Source: Mesorhizobium loti R88b (lineage in GTDB: Bacteria; Pseudomonadota; Alphaproteobacteria; Rhizobiales; Rhizobiaceae). From it: DNA of 64,000 bases. The notes beneath the pieces were generated by a model. That model was not told the origin of the DNA. It did not search any database and saw only the letters and a program-made list of their open reading frames with translations. The DNA lies in NCBI RefSeq assembly GCF_013170845.1, contig NZ_CP033367.1, positions 1,488,001-1,552,000 on the forward strand. The letters are read 5' to 3'. Positions 1 through 64,000 of this stretch are shown one piece after another (the first letter of the stretch is position 1; each line of letters opens with the position of its first letter). The position numbers were made by a program, and so were the translations under genes.

Positions 1-1170
<1,170 letters not shown>

Positions 1171-1185
1171 GCATTTCCAGAGCGA

Positions 1186-3156
1186 TTAATTCGCCTCGGC
1201 TTCGGCATAGCCGAAATTGTAGCTCCAGGAGGCGTTGTCGGTCATCTTCCGGCGTGACCTGAGATAGGAACCGATCTCCTTGGCGGGAACCCGATCGCCG
1301 ATCGTCTTGAGATACCAGTCGACCTGGAACTCGGTCGGCGTGCTCGACCAGCGCGCCTTGAAGGCGACATAGGGCGTGATCACGTCGTCGGACTTCTCGG
1401 GGCCGACAAACGCCGCCTTCAGGTTCCTGACGATGCACTGGTGGCGCCTGAACATCGGACTGCCGAGCCAGACAGGTCCAATCCTGCCAACCATGTCCGG
1501 CTCCGGCAAATTGCCGATGCCGACATCCGCCTTCAGCGGGAAGTTCTTGACGAGATCGTCGGCGTCGAGATCCTCGGCCGGCAGTTCGTAGGATTCGACC
1601 GTCGTGACGACGTTGCGGTCGCGGTCGTCATTCGTCGACAAGGGCGCGAGGCTGGTCATCCCCGGATACTGCCGGTTGTAGTACTGGAGATAGTCGTCGG
1701 CGAGCTTGGTGGCCGATTGCGAAACCAGCCTGTAGCGCATGCCGTCGGCATCGGCGTCCCGATAGGTCGTGCTGACCGTCAGCTTGAGCGCCTCGCCCTT
1801 GAGTTTGGGAAAATCGAAGGCCTCGCTGACGAAGGTGGTCGGCTGGAAGAGTTCCTTGCGCTCCATCCTCTCCATTTGCGCTTTGCCGGCAACAATCGGT
1901 AAGGCAAAGCCATAGTCGGGCGCAACAAGGTTTTCGGCCTTGCCGCCCTGCAGGTAGTTGGTCGCGTCGATCCAGTAGACCTGGCTTTTGATCGTCGCCT
2001 TGACGATGACGTGGTCGAAGGCGCGGATCGTCGGCAGCATGTCGCCAAGCGCCAGTCCGTCATCAAGATCGGTCAGGGCCGGATCAGCCTGAATGCCAAG
2101 CCGGCGCAGGCTGGAGGCAAGCAGCAGGGCCTTGTCCTTGCAGTCGCCGAAACCCGAGGCAATCACGGTGCCTGGGCTGCGGGGAATGTAGGAGCCACGG
2201 CCCATCGACAGGCTTACATAACGGATGGTGTCCTGAACCAGCCGCATCGCCTCGATCATGCGGTCTTCCGGGCTGGCGTATCTGGCGGCGATGTCGTCAA
2301 GTTTCGACGCGAACGCGGCCGGCAATTCCTGGTCGAGCCGATAATAAGGCAACATCGCATCGACGACATCCTGCCATTTCGCCGTCGAGGAAATCTGGAC
2401 CGTCGGATAGGTCAAGAAATCCGCCGGCAGGTTCTCCTCGGGCTTGACCGGCGCAGGGTTGATGCTTTGCCAGATGTAGGTTTTCGACGCGCCGTCGGTC
2501 TTGATATCCGGCTGGATGTCGGTCCGGACCCGGCGGATCTCCAAGGGCTGGTTCGCCGGCCATACCACCTTCTCGCGAATGAGCGCGACGGGTTCGCCCC
2601 AGGCCACGGCGACCGAGTGGAAAAACAGATCCGCGCCGACGATCGGTGTCCTGACGGTGGTCCGGCCATAGTCGATGATGTCACCGACACGGACATCGTC
2701 GACATTCACGTAAGCCGTAAGCCAGCCGTCGAACAGGCCCTTCTCGGCATCCTTCTCGCGCCGGAACACATCGAAAGTGGCCCCAGGCAGACGGTCGATG
2801 ACCACGCCGTCGCGGATGATGTTCAACCAGTTCATCGTGACTTGTGACGTCGCCGGGTCGAATTCGAAATTTATGGCGGCGCCGTGCTCGAGCCCGGTGC
2901 GGTCGACGATCTTGTAGGCATAGCGGTCGAAGGCCTCGATGCCGCCGGGCCGCTGCCGGATCTGATATTCCGAGACAAGATTGGAGATGCCGCTCTTGAT
3001 CTGGCTGTCGAAGCGCGGGTCCGCCTTGGGAAGCTCGACCCGGTCGATCCAGGCGCCGGGGTTGCCCTTGTGAATTTCGCTGTCAGCCATGGCCGGCGCG
3101 CAGAAAATCGCAAAGGCAATCAAGACGAAAAGCCGTGTGATCGCAGAAGATGTCAC
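1186..3156 (-). CDS. Exported DUF3857 / transglutaminase-like protein
   Basis: 656 residues. Residues 1-24 form a signal peptide ending in PAMA. The N-terminal half resembles the DUF3857 beta-rich domain. The following transglutaminase-like core shows a complete putative Cys-His-Asp triad: Cys339 in GFGDCKDKA, His382 in FDHVIV and Asp397 in WIDAT. Such proteins are periplasmic. Catalytic activity is inferred from the triad, and the substrate is unknown. The start is GTG at 3156; no better ATG lies before the signal peptide. It stands alone, converging with the ABC exporter gene. The 183 bases upstream hold no other gene. Confidence 0.82.
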   Translation of the reverse strand: MTSSAITRLFVLIAFAIFCAPAMADSEIHKGNPGAWIDRVELPKADPRFDSQIKSGISNLVSEYQIRQRPGGIEAFDRYAYKIVDRTGLEHGAAINFEFDPATSQVTMNWLNIIRDGVVIDRLPGATFDVFRREKDAEKGLFDGWLTAYVNVDDVRVGDIIDYGRTTVRTPIVGADLFFHSVAVAWGEPVALIREKVVWPANQPLEIRRVRTDIQPDIKTDGASKTYIWQSINPAPVKPEENLPADFLTYPTVQISSTAKWQDVVDAMLPYYRLDQELPAAFASKLDDIAARYASPEDRMIEAMRLVQDTIRYVSLSMGRGSYIPRSPGTVIASGFGDCKDKALLLASSLRRLGIQADPALTDLDDGLALGDMLPTIRAFDHVIVKATIKSQVYWIDATNYLQGGKAENLVAPDYGFALPIVAGKAQMERMERKELFQPTTFVSEAFDFPKLKGEALKLTVSTTYRDADADGMRYRLVSQSATKLADDYLQYYNRQYPGMTSLAPLSTNDDRDRNVVTTVESYELPAEDLDADDLVKNFPLKADVGIGNLPEPDMVGRIGPVWLGSPMFRRHQCIVRNLKAAFVGPEKSDDVITPYVAFKARWSSTPTEFQVDWYLKTIGDRVPAKEIGSYLRSRRKMTDNASWSYNFGYAEAEAN

Positions 3157-3339
3157 CGGAAAGCACCCGCCCTCATGATCCGCACGTCAACATACGGGCG
3201 GACCACCAGTGATAGAAAAGTAGAGGCGATCCCGCAAGACAGGGGGATCAGTCGTCGCCCGGCGATGATGGATCATTGCAGTCTTGTCTGCCGGGCGTCG
3301 TCGCCGATCACGAAAATCGCGATGGCACGGCGGCTGCCC

Positions 3340-4824
3340 TCATCCGCCGTAGCGCTGCTTCAGGTGATTGACGAAATACACGGCGTTGAGCTTTTCGCCG
3401 GTGGCGCGTTCGAGCAGGTCTGGCGTCGACCAGCGCGAGCCCTGCGACCATATCTTCTTGCGGCGCCAGTCGTTGATGGCTGCGAAATTCCCTTTCGCCA
3501 GATCGTCATCGGCTAAAGGATGCTCCCGCGTCAGCGCGGCCCATTGCTGCGCCGCCATCATCGCGCCGAGCGTGTAGGACGGGAAGTAGCCGAAGGCGGC
3601 GCCCGGCCAGTGCACGTCCTGCATCGGCCCATCGGCCGGATTGTCTGACGTGGAGAGGCCGAGATAGTCGCGCATCTTGGCGTCCCAGGCTTCGGGGAGA
3701 TCGGCAACTTCCAGCCTGCCCGAGACCAGCTCCTGCTCCAGTTCGTAGCGCAGGATGACATGCAGGGGATAGGTCACCTCGTCGGCGTCGACGCGGATCA
3801 GACCGCGCTCGACGCGATGCACATGCGGCAGGAGATCGTCGAGCGACCAGGACTCGCCAAGATGCTTTTCCACCACCGGCAGCGCCCAGCGCCAGAAGGC
3901 GGGATTGCGGCCGACCTGCTTTTCGACGAACAGGCTCTGGCTCTCATGTACGGCCATGCCGCGGGCCTTGCCCAGCGGCCAGTGCGCCCATGCCTTCGGC
4001 AGGTTCTGTTCGTAAAGCGCATGGCCGGTCTCATGCAGCACGCCCATCAGTGCCGACAGGAAATCCGATGTCTTGTAACGGGTGGTTATGCGCACGTCGC
4101 TCGGCACGCCGCCGCAGAAGGGATGGTGCGACACCGACAGCGAGCCATGTGTCAGGTCGAAACCGACCGCAGCCATCATGGCAAGACCGAGTTCACGCTG
4201 CTTGTCGATCGCGTAGGTGCCCGAAAGCGGCTTCAGCGGGTGCTTGCGCAGCCGCGCCTCCTGAATCGCCAATGCCTCGGGCACGAAGCCTTTGAGGAAG
4301 GCTTTCAGGTCGGCGAAGACGGGGGTGATGTCGGCGGTGCGGTTGCCGGGGTCAAATTGCTCCATCAGCGCATCATAGGGGGCGAGGCCGAGCACATCGG
4401 AGCGTAGGGCCGCCTCTTCGCGCACCAGCGCCACCACGCCCTCGAGCGCCGGCTGAAAGCCCGCCCAATCGTTCTTGGCGCGCAGGTCGCGCCACAGCTG
4501 CTCGCAGCGCATGCGCGCCGTCGTCTGGCGTTCGACGAATTCGACCGGCAGGCATGTCAGGTTGGTGTACTGGCGCCGCAATTCGGCGAGAGCCGCGCGC
4601 TGCTCGTCATCGAGCGCCTCGCCTTCCGCGGTGGCGATCCAGTCGGCGATTTCCGGCGCGGTCGCCCTGGTGTGGTACATGCCGGCCAGTGCGGCCATCG
4701 CCTCGGCACGCTTCTCGCCGCCGCCGACCGCCATGTGCGTCGCCTCATCGGCGCCGAGGATGGCCAGCGCATGCTCAAGCGCTTCGAGCTTGTGGCCGAG
4801 GTTGTCGAGTTTCTGAAAGGACAT
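3340..4824 (-). CDS. M32 family metallocarboxypeptidase
   Basis: 494 residues, the usual length for the M32 (thermostable carboxypeptidase 1) family of zinc carboxypeptidases, which remove C-terminal residues from cytoplasmic peptides. The zinc-binding HETGH motif lies at residues 264-268, followed by an ESQSLF segment that would carry the third ligand. There is no signal peptide. The frame extends 19 codons further upstream, but ATG 4824 (MSFQKLDNL) begins the conserved sequence. It is monocistronic and divergent from the small membrane protein gene at 4965. Confidence 0.93.
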   Translation of the reverse strand: MSFQKLDNLGHKLEALEHALAILGADEATHMAVGGGEKRAEAMAALAGMYHTRATAPEIADWIATAEGEALDDEQRAALAELRRQYTNLTCLPVEFVERQTTARMRCEQLWRDLRAKNDWAGFQPALEGVVALVREEAALRSDVLGLAPYDALMEQFDPGNRTADITPVFADLKAFLKGFVPEALAIQEARLRKHPLKPLSGTYAIDKQRELGLAMMAAVGFDLTHGSLSVSHHPFCGGVPSDVRITTRYKTSDFLSALMGVLHETGHALYEQNLPKAWAHWPLGKARGMAVHESQSLFVEKQVGRNPAFWRWALPVVEKHLGESWSLDDLLPHVHRVERGLIRVDADEVTYPLHVILRYELEQELVSGRLEVADLPEAWDAKMRDYLGLSTSDNPADGPMQDVHWPGAAFGYFPSYTLGAMMAAQQWAALTREHPLADDDLAKGNFAAINDWRRKKIWSQGSRWSTPDLLERATGEKLNAVYFVNHLKQRYGG

Positions 4825-4964
4825 GGCGGCTTCCGTGAATGAGGACGGCGCGAAAAGACACCAACGCAAAAGCGTTGGCAACCCTCAGGCCGCGTCCGCA
4901 GATCCAGCTTGCGCAGCCGAGGCGGTGCGTGAAATGCTGCCGCCGAAACATGAAGGGGGAACAA

Positions 4965-5318
4965 ATGATCGGCAACATCCTGGTCGGGCTGGTGGCCTTG
5001 ATCCATGTCTACATCGTCTATCTCGAGATGGTGCTGTGGGACACGCCATACGGCCACAAGACGTTCCGGCTGACGCCGGAATTCGCCAAAGCCTCGAAGG
5101 TGCTCGCCGCCAATCAGGGCCTCTACAACGGATTTCTCGCCGCCGGCCTGATCTGGGGACTTTACCTTGGTGCCGCCGGGCTTCAGGTCAAGGTGTTCTT
5201 CCTGGCTTGCGTGGCCATTGCCGGCCTCTACGGCGCGGCAACGGTTGGCCGCAAGATCCTGTTCATCCAGACCGTGCCGGCGGTGGTCGCCTTGATCGCG
5301 GTCTGGCTTGGCTGGTAG
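4965..5318 (+). CDS. DUF1304 family small membrane protein
   Basis: 117 residues, almost entirely hydrophobic with four predicted membrane helices and the family-typical N-terminus (MIGNILVGLVALIHVYI, then an E-x-x-LW segment). ATG 4965 follows an AAGGGGGA ribosome-binding site; the longer in-frame extension lacks hydrophobic character. The function of DUF1304 proteins is not known. The gene is divergent from the M32 peptidase and converges with the gene ending at 5407. Confidence 0.85.
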   Translation: MIGNILVGLVALIHVYIVYLEMVLWDTPYGHKTFRLTPEFAKASKVLAANQGLYNGFLAAGLIWGLYLGAAGLQVKVFFLACVAIAGLYGAATVGRKILFIQTVPAVVALIAVWLGW

Positions 5319-5386
5319 GCAAGAGGGACAGGTGAGGAAAAAGGACGCCCGCGGGATTGGGGTCCCGAAGGCGCCAGGTGTCCCTT

Positions 5387-5404
5387 CCTCTGGACCTCCA
5401 GAGG
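5387..5404. terminator. Hairpin between convergent genes
   Basis: Perfect 7-4-7 inverted repeat (CCTCTGG / CCAGAGG) between the DUF1304 gene and the convergent gene ending at 5407. There is no T-run on either strand, so intrinsic terminator function is uncertain. Confidence 0.3.
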
Positions 5405-5406
5405 CT

Positions 5407-5835
5407 TCAGCCGTTCGGGTAGTTTCCGCCGTCGGAGCCGTCGCCCATCATGAAACCGCTGCCGGTGTTGATCCTCAAGCGCTGGTCGATACGGTCGAGA
5501 TGACCCAGCAGATCATGATACTGCGCGGCCGGTATCCTGCCGTGATCCGAAGCCGCAATCCTCTCGGCGGCCTGGCGGATCTGGTTGGTGCGCATTTCCA
5601 GGTGTTCCGCCACGGCCGGAGTGATGTTGTTGGCCTGGCGTGCGTCGACTATGCCCTCGCGGACACCTTGAGCCTGTTCAATGAGGGCTTCGACACGCGG
5701 ACCGGTCAAGTCGGTCGGGGCGGCGGCATCGAGGGCGCCCTTGTGATGGCCCGCAGCATAGGCGCCGGCGAGCGGAATGGCGATGAAGAATGCAGTCAGT
5801 GCTGCGGTTCTAAGCGAGGGTGTAAAAGAGCGCAT
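5407..5835 (-). CDS. Small exported protein of unknown function
   Basis: 142 residues. An N-terminal signal peptide (about residues 1-28, ending in GAYA) is followed by a mostly helical, Gln/Arg/Ala-rich body and a Gly-rich tail (GDGSDGGNYPNG). No catalytic motif or known family was recognised. The signal peptide suggests a periplasmic location. The 251 bases upstream, before the next minus-strand gene's end at 6087, contain an A/T-rich palindrome at 5995-6009 and no other gene. Confidence 0.65.
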   Translation of the reverse strand: MRSFTPSLRTAALTAFFIAIPLAGAYAAGHHKGALDAAAPTDLTGPRVEALIEQAQGVREGIVDARQANNITPAVAEHLEMRTNQIRQAAERIAASDHGRIPAAQYHDLLGHLDRIDQRLRINTGSGFMMGDGSDGGNYPNG

Positions 5836-6086
5836 CGTCGCGTCTCCTCCTGAAGAGGAAGGCAGCGGTTCTTTCGCCTGCCTTCCAGCTGTCGGCCGTC
5901 CGGTTCCGTCGCGTCGCGATGAGGGGGATTCATCGCCGGCGGTTCTCGGCCTGCACAGGACGCTAGGACTGCTTTGCGACGATGTGTAATTAAAAAAAGA
6001 TAATCTTTTCAGGCCTTGCCGGCCGTGGTCTGCGCCCTAGAGTTGAGCTGGCAAACAAGTTCGCGTGACTTTTCCGTGATGATGAA

Positions 6087-7118
6087 TCACCGTTCGGTGA
6101 GCTTCAGTTCAATACGGCGGTTCTTGTTGCGCGCCTCATCGGTGTCGGCGGGGTCGAGCGGCTGGAACTCGCCGAAGCCGGCGGCAACCAGCCGGTTGGC
6201 CGGCACGCCGTTCTCGATCAGGAACTTCACCACCGAGGTCGAACGCGCCGTTGACAGTTCCCAATTGTCGCGGTAGCGGCCGGTACCGGAGAGCGGCTTG
6301 TTGTCGGTGTGGCCGTCAACGCGCAGCACCCAGTTGATCTCGGGGGGGATTTCCTTTTGCAGTTCAATGATGGCGTCGGCGAGCTTCTTCATCTCGACCT
6401 TGCCGGCATCGTTGATCACCTCGGAGCCGGTTGGGAACAGCACTTCCGACTGGAAGACGAAGCGGTCGCCGACGATGCGGATGTTCTCGCGGTCGGCGAG
6501 GATCTCGCGCAGGCGCCCGAAGAAATCGGAGCGGTAGCGGTTCAGTTCCTGCACGCGCTGCGCCAGCGCCACGTTCAGGCGGCGGCCGAGATCGGCGATC
6601 TTGGTGTTGGAATCGCGGTCGCGGGTTTCGGATACGTTGAGCGCATCCTCAAGCGCGCCGATCTGCTTGCGCAGTGCTGCGATCTGCTGGTTGAGGATCT
6701 CGACCTGGCTCAGTGCCTGCTGGCTGATCTGGCGCTGGCTGTCGAGCTCGCCGCCGAGCTCCACGGCACGCTGGGTGGCAGCGTCGCCGGCGCCCGCGCC
6801 TTGCGCCAGCAATTGTTCGAGCCGGCTCTTCTCGGCTTCCGCCGCCGACAGCGATGCCTGCAGATTGGCCAGCGAATCGTCCTTGTCCTGCGCCGTCGAG
6901 CGCTCCAGCGCCAGAAGCTGCGTCAGTTCGTTGATCTGCGAATTGAGACGAGTGAGTGCCGTGTCCTTGCCGGAGAGTTCGCGGCCGAGCAGGAACTGCG
7001 CCAGCACGAAGACCGTGAGCAGGAACATGATGGCCAGAAGCAGCGTCGACAGTGCGTCGACGAAGCCCGGCCAATAGTCAATGCGGCGATCGGTGCGCCG
7101 GCCCCGGGCAAGCGCCAT
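6087..7118 (-). CDS. MotB/OmpA-family peptidoglycan-binding envelope protein
   Basis: 343 residues. There is one membrane helix near residues 18-42 (DALSTLLLAIMFLLTVFVLAQ), a long coiled-coil region (about 50-190) and a C-terminal OmpA/MotB peptidoglycan-binding domain (VDGHTDNKPL, then a WELSTARS segment). It is the expected partner of the MotA/TolQ-like protein encoded one base upstream: the pair would form an ion-driven inner-membrane complex anchored to peptidoglycan. It is not next to flagellar genes and lacks the short MotB layout, so a non-flagellar envelope role is more likely. ATG 7118 directly follows the upstream stop. Confidence 0.85.
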   Translation of the reverse strand: MALARGRRTDRRIDYWPGFVDALSTLLLAIMFLLTVFVLAQFLLGRELSGKDTALTRLNSQINELTQLLALERSTAQDKDDSLANLQASLSAAEAEKSRLEQLLAQGAGAGDAATQRAVELGGELDSQRQISQQALSQVEILNQQIAALRKQIGALEDALNVSETRDRDSNTKIADLGRRLNVALAQRVQELNRYRSDFFGRLREILADRENIRIVGDRFVFQSEVLFPTGSEVINDAGKVEMKKLADAIIELQKEIPPEINWVLRVDGHTDNKPLSGTGRYRDNWELSTARSTSVVKFLIENGVPANRLVAAGFGEFQPLDPADTDEARNKNRRIELKLTER

Positions 7119-7119
7119 G

Positions 7120-8145
7120 CTAGTGCACCCCAGGCTTCTTCAGGGCGTCGGCGATCTTTTCCAGCGTGTTGCGCATCGCCTTCTGCTCGTCGGACTGGGC
7201 CTCGACCCAGTCGCGCATGATCTGCTGCTCGGAGCGCATGTTCTTGACCAAGCCGGAAATGCCGTCGGCGAGATTGGCCATGGCGGTGGCGACGCGCGGG
7301 TTGGAGCCGCCGCCATTCTCCTGCATGCTGCGCAGCCGTTCGGACAGCACCCGGATCTCGTCGGAGGATTCGGCCTTCGCCGGATCGGAGACGACGATGT
7401 CGGACGACAGGTCGGTGACCGAGGACAGCCAGTTCTCGAGCTCGGTGTAGAAGCGGGTCTGGGCGCGGCCGGCCTGCAGGTCGAGGAAGCCGAGCACCAG
7501 CGAGCCGGACAGACCGAACAGCGAGGACGAGAAGGCCGTGCCCATGCCGGCCAGCGGCGCCGACAGGCCCTGCTTCAGCGAATCGAGCACTGCCGCCGCA
7601 TCCCCTGTGCCGGGATCGAGCGATTCGATGGTTTCGCGGATCGAGCCGATCGTGTTCAACAGACCCCAGAAGGTGCCGAGAAGACCGAGGAAGACCAGGA
7701 GACCGACGAGATAACGCGAGGTGTCGCGGCTTTCGTCGAGGCGCGTGGCGATGGAATCCAGCATCGTGCGCATCGAACTGGTCGAAAAGGCCGTCGCTGA
7801 CGAGCGGCCGATCATGGCCTTCATCGGCGCCAGCAGAACCGGTTCGGTGGTCTCGGAGCCGGCCCGGAAGGAGTTGACCCAGCGCACTTCGCGAAACAGC
7901 CGTCCTACCTGGGCGAAGGCCAGCAGGATGCCGACCGCAAGCACGCCGACGATCAGGCCGTTGAGGCCGGGATTGCTGCCAAAAGCTGTCGAGATCTGAC
8001 GGGTCAGGATGGCGGCAATAAACGCGACGATGGCCAGGAAGATGACCATGGTCAGCAGGAAGACCTGCGGGCTCGACAATTTGTGCGGGTCGTAAACCAG
8101 CACGTCGGAACGCCTGCCCACGCCGAAGGATTTGAGAAAAGCCAT
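7120..8145 (-). CDS. MotA/TolQ/ExbB-family proton-channel-like membrane protein
   Basis: 341 residues from ATG 8145 (MAFLKSFGVGRRSDV). A GTG at 8238 would add 31 residues and is the alternative start. Hydrophobic helices occur near residues 23-45, 57-80, 145-165 and 190-215. The last pair, with the segment GLLGTFWGLLNTIGSI, resembles the conserved channel helices of MotA/TolQ/ExbB proteins. A tail with coiled-coil character follows. It is translationally coupled to the OmpA-domain gene downstream (1-base gap), so the two likely form one ion-powered envelope complex. Its physiological role is unknown. Confidence 0.83.
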   Translation of the reverse strand: MAFLKSFGVGRRSDVLVYDPHKLSSPQVFLLTMVIFLAIVAFIAAILTRQISTAFGSNPGLNGLIVGVLAVGILLAFAQVGRLFREVRWVNSFRAGSETTEPVLLAPMKAMIGRSSATAFSTSSMRTMLDSIATRLDESRDTSRYLVGLLVFLGLLGTFWGLLNTIGSIRETIESLDPGTGDAAAVLDSLKQGLSAPLAGMGTAFSSSLFGLSGSLVLGFLDLQAGRAQTRFYTELENWLSSVTDLSSDIVVSDPAKAESSDEIRVLSERLRSMQENGGGSNPRVATAMANLADGISGLVKNMRSEQQIMRDWVEAQSDEQKAMRNTLEKIADALKKPGVH

Positions 8146-8221
8146 CCGTGCCCCGTTTCCGATGCCGCCGATCACGTAGCTGGCGACTCTAAACGGAATT
8201 GTGACCAAATTGAATGGCGCT

Positions 8222-8235
8222 TGGCAATATTGCCA
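8222..8235. promoter_or_regulatory. 14-bp perfect palindrome upstream of the MotA-like gene
   Basis: TGGCAATATTGCCA is self-complementary over 14 bases and lies 77 bases before the preferred start of the MotA-like gene, just past the trhA stop. It could be an operator; no regulator is identified. Confidence 0.35.
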
Positions 8236-8250
8236 CACCGATAGTCATTG

Positions 8251-8937
8251 TCAGAGGCGATTGATGACCAGACAGTCGACCATGGCGGCCAGATGCAGGC
8301 CGGCGCCGGTGACGACAAAGCCGTGCCACAGCGCATTGTGGAAGCGCAGCGCCTTCCAAGCAAAGAAGATGACGCCGCAGGAGTAGACGACGCCACCGGC
8401 TATGATGAGCGCAAGCGACGTCGTTGGCAGGGTCTCGACAAGCGGCTTTGCCAGGAGGATGCCACTCCAGCCGATGGCGAGGTAGAAGACAACAGCCAAC
8501 CGGTCGAAACGGCCGGGAAAAAACACCTTGATGGCGATGCCCATCGCCGCGGCGCTCCAGACCAGGACGATCATCCAACTGGCCAGCGGCGAGCCGTCGA
8601 GCTGGGCCAGGAAAGGCGTGTAGGTGGCGGCGATCAGCAGATAGATCGCGGCGTGATCGAAGCGCCGCAAGACCCATTTGGCCGGCGACGTCACCGGCCA
8701 CAGATTGTAAGTCATCGACACTGACAGGACCGTGAGCAGCGAAACGACATAGAAGGCTGCGGCGAGGTATTCGCCGGGCCCGACCCGATACGCCGCCAGC
8801 GCCAGCAGCGCCGAGCCGGCCGCGATCGCCAGCACGATGCCGACAGCATGGACGATGCCGTCGGCGATCATCTCCGCGCGGGAATAGTGCCAGCGCCCGA
8901 TGAACGGAATGTCGAGTTGTGGCGGGATATTGGTCAT
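8251..8937 (-). CDS. trhA: Hemolysin III / PAQR-family membrane protein
   Basis: 228 residues with seven predicted membrane helices. It has the family landmarks: an early E-x-x-ADG-x-x-H segment (AEMIADGIVHAVG), a central DHAAIYLLIAATYTPF and a late H-x-x-VV-x-GA-x-x-H (WHGFVVTGAGLH). PAQR/TrhA proteins are thought to act in membrane lipid homeostasis; 'hemolysin' is a historical name. It is probably cotranscribed with, or followed closely by, the MotA-like gene. ATG 8937. Confidence 0.92.
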   Translation of the reverse strand: MTNIPPQLDIPFIGRWHYSRAEMIADGIVHAVGIVLAIAAGSALLALAAYRVGPGEYLAAAFYVVSLLTVLSVSMTYNLWPVTSPAKWVLRRFDHAAIYLLIAATYTPFLAQLDGSPLASWMIVLVWSAAAMGIAIKVFFPGRFDRLAVVFYLAIGWSGILLAKPLVETLPTTSLALIIAGGVVYSCGVIFFAWKALRFHNALWHGFVVTGAGLHLAAMVDCLVINRL

Positions 8938-9052
8938 CTGTCGTCCTGCGTCACCCTTATCTGGGCAACCGCCGGACAGTATTTCAAGCTTTGGTTGCGG
9001 TTTTGCGACTGCGGCGCTTCAGCGCGCCGTGCCAAACAGCGCGGCTTGCCTG

Positions 9053-9853
9053 TCAACGAGAGGGGAGCGGCTTTTTCACCGTCTTCAGCAGCGCACGCTG
9101 GATAACCTCATTGCCGGCGACGACCGAGCCATTGTCGAGCATATCCTGCCCGCCTTCCATGTCGGAAACGAAGCCGCCCGCCTCGCGGATCAACAGCAGG
9201 CCGGCGGCTATATCCCAGGCCGACAGACCGGTTTCCCAGAAGCCGTCCATGCGGCCGGCCGCGACATAGGCGAGATCGAGCGCGGCGGAGCCGAGACGCC
9301 GCACGCCCGAGACCTCGGCCATGACGTTGCGCAACTCGACGAGGAAATTGCCGTGGTGGCCGCGTCCCAGATGCGGCATGCCGCAGCCGATCACCGTGTC
9401 GACCAGCTTGGTGCGGCCGGAGACGCGCAGCCGGCGGTCGTTCATGAAGGCGCCACCGCCCCGTTCGGTCGTATAGAGCTCGTCCATGGCCGGATTGTAG
9501 ATGACACCGGCCACGATCTGCCCCTGACGTTCGAGCGCGATCGAGACTGCGAAGAGCGGAATGCCATGCAGGAAATTGGTGGTGCCGTCGAGCGGGTCGA
9601 CGATCCAGCGATGCTGGCTGTCATCGCCTTCGACCACGCCGCGTTCTTCCATCAGGAAGGCGTAGCCGGGACGCGCCTTCGACAGCTCGGCAAACAGGAT
9701 GTCCTCGGCCTTGCGATCGGCCTGGCTGACATAGTCACCTGGCCCCTTCAGCGAGACCTGCAGGTTCTGGACCTCGCCGAAATCGCGCGACAGCGAACGG
9801 CCGGCCTTCATTGCGGCCTGGACCATGACGTTGAGAAGGGCTGAGCGTGCCAT
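9053..9853 (-). CDS. suhB: Inositol monophosphatase family protein
   Basis: 266 residues, full length for the Mg-dependent, Li-sensitive phosphatase family. Metal and substrate motifs are present: MEERG near residues 68-72, WIVDPLDGTTNFLHG at 83-97 and SAWDIAAG near 215. SuhB/IMPase proteins hydrolyse inositol-1-phosphate and related sugar phosphates in the cytoplasm. SuhB homologues can also affect rRNA transcription; which role applies here is not visible. It lies downstream of efp with a palindromic repeat in between. Confidence 0.92.
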   Translation of the reverse strand: MARSALLNVMVQAAMKAGRSLSRDFGEVQNLQVSLKGPGDYVSQADRKAEDILFAELSKARPGYAFLMEERGVVEGDDSQHRWIVDPLDGTTNFLHGIPLFAVSIALERQGQIVAGVIYNPAMDELYTTERGGGAFMNDRRLRVSGRTKLVDTVIGCGMPHLGRGHHGNFLVELRNVMAEVSGVRRLGSAALDLAYVAAGRMDGFWETGLSAWDIAAGLLLIREAGGFVSDMEGGQDMLDNGSVVAGNEVIQRALLKTVKKPLPSR

Positions 9854-9931
9854 ATTGTTGAAACTCCAAAAGCCTGGGGCGGATCAACTCAAATTGGATC
9901 GCGGCCCCGCTTCATCTGCTTGTCTTTGCAC

Positions 9932-9978
9932 GCATGATCTTGTCCGAAAAGTCCGCAACTTTTCGGGATCATGCTCTA
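9932..9978. repeat. Rhizobial short palindromic repeat (GATCATGCTCTAG type), copy 1
   Basis: The unit has inverted arms GCATGATC and GATCATGC around internal CCGAAAAGT/ACTTTTCGG arms. It ends in GATCATGCTCTAG, the same end as the copy at 23961-24036. Its final CTA (9976-9978, minus-strand TAG) is the stop codon of efp, so the element abuts and supplies the end of the gene. Confidence 0.75.
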
Positions 9979-10542
9979 GTCTGCGCGGCGCACGTACGTG
10001 ATTTCGTTGGTGTCGACGATGATGCGTTCGCCGGCGCCGATAAAAGGCGGCACCAGGACACGAATGCCGTTCTCCAGTACCGCCGGCTTGTAGGAGGACG
10101 CCGCTGTCTGGCCCTTCACTACCGGGTCCGCCTCGGTGATGGTCAGCGTCACATAATCGGGCAGCGAGATGCCGATCGGCCTCTCCTCATAGAGCTGGAC
10201 CGTCACCATCATGCCGTCCTGCAGGAAGGCGGCGCGGTCGCCGACGAAGTCCTTGTTCAATTCAAGCTGCTCGTAGCTCTGGGTGTCCATGAACACCAGC
10301 GCGTCTTCCTGCGCATAGAGGAAGGAAAAATCCTTCAGGTCGAGGCGGATCTGCTCGACCGTTTCAGCCGAGCGGAAGCGCTCGTTGAGCTTGGTGCCGT
10401 TGATGAGGTTCTTCAACTCGACCTGGTTGTAGGCGCCGCCCTTGCCGGGCTTGACGGTGTTGGTCCTGACCGCCACCCACAGGCCGCCATCGTGCTCGAT
10501 GACGTAGCCGGGACGGATTTCGTTGCCATTGATCTTGGCCAT
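9976..10542 (-). CDS. efp: Translation elongation factor P
   Basis: 188 residues from ATG 10542 ([12 protein letters not shown]). The frame extends upstream as non-conserved Pro-rich sequence, so this start is preferred. It has the three-domain EF-P layout, with the KPGKGGA loop carrying Lys34, the usual post-translational modification site. EF-P binds stalled ribosomes and promotes peptide bonds at polyproline stretches. Several nearby proteins (TolA-like, the 45585 protein) are very proline-rich and would be typical clients. The stop codon comes from the edge of a short repeat element. Confidence 0.97.
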
Positions 10543-10685
10543 GATGATGGGATCCGGGATGCTGCCAACGGCCAGGCCGTCGGTATGGGATGTTCGCTGG
10601 GAAAGCGATTTCGGGCTCCCAAGACCACAAAACACCGGAAGAGGCAAGGGAGCGGGCGGGAAGGGCCGCAGCGCCGGGGCCATTA

Positions 10686-11729
10686 TCAGGGCAGGCGGTT
10701 CGCCTTCTGCAGGGCCTGCTTGGTCTGGTCCTCGCTCAGCCCTTGCAGGAAATCGTCCATGTCTGCGTCGATGAGGCCGGCGCGGCGGGCGACGATGTAC
10801 CAGGCACCGGCGAGCACCAGGTCGGGGTCGGTGCCAATGCCTTGCATGTAGAGTTTTGCCAGGCGGTTCTGGGCGGCGACATTGCCGCCTTCGGCAGCCT
10901 GCTTCGTCCAGCCGAAAGCCGATTTCAGGTCGCGGTCACCGCCGCGGCCCTCGATCATCCAGGCGGCGAGATCGATCTGCGCGGTGTCATAGTTCTGCCG
11001 TGCGGCCTGTGCCAGCAGGCGCCTTGCCTGCGCATCGTCGCGTGGCTTGCCGCCGACGCCGTTGGCGTAGATCTGGGACATGGCGTACTGGGCGTCGGGG
11101 AGACCGGTCGCGGCGGCGCGCTCATAATAGGGGACCGCCTTGGCGAGGCCCGCGTCGCCGGGATCCTGCTGGACCAGTATCTGCGCGAAATTGAACTGCG
11201 CCAGCCGGTTGCCGGCTTCGGCGGCGGCCTGCATCAGCGCATAGGCCTCCTTCGTGTCCTTCTTGACGTAGCGGCCGTCGAGCAGCATCAGCGCATATTG
11301 GAACTGCGATTCCGGGACGCCTTGCTCGGCGGCGGCGGCGTACCATTTCGCCGCCTCGGCCGCGTTCAACGGCACGCCCAGCCCGCGCGACAGGATCTCG
11401 GCCACTAATGTCTGCGCCGCCGGGTCGCCATTCTGGGCACGGACCAGCGCAAGATCGTAGGCCGTCTTGTAGAGTCCGCGCTGGAAGGCGCCATAGGCCG
11501 CGTCCGCCGGCTTGGCCCCGAAGCGGTCTGGATTGATGCTGTCGGCCGATGGCAGCGGTGCCGGCTCCGCCGTGGTGGCGGGCTGCGGCAGCTGCGTTTC
11601 GATCGGCTTGTCAGTGTGCACGCCGGTTTCAGGCTTGGGCTGCGGCAAGGGTATGGTTTCGGCGGCGGTGGCGGCCTGAATCATGACCGCCGCAAGCAGG
11701 GCCTGAAGGGGAAGCCTTGCCAGGGACAC
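10686..11729 (-). CDS. Exported Sel1-repeat protein
   Basis: 347 residues from GTG 11729, which lies one base after the stop of the upstream ThiE-like gene and begins a signal peptide ([19 protein letters not shown]). After a Pro-rich linker come about six Sel1-like helical repeats of ~36 residues, with recurring patterns such as A-x-x-WY-x-x-AA-x-QG and GDPAAQ. Sel1 repeats mediate protein-protein contacts, often at the envelope. No enzyme domain is visible. Coupling to the ThiE-like gene suggests a shared transcript, not a shared function. Confidence 0.82.
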
Positions 11730-11730
11730 G

Positions 11731-12378
11731 TCAATCCTCGAAGCGCGGCGCGGTTTCGTCGAGCAGCGCATTGGCCCGGGCGATCGCGGCTTGCGGATCG
11801 ACGCCGTCGGCGAACACCGCACTCGACAGCGCGACAAACTCGGCGCCGGTCGCGGCCACGTCCTCAACGGAAGCCAGGTCGGATCCGGCCATGACGATGC
11901 AGGGGATCTGGATCATGTCAGCCCACCATCGTCCCAGCGACAGGTTGCGCGGGTGTGGCTCGGGCTTGTTGTCGTAGCCGAAGCGGCCGAAAAAGATGTA
12001 GTCGGGCCGCGTCTCGCCAAGCTCAAGCGCATCGTCACGCGTCTTGGCGCCGCCGGTACCGACCATCATTTTCGCCTGGAAATGCTCGATCGTTTCGGCA
12101 AGCTCAGCCTTGGAGACCTCGGCATGGATGCCGTCGGCCTGGACACGCCCCGCAATGCGGGTGTCGCCGGCGATGACGACGGCCACGCCCGCGGCCTGCG
12201 CCGAAGGCACAATCTGCTCGGCGAAAGCCTGGAACGAGGCTTCGTCCATGCCGTTCTCGGGCAGGATCAGCGAAGCGATATCGCCGCCGTCGAATGCAGT
12301 AACGATGCGAGCGGCCGGCACGCCGGGCGGCGCGATCAGCACGATGCGGCAGCGGTTTGGGGGCGTTGCGTCATTCAT
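11731..12378 (-). CDS. Thiamine-phosphate-synthase-like (ThiE/TenI superfamily) protein
   Basis: 215 residues from ATG 12378 (MNDATPPNRCRIVLI), a TIM-barrel of ThiE length. A phosphate-binding end is visible (IVMAGSDLASVEDVAATGAEFVALSSAVF). The usual ThiE loops are diverged: where typical enzymes have a GRS-type motif and GP-x-F-x-T-x-T-K, this has MVGTGGAKTRDDAL and FFGRFGYDNKPEPHPRN. It lies far from the thi transport genes of this window and has no riboswitch, so true thiamine-phosphate synthase activity is uncertain. The gene symbol is withheld for that reason. Confidence 0.72.
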   Translation of the reverse strand: MNDATPPNRCRIVLIAPPGVPAARIVTAFDGGDIASLILPENGMDEASFQAFAEQIVPSAQAAGVAVVIAGDTRIAGRVQADGIHAEVSKAELAETIEHFQAKMMVGTGGAKTRDDALELGETRPDYIFFGRFGYDNKPEPHPRNLSLGRWWADMIQIPCIVMAGSDLASVEDVAATGAEFVALSSAVFADGVDPQAAIARANALLDETAPRFED

Positions 12379-12479
12379 GGTTCTTCGATCCCGGGTTTCG
12401 CCTATGCCGGGCGAAGATGGTTGGATTGCGGCATAGAGCAAACTGCCGGAATTGAACAGGCGTCAGCTTTCAGTCGACA

Positions 12480-13061
12480 TCAGGCAGGACGGAGAGCATT
12501 GCGGGCTTTCATGACGACGTCGAAAACTTTCGACGGATACTCGATGCCAAGGAATTGCGGAACCGGGTCAAGAGCCGGCGACCAGCTGGCAAAACTTTGA
12601 TAGCGAGACTGGGACCAGCCGCCCGAACTTCCGAACAACGATGCGGCCGCGCCGAAGCGCAAACTGCCGCGCTTTTCTCCCTCTCCGGTCAGCTGAATGT
12701 CGGGAAGGCGCTCCAGATCAATCGATGTGAAGCTGGCGAAAGGAGCAGTGCGCATGATGAGAATGCGCTTGTCGGTGACCACATAAGAGATACGTCGTCT
12801 GAACCACGCATCGACCGCAAACCTGCCAAAGACGAAGAACAGCCCAATGCAGATGAACATTGCTCCCCATGCATCGAAGAAAAGCGGCGCACCTTGCCTC
12901 GTCGCGGTATAAGTCCAGAAGATTGCAAAACCGCACCAGAGCAGGCTGAACGGTATGAGAAACATATCGCGACTGGTGAAGAATATGCCTTGCGCGGGAA
13001 TACCACTCCAAAGGATGCGTTCGCGCGGCAAGAGCCGTCCCTGGAAAGTTCCGATCGCCAC
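12480..13061 (-). CDS. Bacterial PH-domain membrane protein
   Basis: 193 residues from GTG 13061, which is preceded by GGGGTGA; an ATG 60 bases further upstream is the alternative start. Two membrane helices (about residues 30-55 and 65-82) are followed by RRRISYVVTDKRILIMR, the hallmark start of a YdbT/bPH-type pleckstrin-homology-like domain, and a soluble C-terminal portion. The function is unknown. It is flanked by the ThiE-like gene downstream and a DMT transporter gene upstream, all on the minus strand. Confidence 0.75.
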   Translation of the reverse strand: MAIGTFQGRLLPRERILWSGIPAQGIFFTSRDMFLIPFSLLWCGFAIFWTYTATRQGAPLFFDAWGAMFICIGLFFVFGRFAVDAWFRRRISYVVTDKRILIMRTAPFASFTSIDLERLPDIQLTGEGEKRGSLRFGAAASLFGSSGGWSQSRYQSFASWSPALDPVPQFLGIEYPSKVFDVVMKARNALRPA

Positions 13062-13195
13062 TCGGTCACCCCGTTGCTTTGTGCCCGCATCCACATCGCA
13101 TGGACCAGGATTGGCGCGCAAGTCAGCAACATGTTATCCGCCCTCGAGGCCATGCGTTCGAAAGTATCGTTGCAGCTATCCAACGTTCGAGAACG

Positions 13196-14080
13196 CTATG
13201 CCGGCACTTTCGACTTCCACAGCGACCAGCCGAGATTCATGCCGGCCGCCGCCGTCAGGATCAAAGCGGCGCCGGCGACCTGGCTTAGATGCAAGCGATG
13301 GCCGAAGGCGGTGACGTCGACCAGGATGGCAACGACCGGATAGATGAAGGACAGCGATCCCTGCAGATGCGTCGGCAGCTTTTGGATGGCGCCGTACATC
13401 AGTATGTACATCAGGCCGGTGTGGACGACGCCCAGCGTCGCCAGCATGGCCCAGCTCCATGGATCGACGGGAAGATGCGTAAGATTGGCGAAAGGCGCCA
13501 GCATGACGACACCGACGCAGACCTGGATGAGCGCGATCAGATGCGGCGGCGTGCCCTTGAGCTTCTTGGTGACGATGGCCGCGACGGCCCAGAAGAAGGC
13601 AGCGGCCAGGGCCATCAGGATGCCGGCAAAATAATTGGTGCCGACATCGCCGGCGTCAGGGGCGGCCTCGACGATCAGCACCATGCCGGCGAAGGCGATG
13701 GCCAGCCAGGTCAGCTTGGTCAGGGTCAGCCGCTCGGCGAAGAAGAGCGCGCCGAAGCCGACCAGCATGAAGGGCTGGGTGTTGTAGACAGCGGTGGCGA
13801 TCGAGATCGACGCGCGAGAGAAGGCACTGAACAGGAGCAGCCAGTTGATGACGATGGCGGCACCGCCGAGTGCGGCGAGGCCGATGACCCGCAGCGACAG
13901 CCTGTTGCGCAGCAATCCGAGGCAAGCGCAGATGACGAGCAACGTTACCGCGCCGAAGGCGCAGCGCCAGAACACGACATCCATGATCGGCTGGCCGGAC
14001 ATGATGACGAACCATCCGATCGTTCCCAGGATCGCCATTGCTGATGACATTTCGACCGTGCCGCGTACCGTTTCGTTCAT
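13196..14080 (-). CDS. DMT-superfamily (EamA) exporter
   Basis: 294 residues with ten predicted membrane helices in two EamA halves (about 13-140 and 155-285). EamA carriers usually export amino acids or other small metabolites from the cytoplasm. It is divergent from an Lrp/AsnC-family regulator gene across a 113-base region with two perfect palindromes, a common arrangement where the regulator controls an amino-acid exporter. The substrate is not identifiable from sequence. Confidence 0.87.
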   Translation of the reverse strand: MNETVRGTVEMSSAMAILGTIGWFVIMSGQPIMDVVFWRCAFGAVTLLVICACLGLLRNRLSLRVIGLAALGGAAIVINWLLLFSAFSRASISIATAVYNTQPFMLVGFGALFFAERLTLTKLTWLAIAFAGMVLIVEAAPDAGDVGTNYFAGILMALAAAFFWAVAAIVTKKLKGTPPHLIALIQVCVGVVMLAPFANLTHLPVDPWSWAMLATLGVVHTGLMYILMYGAIQKLPTHLQGSLSFIYPVVAILVDVTAFGHRLHLSQVAGAALILTAAAGMNLGWSLWKSKVPA

Positions 14081-14130
14081 GATAGCCTCTGGTTCAGTTG
14101 AGGCGGTATAATCTCATGCGATGCGGGCAC

Positions 14131-14147
14131 TTTCCATCTCATGGAAA
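14131..14147. promoter_or_regulatory. Palindromic operator candidate 1 in DMT/Lrp intergenic region
   Basis: Perfect 7-3-7 inverted repeat TTTCCAT-CTC-ATGGAAA between the divergent DMT exporter and Lrp-type regulator genes. The position fits binding by the adjacent regulator; this is inference. Confidence 0.5.
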
Positions 14148-14166
14148 AGGTGATATGGACAAATAG

Positions 14167-14181
14167 CCTAATTATATTAGG
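14167..14181. promoter_or_regulatory. Palindromic operator candidate 2 in DMT/Lrp intergenic region
   Basis: Perfect 6-3-6 inverted repeat CCTAAT-TAT-ATTAGG, 13 bases before the regulator's first ATG. The length and A/T-rich centre fit an Lrp/AsnC half-site pair, suggesting autoregulation. Confidence 0.5.
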
Positions 14182-14193
14182 TGTTTTCTCCGA

Positions 14194-14670
14194 ATGGATG
14201 GGAAATCTGAGATGCTTGACGATCTCGACCGAAGTCTCCTCGAAATCCTGGTGAGGGATGCACGCACCTCGCTGAAGGATCTGGCTGCCCAGGTCGGACT
14301 GTCGTCTCCAAGCGTTTCGGAGCGGCTTAGGCGGCTCGAGGAGCGCGGCGTCATCCGGGCGTTCACGGTCGAGATCGATCCGCTGGCGCTCGGCTATACG
14401 CTGCAGGCGATCGTGCGCATCAAGCCTTTGCCGGGCAAGCTGCACATCGTGCAGAAGCTGATCGAGGAGATTGCCGAGTTTGGCGAATGCGACAAGGTGA
14501 CGGGGGACGACTGTTTCGTCGCCCGTCTGTTCGTGCGCTCGATCGGCGACCTCGACGGCATTCTCGACCGCATCGCCGACAAGGCCGAGACCAGCACCGC
14601 CATCATCAAGGCGCAGCCGATCCGGCGGCGGCCGCCGCCGCTCGGGTCGCCGTCGGCCTCATCGTCTTGA
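14194..14670 (+). CDS. Lrp/AsnC-family transcriptional regulator
   Basis: 158 residues from ATG 14194; an alternative ATG at 14212 gives MLDDLDRSLLEIL, the commoner family start. An N-terminal winged helix-turn-helix (DLAAQVGLSSPSVSERLRRL) precedes a RAM ligand-binding domain (from about residue 70). The RAM core GECDKVTGDDCFVARLFV is intact. Members sense amino acids and often regulate a divergent exporter, here the DMT gene. The tail is Arg/Pro-rich. Confidence 0.92.
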   Translation: MDGKSEMLDDLDRSLLEILVRDARTSLKDLAAQVGLSSPSVSERLRRLEERGVIRAFTVEIDPLALGYTLQAIVRIKPLPGKLHIVQKLIEEIAEFGECDKVTGDDCFVARLFVRSIGDLDGILDRIADKAETSTAIIKAQPIRRRPPPLGSPSASSS

Positions 14671-14737
14671 CTCCGCATGGCCATGGTGGAAAGGCGCTTT
14701 CAGTCTGCCAGATGACTGGCTGAAGGATGAGCAAGAT

Positions 14738-15466
14738 ATGGCGCAGAATATCTACGACCAGCCGGATTTCTTCGCGGGCTACAGCCGGCTTGGCCGGTCA
14801 ATCGAAGGCCTGGACGGTGCTGCCGAATGGCCGGCGCTGCGCGCGATGCTGCCTGAAGTCGGGGGTTTAAGGGTTGTCGATCTCGGCTGTGGCTTCGGCT
14901 GGTTCTGCCGCTGGGCGCATGAGCACGGGGCGAGCCAGATGCTTGGGCTGGACCTGTCGGAAAAGATGCTTGCCCGCGCGCGTGCCGCCGGTCCGGATAC
15001 CGGCATCACCTATGAGATGGCCGATCTCGACCAGCTCAGCCTGCCGCAAGACGGTTTCGATCTCGCCTACAGTTCGCTTGCCCTGCACTATGTCGATGAC
15101 GTTGCGCGCCTGTTCAGGACGGTGCATCGGGCGCTGTCGCCCGGTGGGCATTTCGTCTTCTCGACGGAACATCCGATCTATATGGCTCCCAGCAGGCCTG
15201 GTTGGGCGATCGATGCCGAGGGCCGCAAGACATGGCCCGTCGACCAGTATCTGCTGGAAGGCCCGCGCAAGACCGACTGGCTGGCCAAGGGCGTGGTGAA
15301 ACATCATCGCACCCTCGGTACCACGCTCAACACGCTGATCCAGTCCGGCTTCACGATCGGGCATGTCGAGGAATTCCGCCCGACGGACGCCCAGATCGCG
15401 GCCAAACCGGAACTGGCGGAAGAGCTCGAACGGCCGATGTTCCTGCTGGTCTCGGCGCGGCGATAG
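14738..15466 (+). CDS. Class I SAM-dependent methyltransferase
   Basis: 242 residues. Motif I VVDLGCGFGWFCRWA (about residues 46-60), an acidic second-strand end (LGLDLSEKML) and FDLAYSSLALHYV mark a Rossmann-fold, UbiE/Methyltransf_11-type enzyme transferring a methyl group from S-adenosylmethionine. The substrate is unknown. It follows the Lrp gene by 67 bases and could be cotranscribed. ATG 14738 lies 10 bases after AAGGATGAGC. Confidence 0.88.
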   Translation: MAQNIYDQPDFFAGYSRLGRSIEGLDGAAEWPALRAMLPEVGGLRVVDLGCGFGWFCRWAHEHGASQMLGLDLSEKMLARARAAGPDTGITYEMADLDQLSLPQDGFDLAYSSLALHYVDDVARLFRTVHRALSPGGHFVFSTEHPIYMAPSRPGWAIDAEGRKTWPVDQYLLEGPRKTDWLAKGVVKHHRTLGTTLNTLIQSGFTIGHVEEFRPTDAQIAAKPELAEELERPMFLLVSARR

Positions 15467-15555
15467 GGCAGGCGCTGGCCGGGATTTCCAGTCGCCCAAG
15501 ACGTTGTTCTGGGTTATCAAGCATCGACGCCCTTCCCTCCGGACCAGTCCCATCC

Positions 15556-16326
15556 ATGTCAGGCCTGCTTCTCGATCCGTGGTTCTATGCGGCCGCCATC
15601 CCTGCGGTCATCTTGGTCGGCCTGTCCAAGGGCGGCTTCGGCGGCGCTGTCGGTTTCGTCGGCGTGCCACTGATGGCGCTGACCATCCCGCCAGTGCAGG
15701 CGGCCGCCATCCTGCTGCCGATCCTGTGCCTGATGGACATCGTCTCGGTGTGGACGTGGTGGGGCGTCTACGACAGGAAGATGCTGGTCGACATGATGCC
15801 GGGCGCTGTTATCGGCATCGGCCTCGGCTGGCTGACGGCCGCACTGGTCACCGAGGAGGCGGTGCGGCTGATCGTCGGCGCGGTGGCCATCATCTTCGTG
15901 CTGCGCTGGCTCTATTTGCAGTTTCGCCATGGCTCCGATCACGTGGCCGAACCCAACCGTCTGGCGGCTGCGCTCTGGGGCACCGTCGCCGGCTTCACGA
16001 GCTTCGTCGCCCATGTCGGTGGCCCGCCTTTCCAGGTTTATGCACTGCCGATCCGGCTTGATCCGAAGGTGCTGTCGGGCACATCCGCGATCTTCTTTGC
16101 CGCCACCAATGCGCTGAAGCTGGTGCCCTATTTCGCGCTTGGCCAGTTCGACACCGCCAATCTGACGGCGTCGGCGGTGCTGATGCCGCTGGCGCCGCTG
16201 TCAACCATCGCCGGTGCCTGGCTGGTGCGGCGCATGCGGCCGGAGATTTTTTATCCCTTCACCTACGCCACGGTCGCGGTGGTGGCGTTGAAGCTGCTCT
16301 GGGACGGTATCGCCGGTCTTCTCTAG
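15556..16326 (+). CDS. TauE/SafE-family anion (sulfite/organosulfonate) transporter
   Basis: 256 residues from ATG 15556; the longer frame upstream is non-hydrophobic. It has eight predicted membrane helices, with the family-typical glycine-rich first helix (VGLSKGGFGGAVGFVGVPLMAL) and a second-half repeat (FTSFVAHVGGPPFQVY). The family moves sulfite, sulfonates or related anions across the inner membrane. No sulfur-metabolism gene is adjacent. It converges with the DUF2269 gene, 14 bases apart. Confidence 0.87.
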   Translation: MSGLLLDPWFYAAAIPAVILVGLSKGGFGGAVGFVGVPLMALTIPPVQAAAILLPILCLMDIVSVWTWWGVYDRKMLVDMMPGAVIGIGLGWLTAALVTEEAVRLIVGAVAIIFVLRWLYLQFRHGSDHVAEPNRLAAALWGTVAGFTSFVAHVGGPPFQVYALPIRLDPKVLSGTSAIFFAATNALKLVPYFALGQFDTANLTASAVLMPLAPLSTIAGAWLVRRMRPEIFYPFTYATVAVVALKLLWDGIAGLL

Positions 16327-16340
16327 ATACTGATGCAGAT

Positions 16341-16892
16341 TCAGGCGGCGCTGGGCGCCAGGCGCCGTGGTCGGCCAAGCGCCAGCGCGACACCCCCTGC
16401 AAGAACCAGCACCATGCCGGCCAGGACGGCGAAGTCGTGCAAGGTCGGCTTCAGCACCATGTCTGACATGATGACTAGCATCACCGCATAATCGAAGCGT
16501 GCGGCCCGCAAGATGCGCTGGCCGTAGGCAAGTGCTGCAGGGGTCACGCCATCCCTGGCGACCATCGCTGCCATGCGGTCGGCGGTCGGCTTGAAGACGA
16601 ACATGCCGATGCAGAAGGTCATGGCGTAGCCGGCAAGGCCAATCAGGATCCACAATTGCGAAAAGCCGGCCCAGAACCAGCACATGACCAATCCGAAGGC
16701 CAGTGTCAGCATCGACATCGGCGCAAAGAACTTGTTGCCCAACTCGCCGGTGGCGCGCATCGCCTGCAGAGTTCCCGGGATGTTTCCGGCCCGATCGGCC
16801 AGCGTCGCCACCACCATCAGCGTGAAGCCACCACCGACCCAAAGGGTCGCCGAGAGAATGTGCAGCAGTTTGACGATGGAATACCAGTCCAT
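16341..16892 (-). CDS. DUF2269 family membrane protein
   Basis: 183 residues with four or five membrane helices. The start MDWYSIVKLLHILSATLWVGG carries the conserved H-x-x-x-x-x-x-WVGG of DUF2269 proteins, a layout also seen in CopD-like and heme-associated helical proteins. No function is established. ATG 16892; convergent with the TauE-type gene. Confidence 0.82.
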   Translation of the reverse strand: MDWYSIVKLLHILSATLWVGGGFTLMVVATLADRAGNIPGTLQAMRATGELGNKFFAPMSMLTLAFGLVMCWFWAGFSQLWILIGLAGYAMTFCIGMFVFKPTADRMAAMVARDGVTPAALAYGQRILRAARFDYAVMLVIMSDMVLKPTLHDFAVLAGMVLVLAGGVALALGRPRRLAPSAA

Positions 16893-17223
16893 GGTTGTCT
16901 CCCCGGTCCCCGACGTTGGAGGGCGACGCAGGCACCCGTGCCCGCCATTTCGATGACCGAGCGTTTAGCGCCGTGCCTGTTTCGGAACGATGCCGCGAAA
17001 AAGCCCGCTCTGTTTCAGCGTCGGCCAACGCATGGAGCTGTTGAGATGGCAAACGTGCCGCCGGGTTTTCTGTTATTGTCACATGCGTCGGGCGGGTTGG
17101 CGCGACATCGTCTTGAAACACTAACGATGCTAGTGCGCCGACGCCGGGAGCCCGGTGGCGACAGGATCGCCTGACGATCAACGCATTCCCGAAAACGGGA
17201 AAAGGCAATTCGAGGGGACAGAC
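16893..17223. other. 331-base intergenic region
   Basis: This lies between the divergent DUF2269 gene and the small membrane protein gene at 17224. No convincing reading frame is present. A hairpin TTCCCG-AAAA-CGGGAA occurs at 17186-17201, just ahead of the ribosome-binding site of the downstream gene (GAGGGGACAG). Nothing else is recognisable. Confidence 0.6.
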
Positions 17224-17604
17224 ATGCAAGGGGTAGCACGGAATTTCTTCACGCTGGCGATCATCTATGCTTTGTGCGGCATGGCGCTCGGTATCCACAT
17301 GGCGATCAGCGAAGACCATGGCCAGATGCCGACTCACGCCCACACGATGGTGGCGGGATGGCTGATGTCGGCGGTCTTCGCTTTCTTCTACCATCTGTTT
17401 CCGGCCGCCGGGCAAAAGGTGCTCGCCAAGGTTCACTTCTGGCTGACGGCGATCAGCGGCATCGGGCTCATGATCGGCCTTTACATTCTGCTCGCCGGCA
17501 ATCCGGGGATAGAGCCGCTGCTGGGAATCGCCTCGATCGGCTTCTATGCGGGCATGCTGCTGTTTGCCTTTATCGCCCTGCCTGTCGTGTGGAAAAAGGC
17601 CTGA
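17224..17604 (+). CDS. Small four-helix membrane protein with conserved-looking histidines
   Basis: 126 residues from ATG 17224. Four membrane helices are predicted at about 6-25, 38-58, 68-90 and 95-118. Histidines sit near helix ends (GIHMAISEDHGQMPTHAHTMVAGWL, where HAH lies next to the second helix, and YHLFP). The pattern recalls individual helices of haem-copper oxidase subunit I, but the protein is far too short to be an oxidase. It may bind haem or a metal. The name and role are unknown. Confidence 0.72.
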   Translation: MQGVARNFFTLAIIYALCGMALGIHMAISEDHGQMPTHAHTMVAGWLMSAVFAFFYHLFPAAGQKVLAKVHFWLTAISGIGLMIGLYILLAGNPGIEPLLGIASIGFYAGMLLFAFIALPVVWKKA

Positions 17605-17682
17605 GCCGGAGGCCGAGAGGGCTCTTGGGACTGTGCTGTTACGGCACAGAAATGCGGCATTCGGTCAAAAACATCGGTGCCG

Positions 17683-17697
17683 TTAAGGCTTCATTAA
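17683..17697 (+). promoter_or_regulatory. CtrA-type box upstream of the sRNA candidate
   Basis: Exact TTAA-GGCTTCA-TTAA, the alphaproteobacterial CtrA consensus TTAA-N7-TTAA. A -10-like TACTAT lies at 17712-17717, so the box would overlap the -35 region, as in CtrA-activated promoters, with transcription starting near 17722. Confidence 0.6.
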
Positions 17698-17719
17698 GCT
17701 TTACAAGTGTTTACTATGT

Positions 17720-17819
17720 TCATCCAGTGATCTGGATTCTTACCGAGTGGTTGGAGCCACTTTGTTTGACGCCTCCCTGTTAAACTCCTGAGAGCCGCCT
17801 TATCCGCGGCTCTTTTTTT
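17720..17819 (+). ncRNA. Candidate trans-acting small RNA (~100 nt) with three stem-loops
   Basis: No reading frame explains this stretch, yet it is highly structured. Stem-loop 1, 17722-17737, is ATCCAG-TGAT-CTGGAT. Stem-loop 2, 17746-17761, is AGTGG-TTGGAG-CCACT. An unpaired segment 17762-17790 contains CCTCC and CTCCT, which are anti-Shine-Dalgarno-like. An intrinsic terminator follows at 17791-17819. A CtrA-type box and a -10-like element sit just upstream. This is the layout of a Hfq-era trans-acting sRNA. Cell-cycle sRNAs are known in Rhizobiales (for example EcpR1); whether this is the same RNA could not be tested. Confidence 0.6.
17791..17819 (+). terminator. Intrinsic terminator
   Basis: Stem AGAGCCGC / GCGGCTCT around a 7-base loop, followed directly by a run of six T. 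It lies 187 bases after the preceding coding gene and ends the candidate sRNA. Confidence 0.88.
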
Positions 17820-17857
17820 GTCCGGATTCCGGCGACAGCCCAGACCACGAATGGCCG

Positions 17858-17872
17858 TTAACCTTCTGTTAA
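17858..17872 (+). promoter_or_regulatory. CtrA-type box upstream of the DUF1465 gene
   Basis: Exact TTAA-CCTTCTG-TTAA, 115 bases before the DUF1465 start and after the sRNA terminator, so it would serve a separate promoter. Confidence 0.6.
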
Positions 17873-17987
17873 ACATGTGCTTGCCTTCACCCCCCGCGAA
17901 GCGCATTTTCAAGCTTCAGTCATATAGGGTTCCGGGTGTATCGGCAGTGAGCCGAATCGGCCGGTTGCAAGTGCAGGGGCGTATTCA

Positions 17988-18521
17988 ATGAACGAGCCTT
18001 CGAAGGGCAGTGCGAAAACCGTGAAGCTGGCGGAACGTCGGGTTTTTTCGCACTCCTTCAAACCGCTCTACCAGGAAGGCATGGGCCTGGTTGAACAGGC
18101 CGCCGAATATCTCGACGGCAAGGGCCGCGCCGAGGCCAAGAAACTGTCTCGGCTGGCGGCCACGCTCTACGCGGCCGAATCGATGCGGCTGACCACCAGG
18201 CTGATGCAGGTCGCCTCCTGGCTACTTTTGCAGCGTGCGGCCAATTCCGGCGAGATGACCCGCGACCAGGTGGCTTCGGAAAAGTCCAAGGTGCGTCTCG
18301 ACACCGCTTCCGCCCATGATGAAGCCGCCGGCTGGGCTGAACTGCCCAAGGATTTCCTCGACCTCGTCAACCGCTCGCTTCGCCTGCAGGCGCTGGTGCG
18401 CCGCATGGATGACGAGATCTACGGCGCCGGCGCCGTGGTCGACATGCAGCCCATAGGCCGCCGGCCCAATCCGGTTTCCGACCAGATCAGCCTGCTCAAC
18501 ACGGCTTTTGCTCGGGGTTGA
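17988..18521 (+). CDS. DUF1465 family protein
   Basis: 177 residues, soluble and largely helical, of a family confined to alphaproteobacteria. The start ATG 17988 follows AGTGCAGGGGCG. The helical core (FSHSFKPLYQEGMGLVEQAA and AAESMRLTTRLMQVASWLL) is typical. No catalytic residues are evident and the function is not established. A CtrA-type box upstream suggests cell-cycle control. It precedes ruvC by 74 bases and may share its transcript. Confidence 0.8.
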   Translation: MNEPSKGSAKTVKLAERRVFSHSFKPLYQEGMGLVEQAAEYLDGKGRAEAKKLSRLAATLYAAESMRLTTRLMQVASWLLLQRAANSGEMTRDQVASEKSKVRLDTASAHDEAAGWAELPKDFLDLVNRSLRLQALVRRMDDEIYGAGAVVDMQPIGRRPNPVSDQISLLNTAFARG

Positions 18522-18595
18522 GATCTTTCGGCCTTTCGTTTCCGGTTTGTTCACATTTCGCTGGCATCGCTGTCCGCCGGAGGTAAACTCGCCGG

Positions 18596-19105
18596 ATGGG
18601 GGAAGCGATTCGCATTATCGGTATTGATCCGGGGCTCAGGCGCACCGGCTGGGGCATCGTTGAGAGCCTCGGCAATTCCTTGCGCTTCATAGCTTCCGGC
18701 ACCGTGCGCTCCGACGACAAGGCGGCGCTGGCGACACGGCTTTGCCAGTTGCATGACGGGCTCGCCGAAGTCCTGCATACGGCGATGCCACACGAGGCGG
18801 CCGTCGAGCAGACCTTCGTCAACAAGGATGCCGTGGCGACGCTCAAGCTCGGCCAGGCGCGTGGCATCGCCATGCTGGTGCCGGCGCGGGCCGGCCTCGT
18901 CGTCGCCGAATATGCGCCCAATGCGGTGAAGAAGGCGGTCATCGGCGTCGGCCATGGCGACAAGAAGCAGATCCACATGATGGTGAAGGTGCTGCTGCCG
19001 AAAGCGACGTTCGACACCGAACACGCCGCCGACGCGCTGGCTATTGCGATTTGCCACGCGCATCACCGGCAGAGTGTCGCCTACCGTATGGCGCTGGCCG
19101 GCTAG
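18596..19105 (+). CDS. ruvC: Crossover junction endodeoxyribonuclease RuvC
   Basis: 169 residues. The RNase H-fold Holliday-junction resolvase motifs are all present: Asp11 in [14 protein letters not shown], Glu in [12 protein letters not shown] and the C-terminal acidic pair in [14 protein letters not shown]. It cuts four-way junctions processed by RuvAB. Normally it heads a ruvC-ruvA-ruvB operon; here a toxin-antitoxin pair lies between ruvC and ruvA. ATG 18596 follows CCGGAGG. Confidence 0.97.
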
Positions 19106-19139
19106 CGATGTTCTTGACTTGTTCACGTTGAAAGGATAA

Positions 19140-19160
19140 GTAATACCGCAGAGGTATTAC
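19140..19160. promoter_or_regulatory. Palindromic operator of the vapBC pair
   Basis: Perfect 8-5-8 inverted repeat GTAATACC-GCAGA-GGTATTAC ending one base before the antitoxin ATG. AbrB-fold antitoxins bind such palindromes to repress their own operon; the assignment is by position. Confidence 0.68.
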
Positions 19161-19161
19161 C

Positions 19162-19431
19162 ATGCGCGTCACCACCAAGGGGCAAGTTACAATCCCCAAG
19201 CCGATAAGGGACCATCTGGGCATCGGTCCGGGTTCCGAGGTGGAATTCGTGGCTACCGACGGGGGCGTTCAGTTGGTTGCCGTCAACGAGAACCTCTCCC
19301 AGGAGGAGAAATTGCGCAGGTTCAACGACGTCCTTGACCGGATGGCGGGGACGTTGGATCTGGGAGGCATGACCACCGATCAGTACATGGAGTGGTTGAG
19401 GGGGCCGCGTGAAGATCTCGACGTTGATTGA
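19162..19431 (+). CDS. vapB: AbrB/SpoVT-type antitoxin of a VapBC pair
   Basis: 89 residues. The N-terminal ~45 residues are a swapped-hairpin AbrB domain (MRVTTKGQVTIPKPIRDHLG, then GSEVEF). The acidic, flexible C-terminus (ending REDLDVD) would wrap and neutralise the toxin. The toxin gene starts inside it, overlapping by 23 bases. Base composition is visibly less G+C-rich than the ruv genes around it, suggesting acquisition. It would bind the palindrome directly upstream. Confidence 0.9.
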   Translation: MRVTTKGQVTIPKPIRDHLGIGPGSEVEFVATDGGVQLVAVNENLSQEEKLRRFNDVLDRMAGTLDLGGMTTDQYMEWLRGPREDLDVD

Positions 19432-19828
19432 CACAAATGTCCTGATCGACGTCTGGGGACCGGCCGGGCCGCTGAAAGAATGGTCGGCATCTGCGATCGC
19501 TTCATGCCGCCGCGACGGTGCCTTGGTGTTAAATACAATCATCTGGTCTGAGCTCGCGCCGCTGATCTCCACGGAGACGGCGCTTCGAAAAGCCGTCGAC
19601 ATGCTCGAGATGGATCGCGAACTTGTACCTTGGGACGCAGCGTTTCTTGCGGGCGTCACGCATTCCCGCTATCGCCGGGCCGGCGGTGTTCGCGAAAGAA
19701 CCTTGCCGGACTTCTTTATCGGCGCTCATGCGAGCGTTGCGGGGCATCGTCTTTTGACACGCGACGCCGCGCGTTACCGCAGTTATTTCCCCGACCTCGA
19801 TATCATCTCTCCGGAAACACACCCATGA
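19409..19828 (+). CDS. vapC: PIN-domain toxin ribonuclease VapC
   Basis: 139 residues from GTG 19409, within the antitoxin gene. The acidic PIN quartet is present: Asp8 (LIDTNVLID), Glu48 (WSELA), Asp101 (LPDFFIGAHA) and Asp119 (LLTRDAARY). VapC toxins cleave tRNA or rRNA when freed from VapB. The active site looks intact, so the toxin should be functional. The last codons and stop lie in a 23-base tandem duplication, which changes the 3' junction to ruvA. Confidence 0.9.
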   Translation: MKISTLIDTNVLIDVWGPAGPLKEWSASAIASCRRDGALVLNTIIWSELAPLISTETALRKAVDMLEMDRELVPWDAAFLAGVTHSRYRRAGGVRERTLPDFFIGAHASVAGHRLLTRDAARYRSYFPDLDIISPETHP

Positions 19829-19853
19829 AGTCTCCGGAAACACACCCATGAAG
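19808..19853. repeat. 23-bp perfect tandem duplication at the 3' end of vapC
   Basis: Two adjacent identical 23-base units (19808-19830 and 19831-19853), each beginning TCTCCGGAAACACACCC and ending ATGAAG. The first carries the vapC stop codon; the second repeats it outside the gene. This looks like a recent slippage or insertion scar before ruvA. Confidence 0.9.
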
Positions 19854-19879
19854 GCCCCATCTTCGATGAAAGATCTGGC

Positions 19880-20500
19880 ATGATCGGCAAGCTCAAGGGC
19901 ACGCTCGACGAGATCGACGAAGACCACTGCCTCGTGGACATTCATGGCGTCGGCTACGTAGCCTATTGCTCGGCACGCACATTGGCCGCACTGCCTTCGC
20001 CTGGTGAAGCGGTGGTGCTGTTCATCGAGACCTATGTGCGCGAGGACATGCTGCGGCTCTACGGCTTCCAGTCGCAGCTCGAGCGCGAGTGGTTCCGGCT
20101 CTTGATGAACAATGTGCCGGGCGTCGGTGCCAAGGTGGCGCTGGCCATCCTGTCGACGCTGACGCCAGCCGATCTCGCCAATGCCATAGCGCTGCGCGAC
20201 ATCGCCATGGTTTCGCGCGCGCCCGGTGTCGGCAAGAAGGTGGCCGAGCGCATCGTCACCGAATTGAAGAACAAGGCGCCGGCCTATGCGGGTTCGGCCT
20301 CTGGCGCCATCGGCCTGAAGCAGGAGCTCGGCGAAGGCGTGGCGCCGGCGCCGATCACCGACGCCGTTTCGGCCCTGGTCAATCTCGGCTATTCCCGCGA
20401 TACAGCTGCCAATGCCGTGGCGGCCGCGCTGAAGACAGCGGGCGAGGGCGCGGACGCGCCGAAGCTGATCCGCTTCGGGCTGAAGGAACTGGCGCGGTGA
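19880..20500 (+). CDS. ruvA: Holliday junction branch-migration protein RuvA
   Basis: 206 residues. An N-terminal OB fold ([20 protein letters not shown]), a central helix-hairpin-helix pair ([16 protein letters not shown] and [14 protein letters not shown]) and a C-terminal RuvB-contacting domain ([14 protein letters not shown]) are complete. RuvA binds the four-way junction as a tetramer and loads RuvB. It is normally cotranscribed with ruvC; here it is separated by vapBC, and 43 bases precede ruvB. Confidence 0.97.
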
Positions 20501-20543
20501 GCGCTCGCTTGTCCAGTTCGGGGCCATATGCGAGTGAGGCGGC

Positions 20544-21581
20544 ATGAGCCTGCCGCCCCGCCTGATTGCTCCGGAAAAACGCGGCGAGGATGCCGAGCAG
20601 ACCTTGCGGCCGCAGACGCTTGCCGATTTCGTCGGCCAGGCGGCGGTGCGGGCCAACCTCAAAGTCTTCATCGAGGCCGCCAAGGGCCGCAACGAGGCGC
20701 TCGACCATGTGCTGTTTGTTGGCCCGCCGGGGCTGGGCAAGACGACGCTGGCGCAGATCATGGCGCGTGAGCTTGGCGTCAATTTCCGCTCGACCTCCGG
20801 TCCGGTCATCGCCAAGGCTGGCGACCTCGCGGCACTCCTCACCAATCTCGAAGAAGGCGATGTGCTGTTCATCGACGAGATCCACCGGCTGAGCCCGGCG
20901 GTGGAGGAAATCCTCTATCCGGCGATGGAGGATTTCCAGCTCGATCTGATCATCGGCGAGGGGCCGGCGGCGCGCTCAGTCAAGATCGACCTTGCCAAGT
21001 TCACTCTCGTCGCCGCCACGACACGTCTCGGCTTGCTCACCAATCCGCTGCGTGACCGTTTCGGCATTCCGGTGAGGCTCAACTTCTACACGGTTGAGGA
21101 ACTCGAGCAGATCGTGCGGCGCGGCGCCCGCATCCTGCAAATGCCGCTCGGCGATGACGGCGCGCTCGAGATCGCGCGGCGCGCGCGCGGCACGCCGCGC
21201 ATCGCAGGCCGGCTGTTACGCCGCGTGCGCGATTTCGCCTCGGTCGCCGGCGACGGCCATGTCGACCGCCGGATCGCCGATGAGGCGCTGACCCGGCTTG
21301 AGGTCGATGCGCTCGGCCTCGACGCACTCGACCGGCGCTATCTCGGCATGATCGCGCGCAATTTCGGCGGTGGGCCGGTCGGCATCGAGACGATCGCCGC
21401 CGGTCTCTCCGAGCCACGCGACGCCATCGAGGATATCATCGAGCCCTATCTCATCCAGCAGGGTTTCATCCAGCGCACGCCGCGTGGGCGCATGCTGACA
21501 GCCAATGCCTGGCGGCACCTCGGCCTCGACGCGCCGAAGGACCTGGCGCAGCAGCAGATCAACCTGTTCCAGGAAGAATAG
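20544..21581 (+). CDS. ruvB: Holliday junction branch-migration ATPase RuvB
   Basis: 345 residues. Walker A GPPGLGKT at 60-67, Walker [10 protein letters not shown] near 110-118, sensor 1 AATTRLG and a C-terminal winged helix ([14 protein letters not shown]) are all intact. A hexameric AAA+ motor, it pulls DNA through the RuvA-bound junction. It ends the ruv operon; a 159-base gap separates it from the metallophosphoesterase gene. Confidence 0.98.
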
Positions 21582-21740
21582 CCGCCAAGCGATCAGGCTG
21601 GGGATCCAGATCAGTGATCAAGCATCCGTGAACGTCTTGCGCCGAATCTGCTCGTCTTTGTCGATTTGCCGGCGCAATCGTGGATTTTATCGGCGCTGTC
21701 TCGCGGCATGCCGCCGCGATCCACGTGCCGGAGCCATAGA

Positions 21741-22637
21741 ATGATAACCAGACGCGGGTTCCTGCGCTTCGTCGGCGGGTCGGTCCTGTCGGTTGCCGCG
21801 TTCAGCGCCTATGCGGTCGGCATCGAGCCGATGCTGCTGACGCATGTGAAGCGCTATGCGCTGACGCCGCCGCATTGGCCGGAGGGGCTGAAGCTGCGGG
21901 TCGTGGCCCTTGCGGATATCCATGCCTGCCGGCCGTGGATGACACCGGAACGGATCGCCTCGTTTGTCCAGGATGCGAATGCGCTGCAGCCGGACGTGAT
22001 CGTCCTGCTCGGCGATTTTATCTCCGGCATGCCCATGGTGACGGGGCCGGTGACGCCATCGCAATGGGCGTCGGCCTTGTCGGGCCTCAAGGCGCCGCTC
22101 GGCGTGCATTCGATCCTCGGCAACCATGACTGGTGGCATGACGGCTTCGCGCAGCGGGCCGGAGCCGGTCCAACCATAGCGCGCAAGGCTTTGGAGGCGG
22201 TCGGCATCCCGGTGCTGGAAAACGATGTCGTGCGCCTGGACAAGGATGGGCACGGCGTGTGGATTGCCGGGCTGGCCGACCAGCAGGCCCTGCTGCCGAC
22301 CAAGGAGCGCCCCGGATTGACGGGGCTGGACGATCTCGACGGTACGCTGGCCAAGGTCAGCGACACCGCGCCTATCATCCTGCTCGCCCATGAGCCCGAC
22401 ATTTTTGCCACCGTGCCGTGGCGGGTGTCGCTAACCTTGTCCGGTCATACCCATGGCGGGCAGGTGCGGCTGTTCGGCTATTCACCTGTTGTCCCGTCGC
22501 GTTTCGGCAATCGCTATGCCTATGGCCATGTCGTCGAGAACGATCGCAATCTGATCGTCTCGGGCGGGCTCGGCTTCTCCATCATGCCTGTGCGCTTCGG
22601 CGTGCGGCCGGAAATCCTACAGATCGATCTCGGTTGA
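21741..22637 (+). CDS. Tat-exported metallophosphoesterase
   Basis: 298 residues from ATG 21741. The N-terminus TRRGFLRFVGG followed by a hydrophobic stretch is a twin-arginine signal (or signal anchor). Metal-binding motifs of the calcineurin-like family are complete: ADIHA, LLGDFISG, LGNHDWW, LAHEPD and LSGHTHGGQ. It resembles YaeI/YkuE-type phosphodiesterases acting on lipid-linked or cyclic phosphodiesters outside the cytoplasm. The substrate is unknown. It converges with the GH5 gene, 15 bases apart. Confidence 0.88.
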   Translation: MITRRGFLRFVGGSVLSVAAFSAYAVGIEPMLLTHVKRYALTPPHWPEGLKLRVVALADIHACRPWMTPERIASFVQDANALQPDVIVLLGDFISGMPMVTGPVTPSQWASALSGLKAPLGVHSILGNHDWWHDGFAQRAGAGPTIARKALEAVGIPVLENDVVRLDKDGHGVWIAGLADQQALLPTKERPGLTGLDDLDGTLAKVSDTAPIILLAHEPDIFATVPWRVSLTLSGHTHGGQVRLFGYSPVVPSRFGNRYAYGHVVENDRNLIVSGGLGFSIMPVRFGVRPEILQIDLG

Positions 22638-22652
22638 TTTAAAGAATAGCTC

Positions 22653-23903
22653 TCAGGGAAGCGAGCGGATTACGTCCAGCACATCCGGCTCGGCCTTGTC
22701 GCCATTGAAGGCGTCGACGATGCCGAAGGCGCCGCCATAGCTCCACACCGACCAGGAGAAGCCGTGCGCCTCGGCGCGCGTGATCATGTCCTTGACATAG
22801 GCCGCGCGGTATTCGGCCGGCATCACATAGGCGTTGCCGTATTCCTGGCGGATCATGCCGAACTCGCCCAGCGTGATGTTCTCCGGCTTGATGCCGTTGG
22901 CCTTCGCCCATGCCTCGACCTTTTTGAACGGCGTATCCATTAGACCGAGCAGTTTGTCGGGGCTGTCCATGCTGGCGACCTGTTCATCGAGATAGGCAAG
23001 CAGCCCACTCTGCCGTGTCCATGGCGCCTCGGCCTTGATCCGGGCGCGGATGGTGTCGAGCGTCACGTCGAGCTGCGCCTTGGGCACCGCCGTCAGCGGA
23101 TAGGGCAGGCCGGTCACATAGGGGATGAAGTCGCCGGCCCAGGTCGCGCCCTGATGCGTGAGCAGGAATGGATCATAGGAATGAAAGGTCCAGATGACGT
23201 TGTCGTCCGGGACCGTCTTCGGATCGATCTTTTCCAGAGAGCTTGCGGCGGAATAACAGGCGCCTGTCAGGATCAGGGTCAGTTTTGTCGCCGATGATCG
23301 TGCCGCTGCGAACAATTTCTGCTGGCGGTCTGGCCACAGGCTGGTGCCGTCGCTGTCACAGTCGACGATCGGTTCGTTCATCAATTCGAAGGCGACTTTT
23401 TGGGGATCCTCGCCGGCCAGGGTGCGGCCCATCTTGCGCACCATGTCGACATAGCGGTCGAAGGTCTGCGGGTCGTCCATCACCTCAGCCATCCCGATCT
23501 TGCGGCTGCCGCCGGCCGGGATCAGGTGCATGTCGACGATGACCTTCAGGCCGGCACGATTGATCATGCGCACCGAGTCCAGCACGCTGGCGTAGAGGTC
23601 GTCGCGTAGCGCCTTAGTTTGGTCGGACAGGAAAGGCGAGGGATCGACCGGCATACGCAGGAAATCGAAGCCCGCTTCCTTCAGCGCCTTGAGATCGTCC
23701 TCCTTGAGGGACTTGCGCCATTCCGGATAGGGCAGGATCGCCTTGGCGTCGCCCCACTGATCTTCGCCGGGCCAGGTGACCCACTGGTCGAGATTGAGGC
23801 CGCGTTTCATGGAGAAAGTCGCCGCCTGGCCAGGCAGCGCCAAGGCCACCAGCACAAGCACCGCCGCCATCAAACCCTTGATCATCGCCGTCAACAGTGC
23901 CAT
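22653..23903 (-). CDS. Secreted glycoside hydrolase family 5 (cellulase-like)
   Basis: 416 residues with a signal peptide (1-27, ending GQA). A TIM-barrel of clan GH-A: the acid/base Glu177 in ELMNEPIVD, the nucleophile Glu347 in TLGEFGM, and supporting residues FLRMPVDPSP, VIVDMHLI and TFHSYDPF. GH5 enzymes cut beta-1,4-glucans and related polymers. In rhizobia such enzymes can trim the cell's own exopolysaccharide or cellulose or act on plant walls. No polysaccharide genes are adjacent, so the substrate is open. Confidence 0.88.
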   Translation of the reverse strand: MALLTAMIKGLMAAVLVLVALALPGQAATFSMKRGLNLDQWVTWPGEDQWGDAKAILPYPEWRKSLKEDDLKALKEAGFDFLRMPVDPSPFLSDQTKALRDDLYASVLDSVRMINRAGLKVIVDMHLIPAGGSRKIGMAEVMDDPQTFDRYVDMVRKMGRTLAGEDPQKVAFELMNEPIVDCDSDGTSLWPDRQQKLFAAARSSATKLTLILTGACYSAASSLEKIDPKTVPDDNVIWTFHSYDPFLLTHQGATWAGDFIPYVTGLPYPLTAVPKAQLDVTLDTIRARIKAEAPWTRQSGLLAYLDEQVASMDSPDKLLGLMDTPFKKVEAWAKANGIKPENITLGEFGMIRQEYGNAYVMPAEYRAAYVKDMITRAEAHGFSWSVWSYGGAFGIVDAFNGDKAEPDVLDVIRSLP

Positions 23904-23960
23904 CCGATGTTAGATCATGATGGCGTTTGGTTGAATCGTCATCATGATCTATTTCTTTGC

Positions 23961-24036
23961 TGGAGCATGCTCTCTGGACAAACGGAAACCGTTTGTCCGA
24001 GAGAACCGGTTCCCACTTTTCGGGATCATGCTCTAG
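23961..24036. repeat. Rhizobial short palindromic repeat (GATCATGCTCTAG type), copy 2
   Basis: Outer arms GAGCATG and CATGCTC enclose a perfect 10-3-10 hairpin at 23976-23998 (GGACAAACGG-AAA-CCGTTTGTCC) and the CACTTTTCGGGATCATGCTCTAG end shared in large part with the copy at 9932. It lies between the divergent GH5 and ybgC genes. Confidence 0.78.
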
Positions 24037-24083
24037 GTCACGCGCAAAACTGGTGCCTTGCCGCGACTGAAAAAGGAAGCGCA

Positions 24084-24566
24084 ATGGACGATCATGGTGA
24101 ATCGGCGACATCGCTGGCCGGGATTTCCGGGGCGCTGACCGAATTCGGCCACCGGCTGATGGCGCGGGTCTACTATGCCGACACCGATTTCTCCGGCGTC
24201 GTCTACCATGCGCGCTATCTCGAATTTCTCGAGCGCGGACGCTCCGACTATCTCAGGCTGACCGGTGTCCATCACACGGAACTCGCCGACGGCAAGCATG
24301 GCGAAAAGATCGTCTGGGTGGTGCGCCGCATGGAGATCGACTTTCGCATCCCTGCCCGCATCGACGATATCCTGACCGTCGACACCCGCACCGACACCAT
24401 TTCCGGCGCGCGTATTTTCATGGCCCAGCAGCTCAAGCGCGGCGACGAAGTGCTGCTGGAAGCCAAGGTCGAGGCGGCGATCATCGGCGAGAATGGTCGG
24501 CCGAGGCGCTTTCCCAAGGAATGGGTCATAGCCTTCATGCCCAAGGCACTACCGACGGCCGATTAG
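24084..24566 (+). CDS. ybgC: Tol-Pal-associated acyl-CoA thioesterase YbgC
   Basis: 160 residues from ATG 24084; the longer frame upstream crosses the repeat and is not conserved. It has a hot-dog fold with the catalytic YYADTDFSGVVYHARYLEFLERGR segment (Asp and His typical of YbgC). The enzyme hydrolyses acyl-CoA/acyl-ACP and is linked to envelope lipid metabolism. It heads the tol-pal cluster but is separated from tolQ by 270 bases that contain a CtrA-like box. Confidence 0.94.
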   Translation: MDDHGESATSLAGISGALTEFGHRLMARVYYADTDFSGVVYHARYLEFLERGRSDYLRLTGVHHTELADGKHGEKIVWVVRRMEIDFRIPARIDDILTVDTRTDTISGARIFMAQQLKRGDEVLLEAKVEAAIIGENGRPRRFPKEWVIAFMPKALPTAD

Positions 24567-24633
24567 GCGGATTGCGCGTAGGCGATTGCACTTGCCCCGC
24601 CATTGGGCGCGGCAATGCGCCGCGCCTTATTTA

Positions 24634-24648
24634 CTAACCCATCCTTAA
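24634..24648 (+). promoter_or_regulatory. Degenerate CtrA-type box upstream of tolQ
   Basis: CTAA-CCCATCC-TTAA, one mismatch from TTAA-N7-TTAA, with the second half continuing as TTAACCAT, a form also recognised by CtrA. It is 189 bases before tolQ, in a locally A/T-rich stretch. Confidence 0.4.
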
Positions 24649-24836
24649 CCATAACGGTTCATGAAGAGATTGGCGAAGATTGGCGCGATCCTGCGCCTTC
24701 CTTTCACCAATATTTGCCCCGAAAAGGCCGTTAACGGCACAGTTTGGGGTTGTTCCGGTAGCTTCGTGCGAACCGACCACAAGGGATGCCATGGGCCAGC
24801 CGCCAGCTTTGCCCGGAAAATCTTAAGGACGTAACG

Positions 24837-25547
24837 ATGGAAAATATCGCACTCGCCGATCCGGGCGCGCAATTGTCGGTTTGGTCGCTGTTCCTTTCGG
24901 CCAGCTGGGTGGTCAAGCTGGTCATGATCGGCTTGGTCTGCGCCTCGGTCTGGACCTGGGCGATCATCGTCGACAAGCTGGTTTCCTATGGCCGCATGCG
25001 GCTGGCGCTCAACCGCTTCGAGCAGGTCTTCTGGTCAGGGCAGTCGCTGGAGGAGCTCTACCGCACGCTCGCCGACCGCAAGACATCAGGCATGGGCGCC
25101 ATTTTCGTTGCCGCCATGCGTGAGTGGAAAAAGAGTTTCGAGAAGGGCGCCAAGACGCCGCTTGGACTGCAGACCCGTATCGACAAGGCCATGGACCTGG
25201 CGCTGACGCGCGAGATGGAGAAGCTCGAGGGTCGTCTCGGCTTCCTCGCCACCACCGGCTCGGCCGCACCCTTCATCGGCCTGTTCGGCACGGTCATAGG
25301 CATCATGACCTCGTTCCAGGCGATCGCCGGTTCCAAGAACACCAGCCTCGCGGTCGTTGCGCCCGGCATCGCGGAAGCGCTGCTGGCGACCGCCATCGGC
25401 CTGCTTGCCGCTATTCCCGCGGTCATCGCCTATAACAAGCTGTCATCGGATGCGAGCAAGATCGCTGTGCGCATGGAAGGGTTCTCCGACGAGTTCTCCG
25501 CCATACTCTCGCGCCAAATCGATGAAAAAGTCGCGCCCAAGGCCTGA
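24837..25547 (+). CDS. tolQ: Tol-Pal proton channel protein TolQ
   Basis: 236 residues from ATG 24837, preceded by TAAGGAC. Three membrane helices are at about 17-38, 135-160 and 172-195, with the family segment TGSAAPFIGLFGTVIGIMTSF. With TolR it forms the proton-driven motor that energises TolA and draws the outer membrane inwards at division. It leads tolQ-tolR-tolA-tolB-pal-cpoB. Confidence 0.97.
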   Translation: MENIALADPGAQLSVWSLFLSASWVVKLVMIGLVCASVWTWAIIVDKLVSYGRMRLALNRFEQVFWSGQSLEELYRTLADRKTSGMGAIFVAAMREWKKSFEKGAKTPLGLQTRIDKAMDLALTREMEKLEGRLGFLATTGSAAPFIGLFGTVIGIMTSFQAIAGSKNTSLAVVAPGIAEALLATAIGLLAAIPAVIAYNKLSSDASKIAVRMEGFSDEFSAILSRQIDEKVAPKA

Positions 25548-25558
25548 GGAGTAACGAG

Positions 25559-26011
25559 ATGGGTATGTCCGTAGGCATGGGAGGACGCGGCGGGCGCGGC
25601 CACCGGCGGCGCGGCCGTCACCATGCGCTGATGTCGGAGATCAACGTCACGCCGATGGTCGACGTGATGCTGGTGCTGCTGATCATCTTCATGGTCGCCG
25701 CACCCATGCTGACGGTCGGCGTGCCGATCGACCTGCCGGACACGCAGGCTAAGGCGATGAATGCCGACACGCAGCCGATCACCGTCTCGATCGATGCCTC
25801 CGGCAAGATCTTTCTGCAGGAAACCGAGATCCCGATCGAGGAACTGGTGGCCAAGCTGCAGGCAATTTCGAAGACCGGTTATGAAGAGCGCATCTTCATC
25901 CGCGGCGACAAGTCCACCGATTATGGCACCGCGATGAAGGTCATGGCCCGCATTTCGGCCGCTGGTTACAAGAATATCGGTCTGGTTTCACTGCAGGAAC
26001 AGGATCAGTAG
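25559..26011 (+). CDS. tolR: Tol-Pal protein TolR
   Basis: 150 residues. A basic, Gly/Arg/His-rich N-terminus precedes the single helix and INVTPMVDVMLVLLIIFMV, which carries the conserved proton-path Asp. A periplasmic ExbD/TolR domain follows (IFIRGDKSTDYG). It is coupled to tolQ by an 11-base gap. It works with TolQ in the inner membrane to transmit proton-motive force to TolA. Confidence 0.97.
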   Translation: MGMSVGMGGRGGRGHRRRGRHHALMSEINVTPMVDVMLVLLIIFMVAAPMLTVGVPIDLPDTQAKAMNADTQPITVSIDASGKIFLQETEIPIEELVAKLQAISKTGYEERIFIRGDKSTDYGTAMKVMARISAAGYKNIGLVSLQEQDQ

Positions 26012-26018
26012 ACGCGAG

Positions 26019-27176
26019 ATGAAGACCGGCCTCACCACATCGGTGATCCTGCATACGGCGGTGCTGGCCTTCGGCCTGTTCACGCTGTCGGCGCCGGCCG
26101 CGTTGCCGTCCGCCGACGTGGAGTCGGTGGCGGTCGAGATCGTGCCGACGGAAGCCGTCGCGCAGACACTGCAGGGCGACAAGAAGGCGGTGATGCATGA
26201 AAAGCCGGCGCCGTTGCCGACGCAGCGTCCCGACATCGTGCCGGTTGCGCAGAAAGTTGGCGAAAACAGCGTCGACACCGACAAGCCGATAACCCCGGAG
26301 GCCAAGCCGAAGCCCGTCGACACGACCTCGGCCCCGCCGCCCGCGCCGACCCCGATCGAAAAGCCGAAGCCCGAGGACGTGCCGAAGCCGCAGGAAAAGC
26401 CGAAGCCCATTCCGGCGACGGAAGTGGCGCCGGTGCCGACGCCCAAGGAAGAGGTCAAGCCCGAGCCGGTCAAGCAGACCGAGCCCAAGCCGACACCGGC
26501 CAAGCCGGCACCGACCCCGCCGCCGCAGGACAAGACCGCGGCAATAGACCCGACGCCCGAGGTCAAGCCGGATGCCGTCGCCGAGGCGATAGCCAAGGAC
26601 CCGCCGACCGAAGAGACGCAGCTGCCGAGTTCGGCGCCAGCACCTGAAGCGCGGCCGAAGCCGCAGCCGGCACAGGCCGAAAGCGCCAAGGCGCCGGACC
26701 GCAAGGATGCCGAAAAGCCGGTCAAGGAAGCCTCCTCAAAGCCGAAGTCGAACGACAAGCAGTTCAACGCCGACGAGATCACCGCGCTTCTCGACAAGCA
26801 GAAGCCGTCCGGCGGCGGCGCCAAGCGCTCGACCCAGCAGGCCTCGCTCGGTGGCGACAAGGATCAGGGACAGAAGCTGTCGAAGTCCGAGCAAGGGGCG
26901 CTGGAAGATCAGCTCGGTCATTGCTGGACCCTTCCGGTCGGCCTCGAAGGGTCCGAGGATTTCACTGTGGTCATCCGCTTCAACCTGGACGCATCGGGCA
27001 AGCTGGAAGGCCGCCCGACTGTCGAAAAGTCCAGCGGCAACCCTCAATTCGACGCCAGCGCGGTTCGCGCCGTGCAGAAATGTGACGTTGCCGGATTGCA
27101 GGTTCCCGCGGGGAAGCAGGACATATGGTCTGACGTTCGCGTCAACTTCGATCCAAGAGCGATGCTTGGCCTTTAG
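26019..27176 (+). CDS. tolA: TolA-like envelope-spanning protein
   Basis: 385 residues. One N-terminal membrane helix (about 5-25) is followed by a very long Pro/Lys/Glu-rich stretch (about 60-240, dominated by KPKP- and PKP-type motifs). A C-terminal domain (about 285-385) has a TolA/TonB-like segment (LGHCWTLPVGLEGSEDFTVVIRF). The long rigid region would bridge the periplasm from TolQR to TolB/Pal. Polyproline clusters make it a likely EF-P client. Identity rests mainly on position and layout. Confidence 0.92.
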   Translation: MKTGLTTSVILHTAVLAFGLFTLSAPAALPSADVESVAVEIVPTEAVAQTLQGDKKAVMHEKPAPLPTQRPDIVPVAQKVGENSVDTDKPITPEAKPKPVDTTSAPPPAPTPIEKPKPEDVPKPQEKPKPIPATEVAPVPTPKEEVKPEPVKQTEPKPTPAKPAPTPPPQDKTAAIDPTPEVKPDAVAEAIAKDPPTEETQLPSSAPAPEARPKPQPAQAESAKAPDRKDAEKPVKEASSKPKSNDKQFNADEITALLDKQKPSGGGAKRSTQQASLGGDKDQGQKLSKSEQGALEDQLGHCWTLPVGLEGSEDFTVVIRFNLDASGKLEGRPTVEKSSGNPQFDASAVRAVQKCDVAGLQVPAGKQDIWSDVRVNFDPRAMLGL

Positions 27177-27214
27177 CCTGAGCACCCAAAAATCAGCAAG
27201 AGAAGCGAGAAGAC

Positions 27215-28519
27215 ATGAAATCCATCCTCAAGCCGCTCCTGATGGTCGCCGCAATGGCGATGGGCATAATTTCTGTCGCCACCTTGCCTGCTCGGGCAAC
27301 CCTTGAGCTCAACGTCAACAAAGGCAATGTCGAGCCGATGCCGATCGCCATCCCCGACTTTCAGGGAGAGCTCGGAGCGCAGATATCGGCAATCGTCACA
27401 GCCGATCTGAAACGGTCAGGACTGTTCGCGCCGATCGACAAAGCCGCCTTTGTCGAAAAGATCACGAACCCGGACGCGCCCCCACGCTATGAGGACTGGA
27501 AGGTCATCAACGCGCAGGCACTGGTTACCGGAAGCGTCAGCAAGGAAGCGGATGGCCGCATCCGCGCCCAGTACCGGTTGTGGGACATTTTTGGCAACAC
27601 GCAGTTGGCCGGAGAGCAGTTTTTCGCCAACGACGCCAATCAACGCCGCGTCGCGCACATCATCGCCGATGCGATCTATGAGAAGATCACCGGAGAGAAG
27701 GGCTATTTCGACACGCGTGTCGTGTTCATCGACGAGTCCGGTGCCAAGAATGCGCGCAAGAAGCGGCTCGCCATCATGGACCAGGATGGCGCCAACGTCC
27801 GCTATCTCTCGGACGGCAAGTCGATCGTGCTGACGCCGCGTTTCTCGCCGAACCGGCAGGAAATCACTTACATGTCCTATGAAAGCGGCCAGCCTCGGGT
27901 CTATCTCCTGCAGATCGAGACCGGGCAGCGCGAACTGGTCGGCAATTTCCCGGGGATGACGTTTGCGCCGCGCTTCTCGCCCGACGGCCAGAAGGTGATC
28001 ATGAGCCTGCTGCGCGATGACGGCAATTCCAACATCTTCGCCATGGATCTGCGCAGCCGTTCGACGACGCGGCTGACCAACTCGACAGCCATCGATACCT
28101 CGCCGTCCTATTCGCCCGACGGCAGCAAGGTTGTGTTCACCTCCGACCGCGGCGGCCGCGCGCAGATCTATGTGATGGGCGCCGACGGCTCCGGCCAGAC
28201 CCGCATCTCCTTTGGCGACGGCGTCTATTCAACGCCGGTGTGGTCGCCGCGCGGCGATCTCATCGCCTTCACCAAACAGACCGGCGGCGAATTCCAGATC
28301 GGCGTCATGAAGACCGACGGCTCTGGCGAGCGCATCCTGTCGTCCGGCTTCCAGCAGGAAGGACCGACCTGGGCGCCGAACGGCCGCGTGCTGATGTTCT
28401 TCCGTGACTCCGCCGGCGGACCCAAGCTTGTGTCGGTCGATCTTACTGGCCGCAATGAGCAGCCGATTCCAACCGCGAACTTCGCGTCGGACCCAGCCTG
28501 GTCGCCGCTACTGGAATAG
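27215..28519 (+). CDS. tolB: Tol-Pal periplasmic protein TolB
   Basis: 434 residues. A signal peptide (about 1-28, ending PARA) is followed by the TolB N-domain ([26 protein letters not shown]) and a six-bladed beta-propeller with repeated F/Y-SPDG-K-V motifs. It is a soluble periplasmic partner of Pal and TolA. It follows tolA by 38 bases and ends at an intrinsic terminator at 28546. Confidence 0.97.
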
Positions 28520-28545
28520 GTTCGGCTGAATTGCCACAGATGCTG

Positions 28546-28571
28546 AAAAGGGGCGGTTTCGGCCCCTTTTC
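28546..28571 (+). terminator. Terminator after tolB
   Basis: AAAAGGGG / CCCCTTTT stem with an extra inner C-G pair. The 3' arm ends in TTTT, 27 bases after the tolB stop. Confidence 0.75.
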
Positions 28572-28778
28572 CATGCATTGGCCGCGTTTTGGCCGCATTT
28601 TCGCCTAGGGTCCGCGCCAACTGTGGCCTCGGATCAAGAGGTTGCGGACGGGCAACCTAAACCAGCCTAAACCTAATATTAACCGTGTTTCTTGAATGCG
28701 GGTTAACCCAAACGTGGTTACTGGGTGATCAACGAAATCACTCGAATACGATCACTCGAAATACGAAGGAGAGGCGGC

Positions 28779-29285
28779 ATGGGCCGTATCGCAGCACTTA
28801 CCAGAAACCCGGTCATGATCGCGCTGGTGGCGATGCTGGCCATCACCGGTTGCGCCTCGAAGAAGACGCCGAACAACGCCGCCGACCTTGGCCTCAACGG
28901 CGCGGGTGCTGCAACGCCCGGCTCGGCGCAGGACTTCACCGTCAACATCGGCGACCGCATCTTCTTTGATACGGACTCAACCTCGATCCGTGCCGACGCG
29001 CAGACGACGCTTTCGCGCCAGGCGCAATGGCTGAACCAGTACAAGCAGTATGCCATTGTCGTCGAAGGTCATGCCGACGAGCGCGGCACGCGCGAATACA
29101 ATCTGGCCCTCGGCGCCCGCCGCGCCGCCGCCACCCGTGACTTCCTGGTTTCCAAGGGCGTTTCGGCAAGCCGCCTGAAGACCATTTCCTACGGCAAGGA
29201 GCGTCCGGTCGCGGTCTGCGACGACATCTCCTGCTGGTCGCAAAACCGCCGCGCGGTCACCACGCTCAGCGGTGCCGGTTCCTGA
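28779..29285 (+). CDS. pal: Peptidoglycan-associated lipoprotein Pal
   Basis: 168 residues from ATG 28779 with an AAGGAGAGG ribosome-binding site. A lipoprotein signal ends in the lipobox AITGC, so Cys25 is lipidated. A C-terminal OmpA-like domain (VEGHADERGTREYNLALGARR) binds peptidoglycan. Anchored in the outer membrane, it is the load-bearing end of the Tol-Pal machine. It has its own 259-base upstream region after the tolB terminator. Confidence 0.97.
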   Translation: MGRIAALTRNPVMIALVAMLAITGCASKKTPNNAADLGLNGAGAATPGSAQDFTVNIGDRIFFDTDSTSIRADAQTTLSRQAQWLNQYKQYAIVVEGHADERGTREYNLALGARRAAATRDFLVSKGVSASRLKTISYGKERPVAVCDDISCWSQNRRAVTTLSGAGS

Positions 29286-29314
29286 TCGGCAAAAATACAA
29301 CACAGCTTTGCGAA

Positions 29315-29338
29315 AGGCGGCCTTCGGGCCGCCTTTTT
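29315..29338 (+). terminator. Terminator after pal
   Basis: AGGCGGCC-TTCG-GGCCGCCT with a stable TTCG loop followed by a T run. Confidence 0.9.
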
Positions 29339-29464
29339 CATATCTGGATGCCCGAAACAAAATTTGGCCGAAGTCTCGGGCCCTGCTATGAGCCGAGGGC
29401 GCTTGGCTGGTCCCACTCTGGTTGGAAGGCGCGCAACAGACCAACGACACACGGCGAGAGGCAC

Positions 29465-30589
29465 ATGCATTTAAGATCGGTTCTGAGCGGCACACTTGCG
29501 CTGCTGCTCCTATCAGGCGTCACCGCCCCGGCCAGCGGCCTGGGAGCAAGCGGGACAGGGCAATCAACCGACAGCGGCTTTTCTTTCCATCTGCCCAGCA
29601 TCGAACTGCCCAAGCTTTTCGGTGAAAAGAAGAAGCCCGATCAGGTTCAGATGGTGCAGTCAGATCCTGCTGCCGTCACCAGCCTGGAAGACCAGCTGCG
29701 GCAGATGAACGGCAAGATCGAGGAACTCAATTTCCAGGTCCTGCAGATGCAGGAGCAGATCCGCAAGCAGCAGGAAGACAACGAGTTCCGCTTCCAGCAG
29801 TTGGAAGGCGGCTCGCAGGGCGGACAGGCACCGGCGGCACCTAAGAAGAAGTCCGACGCAACCACCGACACCAACACCAACATGGCTTCGGCCCCGGCAA
29901 CCCAGGCACCGGCCGATGCCGGTGCCGCGCCCGCCGATGGCACCGCTGCTGCATCCTCTGGGGGCAAGACGGTCGAGGACGTCATTGTCGAATCGCCCGA
30001 TGGCGACCCCGGCAAGGCGATCCCCGGCACGGGAGCGCCGGAAAAGACCTTTGGCTCCATCACCGTCGACAAGAACGGCAATGTGATCGATGCCGACGGC
30101 AACACCCAGGCGGCCGCGCCGGCGCAAGACGCTGCCCCGGCGACCGGCGCACCGGCCAAGGCCAGCAAGTCCGACGGCACGGTGGTCGCGGCGCTGCCCT
30201 CCACCAAAGACCCGGAAGAGCTCTATCGCAATTCCTATCAGTTCATCCTGTCGGGCGACTACAGCACCGCCGAACAGGGTTTTCGCGATCATATTTCTCG
30301 CTTCCCCAAGGATGCGAAGACGGCGGACGCGCATTACTGGCTGGGTGAGTCCCTGCTTGGCCAGCAGAAGTACCGCGATGCGGCCGAGGTCTTCCTCGCC
30401 GCCAGCAAGGACTACCCAAAGGCCAAGAAGGCTCCCGACATGCTCTTGAAGCTCGGCGTGTCGCTGGTCGGCCTCAAGCAGCACGACGTCGCCTGCGCCA
30501 CCTTCAGCGAAGTCAGCAAGCGTTATCCCGACGTTTCCAATGCACTCAAGGAGCGCGTCAAGCAGGAGAAGGCCCTTGCTGCCTGTTGA
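29465..30589 (+). CDS. cpoB: Cell division coordinator CpoB / YbgF
   Basis: 374 residues from ATG 29465 (MHLRSVLSGTLALLLL), a signal peptide. A coiled-coil segment (about 70-110, EDQLRQMNGKIEELNFQVLQ) precedes a low-complexity Ala/Pro/Asp-rich linker and a C-terminal TPR region (EELYRNSYQFILSGDY onwards). CpoB/YbgF links Tol-Pal to septal peptidoglycan synthesis in other bacteria. It ends the cluster; tilS follows after 73 bases. Confidence 0.93.
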   Translation: MHLRSVLSGTLALLLLSGVTAPASGLGASGTGQSTDSGFSFHLPSIELPKLFGEKKKPDQVQMVQSDPAAVTSLEDQLRQMNGKIEELNFQVLQMQEQIRKQQEDNEFRFQQLEGGSQGGQAPAAPKKKSDATTDTNTNMASAPATQAPADAGAAPADGTAAASSGGKTVEDVIVESPDGDPGKAIPGTGAPEKTFGSITVDKNGNVIDADGNTQAAAPAQDAAPATGAPAKASKSDGTVVAALPSTKDPEELYRNSYQFILSGDYSTAEQGFRDHISRFPKDAKTADAHYWLGESLLGQQKYRDAAEVFLAASKDYPKAKKAPDMLLKLGVSLVGLKQHDVACATFSEVSKRYPDVSNALKERVKQEKALAAC

Positions 30590-30662
30590 TTTGGCTGCCT
30601 GTTGATTTTTCCCAGCCATGTCGTAGTCCAAGGCCGGGACCACTTTTGGGCGACATGCGTTG

Positions 30663-32057
30663 ATGCTCGACACCGAGCCTGATCTTTCGACCAACCTTCT
30701 TTTCAGTACGAAGAGCCTTTTTTCGGCTATCGATTTTACCCACGGCGCCGTTGCGGCCGTGTCCGGCGGCAGCGACTCGACTGCCCTGCTTCTCCTTCTC
30801 AAACAGCATCTCGACCGAACCGCGCCGTCCGCGAAACTGCTGGCGGTAACGGTCGACCATGGCTTGCGGCAAGGTTCTGCGGCCGAGGCGCAAGCGGTGG
30901 CGAAGCTATGCGCGGAGCGCGGCATTGCCCACCGCATCCTGGTCTGGTCCGGGCGCAAGCCATCGACGGGTCTGCCAGCAGCGGCGCGAGAAGCACGCTA
31001 CCGGCTGCTGGCCGAGGTGGCACGTGCCGAAGACATCGGCCTGATCGTGACCGGTCATACCGCCGACGACCAGGCCGAGACGGTGCTGATGCGGCAGGCG
31101 CGGGATGATGGCCAGGAGCCTGCAGAAATGGCAGGCCGGGGGCTTGCCGGCATGGCGCCGGCCACACTCTATGACTGGCGCGAGTGGATCGTTCGCCCGC
31201 TTCTTGGCACGCGGCGCTCGGCACTTCGCGACTTCTTGCGGAGCGAACAGGTCGGCTGGGCCGACGATCCGACCAATATCGACGAGGCCTTCGAGCGGCC
31301 GCGCGTGCGCGCCGCGCTTGCCGGCGAAAGTATCGAACATATGGACGATGCGCTGCTGCTCGCCGGCCAGGCCGCCGTGGAGCGCAGGCGGCTTGGCGCC
31401 AATGCCGCCGATCTGATTGATCGCTTCGCCACCCAGCCAATCATCGGCCTCATCCGTCTCGATCCGTGCCTGCTGTCGAGCGACGACGACCGCGCGGCCG
31501 TCTATGCGTTGCGTATTTTGCTGGCCACCGCCGGAGGCGTTGCCTTGCTGCCGGATCATGCCCGCAGCGAGGCACTGTTCGGCCGGCTGAAGGACGGCTT
31601 TCTTTGCGCCACATTGTCGCGGAGCGTGATCGATTTCCGGCGTGCCGGCATCTTCCTGCGCCGCGAAGCGCGGGGTTTGCCGCCGGCTGCCGCAGTCACC
31701 GACAATGCCGTGTGGGATGGCCGCCGCCGCATCACATTGAACGACAGGTCAGATCCATTGTTGATCTCGCCGTTGGGTGCCACAGCGGCAAAGCGGCTGG
31801 CGATTGGTGCGGGAGAAACCCCGCCAAGCCTGATGCGCGCCGCGTTGGCTGCGGAACCAGCATTGCGGCAAGCCCTTGAAAACCCTGGATTGCCGCAGGG
31901 CGAGCCGGGGTCGCCAGGGTTCGCTTCGCGGCCGCTTGTGTCGCCTTTTGCCCGCTTCCTGCCATCCTTCGATCTGGCGCCGGCGCGGGCCGTCGCCGGG
32001 CTGATCGGCGCGTCGCCGCTGCCTCTCCCGCCATGGCGCGGCCATAGTGCCGGTTGA
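30663..32057 (+). CDS. tilS: tRNA(Ile)-lysidine synthase TilS
   Basis: 464 residues from ATG 30663; a TTG three bases earlier is the alternative. The PP-loop motif SGGSDS lies at residues 34-39, then VDHGLRQGS and TGHTADDQAETVLMR, typical of TilS. It modifies the anticodon C34 of tRNA-Ile(CAU) to lysidine so that AUA is read correctly. The synteny tilS-ftsH is usual in many bacteria. Confidence 0.95.
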   Translation: MLDTEPDLSTNLLFSTKSLFSAIDFTHGAVAAVSGGSDSTALLLLLKQHLDRTAPSAKLLAVTVDHGLRQGSAAEAQAVAKLCAERGIAHRILVWSGRKPSTGLPAAAREARYRLLAEVARAEDIGLIVTGHTADDQAETVLMRQARDDGQEPAEMAGRGLAGMAPATLYDWREWIVRPLLGTRRSALRDFLRSEQVGWADDPTNIDEAFERPRVRAALAGESIEHMDDALLLAGQAAVERRRLGANAADLIDRFATQPIIGLIRLDPCLLSSDDDRAAVYALRILLATAGGVALLPDHARSEALFGRLKDGFLCATLSRSVIDFRRAGIFLRREARGLPPAAAVTDNAVWDGRRRITLNDRSDPLLISPLGATAAKRLAIGAGETPPSLMRAALAAEPALRQALENPGLPQGEPGSPGFASRPLVSPFARFLPSFDLAPARAVAGLIGASPLPLPPWRGHSAG

Positions 32058-32094
32058 TGGTTGGTCGAAAGCTTAACCCAGACGTGCTGTTATG

Positions 32095-32126
32095 CTTGGC
32101 AAGGGGAGGCGCTCTCCCTATGTTAG
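32095..32126 (+). promoter_or_regulatory. RpoH-type heat-shock promoter of ftsH
   Basis: CTTG at 32095-32098 and CCTATGTTAG at 32117-32126 match the alphaproteobacterial heat-shock consensus CTTG-N17/18-CYTATNTNNG at every defined base, with an 18-base spacer. The predicted start is about 45-50 bases before the ftsH ATG. Confidence 0.7.
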
Positions 32127-32180
32127 GCCCAAGTTTCCTCTCATGATGCTGTCCGTCCGCGGACGCCAACGGGACAATTG

Positions 32181-34109
<1,929 letters not shown>

Positions 34110-34131
34110 GCAGAACGTTGTTGAGTTCAAG

Positions 34132-34163
34132 AAAACGCCGCGGCTTCTCCGCGGCGTTTTCTT
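34132..34163 (+). terminator. Terminator after ftsH
   Basis: AAAACGCCGCGG / CCGCGGCGTTTT around a CTTCT loop, followed by CTTTT. Confidence 0.92.
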
Positions 34164-34218
34164 TTGTGAAGGCACCGCCGTGGTTCGCCGGGACCAAGGC
34201 CGGCCAATTGTTGAAGTC

Positions 34219-34453
34219 GGCACCGCCCCTCATTGCTCTGCCGGGCGTTCGTCGTTCGAAAAGCCAAGCGGTTGGCTTTTCGCCCGCTTCGCGGACCACT
34301 CCTCAACTCCCCGTATAGTGACGGGGAGAAAGCAGCTTGCCTCAACGTCGGCGCTTTTTGCGGCGCTGGTGATTGGTGAAACTATAGATGACAGCGCCCC
34401 TCTCCCGTCACTATACGGGAAAGGATGCCGGCAGGCAGGTGAGGGGCAGCGCA
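34219..34453. mobile_element. MITE-like non-coding inverted-repeat element (~235 bp)
   Basis: Imperfect terminal inverted repeats pair the left end (34219-34247, CACCGCCCCTCAT...CTGCCGGGC) with the right end (34423-34453, GCCGGCAGG...GAGGGGCAGCGC). Inside, a second inverted pair CCCGTATAGTGACGGG / CCCGTCACTATACGGG sits at 34311-34326 and about 34403-34418. An AAAAGCCAA/TTGGCTTTT hairpin lies near 34258. There is no coding frame, so this fits a non-autonomous miniature element. It fills most of the 427 bases between ftsH and the next gene. Confidence 0.65.
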
Positions 34454-34477
34454 AATGCGTGTAGATCGCGCGGCAAA

Positions 34478-34516
34478 GAAAAAGCCCGCGAACCCTGCGG
34501 CTCGTGGGCCTTTCTT
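34478..34516 (-). terminator. Terminator of the small Cys-repeat protein gene
   Basis: Read on the minus strand, GGCCCACGA pairs with TCGCGGGCT (with wobble), followed by TTTTTC. Confidence 0.7.
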
Positions 34517-34536
34517 TGTTGACCTATTGCTGCCGA

Positions 34537-34989
34537 TCAGGTCTTCAGCCTGGCATTGCACAGGCTGTAATAGCCGCCACCCTTCTGGATCCACTTGAGG
34601 CCGCTCAACGTGCCGGCATCCTTGTTGCTATGGTAGCCTTGGAGGCAGGTCTTCATTCGCGCCTTGGCGGGTTTTTCGGCCTGAAATTCGGCCGCGAGCG
34701 TAGTTGGGAACGTCACGCCAGCCGGCGCTACGGTGGGTGCGGTCACCGCGCTGGCTTCCTTCTTCGGCTGTTGTGTCGCTTCGGCCGTGTTCGCCTCGGC
34801 GCTTCCCGCAGCGGACGTTGCGCATTTATCCTTGCGGAAAGCGTTCCATTCCACTCCATTCAGAGTGCCGCCTTCCTTGGCGGTCCGATAAGCCTCGCCG
34901 CATTCCTTCATCGTCAGTGCGCTTGCAGGGCCGACGCTCCACGCAACCAATGCCGTCCCGGCGAATACCGCCAATTTCAAATTGAGCAT
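34537..34989 (-). CDS. Secreted Cys-repeat protein (one N-type plus one C-type unit)
   Basis: 150 residues with a signal peptide (1-24, ending ASA). Two units follow a pattern C-x3-Y-x3-K-x3-TL-x-G-x2-W. Unit A has Cys30 and Cys56, 26 residues apart. Unit B is C-terminal, with Cys115 and Cys144, 29 apart, and ends WIQKGGGYYSLCNARLKT. An Ala/Pro-rich linker separates them. The paired cysteines suggest one disulfide per unit in the periplasm or outside. It is a clear paralogue of the protein at 35281-36117. The family and function are not recognised. Confidence 0.82.
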   Translation of the reverse strand: MLNLKLAVFAGTALVAWSVGPASALTMKECGEAYRTAKEGGTLNGVEWNAFRKDKCATSAAGSAEANTAEATQQPKKEASAVTAPTVAPAGVTFPTTLAAEFQAEKPAKARMKTCLQGYHSNKDAGTLSGLKWIQKGGGYYSLCNARLKT

Positions 34990-35280
34990 AAGATCCTCCT
35001 GGTTGATTACAAGCTAATGTCTTTTTGTATACTGTTTGTTCCTGATATGTTCAATAGGAATTTTTTGGGCTGCTGTCAAACCTGACGGTTGGCGGTGTGG
35101 GCAAATTGATGATGCCGACAGCTCCCGCGATATGCAGAGGCTGACAAGGCCGTAGGCGTGGTCGCGCGCAACAAAAGGCCCGCGATGCGGATGCATCGCG
35201 GGCCTTTGGATTTTCCGTCTACTTCAATTCGATCTCAACCGGCTCGTGCCTGATCGATCTCGGAGACTACCATGCGTGGC
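34990..35280. other. 291-base intergenic region
   Basis: Between the two Cys-repeat genes. It contains the promoter side of the small gene (A/T-rich, with TTGTATACTG near 35025) and the strong hairpin at 35174-35207. No further gene is seen. Confidence 0.6.
35174..35207 (-). terminator. Terminator of the large Cys-repeat protein gene
   Basis: A perfect 15-base stem, AAAGGCCCGCGATGC / GCATCGCGGGCCTTT, followed on the minus strand by TTGTTG. It lies ~74 bases after the gene's stop. Confidence 0.8.
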
Positions 35281-36117
35281 TCAGCCCTTCAGCTTGGCAT
35301 TGCACAGGCTGTAGTAGCCGCCGCCCTTCTGGATCCACTTCAGGCCGCCGAGCGCGTTGGCGTCCTTGAGGACATAATACTGGTCGAGGCAGGTGTGCAT
35401 GCGGCCCTTTCCGGGGGTCTCGCTGGCATATTTGGCCGTGATCGCGGACGGGAAGGTGACGCCCTTGGGCGCAACCGTCGTCGGCTTCGGCGGCTCCTTG
35501 GTGTAGTTGGCTTCGCTCGGAGCCGGTACGCTGTCGTCATCGGCGGCGGCGGCGCCGCACTCGGCCTTGCGGAAGTCGTTCCACTTCTGGCCCTTCAGCG
35601 TATTGGCTGTCTTGGCGGCCTGATACTTGGTGCTGCATTCGGCCATGGACAGGCCCTTGCCGGCGGCGGCGGGAGCCGCGGCGGCCTTGGTGGTCGCCGG
35701 CTTGGTGGTGTCGGCGGCAGCGGATGCGCCTGCACCGCATTCGGCCTTGCGGAAGTCGTTCCACTTCTGGCCGTTCAGCGTGCCGGCGGCCTTCGCCGCC
35801 TGATACTTGGCACTGCATTCCTTGGACGTCAGGCCCTTGGCCGTGCTGTCAGCCGCAGCGGCGGCCTTGGTCGTCTTGGCCGGCTTGGTCTCGGCAGCCT
35901 TGGTTGCGGCCGGCTTGGTGGTGTCCGTGGCGGCGGCGTCGGTACCGCACTGCGCCTTGCGGAACTGGTTCCAGGTTGCCCCGGCAAGTGTCCCGGCATC
36001 CTTGGCGGCGTTATACTTCGTGCTGCATTCGGCCATCGTCAACGCGTTGGCTGGCGCAGCCAGGAACAACGTCGCTACGGCAAGGCCGGTCAGAGTGGCA
36101 AGTCGGTGGATGAGCAT
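35281..36117 (-). CDS. Secreted Cys-repeat protein (three N-type plus one C-type unit)
   Basis: 278 residues with a signal peptide (1-25, ending ANA). Three near-identical units have cysteine pairs at 31/57, 101/127 and 161/187, each exactly 26 apart, on the pattern E-C-S-x-KY-x-AAK-x-A-x-TL-x-G-x2-WN-x-FRKA-x-CG. A fourth, diverged C-terminal unit has Cys243/Cys272 and the WIQKGGGYYSLCNA ending shared with its paralogue. Ala/Lys/Thr-rich linkers join them. It is probably envelope-located or secreted, with one disulfide per unit. There are no enzyme motifs. The repeat number differs between paralogues, implying internal duplication. Confidence 0.85.
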   Translation of the reverse strand: MLIHRLATLTGLAVATLFLAAPANALTMAECSTKYNAAKDAGTLAGATWNQFRKAQCGTDAAATDTTKPAATKAAETKPAKTTKAAAAADSTAKGLTSKECSAKYQAAKAAGTLNGQKWNDFRKAECGAGASAAADTTKPATTKAAAAPAAAGKGLSMAECSTKYQAAKTANTLKGQKWNDFRKAECGAAAADDDSVPAPSEANYTKEPPKPTTVAPKGVTFPSAITAKYASETPGKGRMHTCLDQYYVLKDANALGGLKWIQKGGGYYSLCNAKLKG

Positions 36118-36485
36118 AGCGTTTCTCCGTTGCTGCAGCCCATTATACGTCCCGCCGAATCAATAACGCTCAACGGTCGGTTGCGCCAGATGCTAAGTGA
36201 GGTATATATCGCCGGAAGCCGGTTTCTCCCGATAAGGTGATGAAATCATTGCCCCTTACCGGGTTAAAACCAAGATTTTCCACGTGCAGCTGCACCGAAT
36301 AGCTCGCAAAACTGGTATATTCAGCGCCACAATGTCGTCATGATAGGCTGCGGCCTTGCTGTGTGCAGTGCACAACAATGATTTTCTAATGATTGGTAAC
36401 ATATAATCACACAATGTGATCATGACGAGCCGGCTAATTGTGGCATGACGTGCGCCGGACGGAACCCTTGAGGACTCTGACTAGC
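36118..36485. other. 368-base intergenic region upstream of glmM
   Basis: This lies between the divergent Cys-repeat gene and glmM and is more A/T-rich than its surroundings. It contains the palindrome at 36406-36420 and a small GTGC-AGT-GCAC hairpin near 36363-36373. No reading frame is convincing. Confidence 0.6.
36406..36420. promoter_or_regulatory. Palindrome upstream of glmM
   Basis: Perfect 6-3-6 inverted repeat ATCACA-CAA-TGTGAT, 65 bases before the glmM ATG. The arms are the CRP/FNR half-site in inverted order with short spacing, so it is not a standard CRP site. The regulator is unknown. Confidence 0.35.
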
Positions 36486-37838
<1,353 letters not shown>

Positions 37839-37873
37839 TCCCGGCGCGCCCGCAGGCCGCTCTGGTCGCAACC

Positions 37874-37900
37874 AAGCCCGCCCTTCTGGTGGGCTTTTTT
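37874..37900 (+). terminator. Terminator after glmM
   Basis: AAGCCCGCC / GGTGGGCTT (one G-T pair) around CTTCT, followed by a T run. Confidence 0.9.
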
Positions 37901-37969
37901 GTTGGCCGCAGACCCGGTCCCTGGTTGGCGATCCTTCGAATTTTAGCGAATCGTGGTTAAGCAACAGGG

Positions 37970-37984
37970 TTAAACGCCTTTTAA
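37970..37984 (+). promoter_or_regulatory. CtrA-type box upstream of the first outer-membrane barrel gene
   Basis: Exact TTAA-ACGCCTT-TTAA, 84 bases before the ATG, preceded by another GGTTAAG at 37955. Confidence 0.6.
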
Positions 37985-38067
37985 CTTTTCCAATTCATTA
38001 TCCACCCTTGAAAGCCAATCTCATTCGGACGCAACCGCTGTTCCGAGGGTTCCTAGGGGTGACAAGC

Positions 38068-38898
38068 ATGTTCAATACAGCAAGAAAGGCCCTGTTCGCG
38101 TTGCTGTTCGCGGGCATGGCCTGGCCAGTTCTCGCAGCCGACCTGCCAGAGCCGCAGGTCGAAGAAGCACCACCGCCGGTCTACGAGCAGCCGGTCGATG
38201 TCGGCGGCTGGTACATCCGAGGCGATATCGACTATCACAAGTCTGATGTGCGCGGCATCGACTACATGACCTACAGCGTCGACCCTTGTAATTGTACGGT
38301 TACGCCGGGCGGCAAGAGCTTCGACTACGGCAAGCTTAAGGGCGGTTTCTCGCTCGGCGGCGGCGTCGGCTACAAGATCAACGATCATCTTCGTGCTGAT
38401 GTGACCGCCGACTATTGGTTCAAGTCGAACTTCAATGGCGGTACTTCGGATCTCCTCACGACCTCGACCGAAGTGTCGAAGATGAGCGCCCTGTTGCTGC
38501 TCGCCAATGCCTACGTCGACATCGGCACCTGGCACGGCATCACGCCCTATGTCGGCGCCGGTATCGGTGGCGCGCGCGTCAAGTGGGATAGGGTCTACGA
38601 CCCCAACACCACCGAGACCAATCCCGGAGCATCCAACTGGCGCTTTGCGTATGCAATCATGGCCGGTGCCTCCTACTGCTTGACCGACAAGGTCATCCTC
38701 GATGCCGGCTACCGCTTCTCCCATATCCAGGGCGGCCGCATGTTCGAATGGGATGTGAGCAGCACCGGGCCGGGCTTTGACCGCGGTATCAATACCCACG
38801 AAGTGCGCGGTGGCCTGCGCTATCAGTTCGGCGGCAACAACGGGTGCAGCGTACCGGTAGCCTATCAGCCCGAGCCTGAGCCGATCTACACCAAGTAA
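38068..38898 (+). CDS. Omp25/31-like outer-membrane beta-barrel protein
   Basis: 276 residues from ATG 38068. A signal peptide ends VLAAD (about residue 24). A Pro-rich start of the mature protein (EPQVEEAPPPVYEQP) is followed by an eight-stranded barrel of the Brucella Omp25/Omp31 type (GGWYIRGDIDYHKSD, FSLGGGVGYKINDHLRADVTADYW, closing HEVRGGLRYQFGG). It contributes to outer-membrane integrity. Four Cys, two of them close together in DPCNCTV, are unusual for a barrel. It is followed by a terminator. Confidence 0.88.
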   Translation: MFNTARKALFALLFAGMAWPVLAADLPEPQVEEAPPPVYEQPVDVGGWYIRGDIDYHKSDVRGIDYMTYSVDPCNCTVTPGGKSFDYGKLKGGFSLGGGVGYKINDHLRADVTADYWFKSNFNGGTSDLLTTSTEVSKMSALLLLANAYVDIGTWHGITPYVGAGIGGARVKWDRVYDPNTTETNPGASNWRFAYAIMAGASYCLTDKVILDAGYRFSHIQGGRMFEWDVSSTGPGFDRGINTHEVRGGLRYQFGGNNGCSVPVAYQPEPEPIYTK

Positions 38899-38923
38899 GA
38901 ACTTTCACGATCGAATATTCGCG

Positions 38924-38951
38924 AACCGCCCGGCCCAGCCGGGCGGTTTTC
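38924..38951 (+). terminator. Terminator after first barrel gene
   Basis: AACCGCCCGGC / GCCGGGCGGTT around CCA, followed by TT. Confidence 0.92.
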
Positions 38952-39055
38952 GTTTGAGTTGTCGCCAATGCAACGCCTGGGATGCAACCCCGAAACGGAG
39001 GTTGCTCCTGGGCGATATGCATTTGCGAAATCAATTCGCTAACGCTCTGTTAGCC

Positions 39056-39070
39056 TTAACCGTGACTTAA
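39056..39070 (+). promoter_or_regulatory. CtrA-type box upstream of the second outer-membrane barrel gene
   Basis: Exact TTAA-CCGTGAC-TTAA, 81 bases before the ATG. It is followed by an overlapping palindrome TTAACC-ACTAT-GGTTAA (39067-39083), giving three TTAA half-sites in a row. Confidence 0.62.
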
Positions 39071-39150
39071 CCACTATGGTTAACAATGCTCCTTGAGACG
39101 ATGGCTGCTGCCGTGATTGCAAGCGTCGCTAAATTCGGGAGTCGGGTATC

Positions 39151-39924
39151 ATGACACTCACATCGCGTATCGCGCTGGTGCTTGCCGGAGTAGGGCTCTT
39201 GCCGCTGACATCAGCATTTGCAGCCGACTATGATCCGCCAGTCGTTGTCGACCAGGCGCCTGACTATGTGCCGGTCGAGGTCGGCTCGGGCTGGTATCTG
39301 CGCGGCGACGTCTCCTATCTCGTGCAGAAGAGCTTCAAGAATGATGATTTCGCCTTCACGCCGGCGAGCTTCAGCGACAAGGAAGATCCCGTCTTTGCCA
39401 GCATCGGCTTTGGTTACCATTTCAACGACTATCTGCGCGCCGATCTCAATCTCGGCTATCTGCCCGGCAACAAGATCGGTGTCGGCTATGACGATTCAGC
39501 GACTGTGGTGCTGCCGGCCACGGCAACCGTGGCGTCAGGCTCCCTGAAGAACTACGCGTACTCGCTGATGCTCAACGGCTATGTCGATCTCGGGACCTAT
39601 GTCGGTATCACGCCCTACATCGGCGGCGGCGTAGGGGTGGTCCAGAGCACGCGCAAGCTTTCGGCGAGCTATTTCACCGACAACAACGACCCAACCGATG
39701 ATTTTACCCAGCAGGACAACAAGACCCAGTACTCCCTGGCCTATACCCTCAATGCCGGCCTGGCTTACCAGGTGACGAAGAATGTTTCCGTCGATCTGGG
39801 CTATCAGTATTTCTCCGCCCCGGATGCCGAATATGTGACGGCCGCAAGCCTGACATCCTATCCGGTCAAAAAGGGGATCAGCAATCATCAGGTCAAGGTC
39901 GGGCTGCGCTACGATCTCTGGTAG
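39151..39924 (+). CDS. Outer-membrane beta-barrel protein, second copy
   Basis: 257 residues. A signal peptide (about 1-24, ending SAFAAD) is followed by an OmpA/Omp25-like barrel with alternating hydrophobic strands (GSGWYLRGDVSYLVQ, FASIGFGYHFNDYLRADLNLGY, YVGITPYIGGGVGVV) and a closing NHQVKVGLRYDLW with the C-terminal aromatic expected for barrel assembly. It is related in layout to the preceding barrel, and both have CtrA-type boxes. It has its own promoter region. Confidence 0.88.
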   Translation: MTLTSRIALVLAGVGLLPLTSAFAADYDPPVVVDQAPDYVPVEVGSGWYLRGDVSYLVQKSFKNDDFAFTPASFSDKEDPVFASIGFGYHFNDYLRADLNLGYLPGNKIGVGYDDSATVVLPATATVASGSLKNYAYSLMLNGYVDLGTYVGITPYIGGGVGVVQSTRKLSASYFTDNNDPTDDFTQQDNKTQYSLAYTLNAGLAYQVTKNVSVDLGYQYFSAPDAEYVTAASLTSYPVKKGISNHQVKVGLRYDLW

Positions 39925-39947
39925 GCCTGGGACAGATCGGGACTTTG

Positions 39948-39974
39948 ACGGCGGATCCTCGTGGTCCGCCGTTT
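39948..39974 (+). terminator. Terminator after second barrel gene
   Basis: ACGGCGGA / TCCGCCGT stem with inner CC/GG pairing and a short TTT tail. Confidence 0.7.
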
Positions 39975-40074
39975 GCGTTTGAAATCACGCGAACCTGATC
40001 GCGGACCGCCTGTATCCCGGCAGCGACAAAAACTTTCCTCTTGACGCCCGAAGCCTGAACGCATATCGCCGTCC

Positions 40075-40119
40075 GTGGGCCACCCCTCCCCAACGAGGGG
40101 CCACTATCTGGAAGGATAG
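40075..40119 (+). promoter_or_regulatory. serC-type cis-regulatory RNA leader
   Basis: Hairpin 1 pairs GTGG (40075-40078) with CCAC (40101-40104) around an inner stem CCCCTC / GAGGGG. Hairpin 2 pairs CTATC (40104-40108) with GATAG (40115-40119); its loop TGGAAG contains the ribosome-binding purines 7-15 bases before the serC ATG. The position and shape fit the 'serC' RNA motif described upstream of alphaproteobacterial serC-serA. The ligand of that motif is not established. A TTGACG -35-like element lies at 40041. Confidence 0.7.
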
Positions 40120-40125
40120 ACCACG

Positions 40126-41301
40126 ATGACGACGCATACGAAGCCCGGACTCCGTCCGGCAAATCCCCATTTTTCCTCAGGTCCCTGCGCAAAACGCCCT
40201 GGCTGGTCGGTCGAGGCGCTGAAGAATGCCGCGCTCGGCCGTTCCCACCGCGCCAAGATCGGCAAGACCAAGCTCGAACAGGCAATCGAGCTGACGCGCG
40301 AAATCCTGCAAGTCCCGGCGGACTACCGCATCGGCATCGTGCCGGCGTCGGACACCGGCGCTGTCGAGATGGCGCTGTGGTCGCTGCTCGGCGAGCGCGG
40401 CGTCGACATGGTCGCCTGGGAGAGTTTCGGCTCCGGCTGGGTCACCGATGTGGTCAAGCAGCTGAAGCTTGCCGATGTGCGCAAGATCGAAGCCGGTTAC
40501 GGCGAGCTGCCGGACCTGGCCAAGATCGACTTCGATCGCGACGTGGTCTTCACCTGGAACGGCACCACGTCGGGCGTGCGCGTGCCGAATGGCGATTTCA
40601 TTCCCGCCGACCGCAAGGGGCTGACCATTTGCGACGCCACCTCGGCGGCGTTCGCGCAAAAGCTCGATTTCGAGAAACTCGATGTCGTCACCTTCTCCTG
40701 GCAGAAGGTGCTGGGCGGCGAAGGCGCGCACGGCATGCTGATCCTGTCGCCCCGCGCCGTCGCGCGGCTGGAGAGCTACAAGCCTGCATGGCCGCTGCCG
40801 AAGATTTTCCGCCTGACTTCGGGCGGCAAGCTGATCGAGGGCATCTTCAAGGGCGAGACCATCAACACGCCGTCGATGCTGTGCGTCGAGGACTATCTCG
40901 ACGCGCTCAATTGGGCGAAGTCGATCGGCGGCCTCGATGCGCTGATCGCCAGAGCGGATGCCAATGCCGCCGTGCTCGAAGGTTTTGTCGACAAATCGTC
41001 CTGGCTCGGTCACCTCGCTGCTGAACCGGCGACGCGCTCGAACACCTCGGTCTGCCTCTCTTTCACGGATCCCGATGTGGCGGCGCTCGATGCCGACGGG
41101 CAGGCGGCTTTCGCCAAGGGGCTGGTCTCGGCGCTCGACAAGGAAGGTGTCGCCTATGACATCGGCTCCTACCGCGACGCGCCCCCCGGCCTGCGCATCT
41201 GGTGTGGTGCGACGGTCGAAACATCAGATCTCGAAGCACTGCTGCCATGGCTCGACTGGGCCTTTGCCGCGCAGAAGGCGTCGCTGAAAGCGGCTGCCTG
41301 A
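40126..41301 (+). CDS. serC: Phosphoserine aminotransferase SerC
   Basis: 391 residues, the length of the alphaproteobacterial class-V aminotransferase type. The PLP lysine is Lys194 in [27 protein letters not shown] is the family's conserved start. It converts 3-phosphohydroxypyruvate to phosphoserine, the second step of serine synthesis. It lies directly behind the serC-type RNA leader and 65 bases before serA, so one transcript covers both steps. Confidence 0.96.
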
Positions 41302-41366
41302 GATTTTGGCGGCGGCCCGCGCGCCGCGCCATTCCCGGATCAATCCCATTTTTCAAGGAGGCCGCC

Positions 41367-42968
41367 ATGGCGCCCCGTGTTCTCGTCTCTGATAAACTTT
41401 CTCCCACCGCCGTGCAGATATTCAAGGATCGGGGCGTCGAGGTCGACTATCTGCCCGATCTCGGCAAGGACAAGGAAAAGCTGCTCGAAGTGATCAGCCA
41501 GTATGATGGCCTCGCCATCCGCTCGGCAACCAAGGTCACCGAGAAGCTGATCAACGCCGCCACCAATCTCAAGGTCATCGGCCGCGCCGGCATCGGCGTC
41601 GACAATGTCGATATCCCGGCCGCGAGCCGCAAGGGTATCATCGTGATGAACACGCCCTTCGGCAATTCGATCACGACCGCCGAACATGCCGTCGCGATGA
41701 TCTTCGCGCTGGCGCGCCAGATTCCGGAGGCCAACGCCTCGACCCATGCCGGCAAATGGGAAAAGAACCGCTTCATGGGCGTCGAGATCACCGGCAAGAC
41801 GCTGGGCGTCATCGGCTGCGGCAATATCGGCTCGATCGTCGCCACGCGCGGCGTCGGCCTGAAGATGCATGTCATCGCCTTCGACCCGTTCCTGTCGGAC
41901 AAGCGTGCCGAGGAACTCGGCGTCGACAAGGTCGAGCTGGACGAGCTCTTCGCCCGTGCCGACTTCATCACGCTGCACACGCCGCTGACCGACAAGACGC
42001 GCAACATCATCGACGCGGCGGCGATCGCCAAGATGAAGAAGGGCGTGCGCATCATCAATTGCGCGCGCGGCGGGCTGGTCGTCGAGGCCGACCTGATCGC
42101 GGCGCTGAAGAGCGGCAAGGTGGCGGGCGCCGGCATCGACGTGTTCGAGGTCGAGCCGGCTGAGCAGAACGAGTTGTTCGGCATGGAGAATGTGGTGGCG
42201 ACACCGCATCTCGGCGCCTCGACGGCGGAAGCGCAGGAAAATGTCGCGCTGCAGGTCGCCGAGCAGATGGCCGACTATCTGATCAAGGGTGCGGTCTCCA
42301 ACGCCATCAACATGCCGTCGATCACGGCGGAAGAAGCGCCGCGGCTGAAGCCGTTCGTGAAGCTCGCCGAAGTGCTCGGCGCCTTTGTCGGCCAGGTCAC
42401 CGACGATCCTATCAGCGAGGTCGAGATCCTGTTTGATGGCTCGACCGCGACGATGAACACGCGCGCGCTGATCAGTGCGGCTCTGGCCGGGTTGATCCGG
42501 CCGCAGGTCGCCGACGTCAACATGGTGTCGGCACCGATCATGGTGAAGGAGCGCGGCATCATCGTCGCCGAGGTCAAGCGCGACAAGTCGGGCGTGTTCG
42601 ACGGCTATATCAAGTTGACGGTCAAGACCGAGCACATGACGCGCTCGATCGCCGGCACCTGCTTCTCGGACGGCAAGCCGCGTTTCATCCAGATCAAGGG
42701 CATCAACCTCGACGCCGAGGTCGGCCAGCACATGCTCTACACGACCAATGCCGATGCGCCCGGCATCATCGGCCTGCTTGGCACGGTGTGCGGCGAGAAC
42801 GACGTCAACATCGCCAACTTCCAGCTTGGCCGCAACCGGCCGGGCGGCGATGCCATCGCGCTGCTTTATCTCGACGCACCGTTCCCGGAAAAGGTGCTGG
42901 AGCAGGTGCGAGCGCACAAGTCGATCGGCTCGGCCAAGCGGCTGCGCTTCGACGTGGGCGGGGTCTGA
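41367..42968 (+). CDS. serA: D-3-phosphoglycerate dehydrogenase SerA
   Basis: 533 residues from ATG 41367 with AAGGAGG eight bases upstream. This is the long form: a substrate/NAD domain (VIGCGNIGSIVA; catalytic Arg in NCARGG; His in ATPHLGAST), an intervening domain (about 320-450) and a C-terminal ACT domain (ADAPGIIGLLGTVCGENDVNIAN), which usually confers serine feedback. It catalyses the first step of serine biosynthesis. Confidence 0.97.
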   Translation: MAPRVLVSDKLSPTAVQIFKDRGVEVDYLPDLGKDKEKLLEVISQYDGLAIRSATKVTEKLINAATNLKVIGRAGIGVDNVDIPAASRKGIIVMNTPFGNSITTAEHAVAMIFALARQIPEANASTHAGKWEKNRFMGVEITGKTLGVIGCGNIGSIVATRGVGLKMHVIAFDPFLSDKRAEELGVDKVELDELFARADFITLHTPLTDKTRNIIDAAAIAKMKKGVRIINCARGGLVVEADLIAALKSGKVAGAGIDVFEVEPAEQNELFGMENVVATPHLGASTAEAQENVALQVAEQMADYLIKGAVSNAINMPSITAEEAPRLKPFVKLAEVLGAFVGQVTDDPISEVEILFDGSTATMNTRALISAALAGLIRPQVADVNMVSAPIMVKERGIIVAEVKRDKSGVFDGYIKLTVKTEHMTRSIAGTCFSDGKPRFIQIKGINLDAEVGQHMLYTTNADAPGIIGLLGTVCGENDVNIANFQLGRNRPGGDAIALLYLDAPFPEKVLEQVRAHKSIGSAKRLRFDVGGV

Positions 42969-42982
42969 TCTCGGCCTTTCCT

Positions 42983-43048
42983 GGAGCAATTCAAGGAAAA
43001 GTGTGAAACGGTTTTCCGCCCGGAATTGCGTCAAAACAAGAGTTAGAG
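42983..43048. repeat. Rhizobial intergenic repeat, GGAGCAATTC family, copy 1
   Basis: Between serA and its terminator: arms GCAATTC and GGAATTGC with an inner GAAACGG..CCG region. It matches, in the opposite orientation and with a few changes, the copy at 58032-58096. This resembles RIME-type mosaic elements of rhizobia. Confidence 0.75.
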
Positions 43049-43051
43049 ATC

Positions 43052-43079
43052 AAAGGCGCGGCCTCGGTCGCGCCTTTTT
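43052..43079 (+). terminator. Terminator after serA
   Basis: AAAGGCGCG / CGCGCCTTT followed by TT. The stem is also A-flanked, so it may serve the convergent DMT gene too. Confidence 0.88.
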
Positions 43080-43084
43080 GCTGC

Positions 43085-43996
43085 TTAGGGCAGCTCGGCT
43101 GGTGGGATCATCGCCGTCTTGCGTCCGCTGTATTCGGCAAGCGCGATGCCGCCCAGGACGAGGACCAGCGCCAGTGCCTGATAGAGCTGGAATGTCTCGC
43201 CGACGATCAGCACCGAAAGCAGCGTGCCGAAGATCGGCACCAGATTGATGAACAGGCCGGCACGGTTGGCGCCGATCAGCTCGTTGCCTCTGATGTAACA
43301 GACTTGCGAGATGATCGAGACGCCGACGGCGATGTAGACGACAATCCCCCAGCCGCGCGTGTCGGGCAACATAACCTTCCCGGTGGTGATCTCCCACAGG
43401 AAGAAGGGCAGCGAGGTGACAAGAGCTGCAACCGACAGAGCCAGCATCAGGCTTTGCCAGCGCATCACCGGCTTCAGCCGCAGCCCGACCGAATAGCCGC
43501 TGTAGAGGATGACTGCGACCAGCATGATGGCGTCGCCGAAATTGAGCTCCAGTGTGAGCAGCCGGCGCGGATCGCCGTGGCAGGCGGTCAGGATGACGCC
43601 AGCGATGGTCAGCACCACGCCGGCAATCTGCGCCCAGCTCACCCGCAAGCGGAAGAAGATGAAGTTGGCGACGATGATCAGTACCGGCATCGCCGCCTGT
43701 TCGATCGAGACGTTGATCGCCGTCGTGTAGTTGAGCGCCGTGTAGAAAATGGTGTTGAACAAAGTGAAGCCGCTGGCCCCAAGTGCCGCCAGGACGAACC
43801 AGTGTTTGCGCACCACCGGCCAATCCTCCCGGATCGTGCGCCAGCCGATCGGCAGCAGGATCGCCACGGCCAGCACCCAGCGCAGGAAGACCAGCGTCAT
43901 CGGCGAGACGTGATCGACCGCCAGCTTGCCGGCCACCGAATTGCCGCCCCACAGCAAGGTGGTGAGCAGCAGGAAGATGTAGGCGCTTCGATGCAT
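43085..43996 (-). CDS. DMT-superfamily (EamA) transporter, second copy
   Basis: 303 residues from ATG 43996; the longer upstream frame is non-hydrophobic and crosses into the purA promoter. Ten membrane helices form two EamA repeats (TTLLWGGNSVAGKLA is the conserved first helix; INLVPIFGTLLSVLIVGE is the second-half hallmark). It probably exports small metabolites. It is divergent from purA and not closely similar to the DMT protein at 13196. Confidence 0.87.
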   Translation of the reverse strand: MHRSAYIFLLLTTLLWGGNSVAGKLAVDHVSPMTLVFLRWVLAVAILLPIGWRTIREDWPVVRKHWFVLAALGASGFTLFNTIFYTALNYTTAINVSIEQAAMPVLIIVANFIFFRLRVSWAQIAGVVLTIAGVILTACHGDPRRLLTLELNFGDAIMLVAVILYSGYSVGLRLKPVMRWQSLMLALSVAALVTSLPFFLWEITTGKVMLPDTRGWGIVVYIAVGVSIISQVCYIRGNELIGANRAGLFINLVPIFGTLLSVLIVGETFQLYQALALVLVLGGIALAEYSGRKTAMIPPAELP

Positions 43997-44209
43997 CGCG
44001 GGATTCCGGCCGCGGCGGATGCGCTGCGGTGTTTGCCGGCCTATTGCCCCCGTCAGTCCAAGTAAATGATGACAAAGCCGAAAATTGTTGTGCCTCAGGG
44101 CATTTTCGAGGGCAAAGAAAGGTCGCACTCGCGAGGTCTTGACGCTATAGAGGCCTGTCGTTTCGAACCATATCCAAGCCGCTCGGCGGCGTCTCAAGGG
44201 AAAAGAAAC

Positions 44210-45508
<1,299 letters not shown>

Positions 45509-45584
45509 TTTCTGAAGCCTTTCCGGGCATCGCGGCTGATTTGCGGGGGCCGGCGCGGAAGCAAAAATACAGGTCGACTGAAGC

Positions 45585-47273
45585 ATGGCAGATTTTGTTG
45601 CTGTTCTGAAAAAGGCGCTCGACAAATACGGCGAGCCGACGCCCGAAACGCGCACGCGGACCTATGACGGCGCGCGGTCGGCACTCGTCAAGAAACTTGC
45701 GGAGTTTTCGCCGCCGCTGTCAGCCGACGTCGTGGCCAAGCAGAAGCGCTCCCTGGAAGACGCCATTGCCAGCGTCGAGCGCGACTATGCCCGGAGCGTG
45801 CCGGAAACGGACCCGCTCGCCGAGCTGGAACACATTTTTTCCTCCATCGACCGCAACAAGAACCAGCCGAGCCATACGCGCCAGCCAGTGCCGGCGGCGC
45901 CAGCGTGGCAGGCGCCGCCAGCCCCCAAGCCGGACCCTTATCGCCCCGCGCCGCCGCCTGCCGCCAAGGTCGAGCCAAGCTGGCAGAAGTCAGCGCCGGT
46001 GCAGCCGGCCGCCCCGAAGCTGGCCGACCATACCTTGCCGGGTATGGATGCGGACCAGGACGATGACCAGGGTGGCGTCTTCCCGAACGATGACGAGCCG
46101 GTCGCGGAGGCCGATGCTTTCCCGCGCCTGCGTCCGGCCGAGCGCAAGCGCAGCTATGGCGGGCTGATCGCCGCCGTCGTCGCCTTGCTGGTGGTTGCCG
46201 GCGGCGGCTATGGCGTCTGGCTGAACAAGGATGCGTTCAGCAAGATGCTGGGCCTCGGCGGCAGCAAGGTCGTTGCCAAGACCGAGCCGGTGAAACCGGC
46301 GCCCGCCAAGCCGGCCACCGACGCGGCGGCGACGCCATCGGCGCCCGCGGCAGGCGCCGATGCGACGAAATTCACGCAGCGGCTGACGCCTGAAGGCGGC
46401 GAAACCGATCCCGGTCCGGCCGGCGGGCAAAGCGGCATAGGCGAGGGTGAGTCCGTTGCAGCACTGACCACGCCGCCGACGGCGACGAACGCGCCGGCAA
46501 CGCAGCCACCGGCCATAGCCGCGCCGCCCGCGGCAGCACCAGCACCAGCCGCAGCCACACCTGCCGCGCCCGCAGCCGACGCGGCGCCCGCTGCGACGCC
46601 GCCTGCCAACGGAACCGCACCCGCCGCACCGGCCAATGCCGCCGCAACGCCGCCAGCACCCGCGGCCGCCACGCCTCCCTCGGCGCCGGCAGCCGCTCCG
46701 GCGGCGCAAACCTCGTTGCCGGTCGGTCAGAAAGCGATCTTCTATGAGGAGCGCACCAGCACCGCGCAGGGTTCGGCCGAGCCCGGCAGTATCGTCTGGT
46801 CGCTGGTGCAGGAATCGCCCGGCGGCGACCTGCCGCCCGAGCCGGCGATCCGCGCCGAGGCGACGATCCCCGGCAAGGACATCCAGTTGCGCATGACCAT
46901 CCGCCGCAACACCGACCAGACGCTACCGGCCAGCCATATCATCGAGATGATCTTCCTGACGCCCGACGGTTTCGAAGGCGGCGGTGTCGACAACATATTG
47001 CGTGTCGCCATGAAAAGCTCGGAGCAGGACGCCGGCAGCCCGCTGATCGGGATTCCGGCCAAGATCGCCGACGGCTTCTTCCTCGTCGCGCTCAACGACA
47101 CCAAGGCCGATGAGGACGCCAACATGACCTTGCTGCGCGGCCAGGACTGGATCGACGTGCCGGTTGTCTACAAGACCGGACGGCGGGCGCTGCTGACCAT
47201 GGAAAAGGGCATTCCCGGCGAGAAGGTTTTCGACGAGGCGATCAAGGCCTGGCAGGCGAAGACGGCGGGCTGA
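45585..47273 (+). CDS. Large Pro/Ala-rich single-span membrane protein
   Basis: 562 residues in four parts. An N-terminal helical cytoplasmic domain spans 1-95 (MADFVAVLKKALDKYGEP). A Pro-rich acidic linker spans 96-185. One membrane helix is at 191-213. An extremely Ala/Pro-rich stretch (about 225-385) leads to a compact C-terminal domain (about 390-562, QKAIFYEERTSTAQG onwards) that should be periplasmic. No known catalytic motif was found. The layout suits a periplasm-spanning scaffold. The name is unknown; the conserved C-terminal part is the best target for a homology search. Confidence 0.8.
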   Translation: MADFVAVLKKALDKYGEPTPETRTRTYDGARSALVKKLAEFSPPLSADVVAKQKRSLEDAIASVERDYARSVPETDPLAELEHIFSSIDRNKNQPSHTRQPVPAAPAWQAPPAPKPDPYRPAPPPAAKVEPSWQKSAPVQPAAPKLADHTLPGMDADQDDDQGGVFPNDDEPVAEADAFPRLRPAERKRSYGGLIAAVVALLVVAGGGYGVWLNKDAFSKMLGLGGSKVVAKTEPVKPAPAKPATDAAATPSAPAAGADATKFTQRLTPEGGETDPGPAGGQSGIGEGESVAALTTPPTATNAPATQPPAIAAPPAAAPAPAAATPAAPAADAAPAATPPANGTAPAAPANAAATPPAPAAATPPSAPAAAPAAQTSLPVGQKAIFYEERTSTAQGSAEPGSIVWSLVQESPGGDLPPEPAIRAEATIPGKDIQLRMTIRRNTDQTLPASHIIEMIFLTPDGFEGGGVDNILRVAMKSSEQDAGSPLIGIPAKIADGFFLVALNDTKADEDANMTLLRGQDWIDVPVVYKTGRRALLTMEKGIPGEKVFDEAIKAWQAKTAG

Positions 47274-47306
47274 CGACTGAGGGTTCCGCCCGGCCGCCTC
47301 CTTCGT

Positions 47307-47606
47307 TCAAAAGCCCTGGAACAGCATGTCGAGTGCGGCGACGATGTCGTCGCGATGCCTCGTCAGGTTCAACCGACTTTCGCCCAATTCGCTCACCGGA
47401 ACGGTGCCAATAAGGTGTGTGGCCATAACCAGCTTCCGGGCGTTGATCTCGAATATCGGATGAAGTTTTCGCATTGGCGGCGGCACCATTGCGACCGGCA
47501 GAAGTGGGACGACTACCCGAGTCTTGAAATTGTCGAGCAGGTCGGATTGAACGTCGAGCAGATAGCTGCCTTCGACGCGACCTGCGAAGACGTCATATCG
47601 AGGCAT
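47307..47606 (-). CDS. ccdB: CcdB-family toxin
   Basis: 99 residues matching the CcdB fold: MPRYDVFAGRVEGSYLLDVQSDLLDNFKTRVVVPL shows the characteristic start, and the C-terminus ends in ALDMLFQGF, like the gyrase-binding W-G-I/F end of CcdB. CcdB poisons DNA gyrase. It follows ccdA with a 1-base overlap (stop and start share TGATG). Confidence 0.88.
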   Translation of the reverse strand: MPRYDVFAGRVEGSYLLDVQSDLLDNFKTRVVVPLLPVAMVPPPMRKLHPIFEINARKLVMATHLIGTVPVSELGESRLNLTRHRDDIVAALDMLFQGF

Positions 47607-47848
47607 CAGAACTGCCGATACTCTTCCAACGGAATGCCGTTCCTTTCGGTATAGTCGTTCCAGGCATCCATGGTGGCGCGGTTCTCAAGCTTCCACAGCC
47701 GTGTTTTTTCAGCCGCCACCGCTTCCGCAATGCCAGCTTCCGCAGCGCGCGAGACATTCACGTCTAGCCCCTTGGCTTCCCGCATGAGGTTGGAATCGAT
47801 CGACAGATTTGCAGGCTGACGGATCGCATTCAAGGCAATCTTACGCAT
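47606..47848 (-). CDS. ccdA: CcdA-family antitoxin
   Basis: 80 residues from ATG 47848 (MRKIALNAIRQPANLSID), a ribbon-helix-helix DNA-binding N-terminus. The C-terminal helix (WNDYTERNGIPLEEYRQF) is the canonical CcdB-binding tail. A longer start at 47884 would place the coding region over the operator and is rejected. The pair is autoregulated through the palindrome directly upstream. Confidence 0.88.
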   Translation of the reverse strand: MRKIALNAIRQPANLSIDSNLMREAKGLDVNVSRAAEAGIAEAVAAEKTRLWKLENRATMDAWNDYTERNGIPLEEYRQF

Positions 47849-47863
47849 AATGGCCTCCGCAAC

Positions 47864-47884
47864 ATGCGCATAACATATGCGCAT
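47864..47884. promoter_or_regulatory. Palindromic operator of the ccdAB pair
   Basis: Perfect 9-3-9 inverted repeat ATGCGCATA-ACA-TATGCGCAT, 16 bases upstream of the ccdA start on its strand. This is the expected binding site for the ribbon-helix-helix antitoxin. Confidence 0.7.
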
Positions 47885-48013
47885 TCTCGTGCAGGAGCAA
47901 TAATCAAGCGAATGGTTATAGGTGAGGCGCCCGGCCCTCCGCTATGGCTCCGGGCGTTCGTCGCTTCAATCGACAAATCGTTGCCGATTGATCGGCCTAC
48001 GGCCGAGCGCTTC

Positions 48014-49834
48014 TCACCCTTCCATCTCCTCGCGCAACATCTCCAGTTCCAGCCACTCTTCCTCGAGTGCTGCCAGCGTCGCGCGTTCCTTGTCGAGGGC
48101 GGCGATGGTTTTCTGGAACGAGGCGGGATCGCGCTCGTAATAGGCGGGGTCGGCGATGTTGTTCTCAAGCCGCGAGATCGACGTGGTCACCGCCTCGATC
48201 TTCTTCGGCAAGGATTCCAGCGCGAATTTCTGCTTGAACGACAGTTTCTTCGCCGGTCCCTTTGGGGCTGCCGGTTCGCTCTTGCCCGGTGCCGGCGCGT
48301 CGCCGGCCTCGGCTTTTGCCCGCGCCTTGCGGTCGTCGAGACGGGTTCCGCCGCGCTGTGCCAGCATGTCGGAATAGCCGCCGGCATATTCGATCCAGCG
48401 CCCGTCGCCATCCGGCGCGATCAGACTGGTCACGGTTCGGTCGAGAAAGTCGCGGTCGTGGCTGACCAGGATGACGGTGCCGGCGAAGCCGGCGACCAGT
48501 TCCTGCAAGAGTTCCAGCGTCTCCATGTCGAGATCGTTGGTCGGCTCATCAAGCACCAGGAGGTTCGCCGGCCGCGCCAGCACACGCGCCAGGATCAGCC
48601 GCGCCCGCTCGCCGCCGGACAGTTCTCGCACCGGCGTGCGGGCCTGCTCCGGCTTGAACAGAAAATCCTTCATGTAGGAGACGACATGACGCTGCTCGCC
48701 ATTGATGACGAGGTTTTCACCACGCCCATCGGTGAGGTATTGCGCCAGCGTCTCCTGCGGGTCGACGGCCTCGCGCTTCTGGTCGAGCGTGGCGATCTCC
48801 AGATTGGTGCCGAGCCGCACCGAGCCCGCGTCCGGCGCCAACTCACCGGTCAGCATCTTCAAAAGCGTCGTCTTGCCGGCGCCGTTGGGGCCGACGAGGC
48901 CAACACGGTCGCCGCGCTGGATGCGGGTCGAGAAGCCCTTGACCACGGTGAGATCGCCAAAGCTCTTCTCGATGTTTCTCGCCTCGATCACCAGCTTGCC
49001 GGATTCGGCAGCATCGCTGGCCACCATGGTCGCAGAACCCTCGGCGCCGCGATGGCCGCGAAAATTCTTGCGCATGGTCTGCAACTCGCCCAGCCGGCGC
49101 ATGTTGCGCTTGCGCCGCGCCGTCACGCCATAGCGCAGCCAGTGCTCTTCACGCACGATCTGGCGGCCGAGCTTGTGCTGCTCGCGCTCTTCCTCTTCCA
49201 GCACCTGATCGCGCCACTCCTCGAAATGGCCAAAGCCCTTGTCCAGCCGGCGGGTCTGGCCACGGTCGAGCCAGACAGTGGCGCGCGACACGCGCTCGAG
49301 GAAGCGGCGGTCGTGCGAGATGACGATCAGTGCCGAAGAGGTGCGGATGAGCTCTTCTTCAAGCCATTCGATGACGGACAAATCAAGATGATTAGTCGGC
49401 TCATCAAGCAGCAGAATGTCAGGCTCCGGCGCCATGACACGGGCAAGGGCGGCGCGCCTGGCCTCACCGCCCGACAGATCGTTCGGCCGCTCCTCGCCCG
49501 ACAGGCCGAGATGCTCCATCAGATAGCTGGCGCGGTAGGGATCGTCGGCGGGCCCGAGCCCGGCCTCGACATAGGCGCGCACGGTGGCGAAACCTTCCAT
49601 GTCGGGCATCTGCGGCAGATAGCGGACGGTCGCCGAGGGCTGGCGAAACACTTCGCCGTCCTGCGGCTCAATCATACCGGCGGCGATCTTGAGCAGGGTC
49701 GACTTGCCAGAGCCGTTGCGGCCGACCAGTGCGATCTTGTCGCCGGCTGAAGCCGACAAGGCAGCACCATCGAGCAGTGGTGTGCCGCCGAAGGTCAACT
49801 TTATCCCGTCGAGATTGAGAAGGGGCGGGGCCAT
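48014..49834 (-). CDS. ABC-F family ATPase (Uup-like)
   Basis: 606 residues with two ATPase domains and no membrane helices. Domain 1 has Walker A GRNGSGKST and signature LSGGEARRAALARVM. Domain 2 has GPNGAGKTT and LSGGERARLILARVL. A linker of about 80 residues and a C-terminal coiled coil (about 545-606) give the Uup/EttA layout. Such proteins act on ribosomes or in DNA-repair-linked processes rather than transport. It directly follows thiN by 1 base. Confidence 0.92.
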   Translation of the reverse strand: MAPPLLNLDGIKLTFGGTPLLDGAALSASAGDKIALVGRNGSGKSTLLKIAAGMIEPQDGEVFRQPSATVRYLPQMPDMEGFATVRAYVEAGLGPADDPYRASYLMEHLGLSGEERPNDLSGGEARRAALARVMAPEPDILLLDEPTNHLDLSVIEWLEEELIRTSSALIVISHDRRFLERVSRATVWLDRGQTRRLDKGFGHFEEWRDQVLEEEEREQHKLGRQIVREEHWLRYGVTARRKRNMRRLGELQTMRKNFRGHRGAEGSATMVASDAAESGKLVIEARNIEKSFGDLTVVKGFSTRIQRGDRVGLVGPNGAGKTTLLKMLTGELAPDAGSVRLGTNLEIATLDQKREAVDPQETLAQYLTDGRGENLVINGEQRHVVSYMKDFLFKPEQARTPVRELSGGERARLILARVLARPANLLVLDEPTNDLDMETLELLQELVAGFAGTVILVSHDRDFLDRTVTSLIAPDGDGRWIEYAGGYSDMLAQRGGTRLDDRKARAKAEAGDAPAPGKSEPAAPKGPAKKLSFKQKFALESLPKKIEAVTTSISRLENNIADPAYYERDPASFQKTIAALDKERATLAALEEEWLELEMLREEMEG

Positions 49835-49835
49835 G

Positions 49836-50495
49836 TCAGCTTTCGGGCAAGGGAAAGGGATGAGCGAGTAGCAGGGCGCGACCGTGACCGAGCGCGATTT
49901 CGAGGCGACCCCCAGTCTTGTCGAACTTGACCTCGTTGGAGATGGTCAGTGACGAGCCGAAGGCAACCTCGACCTTGCTCAGCGGCCATTTGGCGCCTGT
50001 AACGGTCAGGCCGGCAAGTTCGGAAAAGCCGAGGATCGAAAACAACGTGCCGTCGGCATAGTCGAAGCGGGCCTTTCCCACCAGCAGGGGTACAGCTTCC
50101 TGGGCGCCGCTGGTCAGCAGCACGTCCGTTCCGGCCTCGCCCAGCCGCAGGGCGAGCGCCAGATGCAGGAAGGCGTGATCGGCACGCTTGCCGCCGAACG
50201 CGCCCGCCAGCACCAGTCGGGTGGCGCCGCGTTCAAGTGCCGCGGCGATCGCCAGTTCGCCATCGGTCTTGTCCTTCTCCGCCGGAAAGGTCTGGCGGGG
50301 CACGGCGGCGAGAGCGTCCGGCAGATTGGCCGGCACTGAATCGAAATCACCCACCCACAGTTCCGGCACAAGGCCGAGCAGCCGCGCATGGCCAATGCCG
50401 GCATCGGCGGCGATGACGCGCGTGCTCTCGACCTGGCGGTCGAGCCGGGGCGTGCGGATGAGATCGCCGCCAAGCAGGATGGTGAATGTGCTCAT
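49836..50495 (-). CDS. thiN: Thiamine pyrophosphokinase
   Basis: 219 residues. GDFDS (49-53) and KDKTD (74-78) are the conserved metal/substrate motifs, with [16 protein letters not shown] following. The enzyme transfers pyrophosphate from ATP to free thiamine, making TPP. It is divergent from the TPP riboswitch and thiBPQ, so the pair forms a thiamine uptake-and-activation unit. ATG 50495. Confidence 0.94.
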
Positions 50496-50580
50496 ATCCC
50501 GTGGCCCTTACCAGCCCGGCAGCCGAAACGGAAGGCCGGCAAACTGCCACTTGCGTGGTTCGTCGGCCGGGCCTATGTGT

Positions 50581-50693
50581 CGAAACGCTCTAACGGGGTG
50601 CCGGCTGCGATCTTCGCGGACCGGCTGAGAGGCAGTATCGCCAACCCGCTGAACCTGATCCGGTTTGTACCGGCGGAGGGATTAGACGTTTCG
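50581..50693 (+). promoter_or_regulatory. TPP riboswitch (THI element)
   Basis: P1 pairs CGAAACG (50581-50587) with CGTTTCG (50687-50693). The conserved CTGAGA lies at 50625-50630, ACCTGATC at 50653-50660, a CCGG-TTTGTA-CCGG hairpin follows, then CGGAGGGA at about 50674-50681. It lies 48 bases before the thiB start and would shut down thiamine uptake when TPP is high. Confidence 0.97.
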
Positions 50694-50741
50694 GACAGTC
50701 CGACGCCTCAATTCCTTTCAATTCGAACGAAGGAGGCGCCG

Positions 50742-51740
50742 ATGCGCACGCTTTTATACTCTCTTGCCTCAGCCATGATCGTGGTGCTGTCCGGGCCGGC
50801 CTTGGCCAAGGACAAGCTCACCGTCTACACCTATGAGAGCTTCACCGCCGACTGGGGTCCCGGCCCCGTGGTGAAGAAGGAATTCGAGGCCGAATGCGGC
50901 TGCGATGTCGAGTTCGTCTCGGTCGCCGATGGCGTGGCACTGCTTAACCGCGTCAAGCTGGAAGGGGCATCGACGAAGGCCGATATCGTGCTCGGCCTCG
51001 ACACCAATCTCACCGCCGATGCCAAGGCGTCAGGCCTGTTTGCCCCGCATGGCGCGGTGAGCGATGTCAACGTGCCGGGCGGCTGGAGCGACGATACTTT
51101 TGTTCCCTTTGATTACGGCTACTTTGCCGTCGTCTATGACACCGAAAAGCTGAAGACGCCGCCAAAAAGCCTGAAGGAATTGGTCGAAGGCAGCGCCGAC
51201 GACAAGATCGTCATCCAGGATCCGCGCACTTCGACACCCGGTCTCGGCCTGCTCTTGTGGGTCAAGTCGGTCTATGGCGACAAGGCGCCGGAGGCCTGGG
51301 CCAAGCTCAAGACGAAAGTGCTGACCGTAACGCCGGGCTGGAGCGAGGCCTATGGCCTGTTCACCAAGGGCGAGGCGCCGATGGTGCTGTCCTACACCAC
51401 CTCGCCCGCCTACCACATGGTCGCCGAGAACACGCAACGCTACCAGGCGGCGTCCTTCGAGGAAGGCGAGTATCTGCAGATCGAAGTCGCCGGTATCACC
51501 ACGACTGGAGCGAAGAACCCGCTGGCGGAAAAGTTCATCGCTTTCATGACCGGACCGAAGTTTCAGGACGCGATCCCCGAGACCAACTGGATGTTCCCGG
51601 CCGGCAAGACCGACAAGCCGCTCAACCCGGCCTTCGACAAACTGGTCAAGCCAACCAAGACCTTGCTGTTCAGCCCCGAAGAGGTTGCCGCCAACCGCAA
51701 GGCCTGGGTGGATGAATGGCTGGCGGTGATGAGCAAGTAA
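50742..51740 (+). CDS. thiB: Thiamine ABC transporter, binding protein ThiB
   Basis: 332 residues from ATG 50742 (AAGGAGG six bases upstream). Signal peptide about 1-23, then [17 protein letters not shown], the typical start of mature ThiB/TbpA. It is a periplasmic receptor that captures thiamine and TPP and hands them to ThiP. Control is by the upstream TPP riboswitch. Confidence 0.97.
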
Positions 51741-51747
51741 CGACGCA

Positions 51748-53373
51748 ATGGCGCCGGCGAATCCCACAGATCCTCGCATCACCGCCGGCATCATCGCGCT
51801 CGCCGCTATCACATTGCTGATCGGCGGCGCGTTTGCCGGGTTGCTTGTCGAAGGCGCCCATGACCTTTCGGGCGCCTGGGCCGCCTTGGATTTCTACCTC
51901 CTGCGCGTTGTCCGCTTCACGCTCTGGCAAGCCGCGCTCTCGACCCTCCTTTCAGTCATCCCGGCGCTGTTCGTGGCGCGTGCCCTGTCGCGGCATCCGC
52001 GCTTTTTCGGCCGCGCCTTCATCCTGCAGCTTTTCGCCGTGCCGCTGGCGCTGCCGGCGATCGTCGCGGCGCTCGGCATCCTGGCGCTCTACGGCCGCGC
52101 CGGCTATTTCGCCGGCCTGTTCAGTGCCATCGGCGGCCAGGGCTGGCCAGGCATTTACGGTCTGTCCGGCATTCTTGTCGCCCATGTCTTCTTCAATTTG
52201 CCACTGGCAACACGGCTGTTCCTCGAGGCACTGCAGACCATACAGGCCGACCAATGGCGGTTGGCGAGCCAGCTTGGCATGGGCGCAAGGCCGGCGTTCC
52301 GGCTGATCGAATGGCCGACGCTGCGCGCAGCCTTGCCCGGGGTTGCCGGGCTGGTCTTCATGCTTTGCATCACCTCCTTCACCATCGTTCTGACGCTCGG
52401 TGGCGGACCGGCCGCGACGACGCTGGAGGTTGGTATCTACCAGGCGCTGCGCTTCGACTTCGATCCCGCGCGGGCGGTGACGTTGACATTGCTGCAGATC
52501 GCCTTGACCTTCATCGTGGTGCTGGCGCTGACCCGGCTTGGCGCCAATGTCATTGGCGATGCCAGCCTGCCGGTCGCGCCGCGCCGCTATCTCTCAGTCA
52601 ACAGAGCCGAGGTGTCGCTCAACGCCGCGCTCATCGTGCTGGCGTTGCTGTTCGTTGTCGGACCGATGGTGGCCACGGTGATCGCCGGTTTGGGCGCCGA
52701 TCTCGGCCGGTTGGCCGGTGAGGCCACTGTCCGGCAGGCGACGCTGACCAGCGCTGTACTCGCCTTCCTGTCGGCGCTGCTTTCGGTGATGCTGTCGCTG
52801 GCTCTCACCATAGCCCGCCGGGCACTGGCGCTGGGCCGCCGCGCCGGCCCAAAGACACTGCTCGAACACGCAACCGATACCGGCGCAGGTTTTGTCTTGG
52901 TCGTGCCGCCGATCGTCATCGGCGCCGGCTGGTTCCTGTTGCTCCGCCATGCCGGTGATGTCTTTGCCATCGCCCCGGTCATGGTCGTCACCGTCAATGC
53001 GGTGATGGCGATGCCATTCGCGCTGCGCGCCGTCCGTCCCGCCTATGATGCGGCGAGCGAGCGTCACGAGCGGCTTTGTGCGCAGCTCGGCATTTCCGGC
53101 TGGGCAAGGTTGCGGCTGGTCGATTGGCCATCCTTGCGGCGGCCGCTCGCCACCGCTTTCGCCTTCGCCATGGCGCTGTCACTGGGCGACCTCGGCGTCA
53201 TCGCGCTGTTCGGCAGTGATTCCGTGCAGACCTTGCCCTACCTTCTGCTTTCGCGCATGGGCAGCTACCGCACCGAGGACGCCGCTGGCCTGGCGCTGTT
53301 GCTTGGCCTGGTCTGCCTTGCACTGGTGCTGGCAGCGGACTGGCTAGGAAGGGAAAAGGTCTGCAATGTCTGA
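51748..53373 (+). CDS. thiP: Thiamine ABC transporter, fused permease ThiP
   Basis: 541 residues with about twelve membrane helices. Two permease halves each carry an EAA-type loop (first: [20 protein letters not shown]; second: [18 protein letters not shown]). It forms the inner-membrane channel for thiamine. It starts 7 bases after thiB and overlaps thiQ by 8 bases, indicating translational coupling. Confidence 0.96.
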
Positions 53374-54142
53374 CGGGACGAAGGACAGGAAGGGTGTTCC
53401 GGTGCGGCTGGACAAGGTCTCGTTCAGCTATGGCGAGGCGCCGCTCACCTTCGATGTCGCCTTCGCCGCGGCGGAAATCACCGCCGTCATGGGGCCGAGC
53501 GGCTCGGGGAAGTCGACGCTGCTCAATCTGGTCGCCGGCTTCGAGACACCTCAGTCCGGCCGTGTGCTGATCGGCGGGGCCAATGTCGTCGCCGCGCCGC
53601 CGGCCGTGCGCCCGGTGTCGATGGTGTTCCAGGAAAACAACCTTTTCGCCCATCTTTCCGTCGAGCAGAATGTCGGGCTCGGCCGCTCGCCATCGCTGCG
53701 GCTGACCGAGGCCGACCGCGCTGATATCACCGGGGCGCTGGCGCGCACCGGCCTTGCCGGCAAGGAAAAACGCCTGCCGCGCGAACTCTCCGGCGGCGAA
53801 CGGCAGCGTGTGGCGCTCGCACGTGTGCTGGTGCGCGATCGGCCGGTGCTGTTGCTCGACGAACCCTTTGCGTCGCTCGGACCCGCCTTGCGCGACGATA
53901 TGCTCGACCTGGTTGCCGGCTTGCATGCAGAACGCGGCATGACGGTGCTGTTCGTGACGCACCAGCCGGAGGATGCCCGCCGCATCGGCCAGAATGTGGT
54001 GTTTCTGGACAATGGTAGCGTCGCGGCCAAAGGCACTGCGGACGATTTTTTTTACGGGGCTGGTCCGGAGGCGTTCCGGCGCTATGTTGGCACAAACATC
54101 CACACGGCTGGATCACGAGATATTGCCCGGAAGCGGACATAA
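53366..54142 (+). CDS. thiQ: Thiamine ABC transporter, ATPase ThiQ
   Basis: 258 residues. Walker [10 protein letters not shown] at 43-51, a Q-loop (VFQENNLF), signature [15 protein letters not shown] and Walker [12 protein letters not shown] are intact. It drives the ThiBP transporter. It ends the thi operon; the 3' side runs into a short repeat. Confidence 0.96.
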
Positions 54143-54245
54143 TTTACGCCCAAACCGGTTCGAGGCGATATGGCGCTTGCTTGCCATGACTGGAGTAGTG
54201 TGGCTAGGTCCGCTCAATACCGGTCCTGCGCAGGCCGTGATTTGC

Positions 54246-54293
54246 CTACAGCATCCGCCGTCCGCCCCAAGCGACGTGCGACGGATGCTGTAG
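54246..54293. repeat. Short inverted repeat (CTACAGCATCCG) downstream of thiQ
   Basis: Perfect 12-base arms CTACAGCATCCG and CGGATGCTGTAG enclose 24 bases, followed by CTGTTTGAAGTGGCG. It fills part of the 260-base gap to the next gene. It may act as a terminator-like structure or be another mobile palindromic unit. Confidence 0.6.
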
Positions 54294-54402
54294 CTGTTTG
54301 AAGTGGCGCGTGACACTCTTCGAAGATCGCAAGGGATTTTCGTCGTCATGCGCCAGGACCTGAAAGGAAGCCGTTCTGGCGATCGGCGCTGACAAAGTAC
54401 GA

Positions 54403-55872
54403 ATGAACCCGCTGGCGCGCTTTCTCGCCCTGGCCGGCTTTGCTGTGGCCCTGGCCAGTTGCCAGATGTTCACGCCGCCGGATGTGCAGGAATCCGGCTT
54501 TCAGCCATCCGACAAGCCGATCACGGTCGACAATGTCGGCGCCAACAGCAAGCTCGCCGAGATGGCCAAGGCGCAGCACCCGCGCATCCTGGCGACCTAT
54601 GGCGGCGAGTATTCCGATCCCAAGCTCGAGCGCATGGTCGCCAAGGTCGTCGGCAATCTGACCGTGGTGTCGGCCAACCCGACCCAGACCTATCGCATCA
54701 CCATCCTCAATTCGCCCAACGTCAACGCCTTCGCGCTGCCGGGCGGCTACCTCTACATCACGCGCGGCCTGTTGGCGCTGGCCAATGATTCGTCCGAACT
54801 CGCCGCCGTCATCGCGCATGAGATGGGCCACGTCACCGCCAATCACGGCTTGCAACGGCAGCAGCTCGAAGCCGAGGAAGGCCTGGCGACCAAGGTGGTC
54901 TCGGACGTGCTGGGCGACAGCCCGACCGCCAAGGCGGCTCTGATCCGCGGCAAGCTCAGGCTGGCGCAGTTCTCGCGCAACCAGGAGCTGGAGGCCGATG
55001 CCATCGGCATCAAGTCGATCGGTGAGGCCGGCTACGATCCCTATGCCGCCGGCCGCTTCCTGCAGTCGATGTCGGCCTATACCGATTTCCGCTCGATATC
55101 AGGTGCCACCGACGCCAGCCTCGACTTCCTGGCGACGCACCCCAACACGCCGCAGCGTATCGATCTGGCGCAGCGCCACGCCCGCCAGTTCGGCGCGCCC
55201 GGCTTTGGCACGCGTGACCGCGATTCCTTCCTGGCCGGCATAGACGGCCTGCTTTATGGCGACACGCCGGAAGAAGGCTATGTGCGCGGCGAGACCTTCC
55301 TGCATCCGGGGCTCGGTGTGTCGTTCACGGTCCCGGACGGTTTCATCATCGACAATTCGGCGGCAGCGGTGACGGCGACCGGGCCGGGCGACATCGCGAT
55401 CCGCTTCGACGGCGTTTCGATCGACAAGAACCGGGCGCTGACCGACTATATCAGAAGCGGCTGGGTTGCCGGTCTCGTCGACAGCACTGTCAAGCAGGAA
55501 ACGATCAACGGCAATGAGGCGGCGACGGCCCATGCCGGTGCCGAAGGCTGGCAGTTCGACATCGCGGTGATCCGCGCCGGCGGCCAGGTCTACCGGCTGT
55601 TGACCGCCGCACCTTCGGCCAGCACCTCGCTGGATACGGTGGCGCGCTCGGTCAGCGGGTCGTTCCGTATCCTCAGCCCTGAAGAAAAGGCGGCCTTGAA
55701 GCCGCTGCATATCCGCGTGCTCACCGTGCAGCCGGGCCAGACCATGGGCTCGCTCTCCGCGCAGATGGTCGGCGTCGATCGCAAGCTCGACCTGTTCCGG
55801 GTGCTCAACGCGCTTTCGCCAGGGGCCGCGGTTTCGGCCGGCGACAAGGTCAAGATCGTCACCGACAAGTAG
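54403..55872 (+). CDS. M48-family zinc metalloprotease lipoprotein (BepA/YfgC-like)
   Basis: 489 residues. The lipobox VALASC (Cys20) implies a lipoprotein. Zinc-site HEMGH at 139-143 with the third ligand in NQELEADAIG gives the M48 fold. The C-terminal ~180 residues end in a LysM-like segment (LTVQPGQTMGSLSAQMVGVD), which would hold it near peptidoglycan. BepA-type proteins clear misassembled outer-membrane proteins. The gene stands alone, convergent with rpoH. Confidence 0.88.
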   Translation: MNPLARFLALAGFAVALASCQMFTPPDVQESGFQPSDKPITVDNVGANSKLAEMAKAQHPRILATYGGEYSDPKLERMVAKVVGNLTVVSANPTQTYRITILNSPNVNAFALPGGYLYITRGLLALANDSSELAAVIAHEMGHVTANHGLQRQQLEAEEGLATKVVSDVLGDSPTAKAALIRGKLRLAQFSRNQELEADAIGIKSIGEAGYDPYAAGRFLQSMSAYTDFRSISGATDASLDFLATHPNTPQRIDLAQRHARQFGAPGFGTRDRDSFLAGIDGLLYGDTPEEGYVRGETFLHPGLGVSFTVPDGFIIDNSAAAVTATGPGDIAIRFDGVSIDKNRALTDYIRSGWVAGLVDSTVKQETINGNEAATAHAGAEGWQFDIAVIRAGGQVYRLLTAAPSASTSLDTVARSVSGSFRILSPEEKAALKPLHIRVLTVQPGQTMGSLSAQMVGVDRKLDLFRVLNALSPGAAVSAGDKVKIVTDK

Positions 55873-55922
55873 TCCGCGTCCACGCGGCGCCCTTTAACGC
55901 ACCGTGGACACAACCTGCCTGC

Positions 55923-56780
<858 letters not shown>

Positions 56781-57104
56781 GAGGCGCTCCCTGGGGCGAT
56801 ATGACTGACGTTACGAACTCGGCAGGGCACCGGTTGAAATCGCGGCGTCGCGCCCTAGAACAGCCAAAACGTACGGTGTGCGGGAATGGTTCCCTGGCTG
56901 TTGCCAGGCGGATCATCTTGCTTGAACGATGTGCGCACGGGCCAGTAACGACTTCGAATGTCGCCAAGAAACGGCGTTTCGAGAATCTGATTTCAGAAAC
57001 ACGATGTTTTTGAAATCAAGTTCCTTATTTTTTCCGGTTGCATCTGCCATTTTCCAGCCCTCACAACATGCCGGGTAACCGGCCAAGGACGGGATCACAG
57101 AAAA
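56781..57104. other. 324-base divergent intergenic region
   Basis: This lies between rpoH (minus) and the solute-binding protein gene (plus). It holds the EcfG-type promoter at 56868-56893. The half nearer 57105 is A/T-rich with no clear structured element. No reading frame is convincing. Confidence 0.6.
56868..56893 (-). promoter_or_regulatory. EcfG (general stress) promoter of rpoH
   Basis: Read on the minus strand: GGAAC (56889-56893), a 17-base spacer, then CGTT (56868-56871). This is an exact match to the alphaproteobacterial EcfG/RpoE2 consensus GGAAC-N16/17-CGTT. Transcription would start about 80 bases before the rpoH ATG. Confidence 0.78.
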
Positions 57105-57878
57105 ATGAAATGGCTCAAGTCACTTATCGTCGCCGGAACGCTGCAGGCCCTGGCGATCACCGCTGGTCACGCCGGCGCCAATCTCGATCAGATCAAGCAG
57201 GCGGGCGTGCTTAAGGTCGGCACCGAGGGCACCTATGCGCCGTTCACCTATCATGATGCCTCCGGCGCTCTGGTCGGCTTCGACGTCGAGATCGCCAAGG
57301 CGATCGCCGACAAGCTCGGCGTCAAGGCCGAGTTCCTCGAAGGCAAGTGGGACGGGCTGATCGCCGGTCTCGACGTCAGCCGCTATGACGCCGTCATCAA
57401 TGAAGTCGGCATCACCGACGCCCGCAAGGCCAAGTATGATTTCTCCGATCCCTACATCGCCTCCAAGGCAGTGCTGATCGTGCGCGGCGACAACACCGAC
57501 ATCAAGACCTTCGCCGATCTCAAGGGCAAGAAGTCGGCGCAGTCGCTGACCTCGAACTTCGGCAAGCTGGCCGAGACGAACGGCGCCGAACTCGTGGGCA
57601 CCGACGGCTTCGACCAATCGATCCAGCTGCTTTTGACCGGCCGCGCCGACGCCACCATCAATGACAGCCTGTCCTTCCTCGACTTCAAGAAGCACAAGCC
57701 CGACGCCAATGTGAAGATCGCCGCGCAAGAGGAAAACGCCGACTATTCCGGCGTCATCGTGCGCAAGGGCGATCCGGAACTGGTCGCTGCCATCAACAAG
57801 GCGCTGGCCGACATCAAGGCCGACGGCACCTACAAGAAGATCGCAGACACCTATTTCGGCCAGGACGTTTCGAAGTAA
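57105..57878 (+). CDS. Amino-acid (cystine-type) ABC transporter binding protein
   Basis: 257 residues. Signal peptide about 1-23 (MKWLKSLIVAGTLQALAITAG), then the SBP family 3 fold: VLKVGTEGTYAPFTYHDASG, VGFDVEIAKAIADKLG and KWDGLIAGLDVSRYDAVIN. It is most like FliY/TcyJ cystine binders, but specificity is not certain. It is periplasmic and heads the three-gene transporter operon with the permease at 58116 and ATPase at 58793. A terminator between it and the permease may set its higher expression. Confidence 0.9.
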   Translation: MKWLKSLIVAGTLQALAITAGHAGANLDQIKQAGVLKVGTEGTYAPFTYHDASGALVGFDVEIAKAIADKLGVKAEFLEGKWDGLIAGLDVSRYDAVINEVGITDARKAKYDFSDPYIASKAVLIVRGDNTDIKTFADLKGKKSAQSLTSNFGKLAETNGAELVGTDGFDQSIQLLLTGRADATINDSLSFLDFKKHKPDANVKIAAQEENADYSGVIVRKGDPELVAAINKALADIKADGTYKKIADTYFGQDVSK

Positions 57879-57919
57879 TTTCCGGGGCCGGTCGACGGCC
57901 GGTCTTATGCAACATGCCC

Positions 57920-57953
57920 AGCGGCGAGCCGTCTTTGACGGCCCGCCGCTTTT
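57920..57953 (+). terminator. Terminator/attenuator after the binding-protein gene
   Basis: Near-perfect 14-base stem (AGCGGCGAGCCGTC / GACGGCCCGCCGCT, one mismatch) with a TTT loop, then TTTG. It probably allows partial read-through to the permease. Confidence 0.85.
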
Positions 57954-57997
57954 GTCGTGATATGGCGCATTAGCGCTTCGATGAAGCTGCCTTGACC

Positions 57998-58042
57998 AGA
58001 GCAGTTCACCGTTTCACGGAAACGGCGTACTGCTCCAACTCT
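57998..58042. repeat. Short palindromic repeat (GAGCAGTTC..ACTGCTC)
   Basis: Arms GAGCAGT and ACTGCTC enclose CCGTTTC-AC-GGAAACGG. It abuts and overlaps the following repeat at 58032, giving a mosaic of two units, as in RIME elements. Confidence 0.7.
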
Positions 58043-58096
58043 TTGTTTTTACGCAATTCCGGACGGAAAACCGTTAACACTTTCCCTGGAATTGCT
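58032..58096. repeat. Rhizobial intergenic repeat, GGAGCAATTC family, copy 2 (inverted)
   Basis: The reverse complement of the unit at 42983-43048, with about five differences. It ends 7 bases before the ribosome-binding site of the permease gene. Confidence 0.78.
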
Positions 58097-58115
58097 TCAG
58101 TCTGGAGGGTCCTTC

Positions 58116-58796
58116 GTGCCGCACTGGCTGCAACTGATGCTGGAGTCGCTGCCTTCGCTGCTCTGGGCCGCTCTCATCTTCACCGTGCCGTTGACGCTGC
58201 TGTCCTTCGTCCTCGGCTTGACGGTCGGTCTGGGCGCAGCACTTGGCCGCTTGTTCGGACCGAAGCCGGTGGTCGCGCTGGTGCGCTTCTATGTCTGGAT
58301 CTTCCGCGGCACGCCGCTTTTGGTGCAACTGTTCCTGATCTTCTACGGCCTGCCGTCGGCCGGCATCCTGCTCGACGCCTTCACGGCGGCACTGATCGGC
58401 TTCACGCTCAACATCGGCGCTTACACGTCGGAAATCATCCGTGCCGCCATCGGCTCGGTGCCGAAAGGCCAGTGGGAAGCTGCCTATTCGATCGGCATGA
58501 CCTGGAGCCAGGCGATGCGGCGCACCATCCTGCCGCAGGCCGGCCGTGTCGCGGTGCCGCCTCTCTCCAACACCTTCATCTCGCTGGTCAAGGACACCTC
58601 GCTGGCGGCTGCCATCACCGTGCCGGAGATGTTCCAGGCAGCGCAGCGCATCGTCGCCACCACCTATGAGCCGCTGATCCTCTATGTCGAGGCGGCGATC
58701 CTCTATCTGGCGCTGAGCTCGGTGCTGTCGGCCTTGCAGACCCGGCTGGAAACCCGGCTCAACCGCTATGGCGGCTTCCTGGAGGCACGCTCATGA
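58116..58796 (+). CDS. Amino-acid ABC transporter permease
   Basis: 226 residues from GTG 58116, chosen because GGAGGG lies 6 bases upstream; a TTG at 58092 would start inside the repeat. It has five membrane helices and the His/Glu-type permease signature GTPLLVQLFLIFYGLP, with the EAA loop (AAIGSVPKGQWEAAYSIGMT). It forms the membrane channel with the ATPase downstream, with which it overlaps by 4 bases. Confidence 0.9.
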   Translation: MPHWLQLMLESLPSLLWAALIFTVPLTLLSFVLGLTVGLGAALGRLFGPKPVVALVRFYVWIFRGTPLLVQLFLIFYGLPSAGILLDAFTAALIGFTLNIGAYTSEIIRAAIGSVPKGQWEAAYSIGMTWSQAMRRTILPQAGRVAVPPLSNTFISLVKDTSLAAAITVPEMFQAAQRIVATTYEPLILYVEAAILYLALSSVLSALQTRLETRLNRYGGFLEARS

Positions 58797-59566
58797 TCGG
58801 CCTCAGCAACATCGAAAAGCGCTTCGGCGACAATCTCGTGCTGAAGGGCGTGACGGTTGCCATCGCTGAAGGCAGCGTCACGGCACTTGTCGGCCCTTCG
58901 GGCGGCGGCAAGAGCACGCTGCTGCGCTGCATCAACCTGCTGGAGATCCCGACCTCAGGCACGGTGCGCATCGGCGAGGAGACGCTCGAATTCCATCCCG
59001 GCGGCAAGGTCTCGGCTCGGGACATCCAGCGCCTGCGCCTGCAGACCGGCATGGTGTTCCAGAATTTTCAGCTGTTCCCGCACCGCACCGCGATCGAGAA
59101 TGTCATGGAAGGGCTTGTGACGGTGCTGAAATGGCCGACGGAGAAGGCGCGCGAGCGGGCGCTCGCTCTGCTGGAAAAGGTCGGCATGGCGCACAAGGCC
59201 GATGCCTGGCCGGCGACGCTGTCAGGCGGCCAGCAGCAGCGCGTGGCGATCGCGCGGGCGCTGGCGCCATCACCAAAAGTGCTGCTCTGCGACGAGCCGA
59301 CTTCGGCGCTCGATCCGGAACTGGCGCAGGAGGTGGTCGATGTGCTCGGCAAGCTCGCCAGCGAAGGCACGACCATGGTGATGGCGACGCATGATCTGCG
59401 CCTCGCCTCCAAGATCGCGCAGGAAGCGGTGTTCCTCGACGCCGGCGTCATCGTCGAGAAGGGGCCGTCCGCCATGCTGTTCGGCAATCCGGAACAGCAG
59501 CGGACGAAGCGGTTCATCGCGACGCTGAAGCAGGAGGCTGAGAAGGAGGGCGGGGGCCAGGCGTAG
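58793..59566 (+). CDS. Amino-acid ABC transporter ATPase
   Basis: 257 residues. Walker A GPSGGGKST at 34-42, Q-loop VFQNFQLFPH, signature LSGGQQQRVAIARAL and Walker B LLCDEPTSALDP are intact. It resembles GlnQ/TcyC-type ATPases for polar amino acids or cystine. ATG overlaps the permease stop (ATGA). It is convergent with carD across a shared hairpin. Confidence 0.94.
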   Translation: MIGLSNIEKRFGDNLVLKGVTVAIAEGSVTALVGPSGGGKSTLLRCINLLEIPTSGTVRIGEETLEFHPGGKVSARDIQRLRLQTGMVFQNFQLFPHRTAIENVMEGLVTVLKWPTEKARERALALLEKVGMAHKADAWPATLSGGQQQRVAIARALAPSPKVLLCDEPTSALDPELAQEVVDVLGKLASEGTTMVMATHDLRLASKIAQEAVFLDAGVIVEKGPSAMLFGNPEQQRTKRFIATLKQEAEKEGGGQA

Positions 59567-59591
59567 GCGCGTCCCTTGTTTCGCCTGTTCG

Positions 59592-59622
59592 AAAAACAAA
59601 AAACCCGGCGCGAGGCCGGGTT
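59592..59622 (-). terminator. Terminator of carD (usable by both convergent genes)
   Basis: AACCCGGC / GCCGGGTT stem. On the minus strand it is followed by TTTTG-TTTTT; on the plus strand by CTTC. Confidence 0.88.
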
Positions 59623-59648
59623 CTTCATGGATTCCTATTCGAAAGCGA

Positions 59649-60230
59649 TCAGGCAGCTTCTTCCTGCTCGGCTTCCTCATTGTCGGCCTTGGCGCCACGC
59701 TTAGGGCCCTTGTTGAGGTTCACCTCGATCAGGCGCACAGCCTCGGTTTCCGACATGCGGTTGACGGCCGCGATCTCGCGGGCCATGCGGTCGAGTGCCG
59801 CCTCATAGAGCTGGCGTTCGGAATAGGACTGCTCCGGCTGGTTATCGGCGCGGTAGAGGTCGCGCACGACTTCCGAGATCGAGATCAGGTCGCCCGAATT
59901 GATCTTGGCATCATATTCCTGGGCGCGACGCGACCACATGGTGCGCTTCACCCGGGCGCGGCCCTGCACGACCTTCAGCGCGCGCTCGACATAATCCTCT
60001 TCCGAAAGCTTGCGCATGCCAATGGAGGTCGCCTTGGCGACCGGCACCTTCAGGCGCATCTTGTCCTTCTGGAAGTCGATGACGAACAGTTCCAGCTTGT
60101 GACCAGCCACTTCCTGCTCGTCGATCGACACGATCTGGCCGACGCCGTGCGCCGGGTACACGATGTATTCGCCGGTCTTGAAACCGTGGCGCGCTCCGGT
60201 GGACTTCTTCTGCGGGGTGATCGTTGCCAT
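59649..60230 (-). CDS. carD: CarD-family RNA-polymerase-binding regulator
   Basis: 193 residues. An N-terminal Tudor-like RNA-polymerase-interaction domain (TGEYIVYPAHGVGQIVSIDEQ) precedes a helical C-terminal domain with a basic, Trp-containing DNA-contact region (RVKRTMWSRRAQEYDAKI). The tail is Glu/Ala-rich. CarD stabilises open promoter complexes, including at rRNA promoters. ATG 60230. Confidence 0.94.
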   Translation of the reverse strand: MATITPQKKSTGARHGFKTGEYIVYPAHGVGQIVSIDEQEVAGHKLELFVIDFQKDKMRLKVPVAKATSIGMRKLSEEDYVERALKVVQGRARVKRTMWSRRAQEYDAKINSGDLISISEVVRDLYRADNQPEQSYSERQLYEAALDRMAREIAAVNRMSETEAVRLIEVNLNKGPKRGAKADNEEAEQEEAA

Positions 60231-60600
60231 TACGCCCTGAACTCCTTGTTGTGGTACCGGCGTCCTGCCGGCCCGAACTCGTGCGACCGGGGAAACCGAT
60301 CGTTAGCCGCACAACTGATGAACCCACCGGAAAGGCCGGGACCGGCAAACCGCACGAATTGCGACCGCCTGGCCCAGATCGCTCTGGTCCGGAGTGGGAT
60401 TTTCACCTTTCAGTGATTTGGGGCGTCTGCGCCATAAATCGACGTTGTGTCACCGGCATGTTTCGCTGATGTAACACAAAAAGTCGGAAGAATCAAGGTT
60501 TTGCTGCATTCGCGAAGGCCACAGGTCAGCCCCGCCTGTCAAGGCGGTTACTGTGGCATGTCTCTTACGCTGCGTAATACCAGCCTTTACGGCCGCATTG
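60231..60600. other. 370-base intergenic region upstream of carD
   Basis: This lies between carD and fdxA, both on the minus strand, so it includes the carD promoter and the fdxA 3' side. A GCCACAG / CTGTGGC inverted repeat with an inner GCC-TGTCAA-GGC lies near 60517-60556. No gene was recognised. Confidence 0.55.
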
Positions 60601-60939
<339 letters not shown>

Positions 60940-61175
60940 CGGTAGGCTCCGGGACGTCCCAGCTTTATTGGGCTTTTTCCGTGAGGTAACGCCTTTATCA
61001 GCCGCTTGCAAGGGCGGCCATGCCCGGCGGCCTCGGTGTTCTCGGAATGGAATTCCAGGCAGCCAACACGCCGGGGGCGTGTGATGTCGCGTGGAGCGTC
61101 TTGTTTGCCGGGTTCAGTTCTGTCCCGCCTACGCCGTTAACCTGAGATCGCGGCGCGCGTTCCGGTCGGCACGCC

Positions 61176-61562
61176 TCAATCTTCGCCAATCAAGCGGTCG
61201 GTCAGGCGGCGCTCCCGTTTGGTCGGGCGGCCGCTGCCGGCCTCGCGCAGCGCCGGGATGGCATTGGGAAGGGCGTCGCCCTTTGGCGCAGGCGGCGGCG
61301 ACATGTCCTCATACAGGGTGCGGGCTTCCTCGGCCGGGCCGCGCCTGACACCGGCGCCGAGCACCTTCCAGACGAAAATGCGACGGTCGAGCGTGATGGT
61401 CAGCACGTCGCCGGGCTTGACCAGATCGGAGGCCTGCGCTGCTTTGTCGCGATTGATGCGCACGCGTCCGGCGACGACCAGCTTGGCCGCCAGCGAGCGC
61501 GATTTCACCGCCCGCGAGAAGAACAGCCATTTGTCGATGCGCTGGCGGCCTTCAGCAACCAT
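61176..61562 (-). CDS. S4-domain RNA-binding protein (Hsp15/HslR-like)
   Basis: 128 residues. The S4 domain spans about 7-65 (RIDKWLFFSRAVKSRSLAAKLV, GRVRINRDKAAQASDLVKPGDVLTI). A basic C-terminus follows (RPTKRERRLTDRL). Hsp15-type proteins bind ribosomal 50S subunits with stalled peptidyl-tRNA. It follows the helicase-like gene by 15 bases and is probably cotranscribed. Confidence 0.9.
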   Translation of the reverse strand: MVAEGRQRIDKWLFFSRAVKSRSLAAKLVVAGRVRINRDKAAQASDLVKPGDVLTITLDRRIFVWKVLGAGVRRGPAEEARTLYEDMSPPPAPKGDALPNAIPALREAGSGRPTKRERRLTDRLIGED

Positions 61563-61577
61563 CGAAGCGCGCCGGTT

Positions 61578-64000
61578 TTACTTCTTCAGCTGGTCGCGCA
61601 AGGCGGCGAGCTTGGCGAAGGGTGAGTCCGGATCGAAGCGCACCGGGCGCTCCTCGCGCGGCTTCGGCTGGAAGGCCGGCTTTGCGCCGCCCTTGCCGCG
61701 ATCGGGGCCACCCTTACCGTCCGGCCTGCCACCCTTCCAGTCAGGCCGACCCTCGCGGCGTTCAGGACGCTCGCCCTGCGGGCGGCCCTCGCGGCGCGGT
61801 TCGCCTTCGGCGGCCGGCTTGGGCTTGAACTTCGAGCGGTCGAAGCGCGGCTTGGCGGCACCGTCGCGCCGCCCTTCATGGGCGGGACGTTCTCCCGGTG
61901 CAGCCGTGGCCGGTGCGCCGGCCGCATCGGCCGGTGCATTGCCGTGTCCACGCGCTTGTCCGGTGCGCTGGCGGTTGTTGCGGCCTTCGTGATGGCGCGG
62001 ACGCTGTTCGAAGCGGCCCTGACGCCACAGCAGGATCGGCTTGGGCGCTTCGGCTTCCGCGGCGGGCGCGTCAGTGGGCGCCTCGACCACCACGGCAGGC
62101 TCGTCCGAAACCGCTCCCGTTGCCGGCGCAGCTTCGGCAACAGGCTCCATCGGTGCGGACTCGGCAGATTCGGCTTCCGCCTCTGGCTCGGCGGCAGGTT
62201 CAGCAGCAGCGGCGACAGCCTCCGTTGCAGGCCCTTCCTCGGCCGGAGCTTCCGCCTGCTCTTCCGCGACAGGCTCTGCTGCCGTTTCGGCGATGATTTC
62301 GGCTGGAGTTTCGACGGCGGCCTCCACGGCAACGGCCGGTTCCGAACCCTCGACGGAGGCCTCCGCAGCTGTATCGATTGCGACCGCTTCGGCTGCCTTG
62401 GCCTGCTCGGCGCGGGCGGCCTCTTCCGCCGCAAGCTTTGTAGCGGCGGCTTCGCGTGCGGCGGTATCCTGCGCTTCGAGCCGCGCCTTGACCTCGGCGG
62501 GCGGCTTCGGTTCGGCGCGATAGCCCAGGCCCTTCAGGATCTCTTCCATGTCGTCGGCGGTGGCGCCGAGGATCGACATCATCGGCGGCGTCACCATGAA
62601 GGACTGGCCGTCATAGGCGCCGTCCGGGCGCTGGCCGAGGCCGGGCTTCCAGTTGGTCGCCGGACGGATCAGGTCGGCCAGCCGCTCCAATATGTCGATA
62701 CGCACGGCGCGGCGGCCGAGATTGCGGTAGCCGGCAAGCTTGTAGAAGGCCTTGTCGAAGGTTGGGTCGATGACCACCGAAGTGCGGCCCGACGCCAGCG
62801 CATGGACGACGTCGCCAAATCCCGGCTTGTCCTTGCCGTCGTTTTTCAGTGCCCACAGCAGCGTCACCAGTCCGGCGGGTGCGGGCTTGATCAGCGCCGG
62901 CACGAAGACATGGTAGGCGCCGAAGCGCACGCCAAGCCGGCGAAGGGCCGCGCGACCTTCCTGGTCGAGCGACTTCATCTCCTCGGCGATGTCACGGCGG
63001 TTGATGAGGCCGAAATTCTCGACCAGCTGGAAGGCGATGCCACGGCCGATGCCGGAAATCTGGTCGGCGTTCTTCAAGTCGACCAGCGGCTTCAGCAGCG
63101 ACTCGATCTGGAAATTGACGAAACGTTCGGCGCGCGCGGCGACCTTGTCGCGCGCCGGGCCGGTCAGTTGTTCGTCGGCCAGCAATATCAGGCGGGGCTT
63201 CAGCGCGTCCTCGCCTGAAACCAGCGTGCCGATCGGCGCGCCGATCCAGCGCAGTGTGCCATCCGAGCCAAGCGCGAGGTCGCCATTGGCGCAAGCGCCG
63301 AAACGTTCGGCGCGCGCCTCGAATTCGGCGGCCAGCGCCTTTTGCGCGGCGGTGCGCACGGCCTTGGCGTCTTCGCCGCCGGCGGTCTGGTCGGCGGTGA
63401 AGCGGAACCCTTGCAACTCGCCGACGTGATGGCCTTCGACAAGGACGGTTCCGGTAGGGCTAATTTCGGCTTCAGGCATGGTATTTTCTCTAAGGCGCCG
63501 CATGAGGACGGAAGTCCTGCGGTCTACGAAGCGTTTCGTCAACCGTTCATGCAGCGCATCCGACAGTCTGTCTTCGATTTCGCGCGTCTTTTCCTGCCAG
63601 TGTGCCTGATCGGCCAGCCAGCCGGGCCGGTTCGACACGAATGTCCAGGTGCGGATCTGAGCAATGCGATGCGACAGCGTGTCGATGTCGCCCTCGGTTG
63701 TGTCGGCGCGGCGCACCTGCTCGGCCATGTAGTTTTCGTCGACATGGCCGTGGCGGGCGAGGTCCATGTAGATCGAGGCGATGAGATCGGCATGCTGGGC
63801 CGGAGCGATCTTCCTGTAATCGGGGAGCGCGCAGGCTTCCCACAGCAGCGCCACGCGCTCGGCATCGGTGGCGAGCGCGCGGATATCTCCATCGCGTGAC
63901 AGATATTCAAGCGCCTGCGCATCGACGGCCGGCAGCGCGCGCGTCAGCCCTTCGACAGGCGCATTGGTCTCGATCGAGCGCTTCAGCGCATCGAGGCTGG
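61578..64000 (-). CDS. Helicase-related protein, C-terminal part (5' end beyond window)
   Basis: The minus-strand frame is open from 64000 to the stop at 61578, giving about 807 residues. The N-terminal helicase motifs lie outside the window, so the assignment rests on the type of C-terminal region and the S4/fdxA/carD neighbourhood typical of Rhizobiales (Suv3-like RNA helicase). Two recognisable regions are visible: a helical core (about 60-500) and an Ala/Glu/Val-rich stretch (about 520-660). It ends in a basic Arg/Gly/Lys-rich tail that probably binds RNA. No premature stop was seen. Confidence 0.65.
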   Translation of the reverse strand, partial: SLDALKRSIETNAPVEGLTRALPAVDAQALEYLSRDGDIRALATDAERVALLWEACALPDYRKIAPAQHADLIASIYMDLARHGHVDENYMAEQVRRADTTEGDIDTLSHRIAQIRTWTFVSNRPGWLADQAHWQEKTREIEDRLSDALHERLTKRFVDRRTSVLMRRLRENTMPEAEISPTGTVLVEGHHVGELQGFRFTADQTAGGEDAKAVRTAAQKALAAEFEARAERFGACANGDLALGSDGTLRWIGAPIGTLVSGEDALKPRLILLADEQLTGPARDKVAARAERFVNFQIESLLKPLVDLKNADQISGIGRGIAFQLVENFGLINRRDIAEEMKSLDQEGRAALRRLGVRFGAYHVFVPALIKPAPAGLVTLLWALKNDGKDKPGFGDVVHALASGRTSVVIDPTFDKAFYKLAGYRNLGRRAVRIDILERLADLIRPATNWKPGLGQRPDGAYDGQSFMVTPPMMSILGATADDMEEILKGLGYRAEPKPPAEVKARLEAQDTAAREAAATKLAAEEAARAEQAKAAEAVAIDTAAEASVEGSEPAVAVEAAVETPAEIIAETAAEPVAEEQAEAPAEEGPATEAVAAAAEPAAEPEAEAESAESAPMEPVAEAAPATGAVSDEPAVVVEAPTDAPAAEAEAPKPILLWRQGRFEQRPRHHEGRNNRQRTGQARGHGNAPADAAGAPATAAPGERPAHEGRRDGAAKPRFDRSKFKPKPAAEGEPRREGRPQGERPERREGRPDWKGGRPDGKGGPDRGKGGAKPAFQPKPREERPVRFDPDSPFAKLAALRDQLKK

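Follow-up and report, generated by a model that had tools for sequence, protein, structure and literature searches.

The window analysed here, 64,000 nucleotides of Mesorhizobium loti R88b DNA, contains a stretch at 17683–17819 across which no gene was recognised, the overlapping mechanical ORFs being 17274–17783 (+) and 17694–17912 (−). The stretch begins with a CtrA-type box, which raises the question of whether the box drives a small RNA and, if it does, which RNA this is and what it acts on. Judged from sequence comparison, we consider it highly likely that 17683–17819 is a CtrA-activated sRNA gene of Rfam family RF02356 (BjrC1505), most probably a trans-acting one that works through an anti-Shine–Dalgarno (anti-SD) motif and is made together with rcdA.

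The RF02356 gene and its RNA structure

A full-length match to RF02356 occupies 17675–17819 (+) (model positions 1–140, 68.6 bits, E 9.2e-11), above the gathering score of 50 bits, and is the only match in the whole 7.2-Mb genome. Rfam classes the family as an alphaproteobacterial sRNA gene. The original prediction of a structured sRNA gene here, which had proposed an Rfam search as a check, is borne out by this match and by stems with compensatory changes. The gene is very probable and the family itself already known; what is new is its placement beside rcdA and, as the sequence suggests, under CtrA. BjrC1505 is expressed as a discrete small RNA in B. japonicum, and its founding report is said to be a Bradyrhizobium study. 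In the literature searched, which lies mostly outside subscription journals, BjrC1505 appears in one paper, among predictions tabulated for Herbaspirillum, and the identifier RF02356 in none; that search found no work tying BjrC1505 to CtrA or rcdA and no function for the family.

Among genomes drawn from the order, 245 of 297 have an RF02356 match at E≤0.001 (212 over the cut-off) and 52 have none, as against 0 of 14 control genomes at the same threshold. Within the family the match is found in 111 of 121 genomes drawn (67 over the cut-off) at E≤0.05, a level at which the Thermotoga control also gives a weak match. Class-wide, 30 of 289 genomes drawn are positive at E≤0.001 (14 over the cut-off), including at least one false match (L124, tRNA-like). 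PF07323 (RcdA) is present in 27 of these 30 and in 80 of the 259 others, a comparison uncorrected for kinship. The control set includes Caulobacter vibrioides, which carries PF07323 and, unlike the window genome, has no RF02356 match. Elsewhere in the window, a TPP riboswitch (50584–50698) and a serC leader (40073–40124) are matched over their gathering scores.

The segment 17720–17819 has a folding energy of −36.7 kcal/mol (z = −4.97), which none of 200 shuffles equalled, and its minimum-energy fold consists of three hairpins followed by a terminator. SL1 (ATCCAG-TGAT-CTGGAT; 17722–17737, +) is probably the 5′-terminal hairpin and SL2 (GAGTGGT...GCCACTT) spans 17745–17762 (+). SL3, at 17764–17785 (+), is a weak hairpin that shows CCTCCC (17772–17777), and the intrinsic terminator with its U tract occupies 17790–17819 (+), the hairpin ending at 17814 and the T run at 17819. 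The fold first proposed had two stem-loops, an unpaired CCTCC strand and a terminator. Its stem-loops and terminator stand, but the supposedly unpaired motif turns out to be the loop of a third hairpin.

Covariation was assessed in an alignment of 70 diverse sequences. The named structure is paired in 85.0% of cells, compared with 41–49% after the 3′ partners have been displaced by 1–3 columns, and 20 of the 30 pairs show change on both sides. Double-sided changes occupy 104 cells against 39.6 in shuffles, a control that leaves kinship in. The compensatory-change check proposed for the two upstream stems finds such changes in 6/6 pairs of SL1 and 7/7 of SL2, the innermost pair of SL2 being formed in only 25 of 68 sequences; in the terminator 6 of 9 pairs are double-changed. 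SL3 lies within the most conserved segment, TTTGACGCCTCCCTGTT, which is near-invariant and displays CCUCCC in a hexaloop. Its inner four pairs (GACG-CCUCCC-UGUU) hardly vary and its outer pairs are often missing in relatives, and covariation speaks neither for nor against this hairpin. A group of thirteen thinned sequences stands apart, and ten of its members (L104–L109 and L127–L130, Rhizobium-like) keep CTCCCTGTT and a mostly exact box, with SL2 rebuilt and GACGCC lost. The full presumed seed is not universal, and the alignment points to a lineage-specific change in these ten.

The CtrA box and probable promoter

The box itself, TTAAGGCTTCATTAA at 17683–17697 (+), is an exact TTAA-N7-TTAA, as had been reported. 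Exact boxes number 4 in the 64-kb window (shuffle mean 0.02) versus 2 in 800 kb sampled elsewhere in the genome, that is, 6 in the 864 kb made up of the window and 40 sampled 20-kb stretches. Two exact boxes, at 37970–37984 and 39056–39070, lie upstream of two PF13505 outer-membrane beta-barrel ORFs; these porin-like genes may be CtrA targets.

To follow the box through relatives, 245 loci were anchored on CTCCCTGTT and the 70 bases from −125 to −55 scored for TTAA-N7-TTAA (maximum 8). After thinning by shared 8-mers, 192 of 200 loci score 7 or 8 (106 exact); in a control window taken upstream, 2 of 194 do. We prefer this figure, within which three chance matches remain, to the unthinned 234 of 245 (two control windows farther upstream gave 2 of 237 and 1 of 241), a count that includes two misplaced windows (L136 and L222, where the match is at the locus end) and five chance matches. 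The latter (L199, L227, L161, L179 and L228) come from other phyla, where the 17-base pattern occurs by chance and neither box nor terminator accompanies it. They sit inside the 245 anchored loci and the 202-sequence thinned set, three of them inside the thinned 200, and were left out of the second-box, rcdA-duplex, per-family, SL1-spacing and RNAalifold counts. The pattern search for loci gave at least 118 matches; whole-genome draws and named contigs partly overlapped, which is why the loci were thinned. L124 and L026 have no anchor; L032 and L114 have two candidates, of which the first was taken.

A stem search located SL1 in 153 of 197 thinned loci. Relative to SL1, the 5′ base of the box lies between −38 and −40 in 131 of these 153 loci, and at −39 in the window. 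Activating full CtrA motifs in Caulobacter are described as having their 5′ base near −35, and the motif at ctrA lies at −39 of P2, where it activates, and at −14 of P3, where it represses (PMC4287350). With the start placed at SL1, the box at 17683 has the spacing of a CtrA-activated promoter, and its position therefore predicts activation. Both this distance and the retention of the box in relatives support the proposal that it drives the candidate sRNA. We infer a transcription start at about 17721–17722. In 80 of the 153 relatives the best TATAAT-like hexamer begins at −13 or −12 relative to SL1, and the one in register with them in the window is GTTTAC/TTTACT (17709–17715, +; beginning at 17709/17710). 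This is the probable −10, in place of the TACTAT originally named; it is weak, and a sigma-70 promoter scan of 16900–18700 found none. CtrA~P at 17683 would start an RNA of about 98 nt near 17722, in which SL1 forms the 5′ end, SL2 comes next, the weak SL3 exposes CCUCCC/CUCCCUGUU and the terminator closes the molecule.

The hairpins, CCUCCC loop and terminator are those of BjrC1505 (RF02356). The difference concerns the 5′ end of the Rfam model, which appears to treat a promoter, CtrA box included, as if it were structured RNA. The box corresponds to model positions 8–22. In the 5′ stems (model positions ~1–46), 5 of 14 pairs are non-standard in the window, and ten further members each have between 3 and 5 such pairs. 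RNAalifold on 184 relatives placed no pair in the 5′ part, a result of little weight taken alone, since the full-length run on the same gappy kind of alignment also missed SL1. Taken together, these observations suggest that the first ~46 positions, the 5′ third of this curated model, are promoter DNA, and the stems drawn there a flaw of the model.

rcdA and the ownership of the box

Downstream of the terminator, the ORF at 17988–18521 (+) is rcdA, which encodes an adaptor for CtrA proteolysis (PF07323, 181.5 bits; RcdA of PDB 3ctw, E 1.1e-28; NCBIfam equivalog NF051867, 205.5 bits with a cut-off of 170). The next gene, by profile match, is ruvC (18596–19105, +). The sRNA had been placed next to the ruv operon; ruvC is indeed nearby, but the closest conserved neighbour is rcdA, which that description missed. 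Between ruvC and ruvA, at 19162–19828, an ORF resembling a MazE-type antitoxin overlaps a PIN-domain ORF, apparently a toxin–antitoxin pair inside the ruv cluster.

Of the thinned loci with room, 164 of 180 have rcdA on the same strand within 900 nt downstream (200 of 219 unthinned). This arrangement, together with a structured segment that ends in a terminator and with agrobacterial maps of transcription start sites (TSSs) that give rcdA extra starts (PMC10469942), is what would be expected if the RNA formed the leader of a long rcdA transcript, the terminator gating read-through. An anti-terminator pairing between SL2 and the 5′ arm of the terminator can be drawn and forms in 84% of cells, but its covariation does not exceed that of shuffles (0.132 against 0.133). 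Moreover, rcdA has an exact box of its own (17858–17872, +, in the window) between the sRNA terminator and the gene, exact in 50 of 55 loci whose RcdA is at least 55% identical to that of the window; among the 121 other loci it is exact in 5 and has one mismatch in 25. The RNA and its box also occur without rcdA within 900 nt in 16 of the 180 loci, and the Rfam class is that of an sRNA gene. A leader of rcdA is therefore unlikely. We favour a separate sRNA gene whose RNA would be made together with the adaptor, since it holds a conserved place before rcdA and rcdA has its own exact box here and in close relatives. CtrA would produce the RNA alongside the adaptor for its own destruction, late in the cell cycle if the timing follows that of Caulobacter.

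In every one of the 16 loci that lack an adjacent rcdA the box still scores 7 or 8 (9 exact), which indicates that it belongs to the sRNA and travels with it. They include L120, with rcdA ~1.5 kb downstream, and L187, with rcdA on the opposite strand. In four of the 16, from genomes outside the order (L065, L067, L069 and L116), the RNA and box precede another long ORF, presumably O-acetylhomoserine sulfhydrylase-like, rather than rcdA, and in G453, G579 and G675 rcdA is ~42–46 kb away. This retention, the compensatory changes in three helices and the near-invariant segment all argue against a box that controls rcdA only and an RNA that is a functionless by-product. We regard that reading as very unlikely, even though CtrA control of rcdA has been predicted to be conserved in a cluster of Alphaproteobacteria (PMC2877005).

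An sRNA promoter at this position bears on published observations. In S. meliloti, CtrA ChIP-seq sites are reported in the rcdA promoter region and CtrA depletion leaves rcdA unchanged (PMC4433202), and in three agrobacteria the rcdA orthologues are described with several TSSs and possible CtrA sites farther upstream than in Caulobacter (PMC10469942). The sRNA promoter may be the source of the Sinorhizobium signal at an unchanged rcdA and of the agrobacterial TSSs, although the descriptions of the ChIP sites and TSSs (PMC4433202, PMC10469942) do not name this RNA. Its placement makes it possible to test directly why CtrA occupies the rcdA region in Sinorhizobium and yet leaves rcdA unchanged, and the tie to CtrA and rcdA situates the RF02356 family within the bacterial cell-cycle circuit that has been studied best. 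In a bolder and rather improbable reading, two neighbouring promoters under CtrA would yield the adaptor for CtrA destruction and, with it, a restraining sRNA, which would act directly at the ribosome-binding site of rcdA mRNA or on the translation of other S-phase mRNAs. This order-wide post-transcriptional arm of the circuit would then have been hidden, its promoter having been annotated as RNA and its CtrA signal credited to rcdA.

Probable mode of action and candidate targets

The most likely mode of action, on the evidence of the RNA's architecture, is a translational block in trans. The display of an anti-SD motif, part of the original prediction, is supported, the motif being presented in the SL3 loop. 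CUCCCUGUU would pair with the ribosome-binding sites of mRNAs and block their translation, as suggested by this anti-SD loop and its near-invariance. Many relatives carry CUCCUGU in the SL2 loop as well; the window genome does not. AbcR RNAs are described with CU-rich anti-SD motifs in unpaired parts (PMC7143759), and mmgR/AbcR-like RNAs (suhB, RF00519) likewise have such a motif before the terminator. Membership of RF00519 was rejected at 21.9 bits at the locus against a gathering score of 41; the window genome has its own member at C1:2312263 (65.5 bits).

The nearest functional parallel is CcnA (CCNA_R0094) of Caulobacter crescentus, which is thought to be CtrA-activated and is described as using a C-rich loop on G-rich sites of the ctrA and gcrA mRNAs (PMC8959179). 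It differs in its locus, at the replication origin, and in its CCCC loop. Kinship with EcpR1 (SmelC291) had also been raised. Both sRNAs are conserved in Rhizobiales, have a link to the cell cycle and lie near cell-cycle genes. EcpR1, however, is described downstream of divK–pleD, with the loop UCCGCCGCAUCU and under stress and stringent-response control (PMC4414408), whereas the locus at 17683–17819 is not divK–pleD, lacks the UCCGCCGCAUCU motif and has another architecture. The missing loop and the different locus rule out identity with EcpR1, and the chance of membership of its family is negligible. The UCCGCCGCAUCU 12-mer has seven copies in the window genome, of which the one at C1:4233283, 2.7 Mb off, is near a GGEEF-coding frame.

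Prediction from the seed established no target in tests of rcdA, ctrA, gcrA or an own-genome pattern. ctrA leaders (19 loci) and gcrA leaders (20 loci, in 4 of which no start codon was located) share no convincing site, their duplexes being mostly long-looped. For rcdA the picture is mixed. Pooled duplex energy with rcdA start regions is −16.6 (n=176), compared with −12.1 (first ATG) and −14.1 (best start) for 532 control ORFs, which are mechanical long ORFs with uncertain starts. CAGGG occurs at 34 of 176 rcdA starts versus 12 of 532 controls and GGCGU at 36 versus 14, each about eight times as often; the ordinary SD core GGAG shows no such excess (26 of 176 versus 81 of 532). The shuffle z of the rcdA duplex is −0.53 against 0.02 in controls. 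The window's own family has the clearest effect (−18.6, n=41, versus −12.3, n=45), and the raw per-family difference is negative in 28 of 40 families (p 0.003).

These energies and enrichments, with the conserved adjacency, would fit an sRNA that acts chiefly on rcdA in a feedback loop, pairing at the rcdA ribosome-binding site to delay CtrA destruction. The rows share ancestry, however, and against a reversed seed the per-family difference is negative in only 22 of 40 families (p 0.23); among 645 ORFs sampled from the window genome, rcdA comes 105th as a target. Because neither the reversed-seed test nor this rank is supportive, we keep rcdA as a rival reading, and a rather unlikely one, instead of an established target. 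Should rcdA or further cell-cycle mRNAs prove to be its targets, the RNA would represent a conserved form of post-transcriptional control, shared by symbionts and the remaining Rhizobiales. Within the window genome, the one genome searched in this way, the pattern AACAGGGAG...ATG gave 9 matches in 8 places without a clear theme; two of them precede ORFs that read as ABC-transporter binding proteins.
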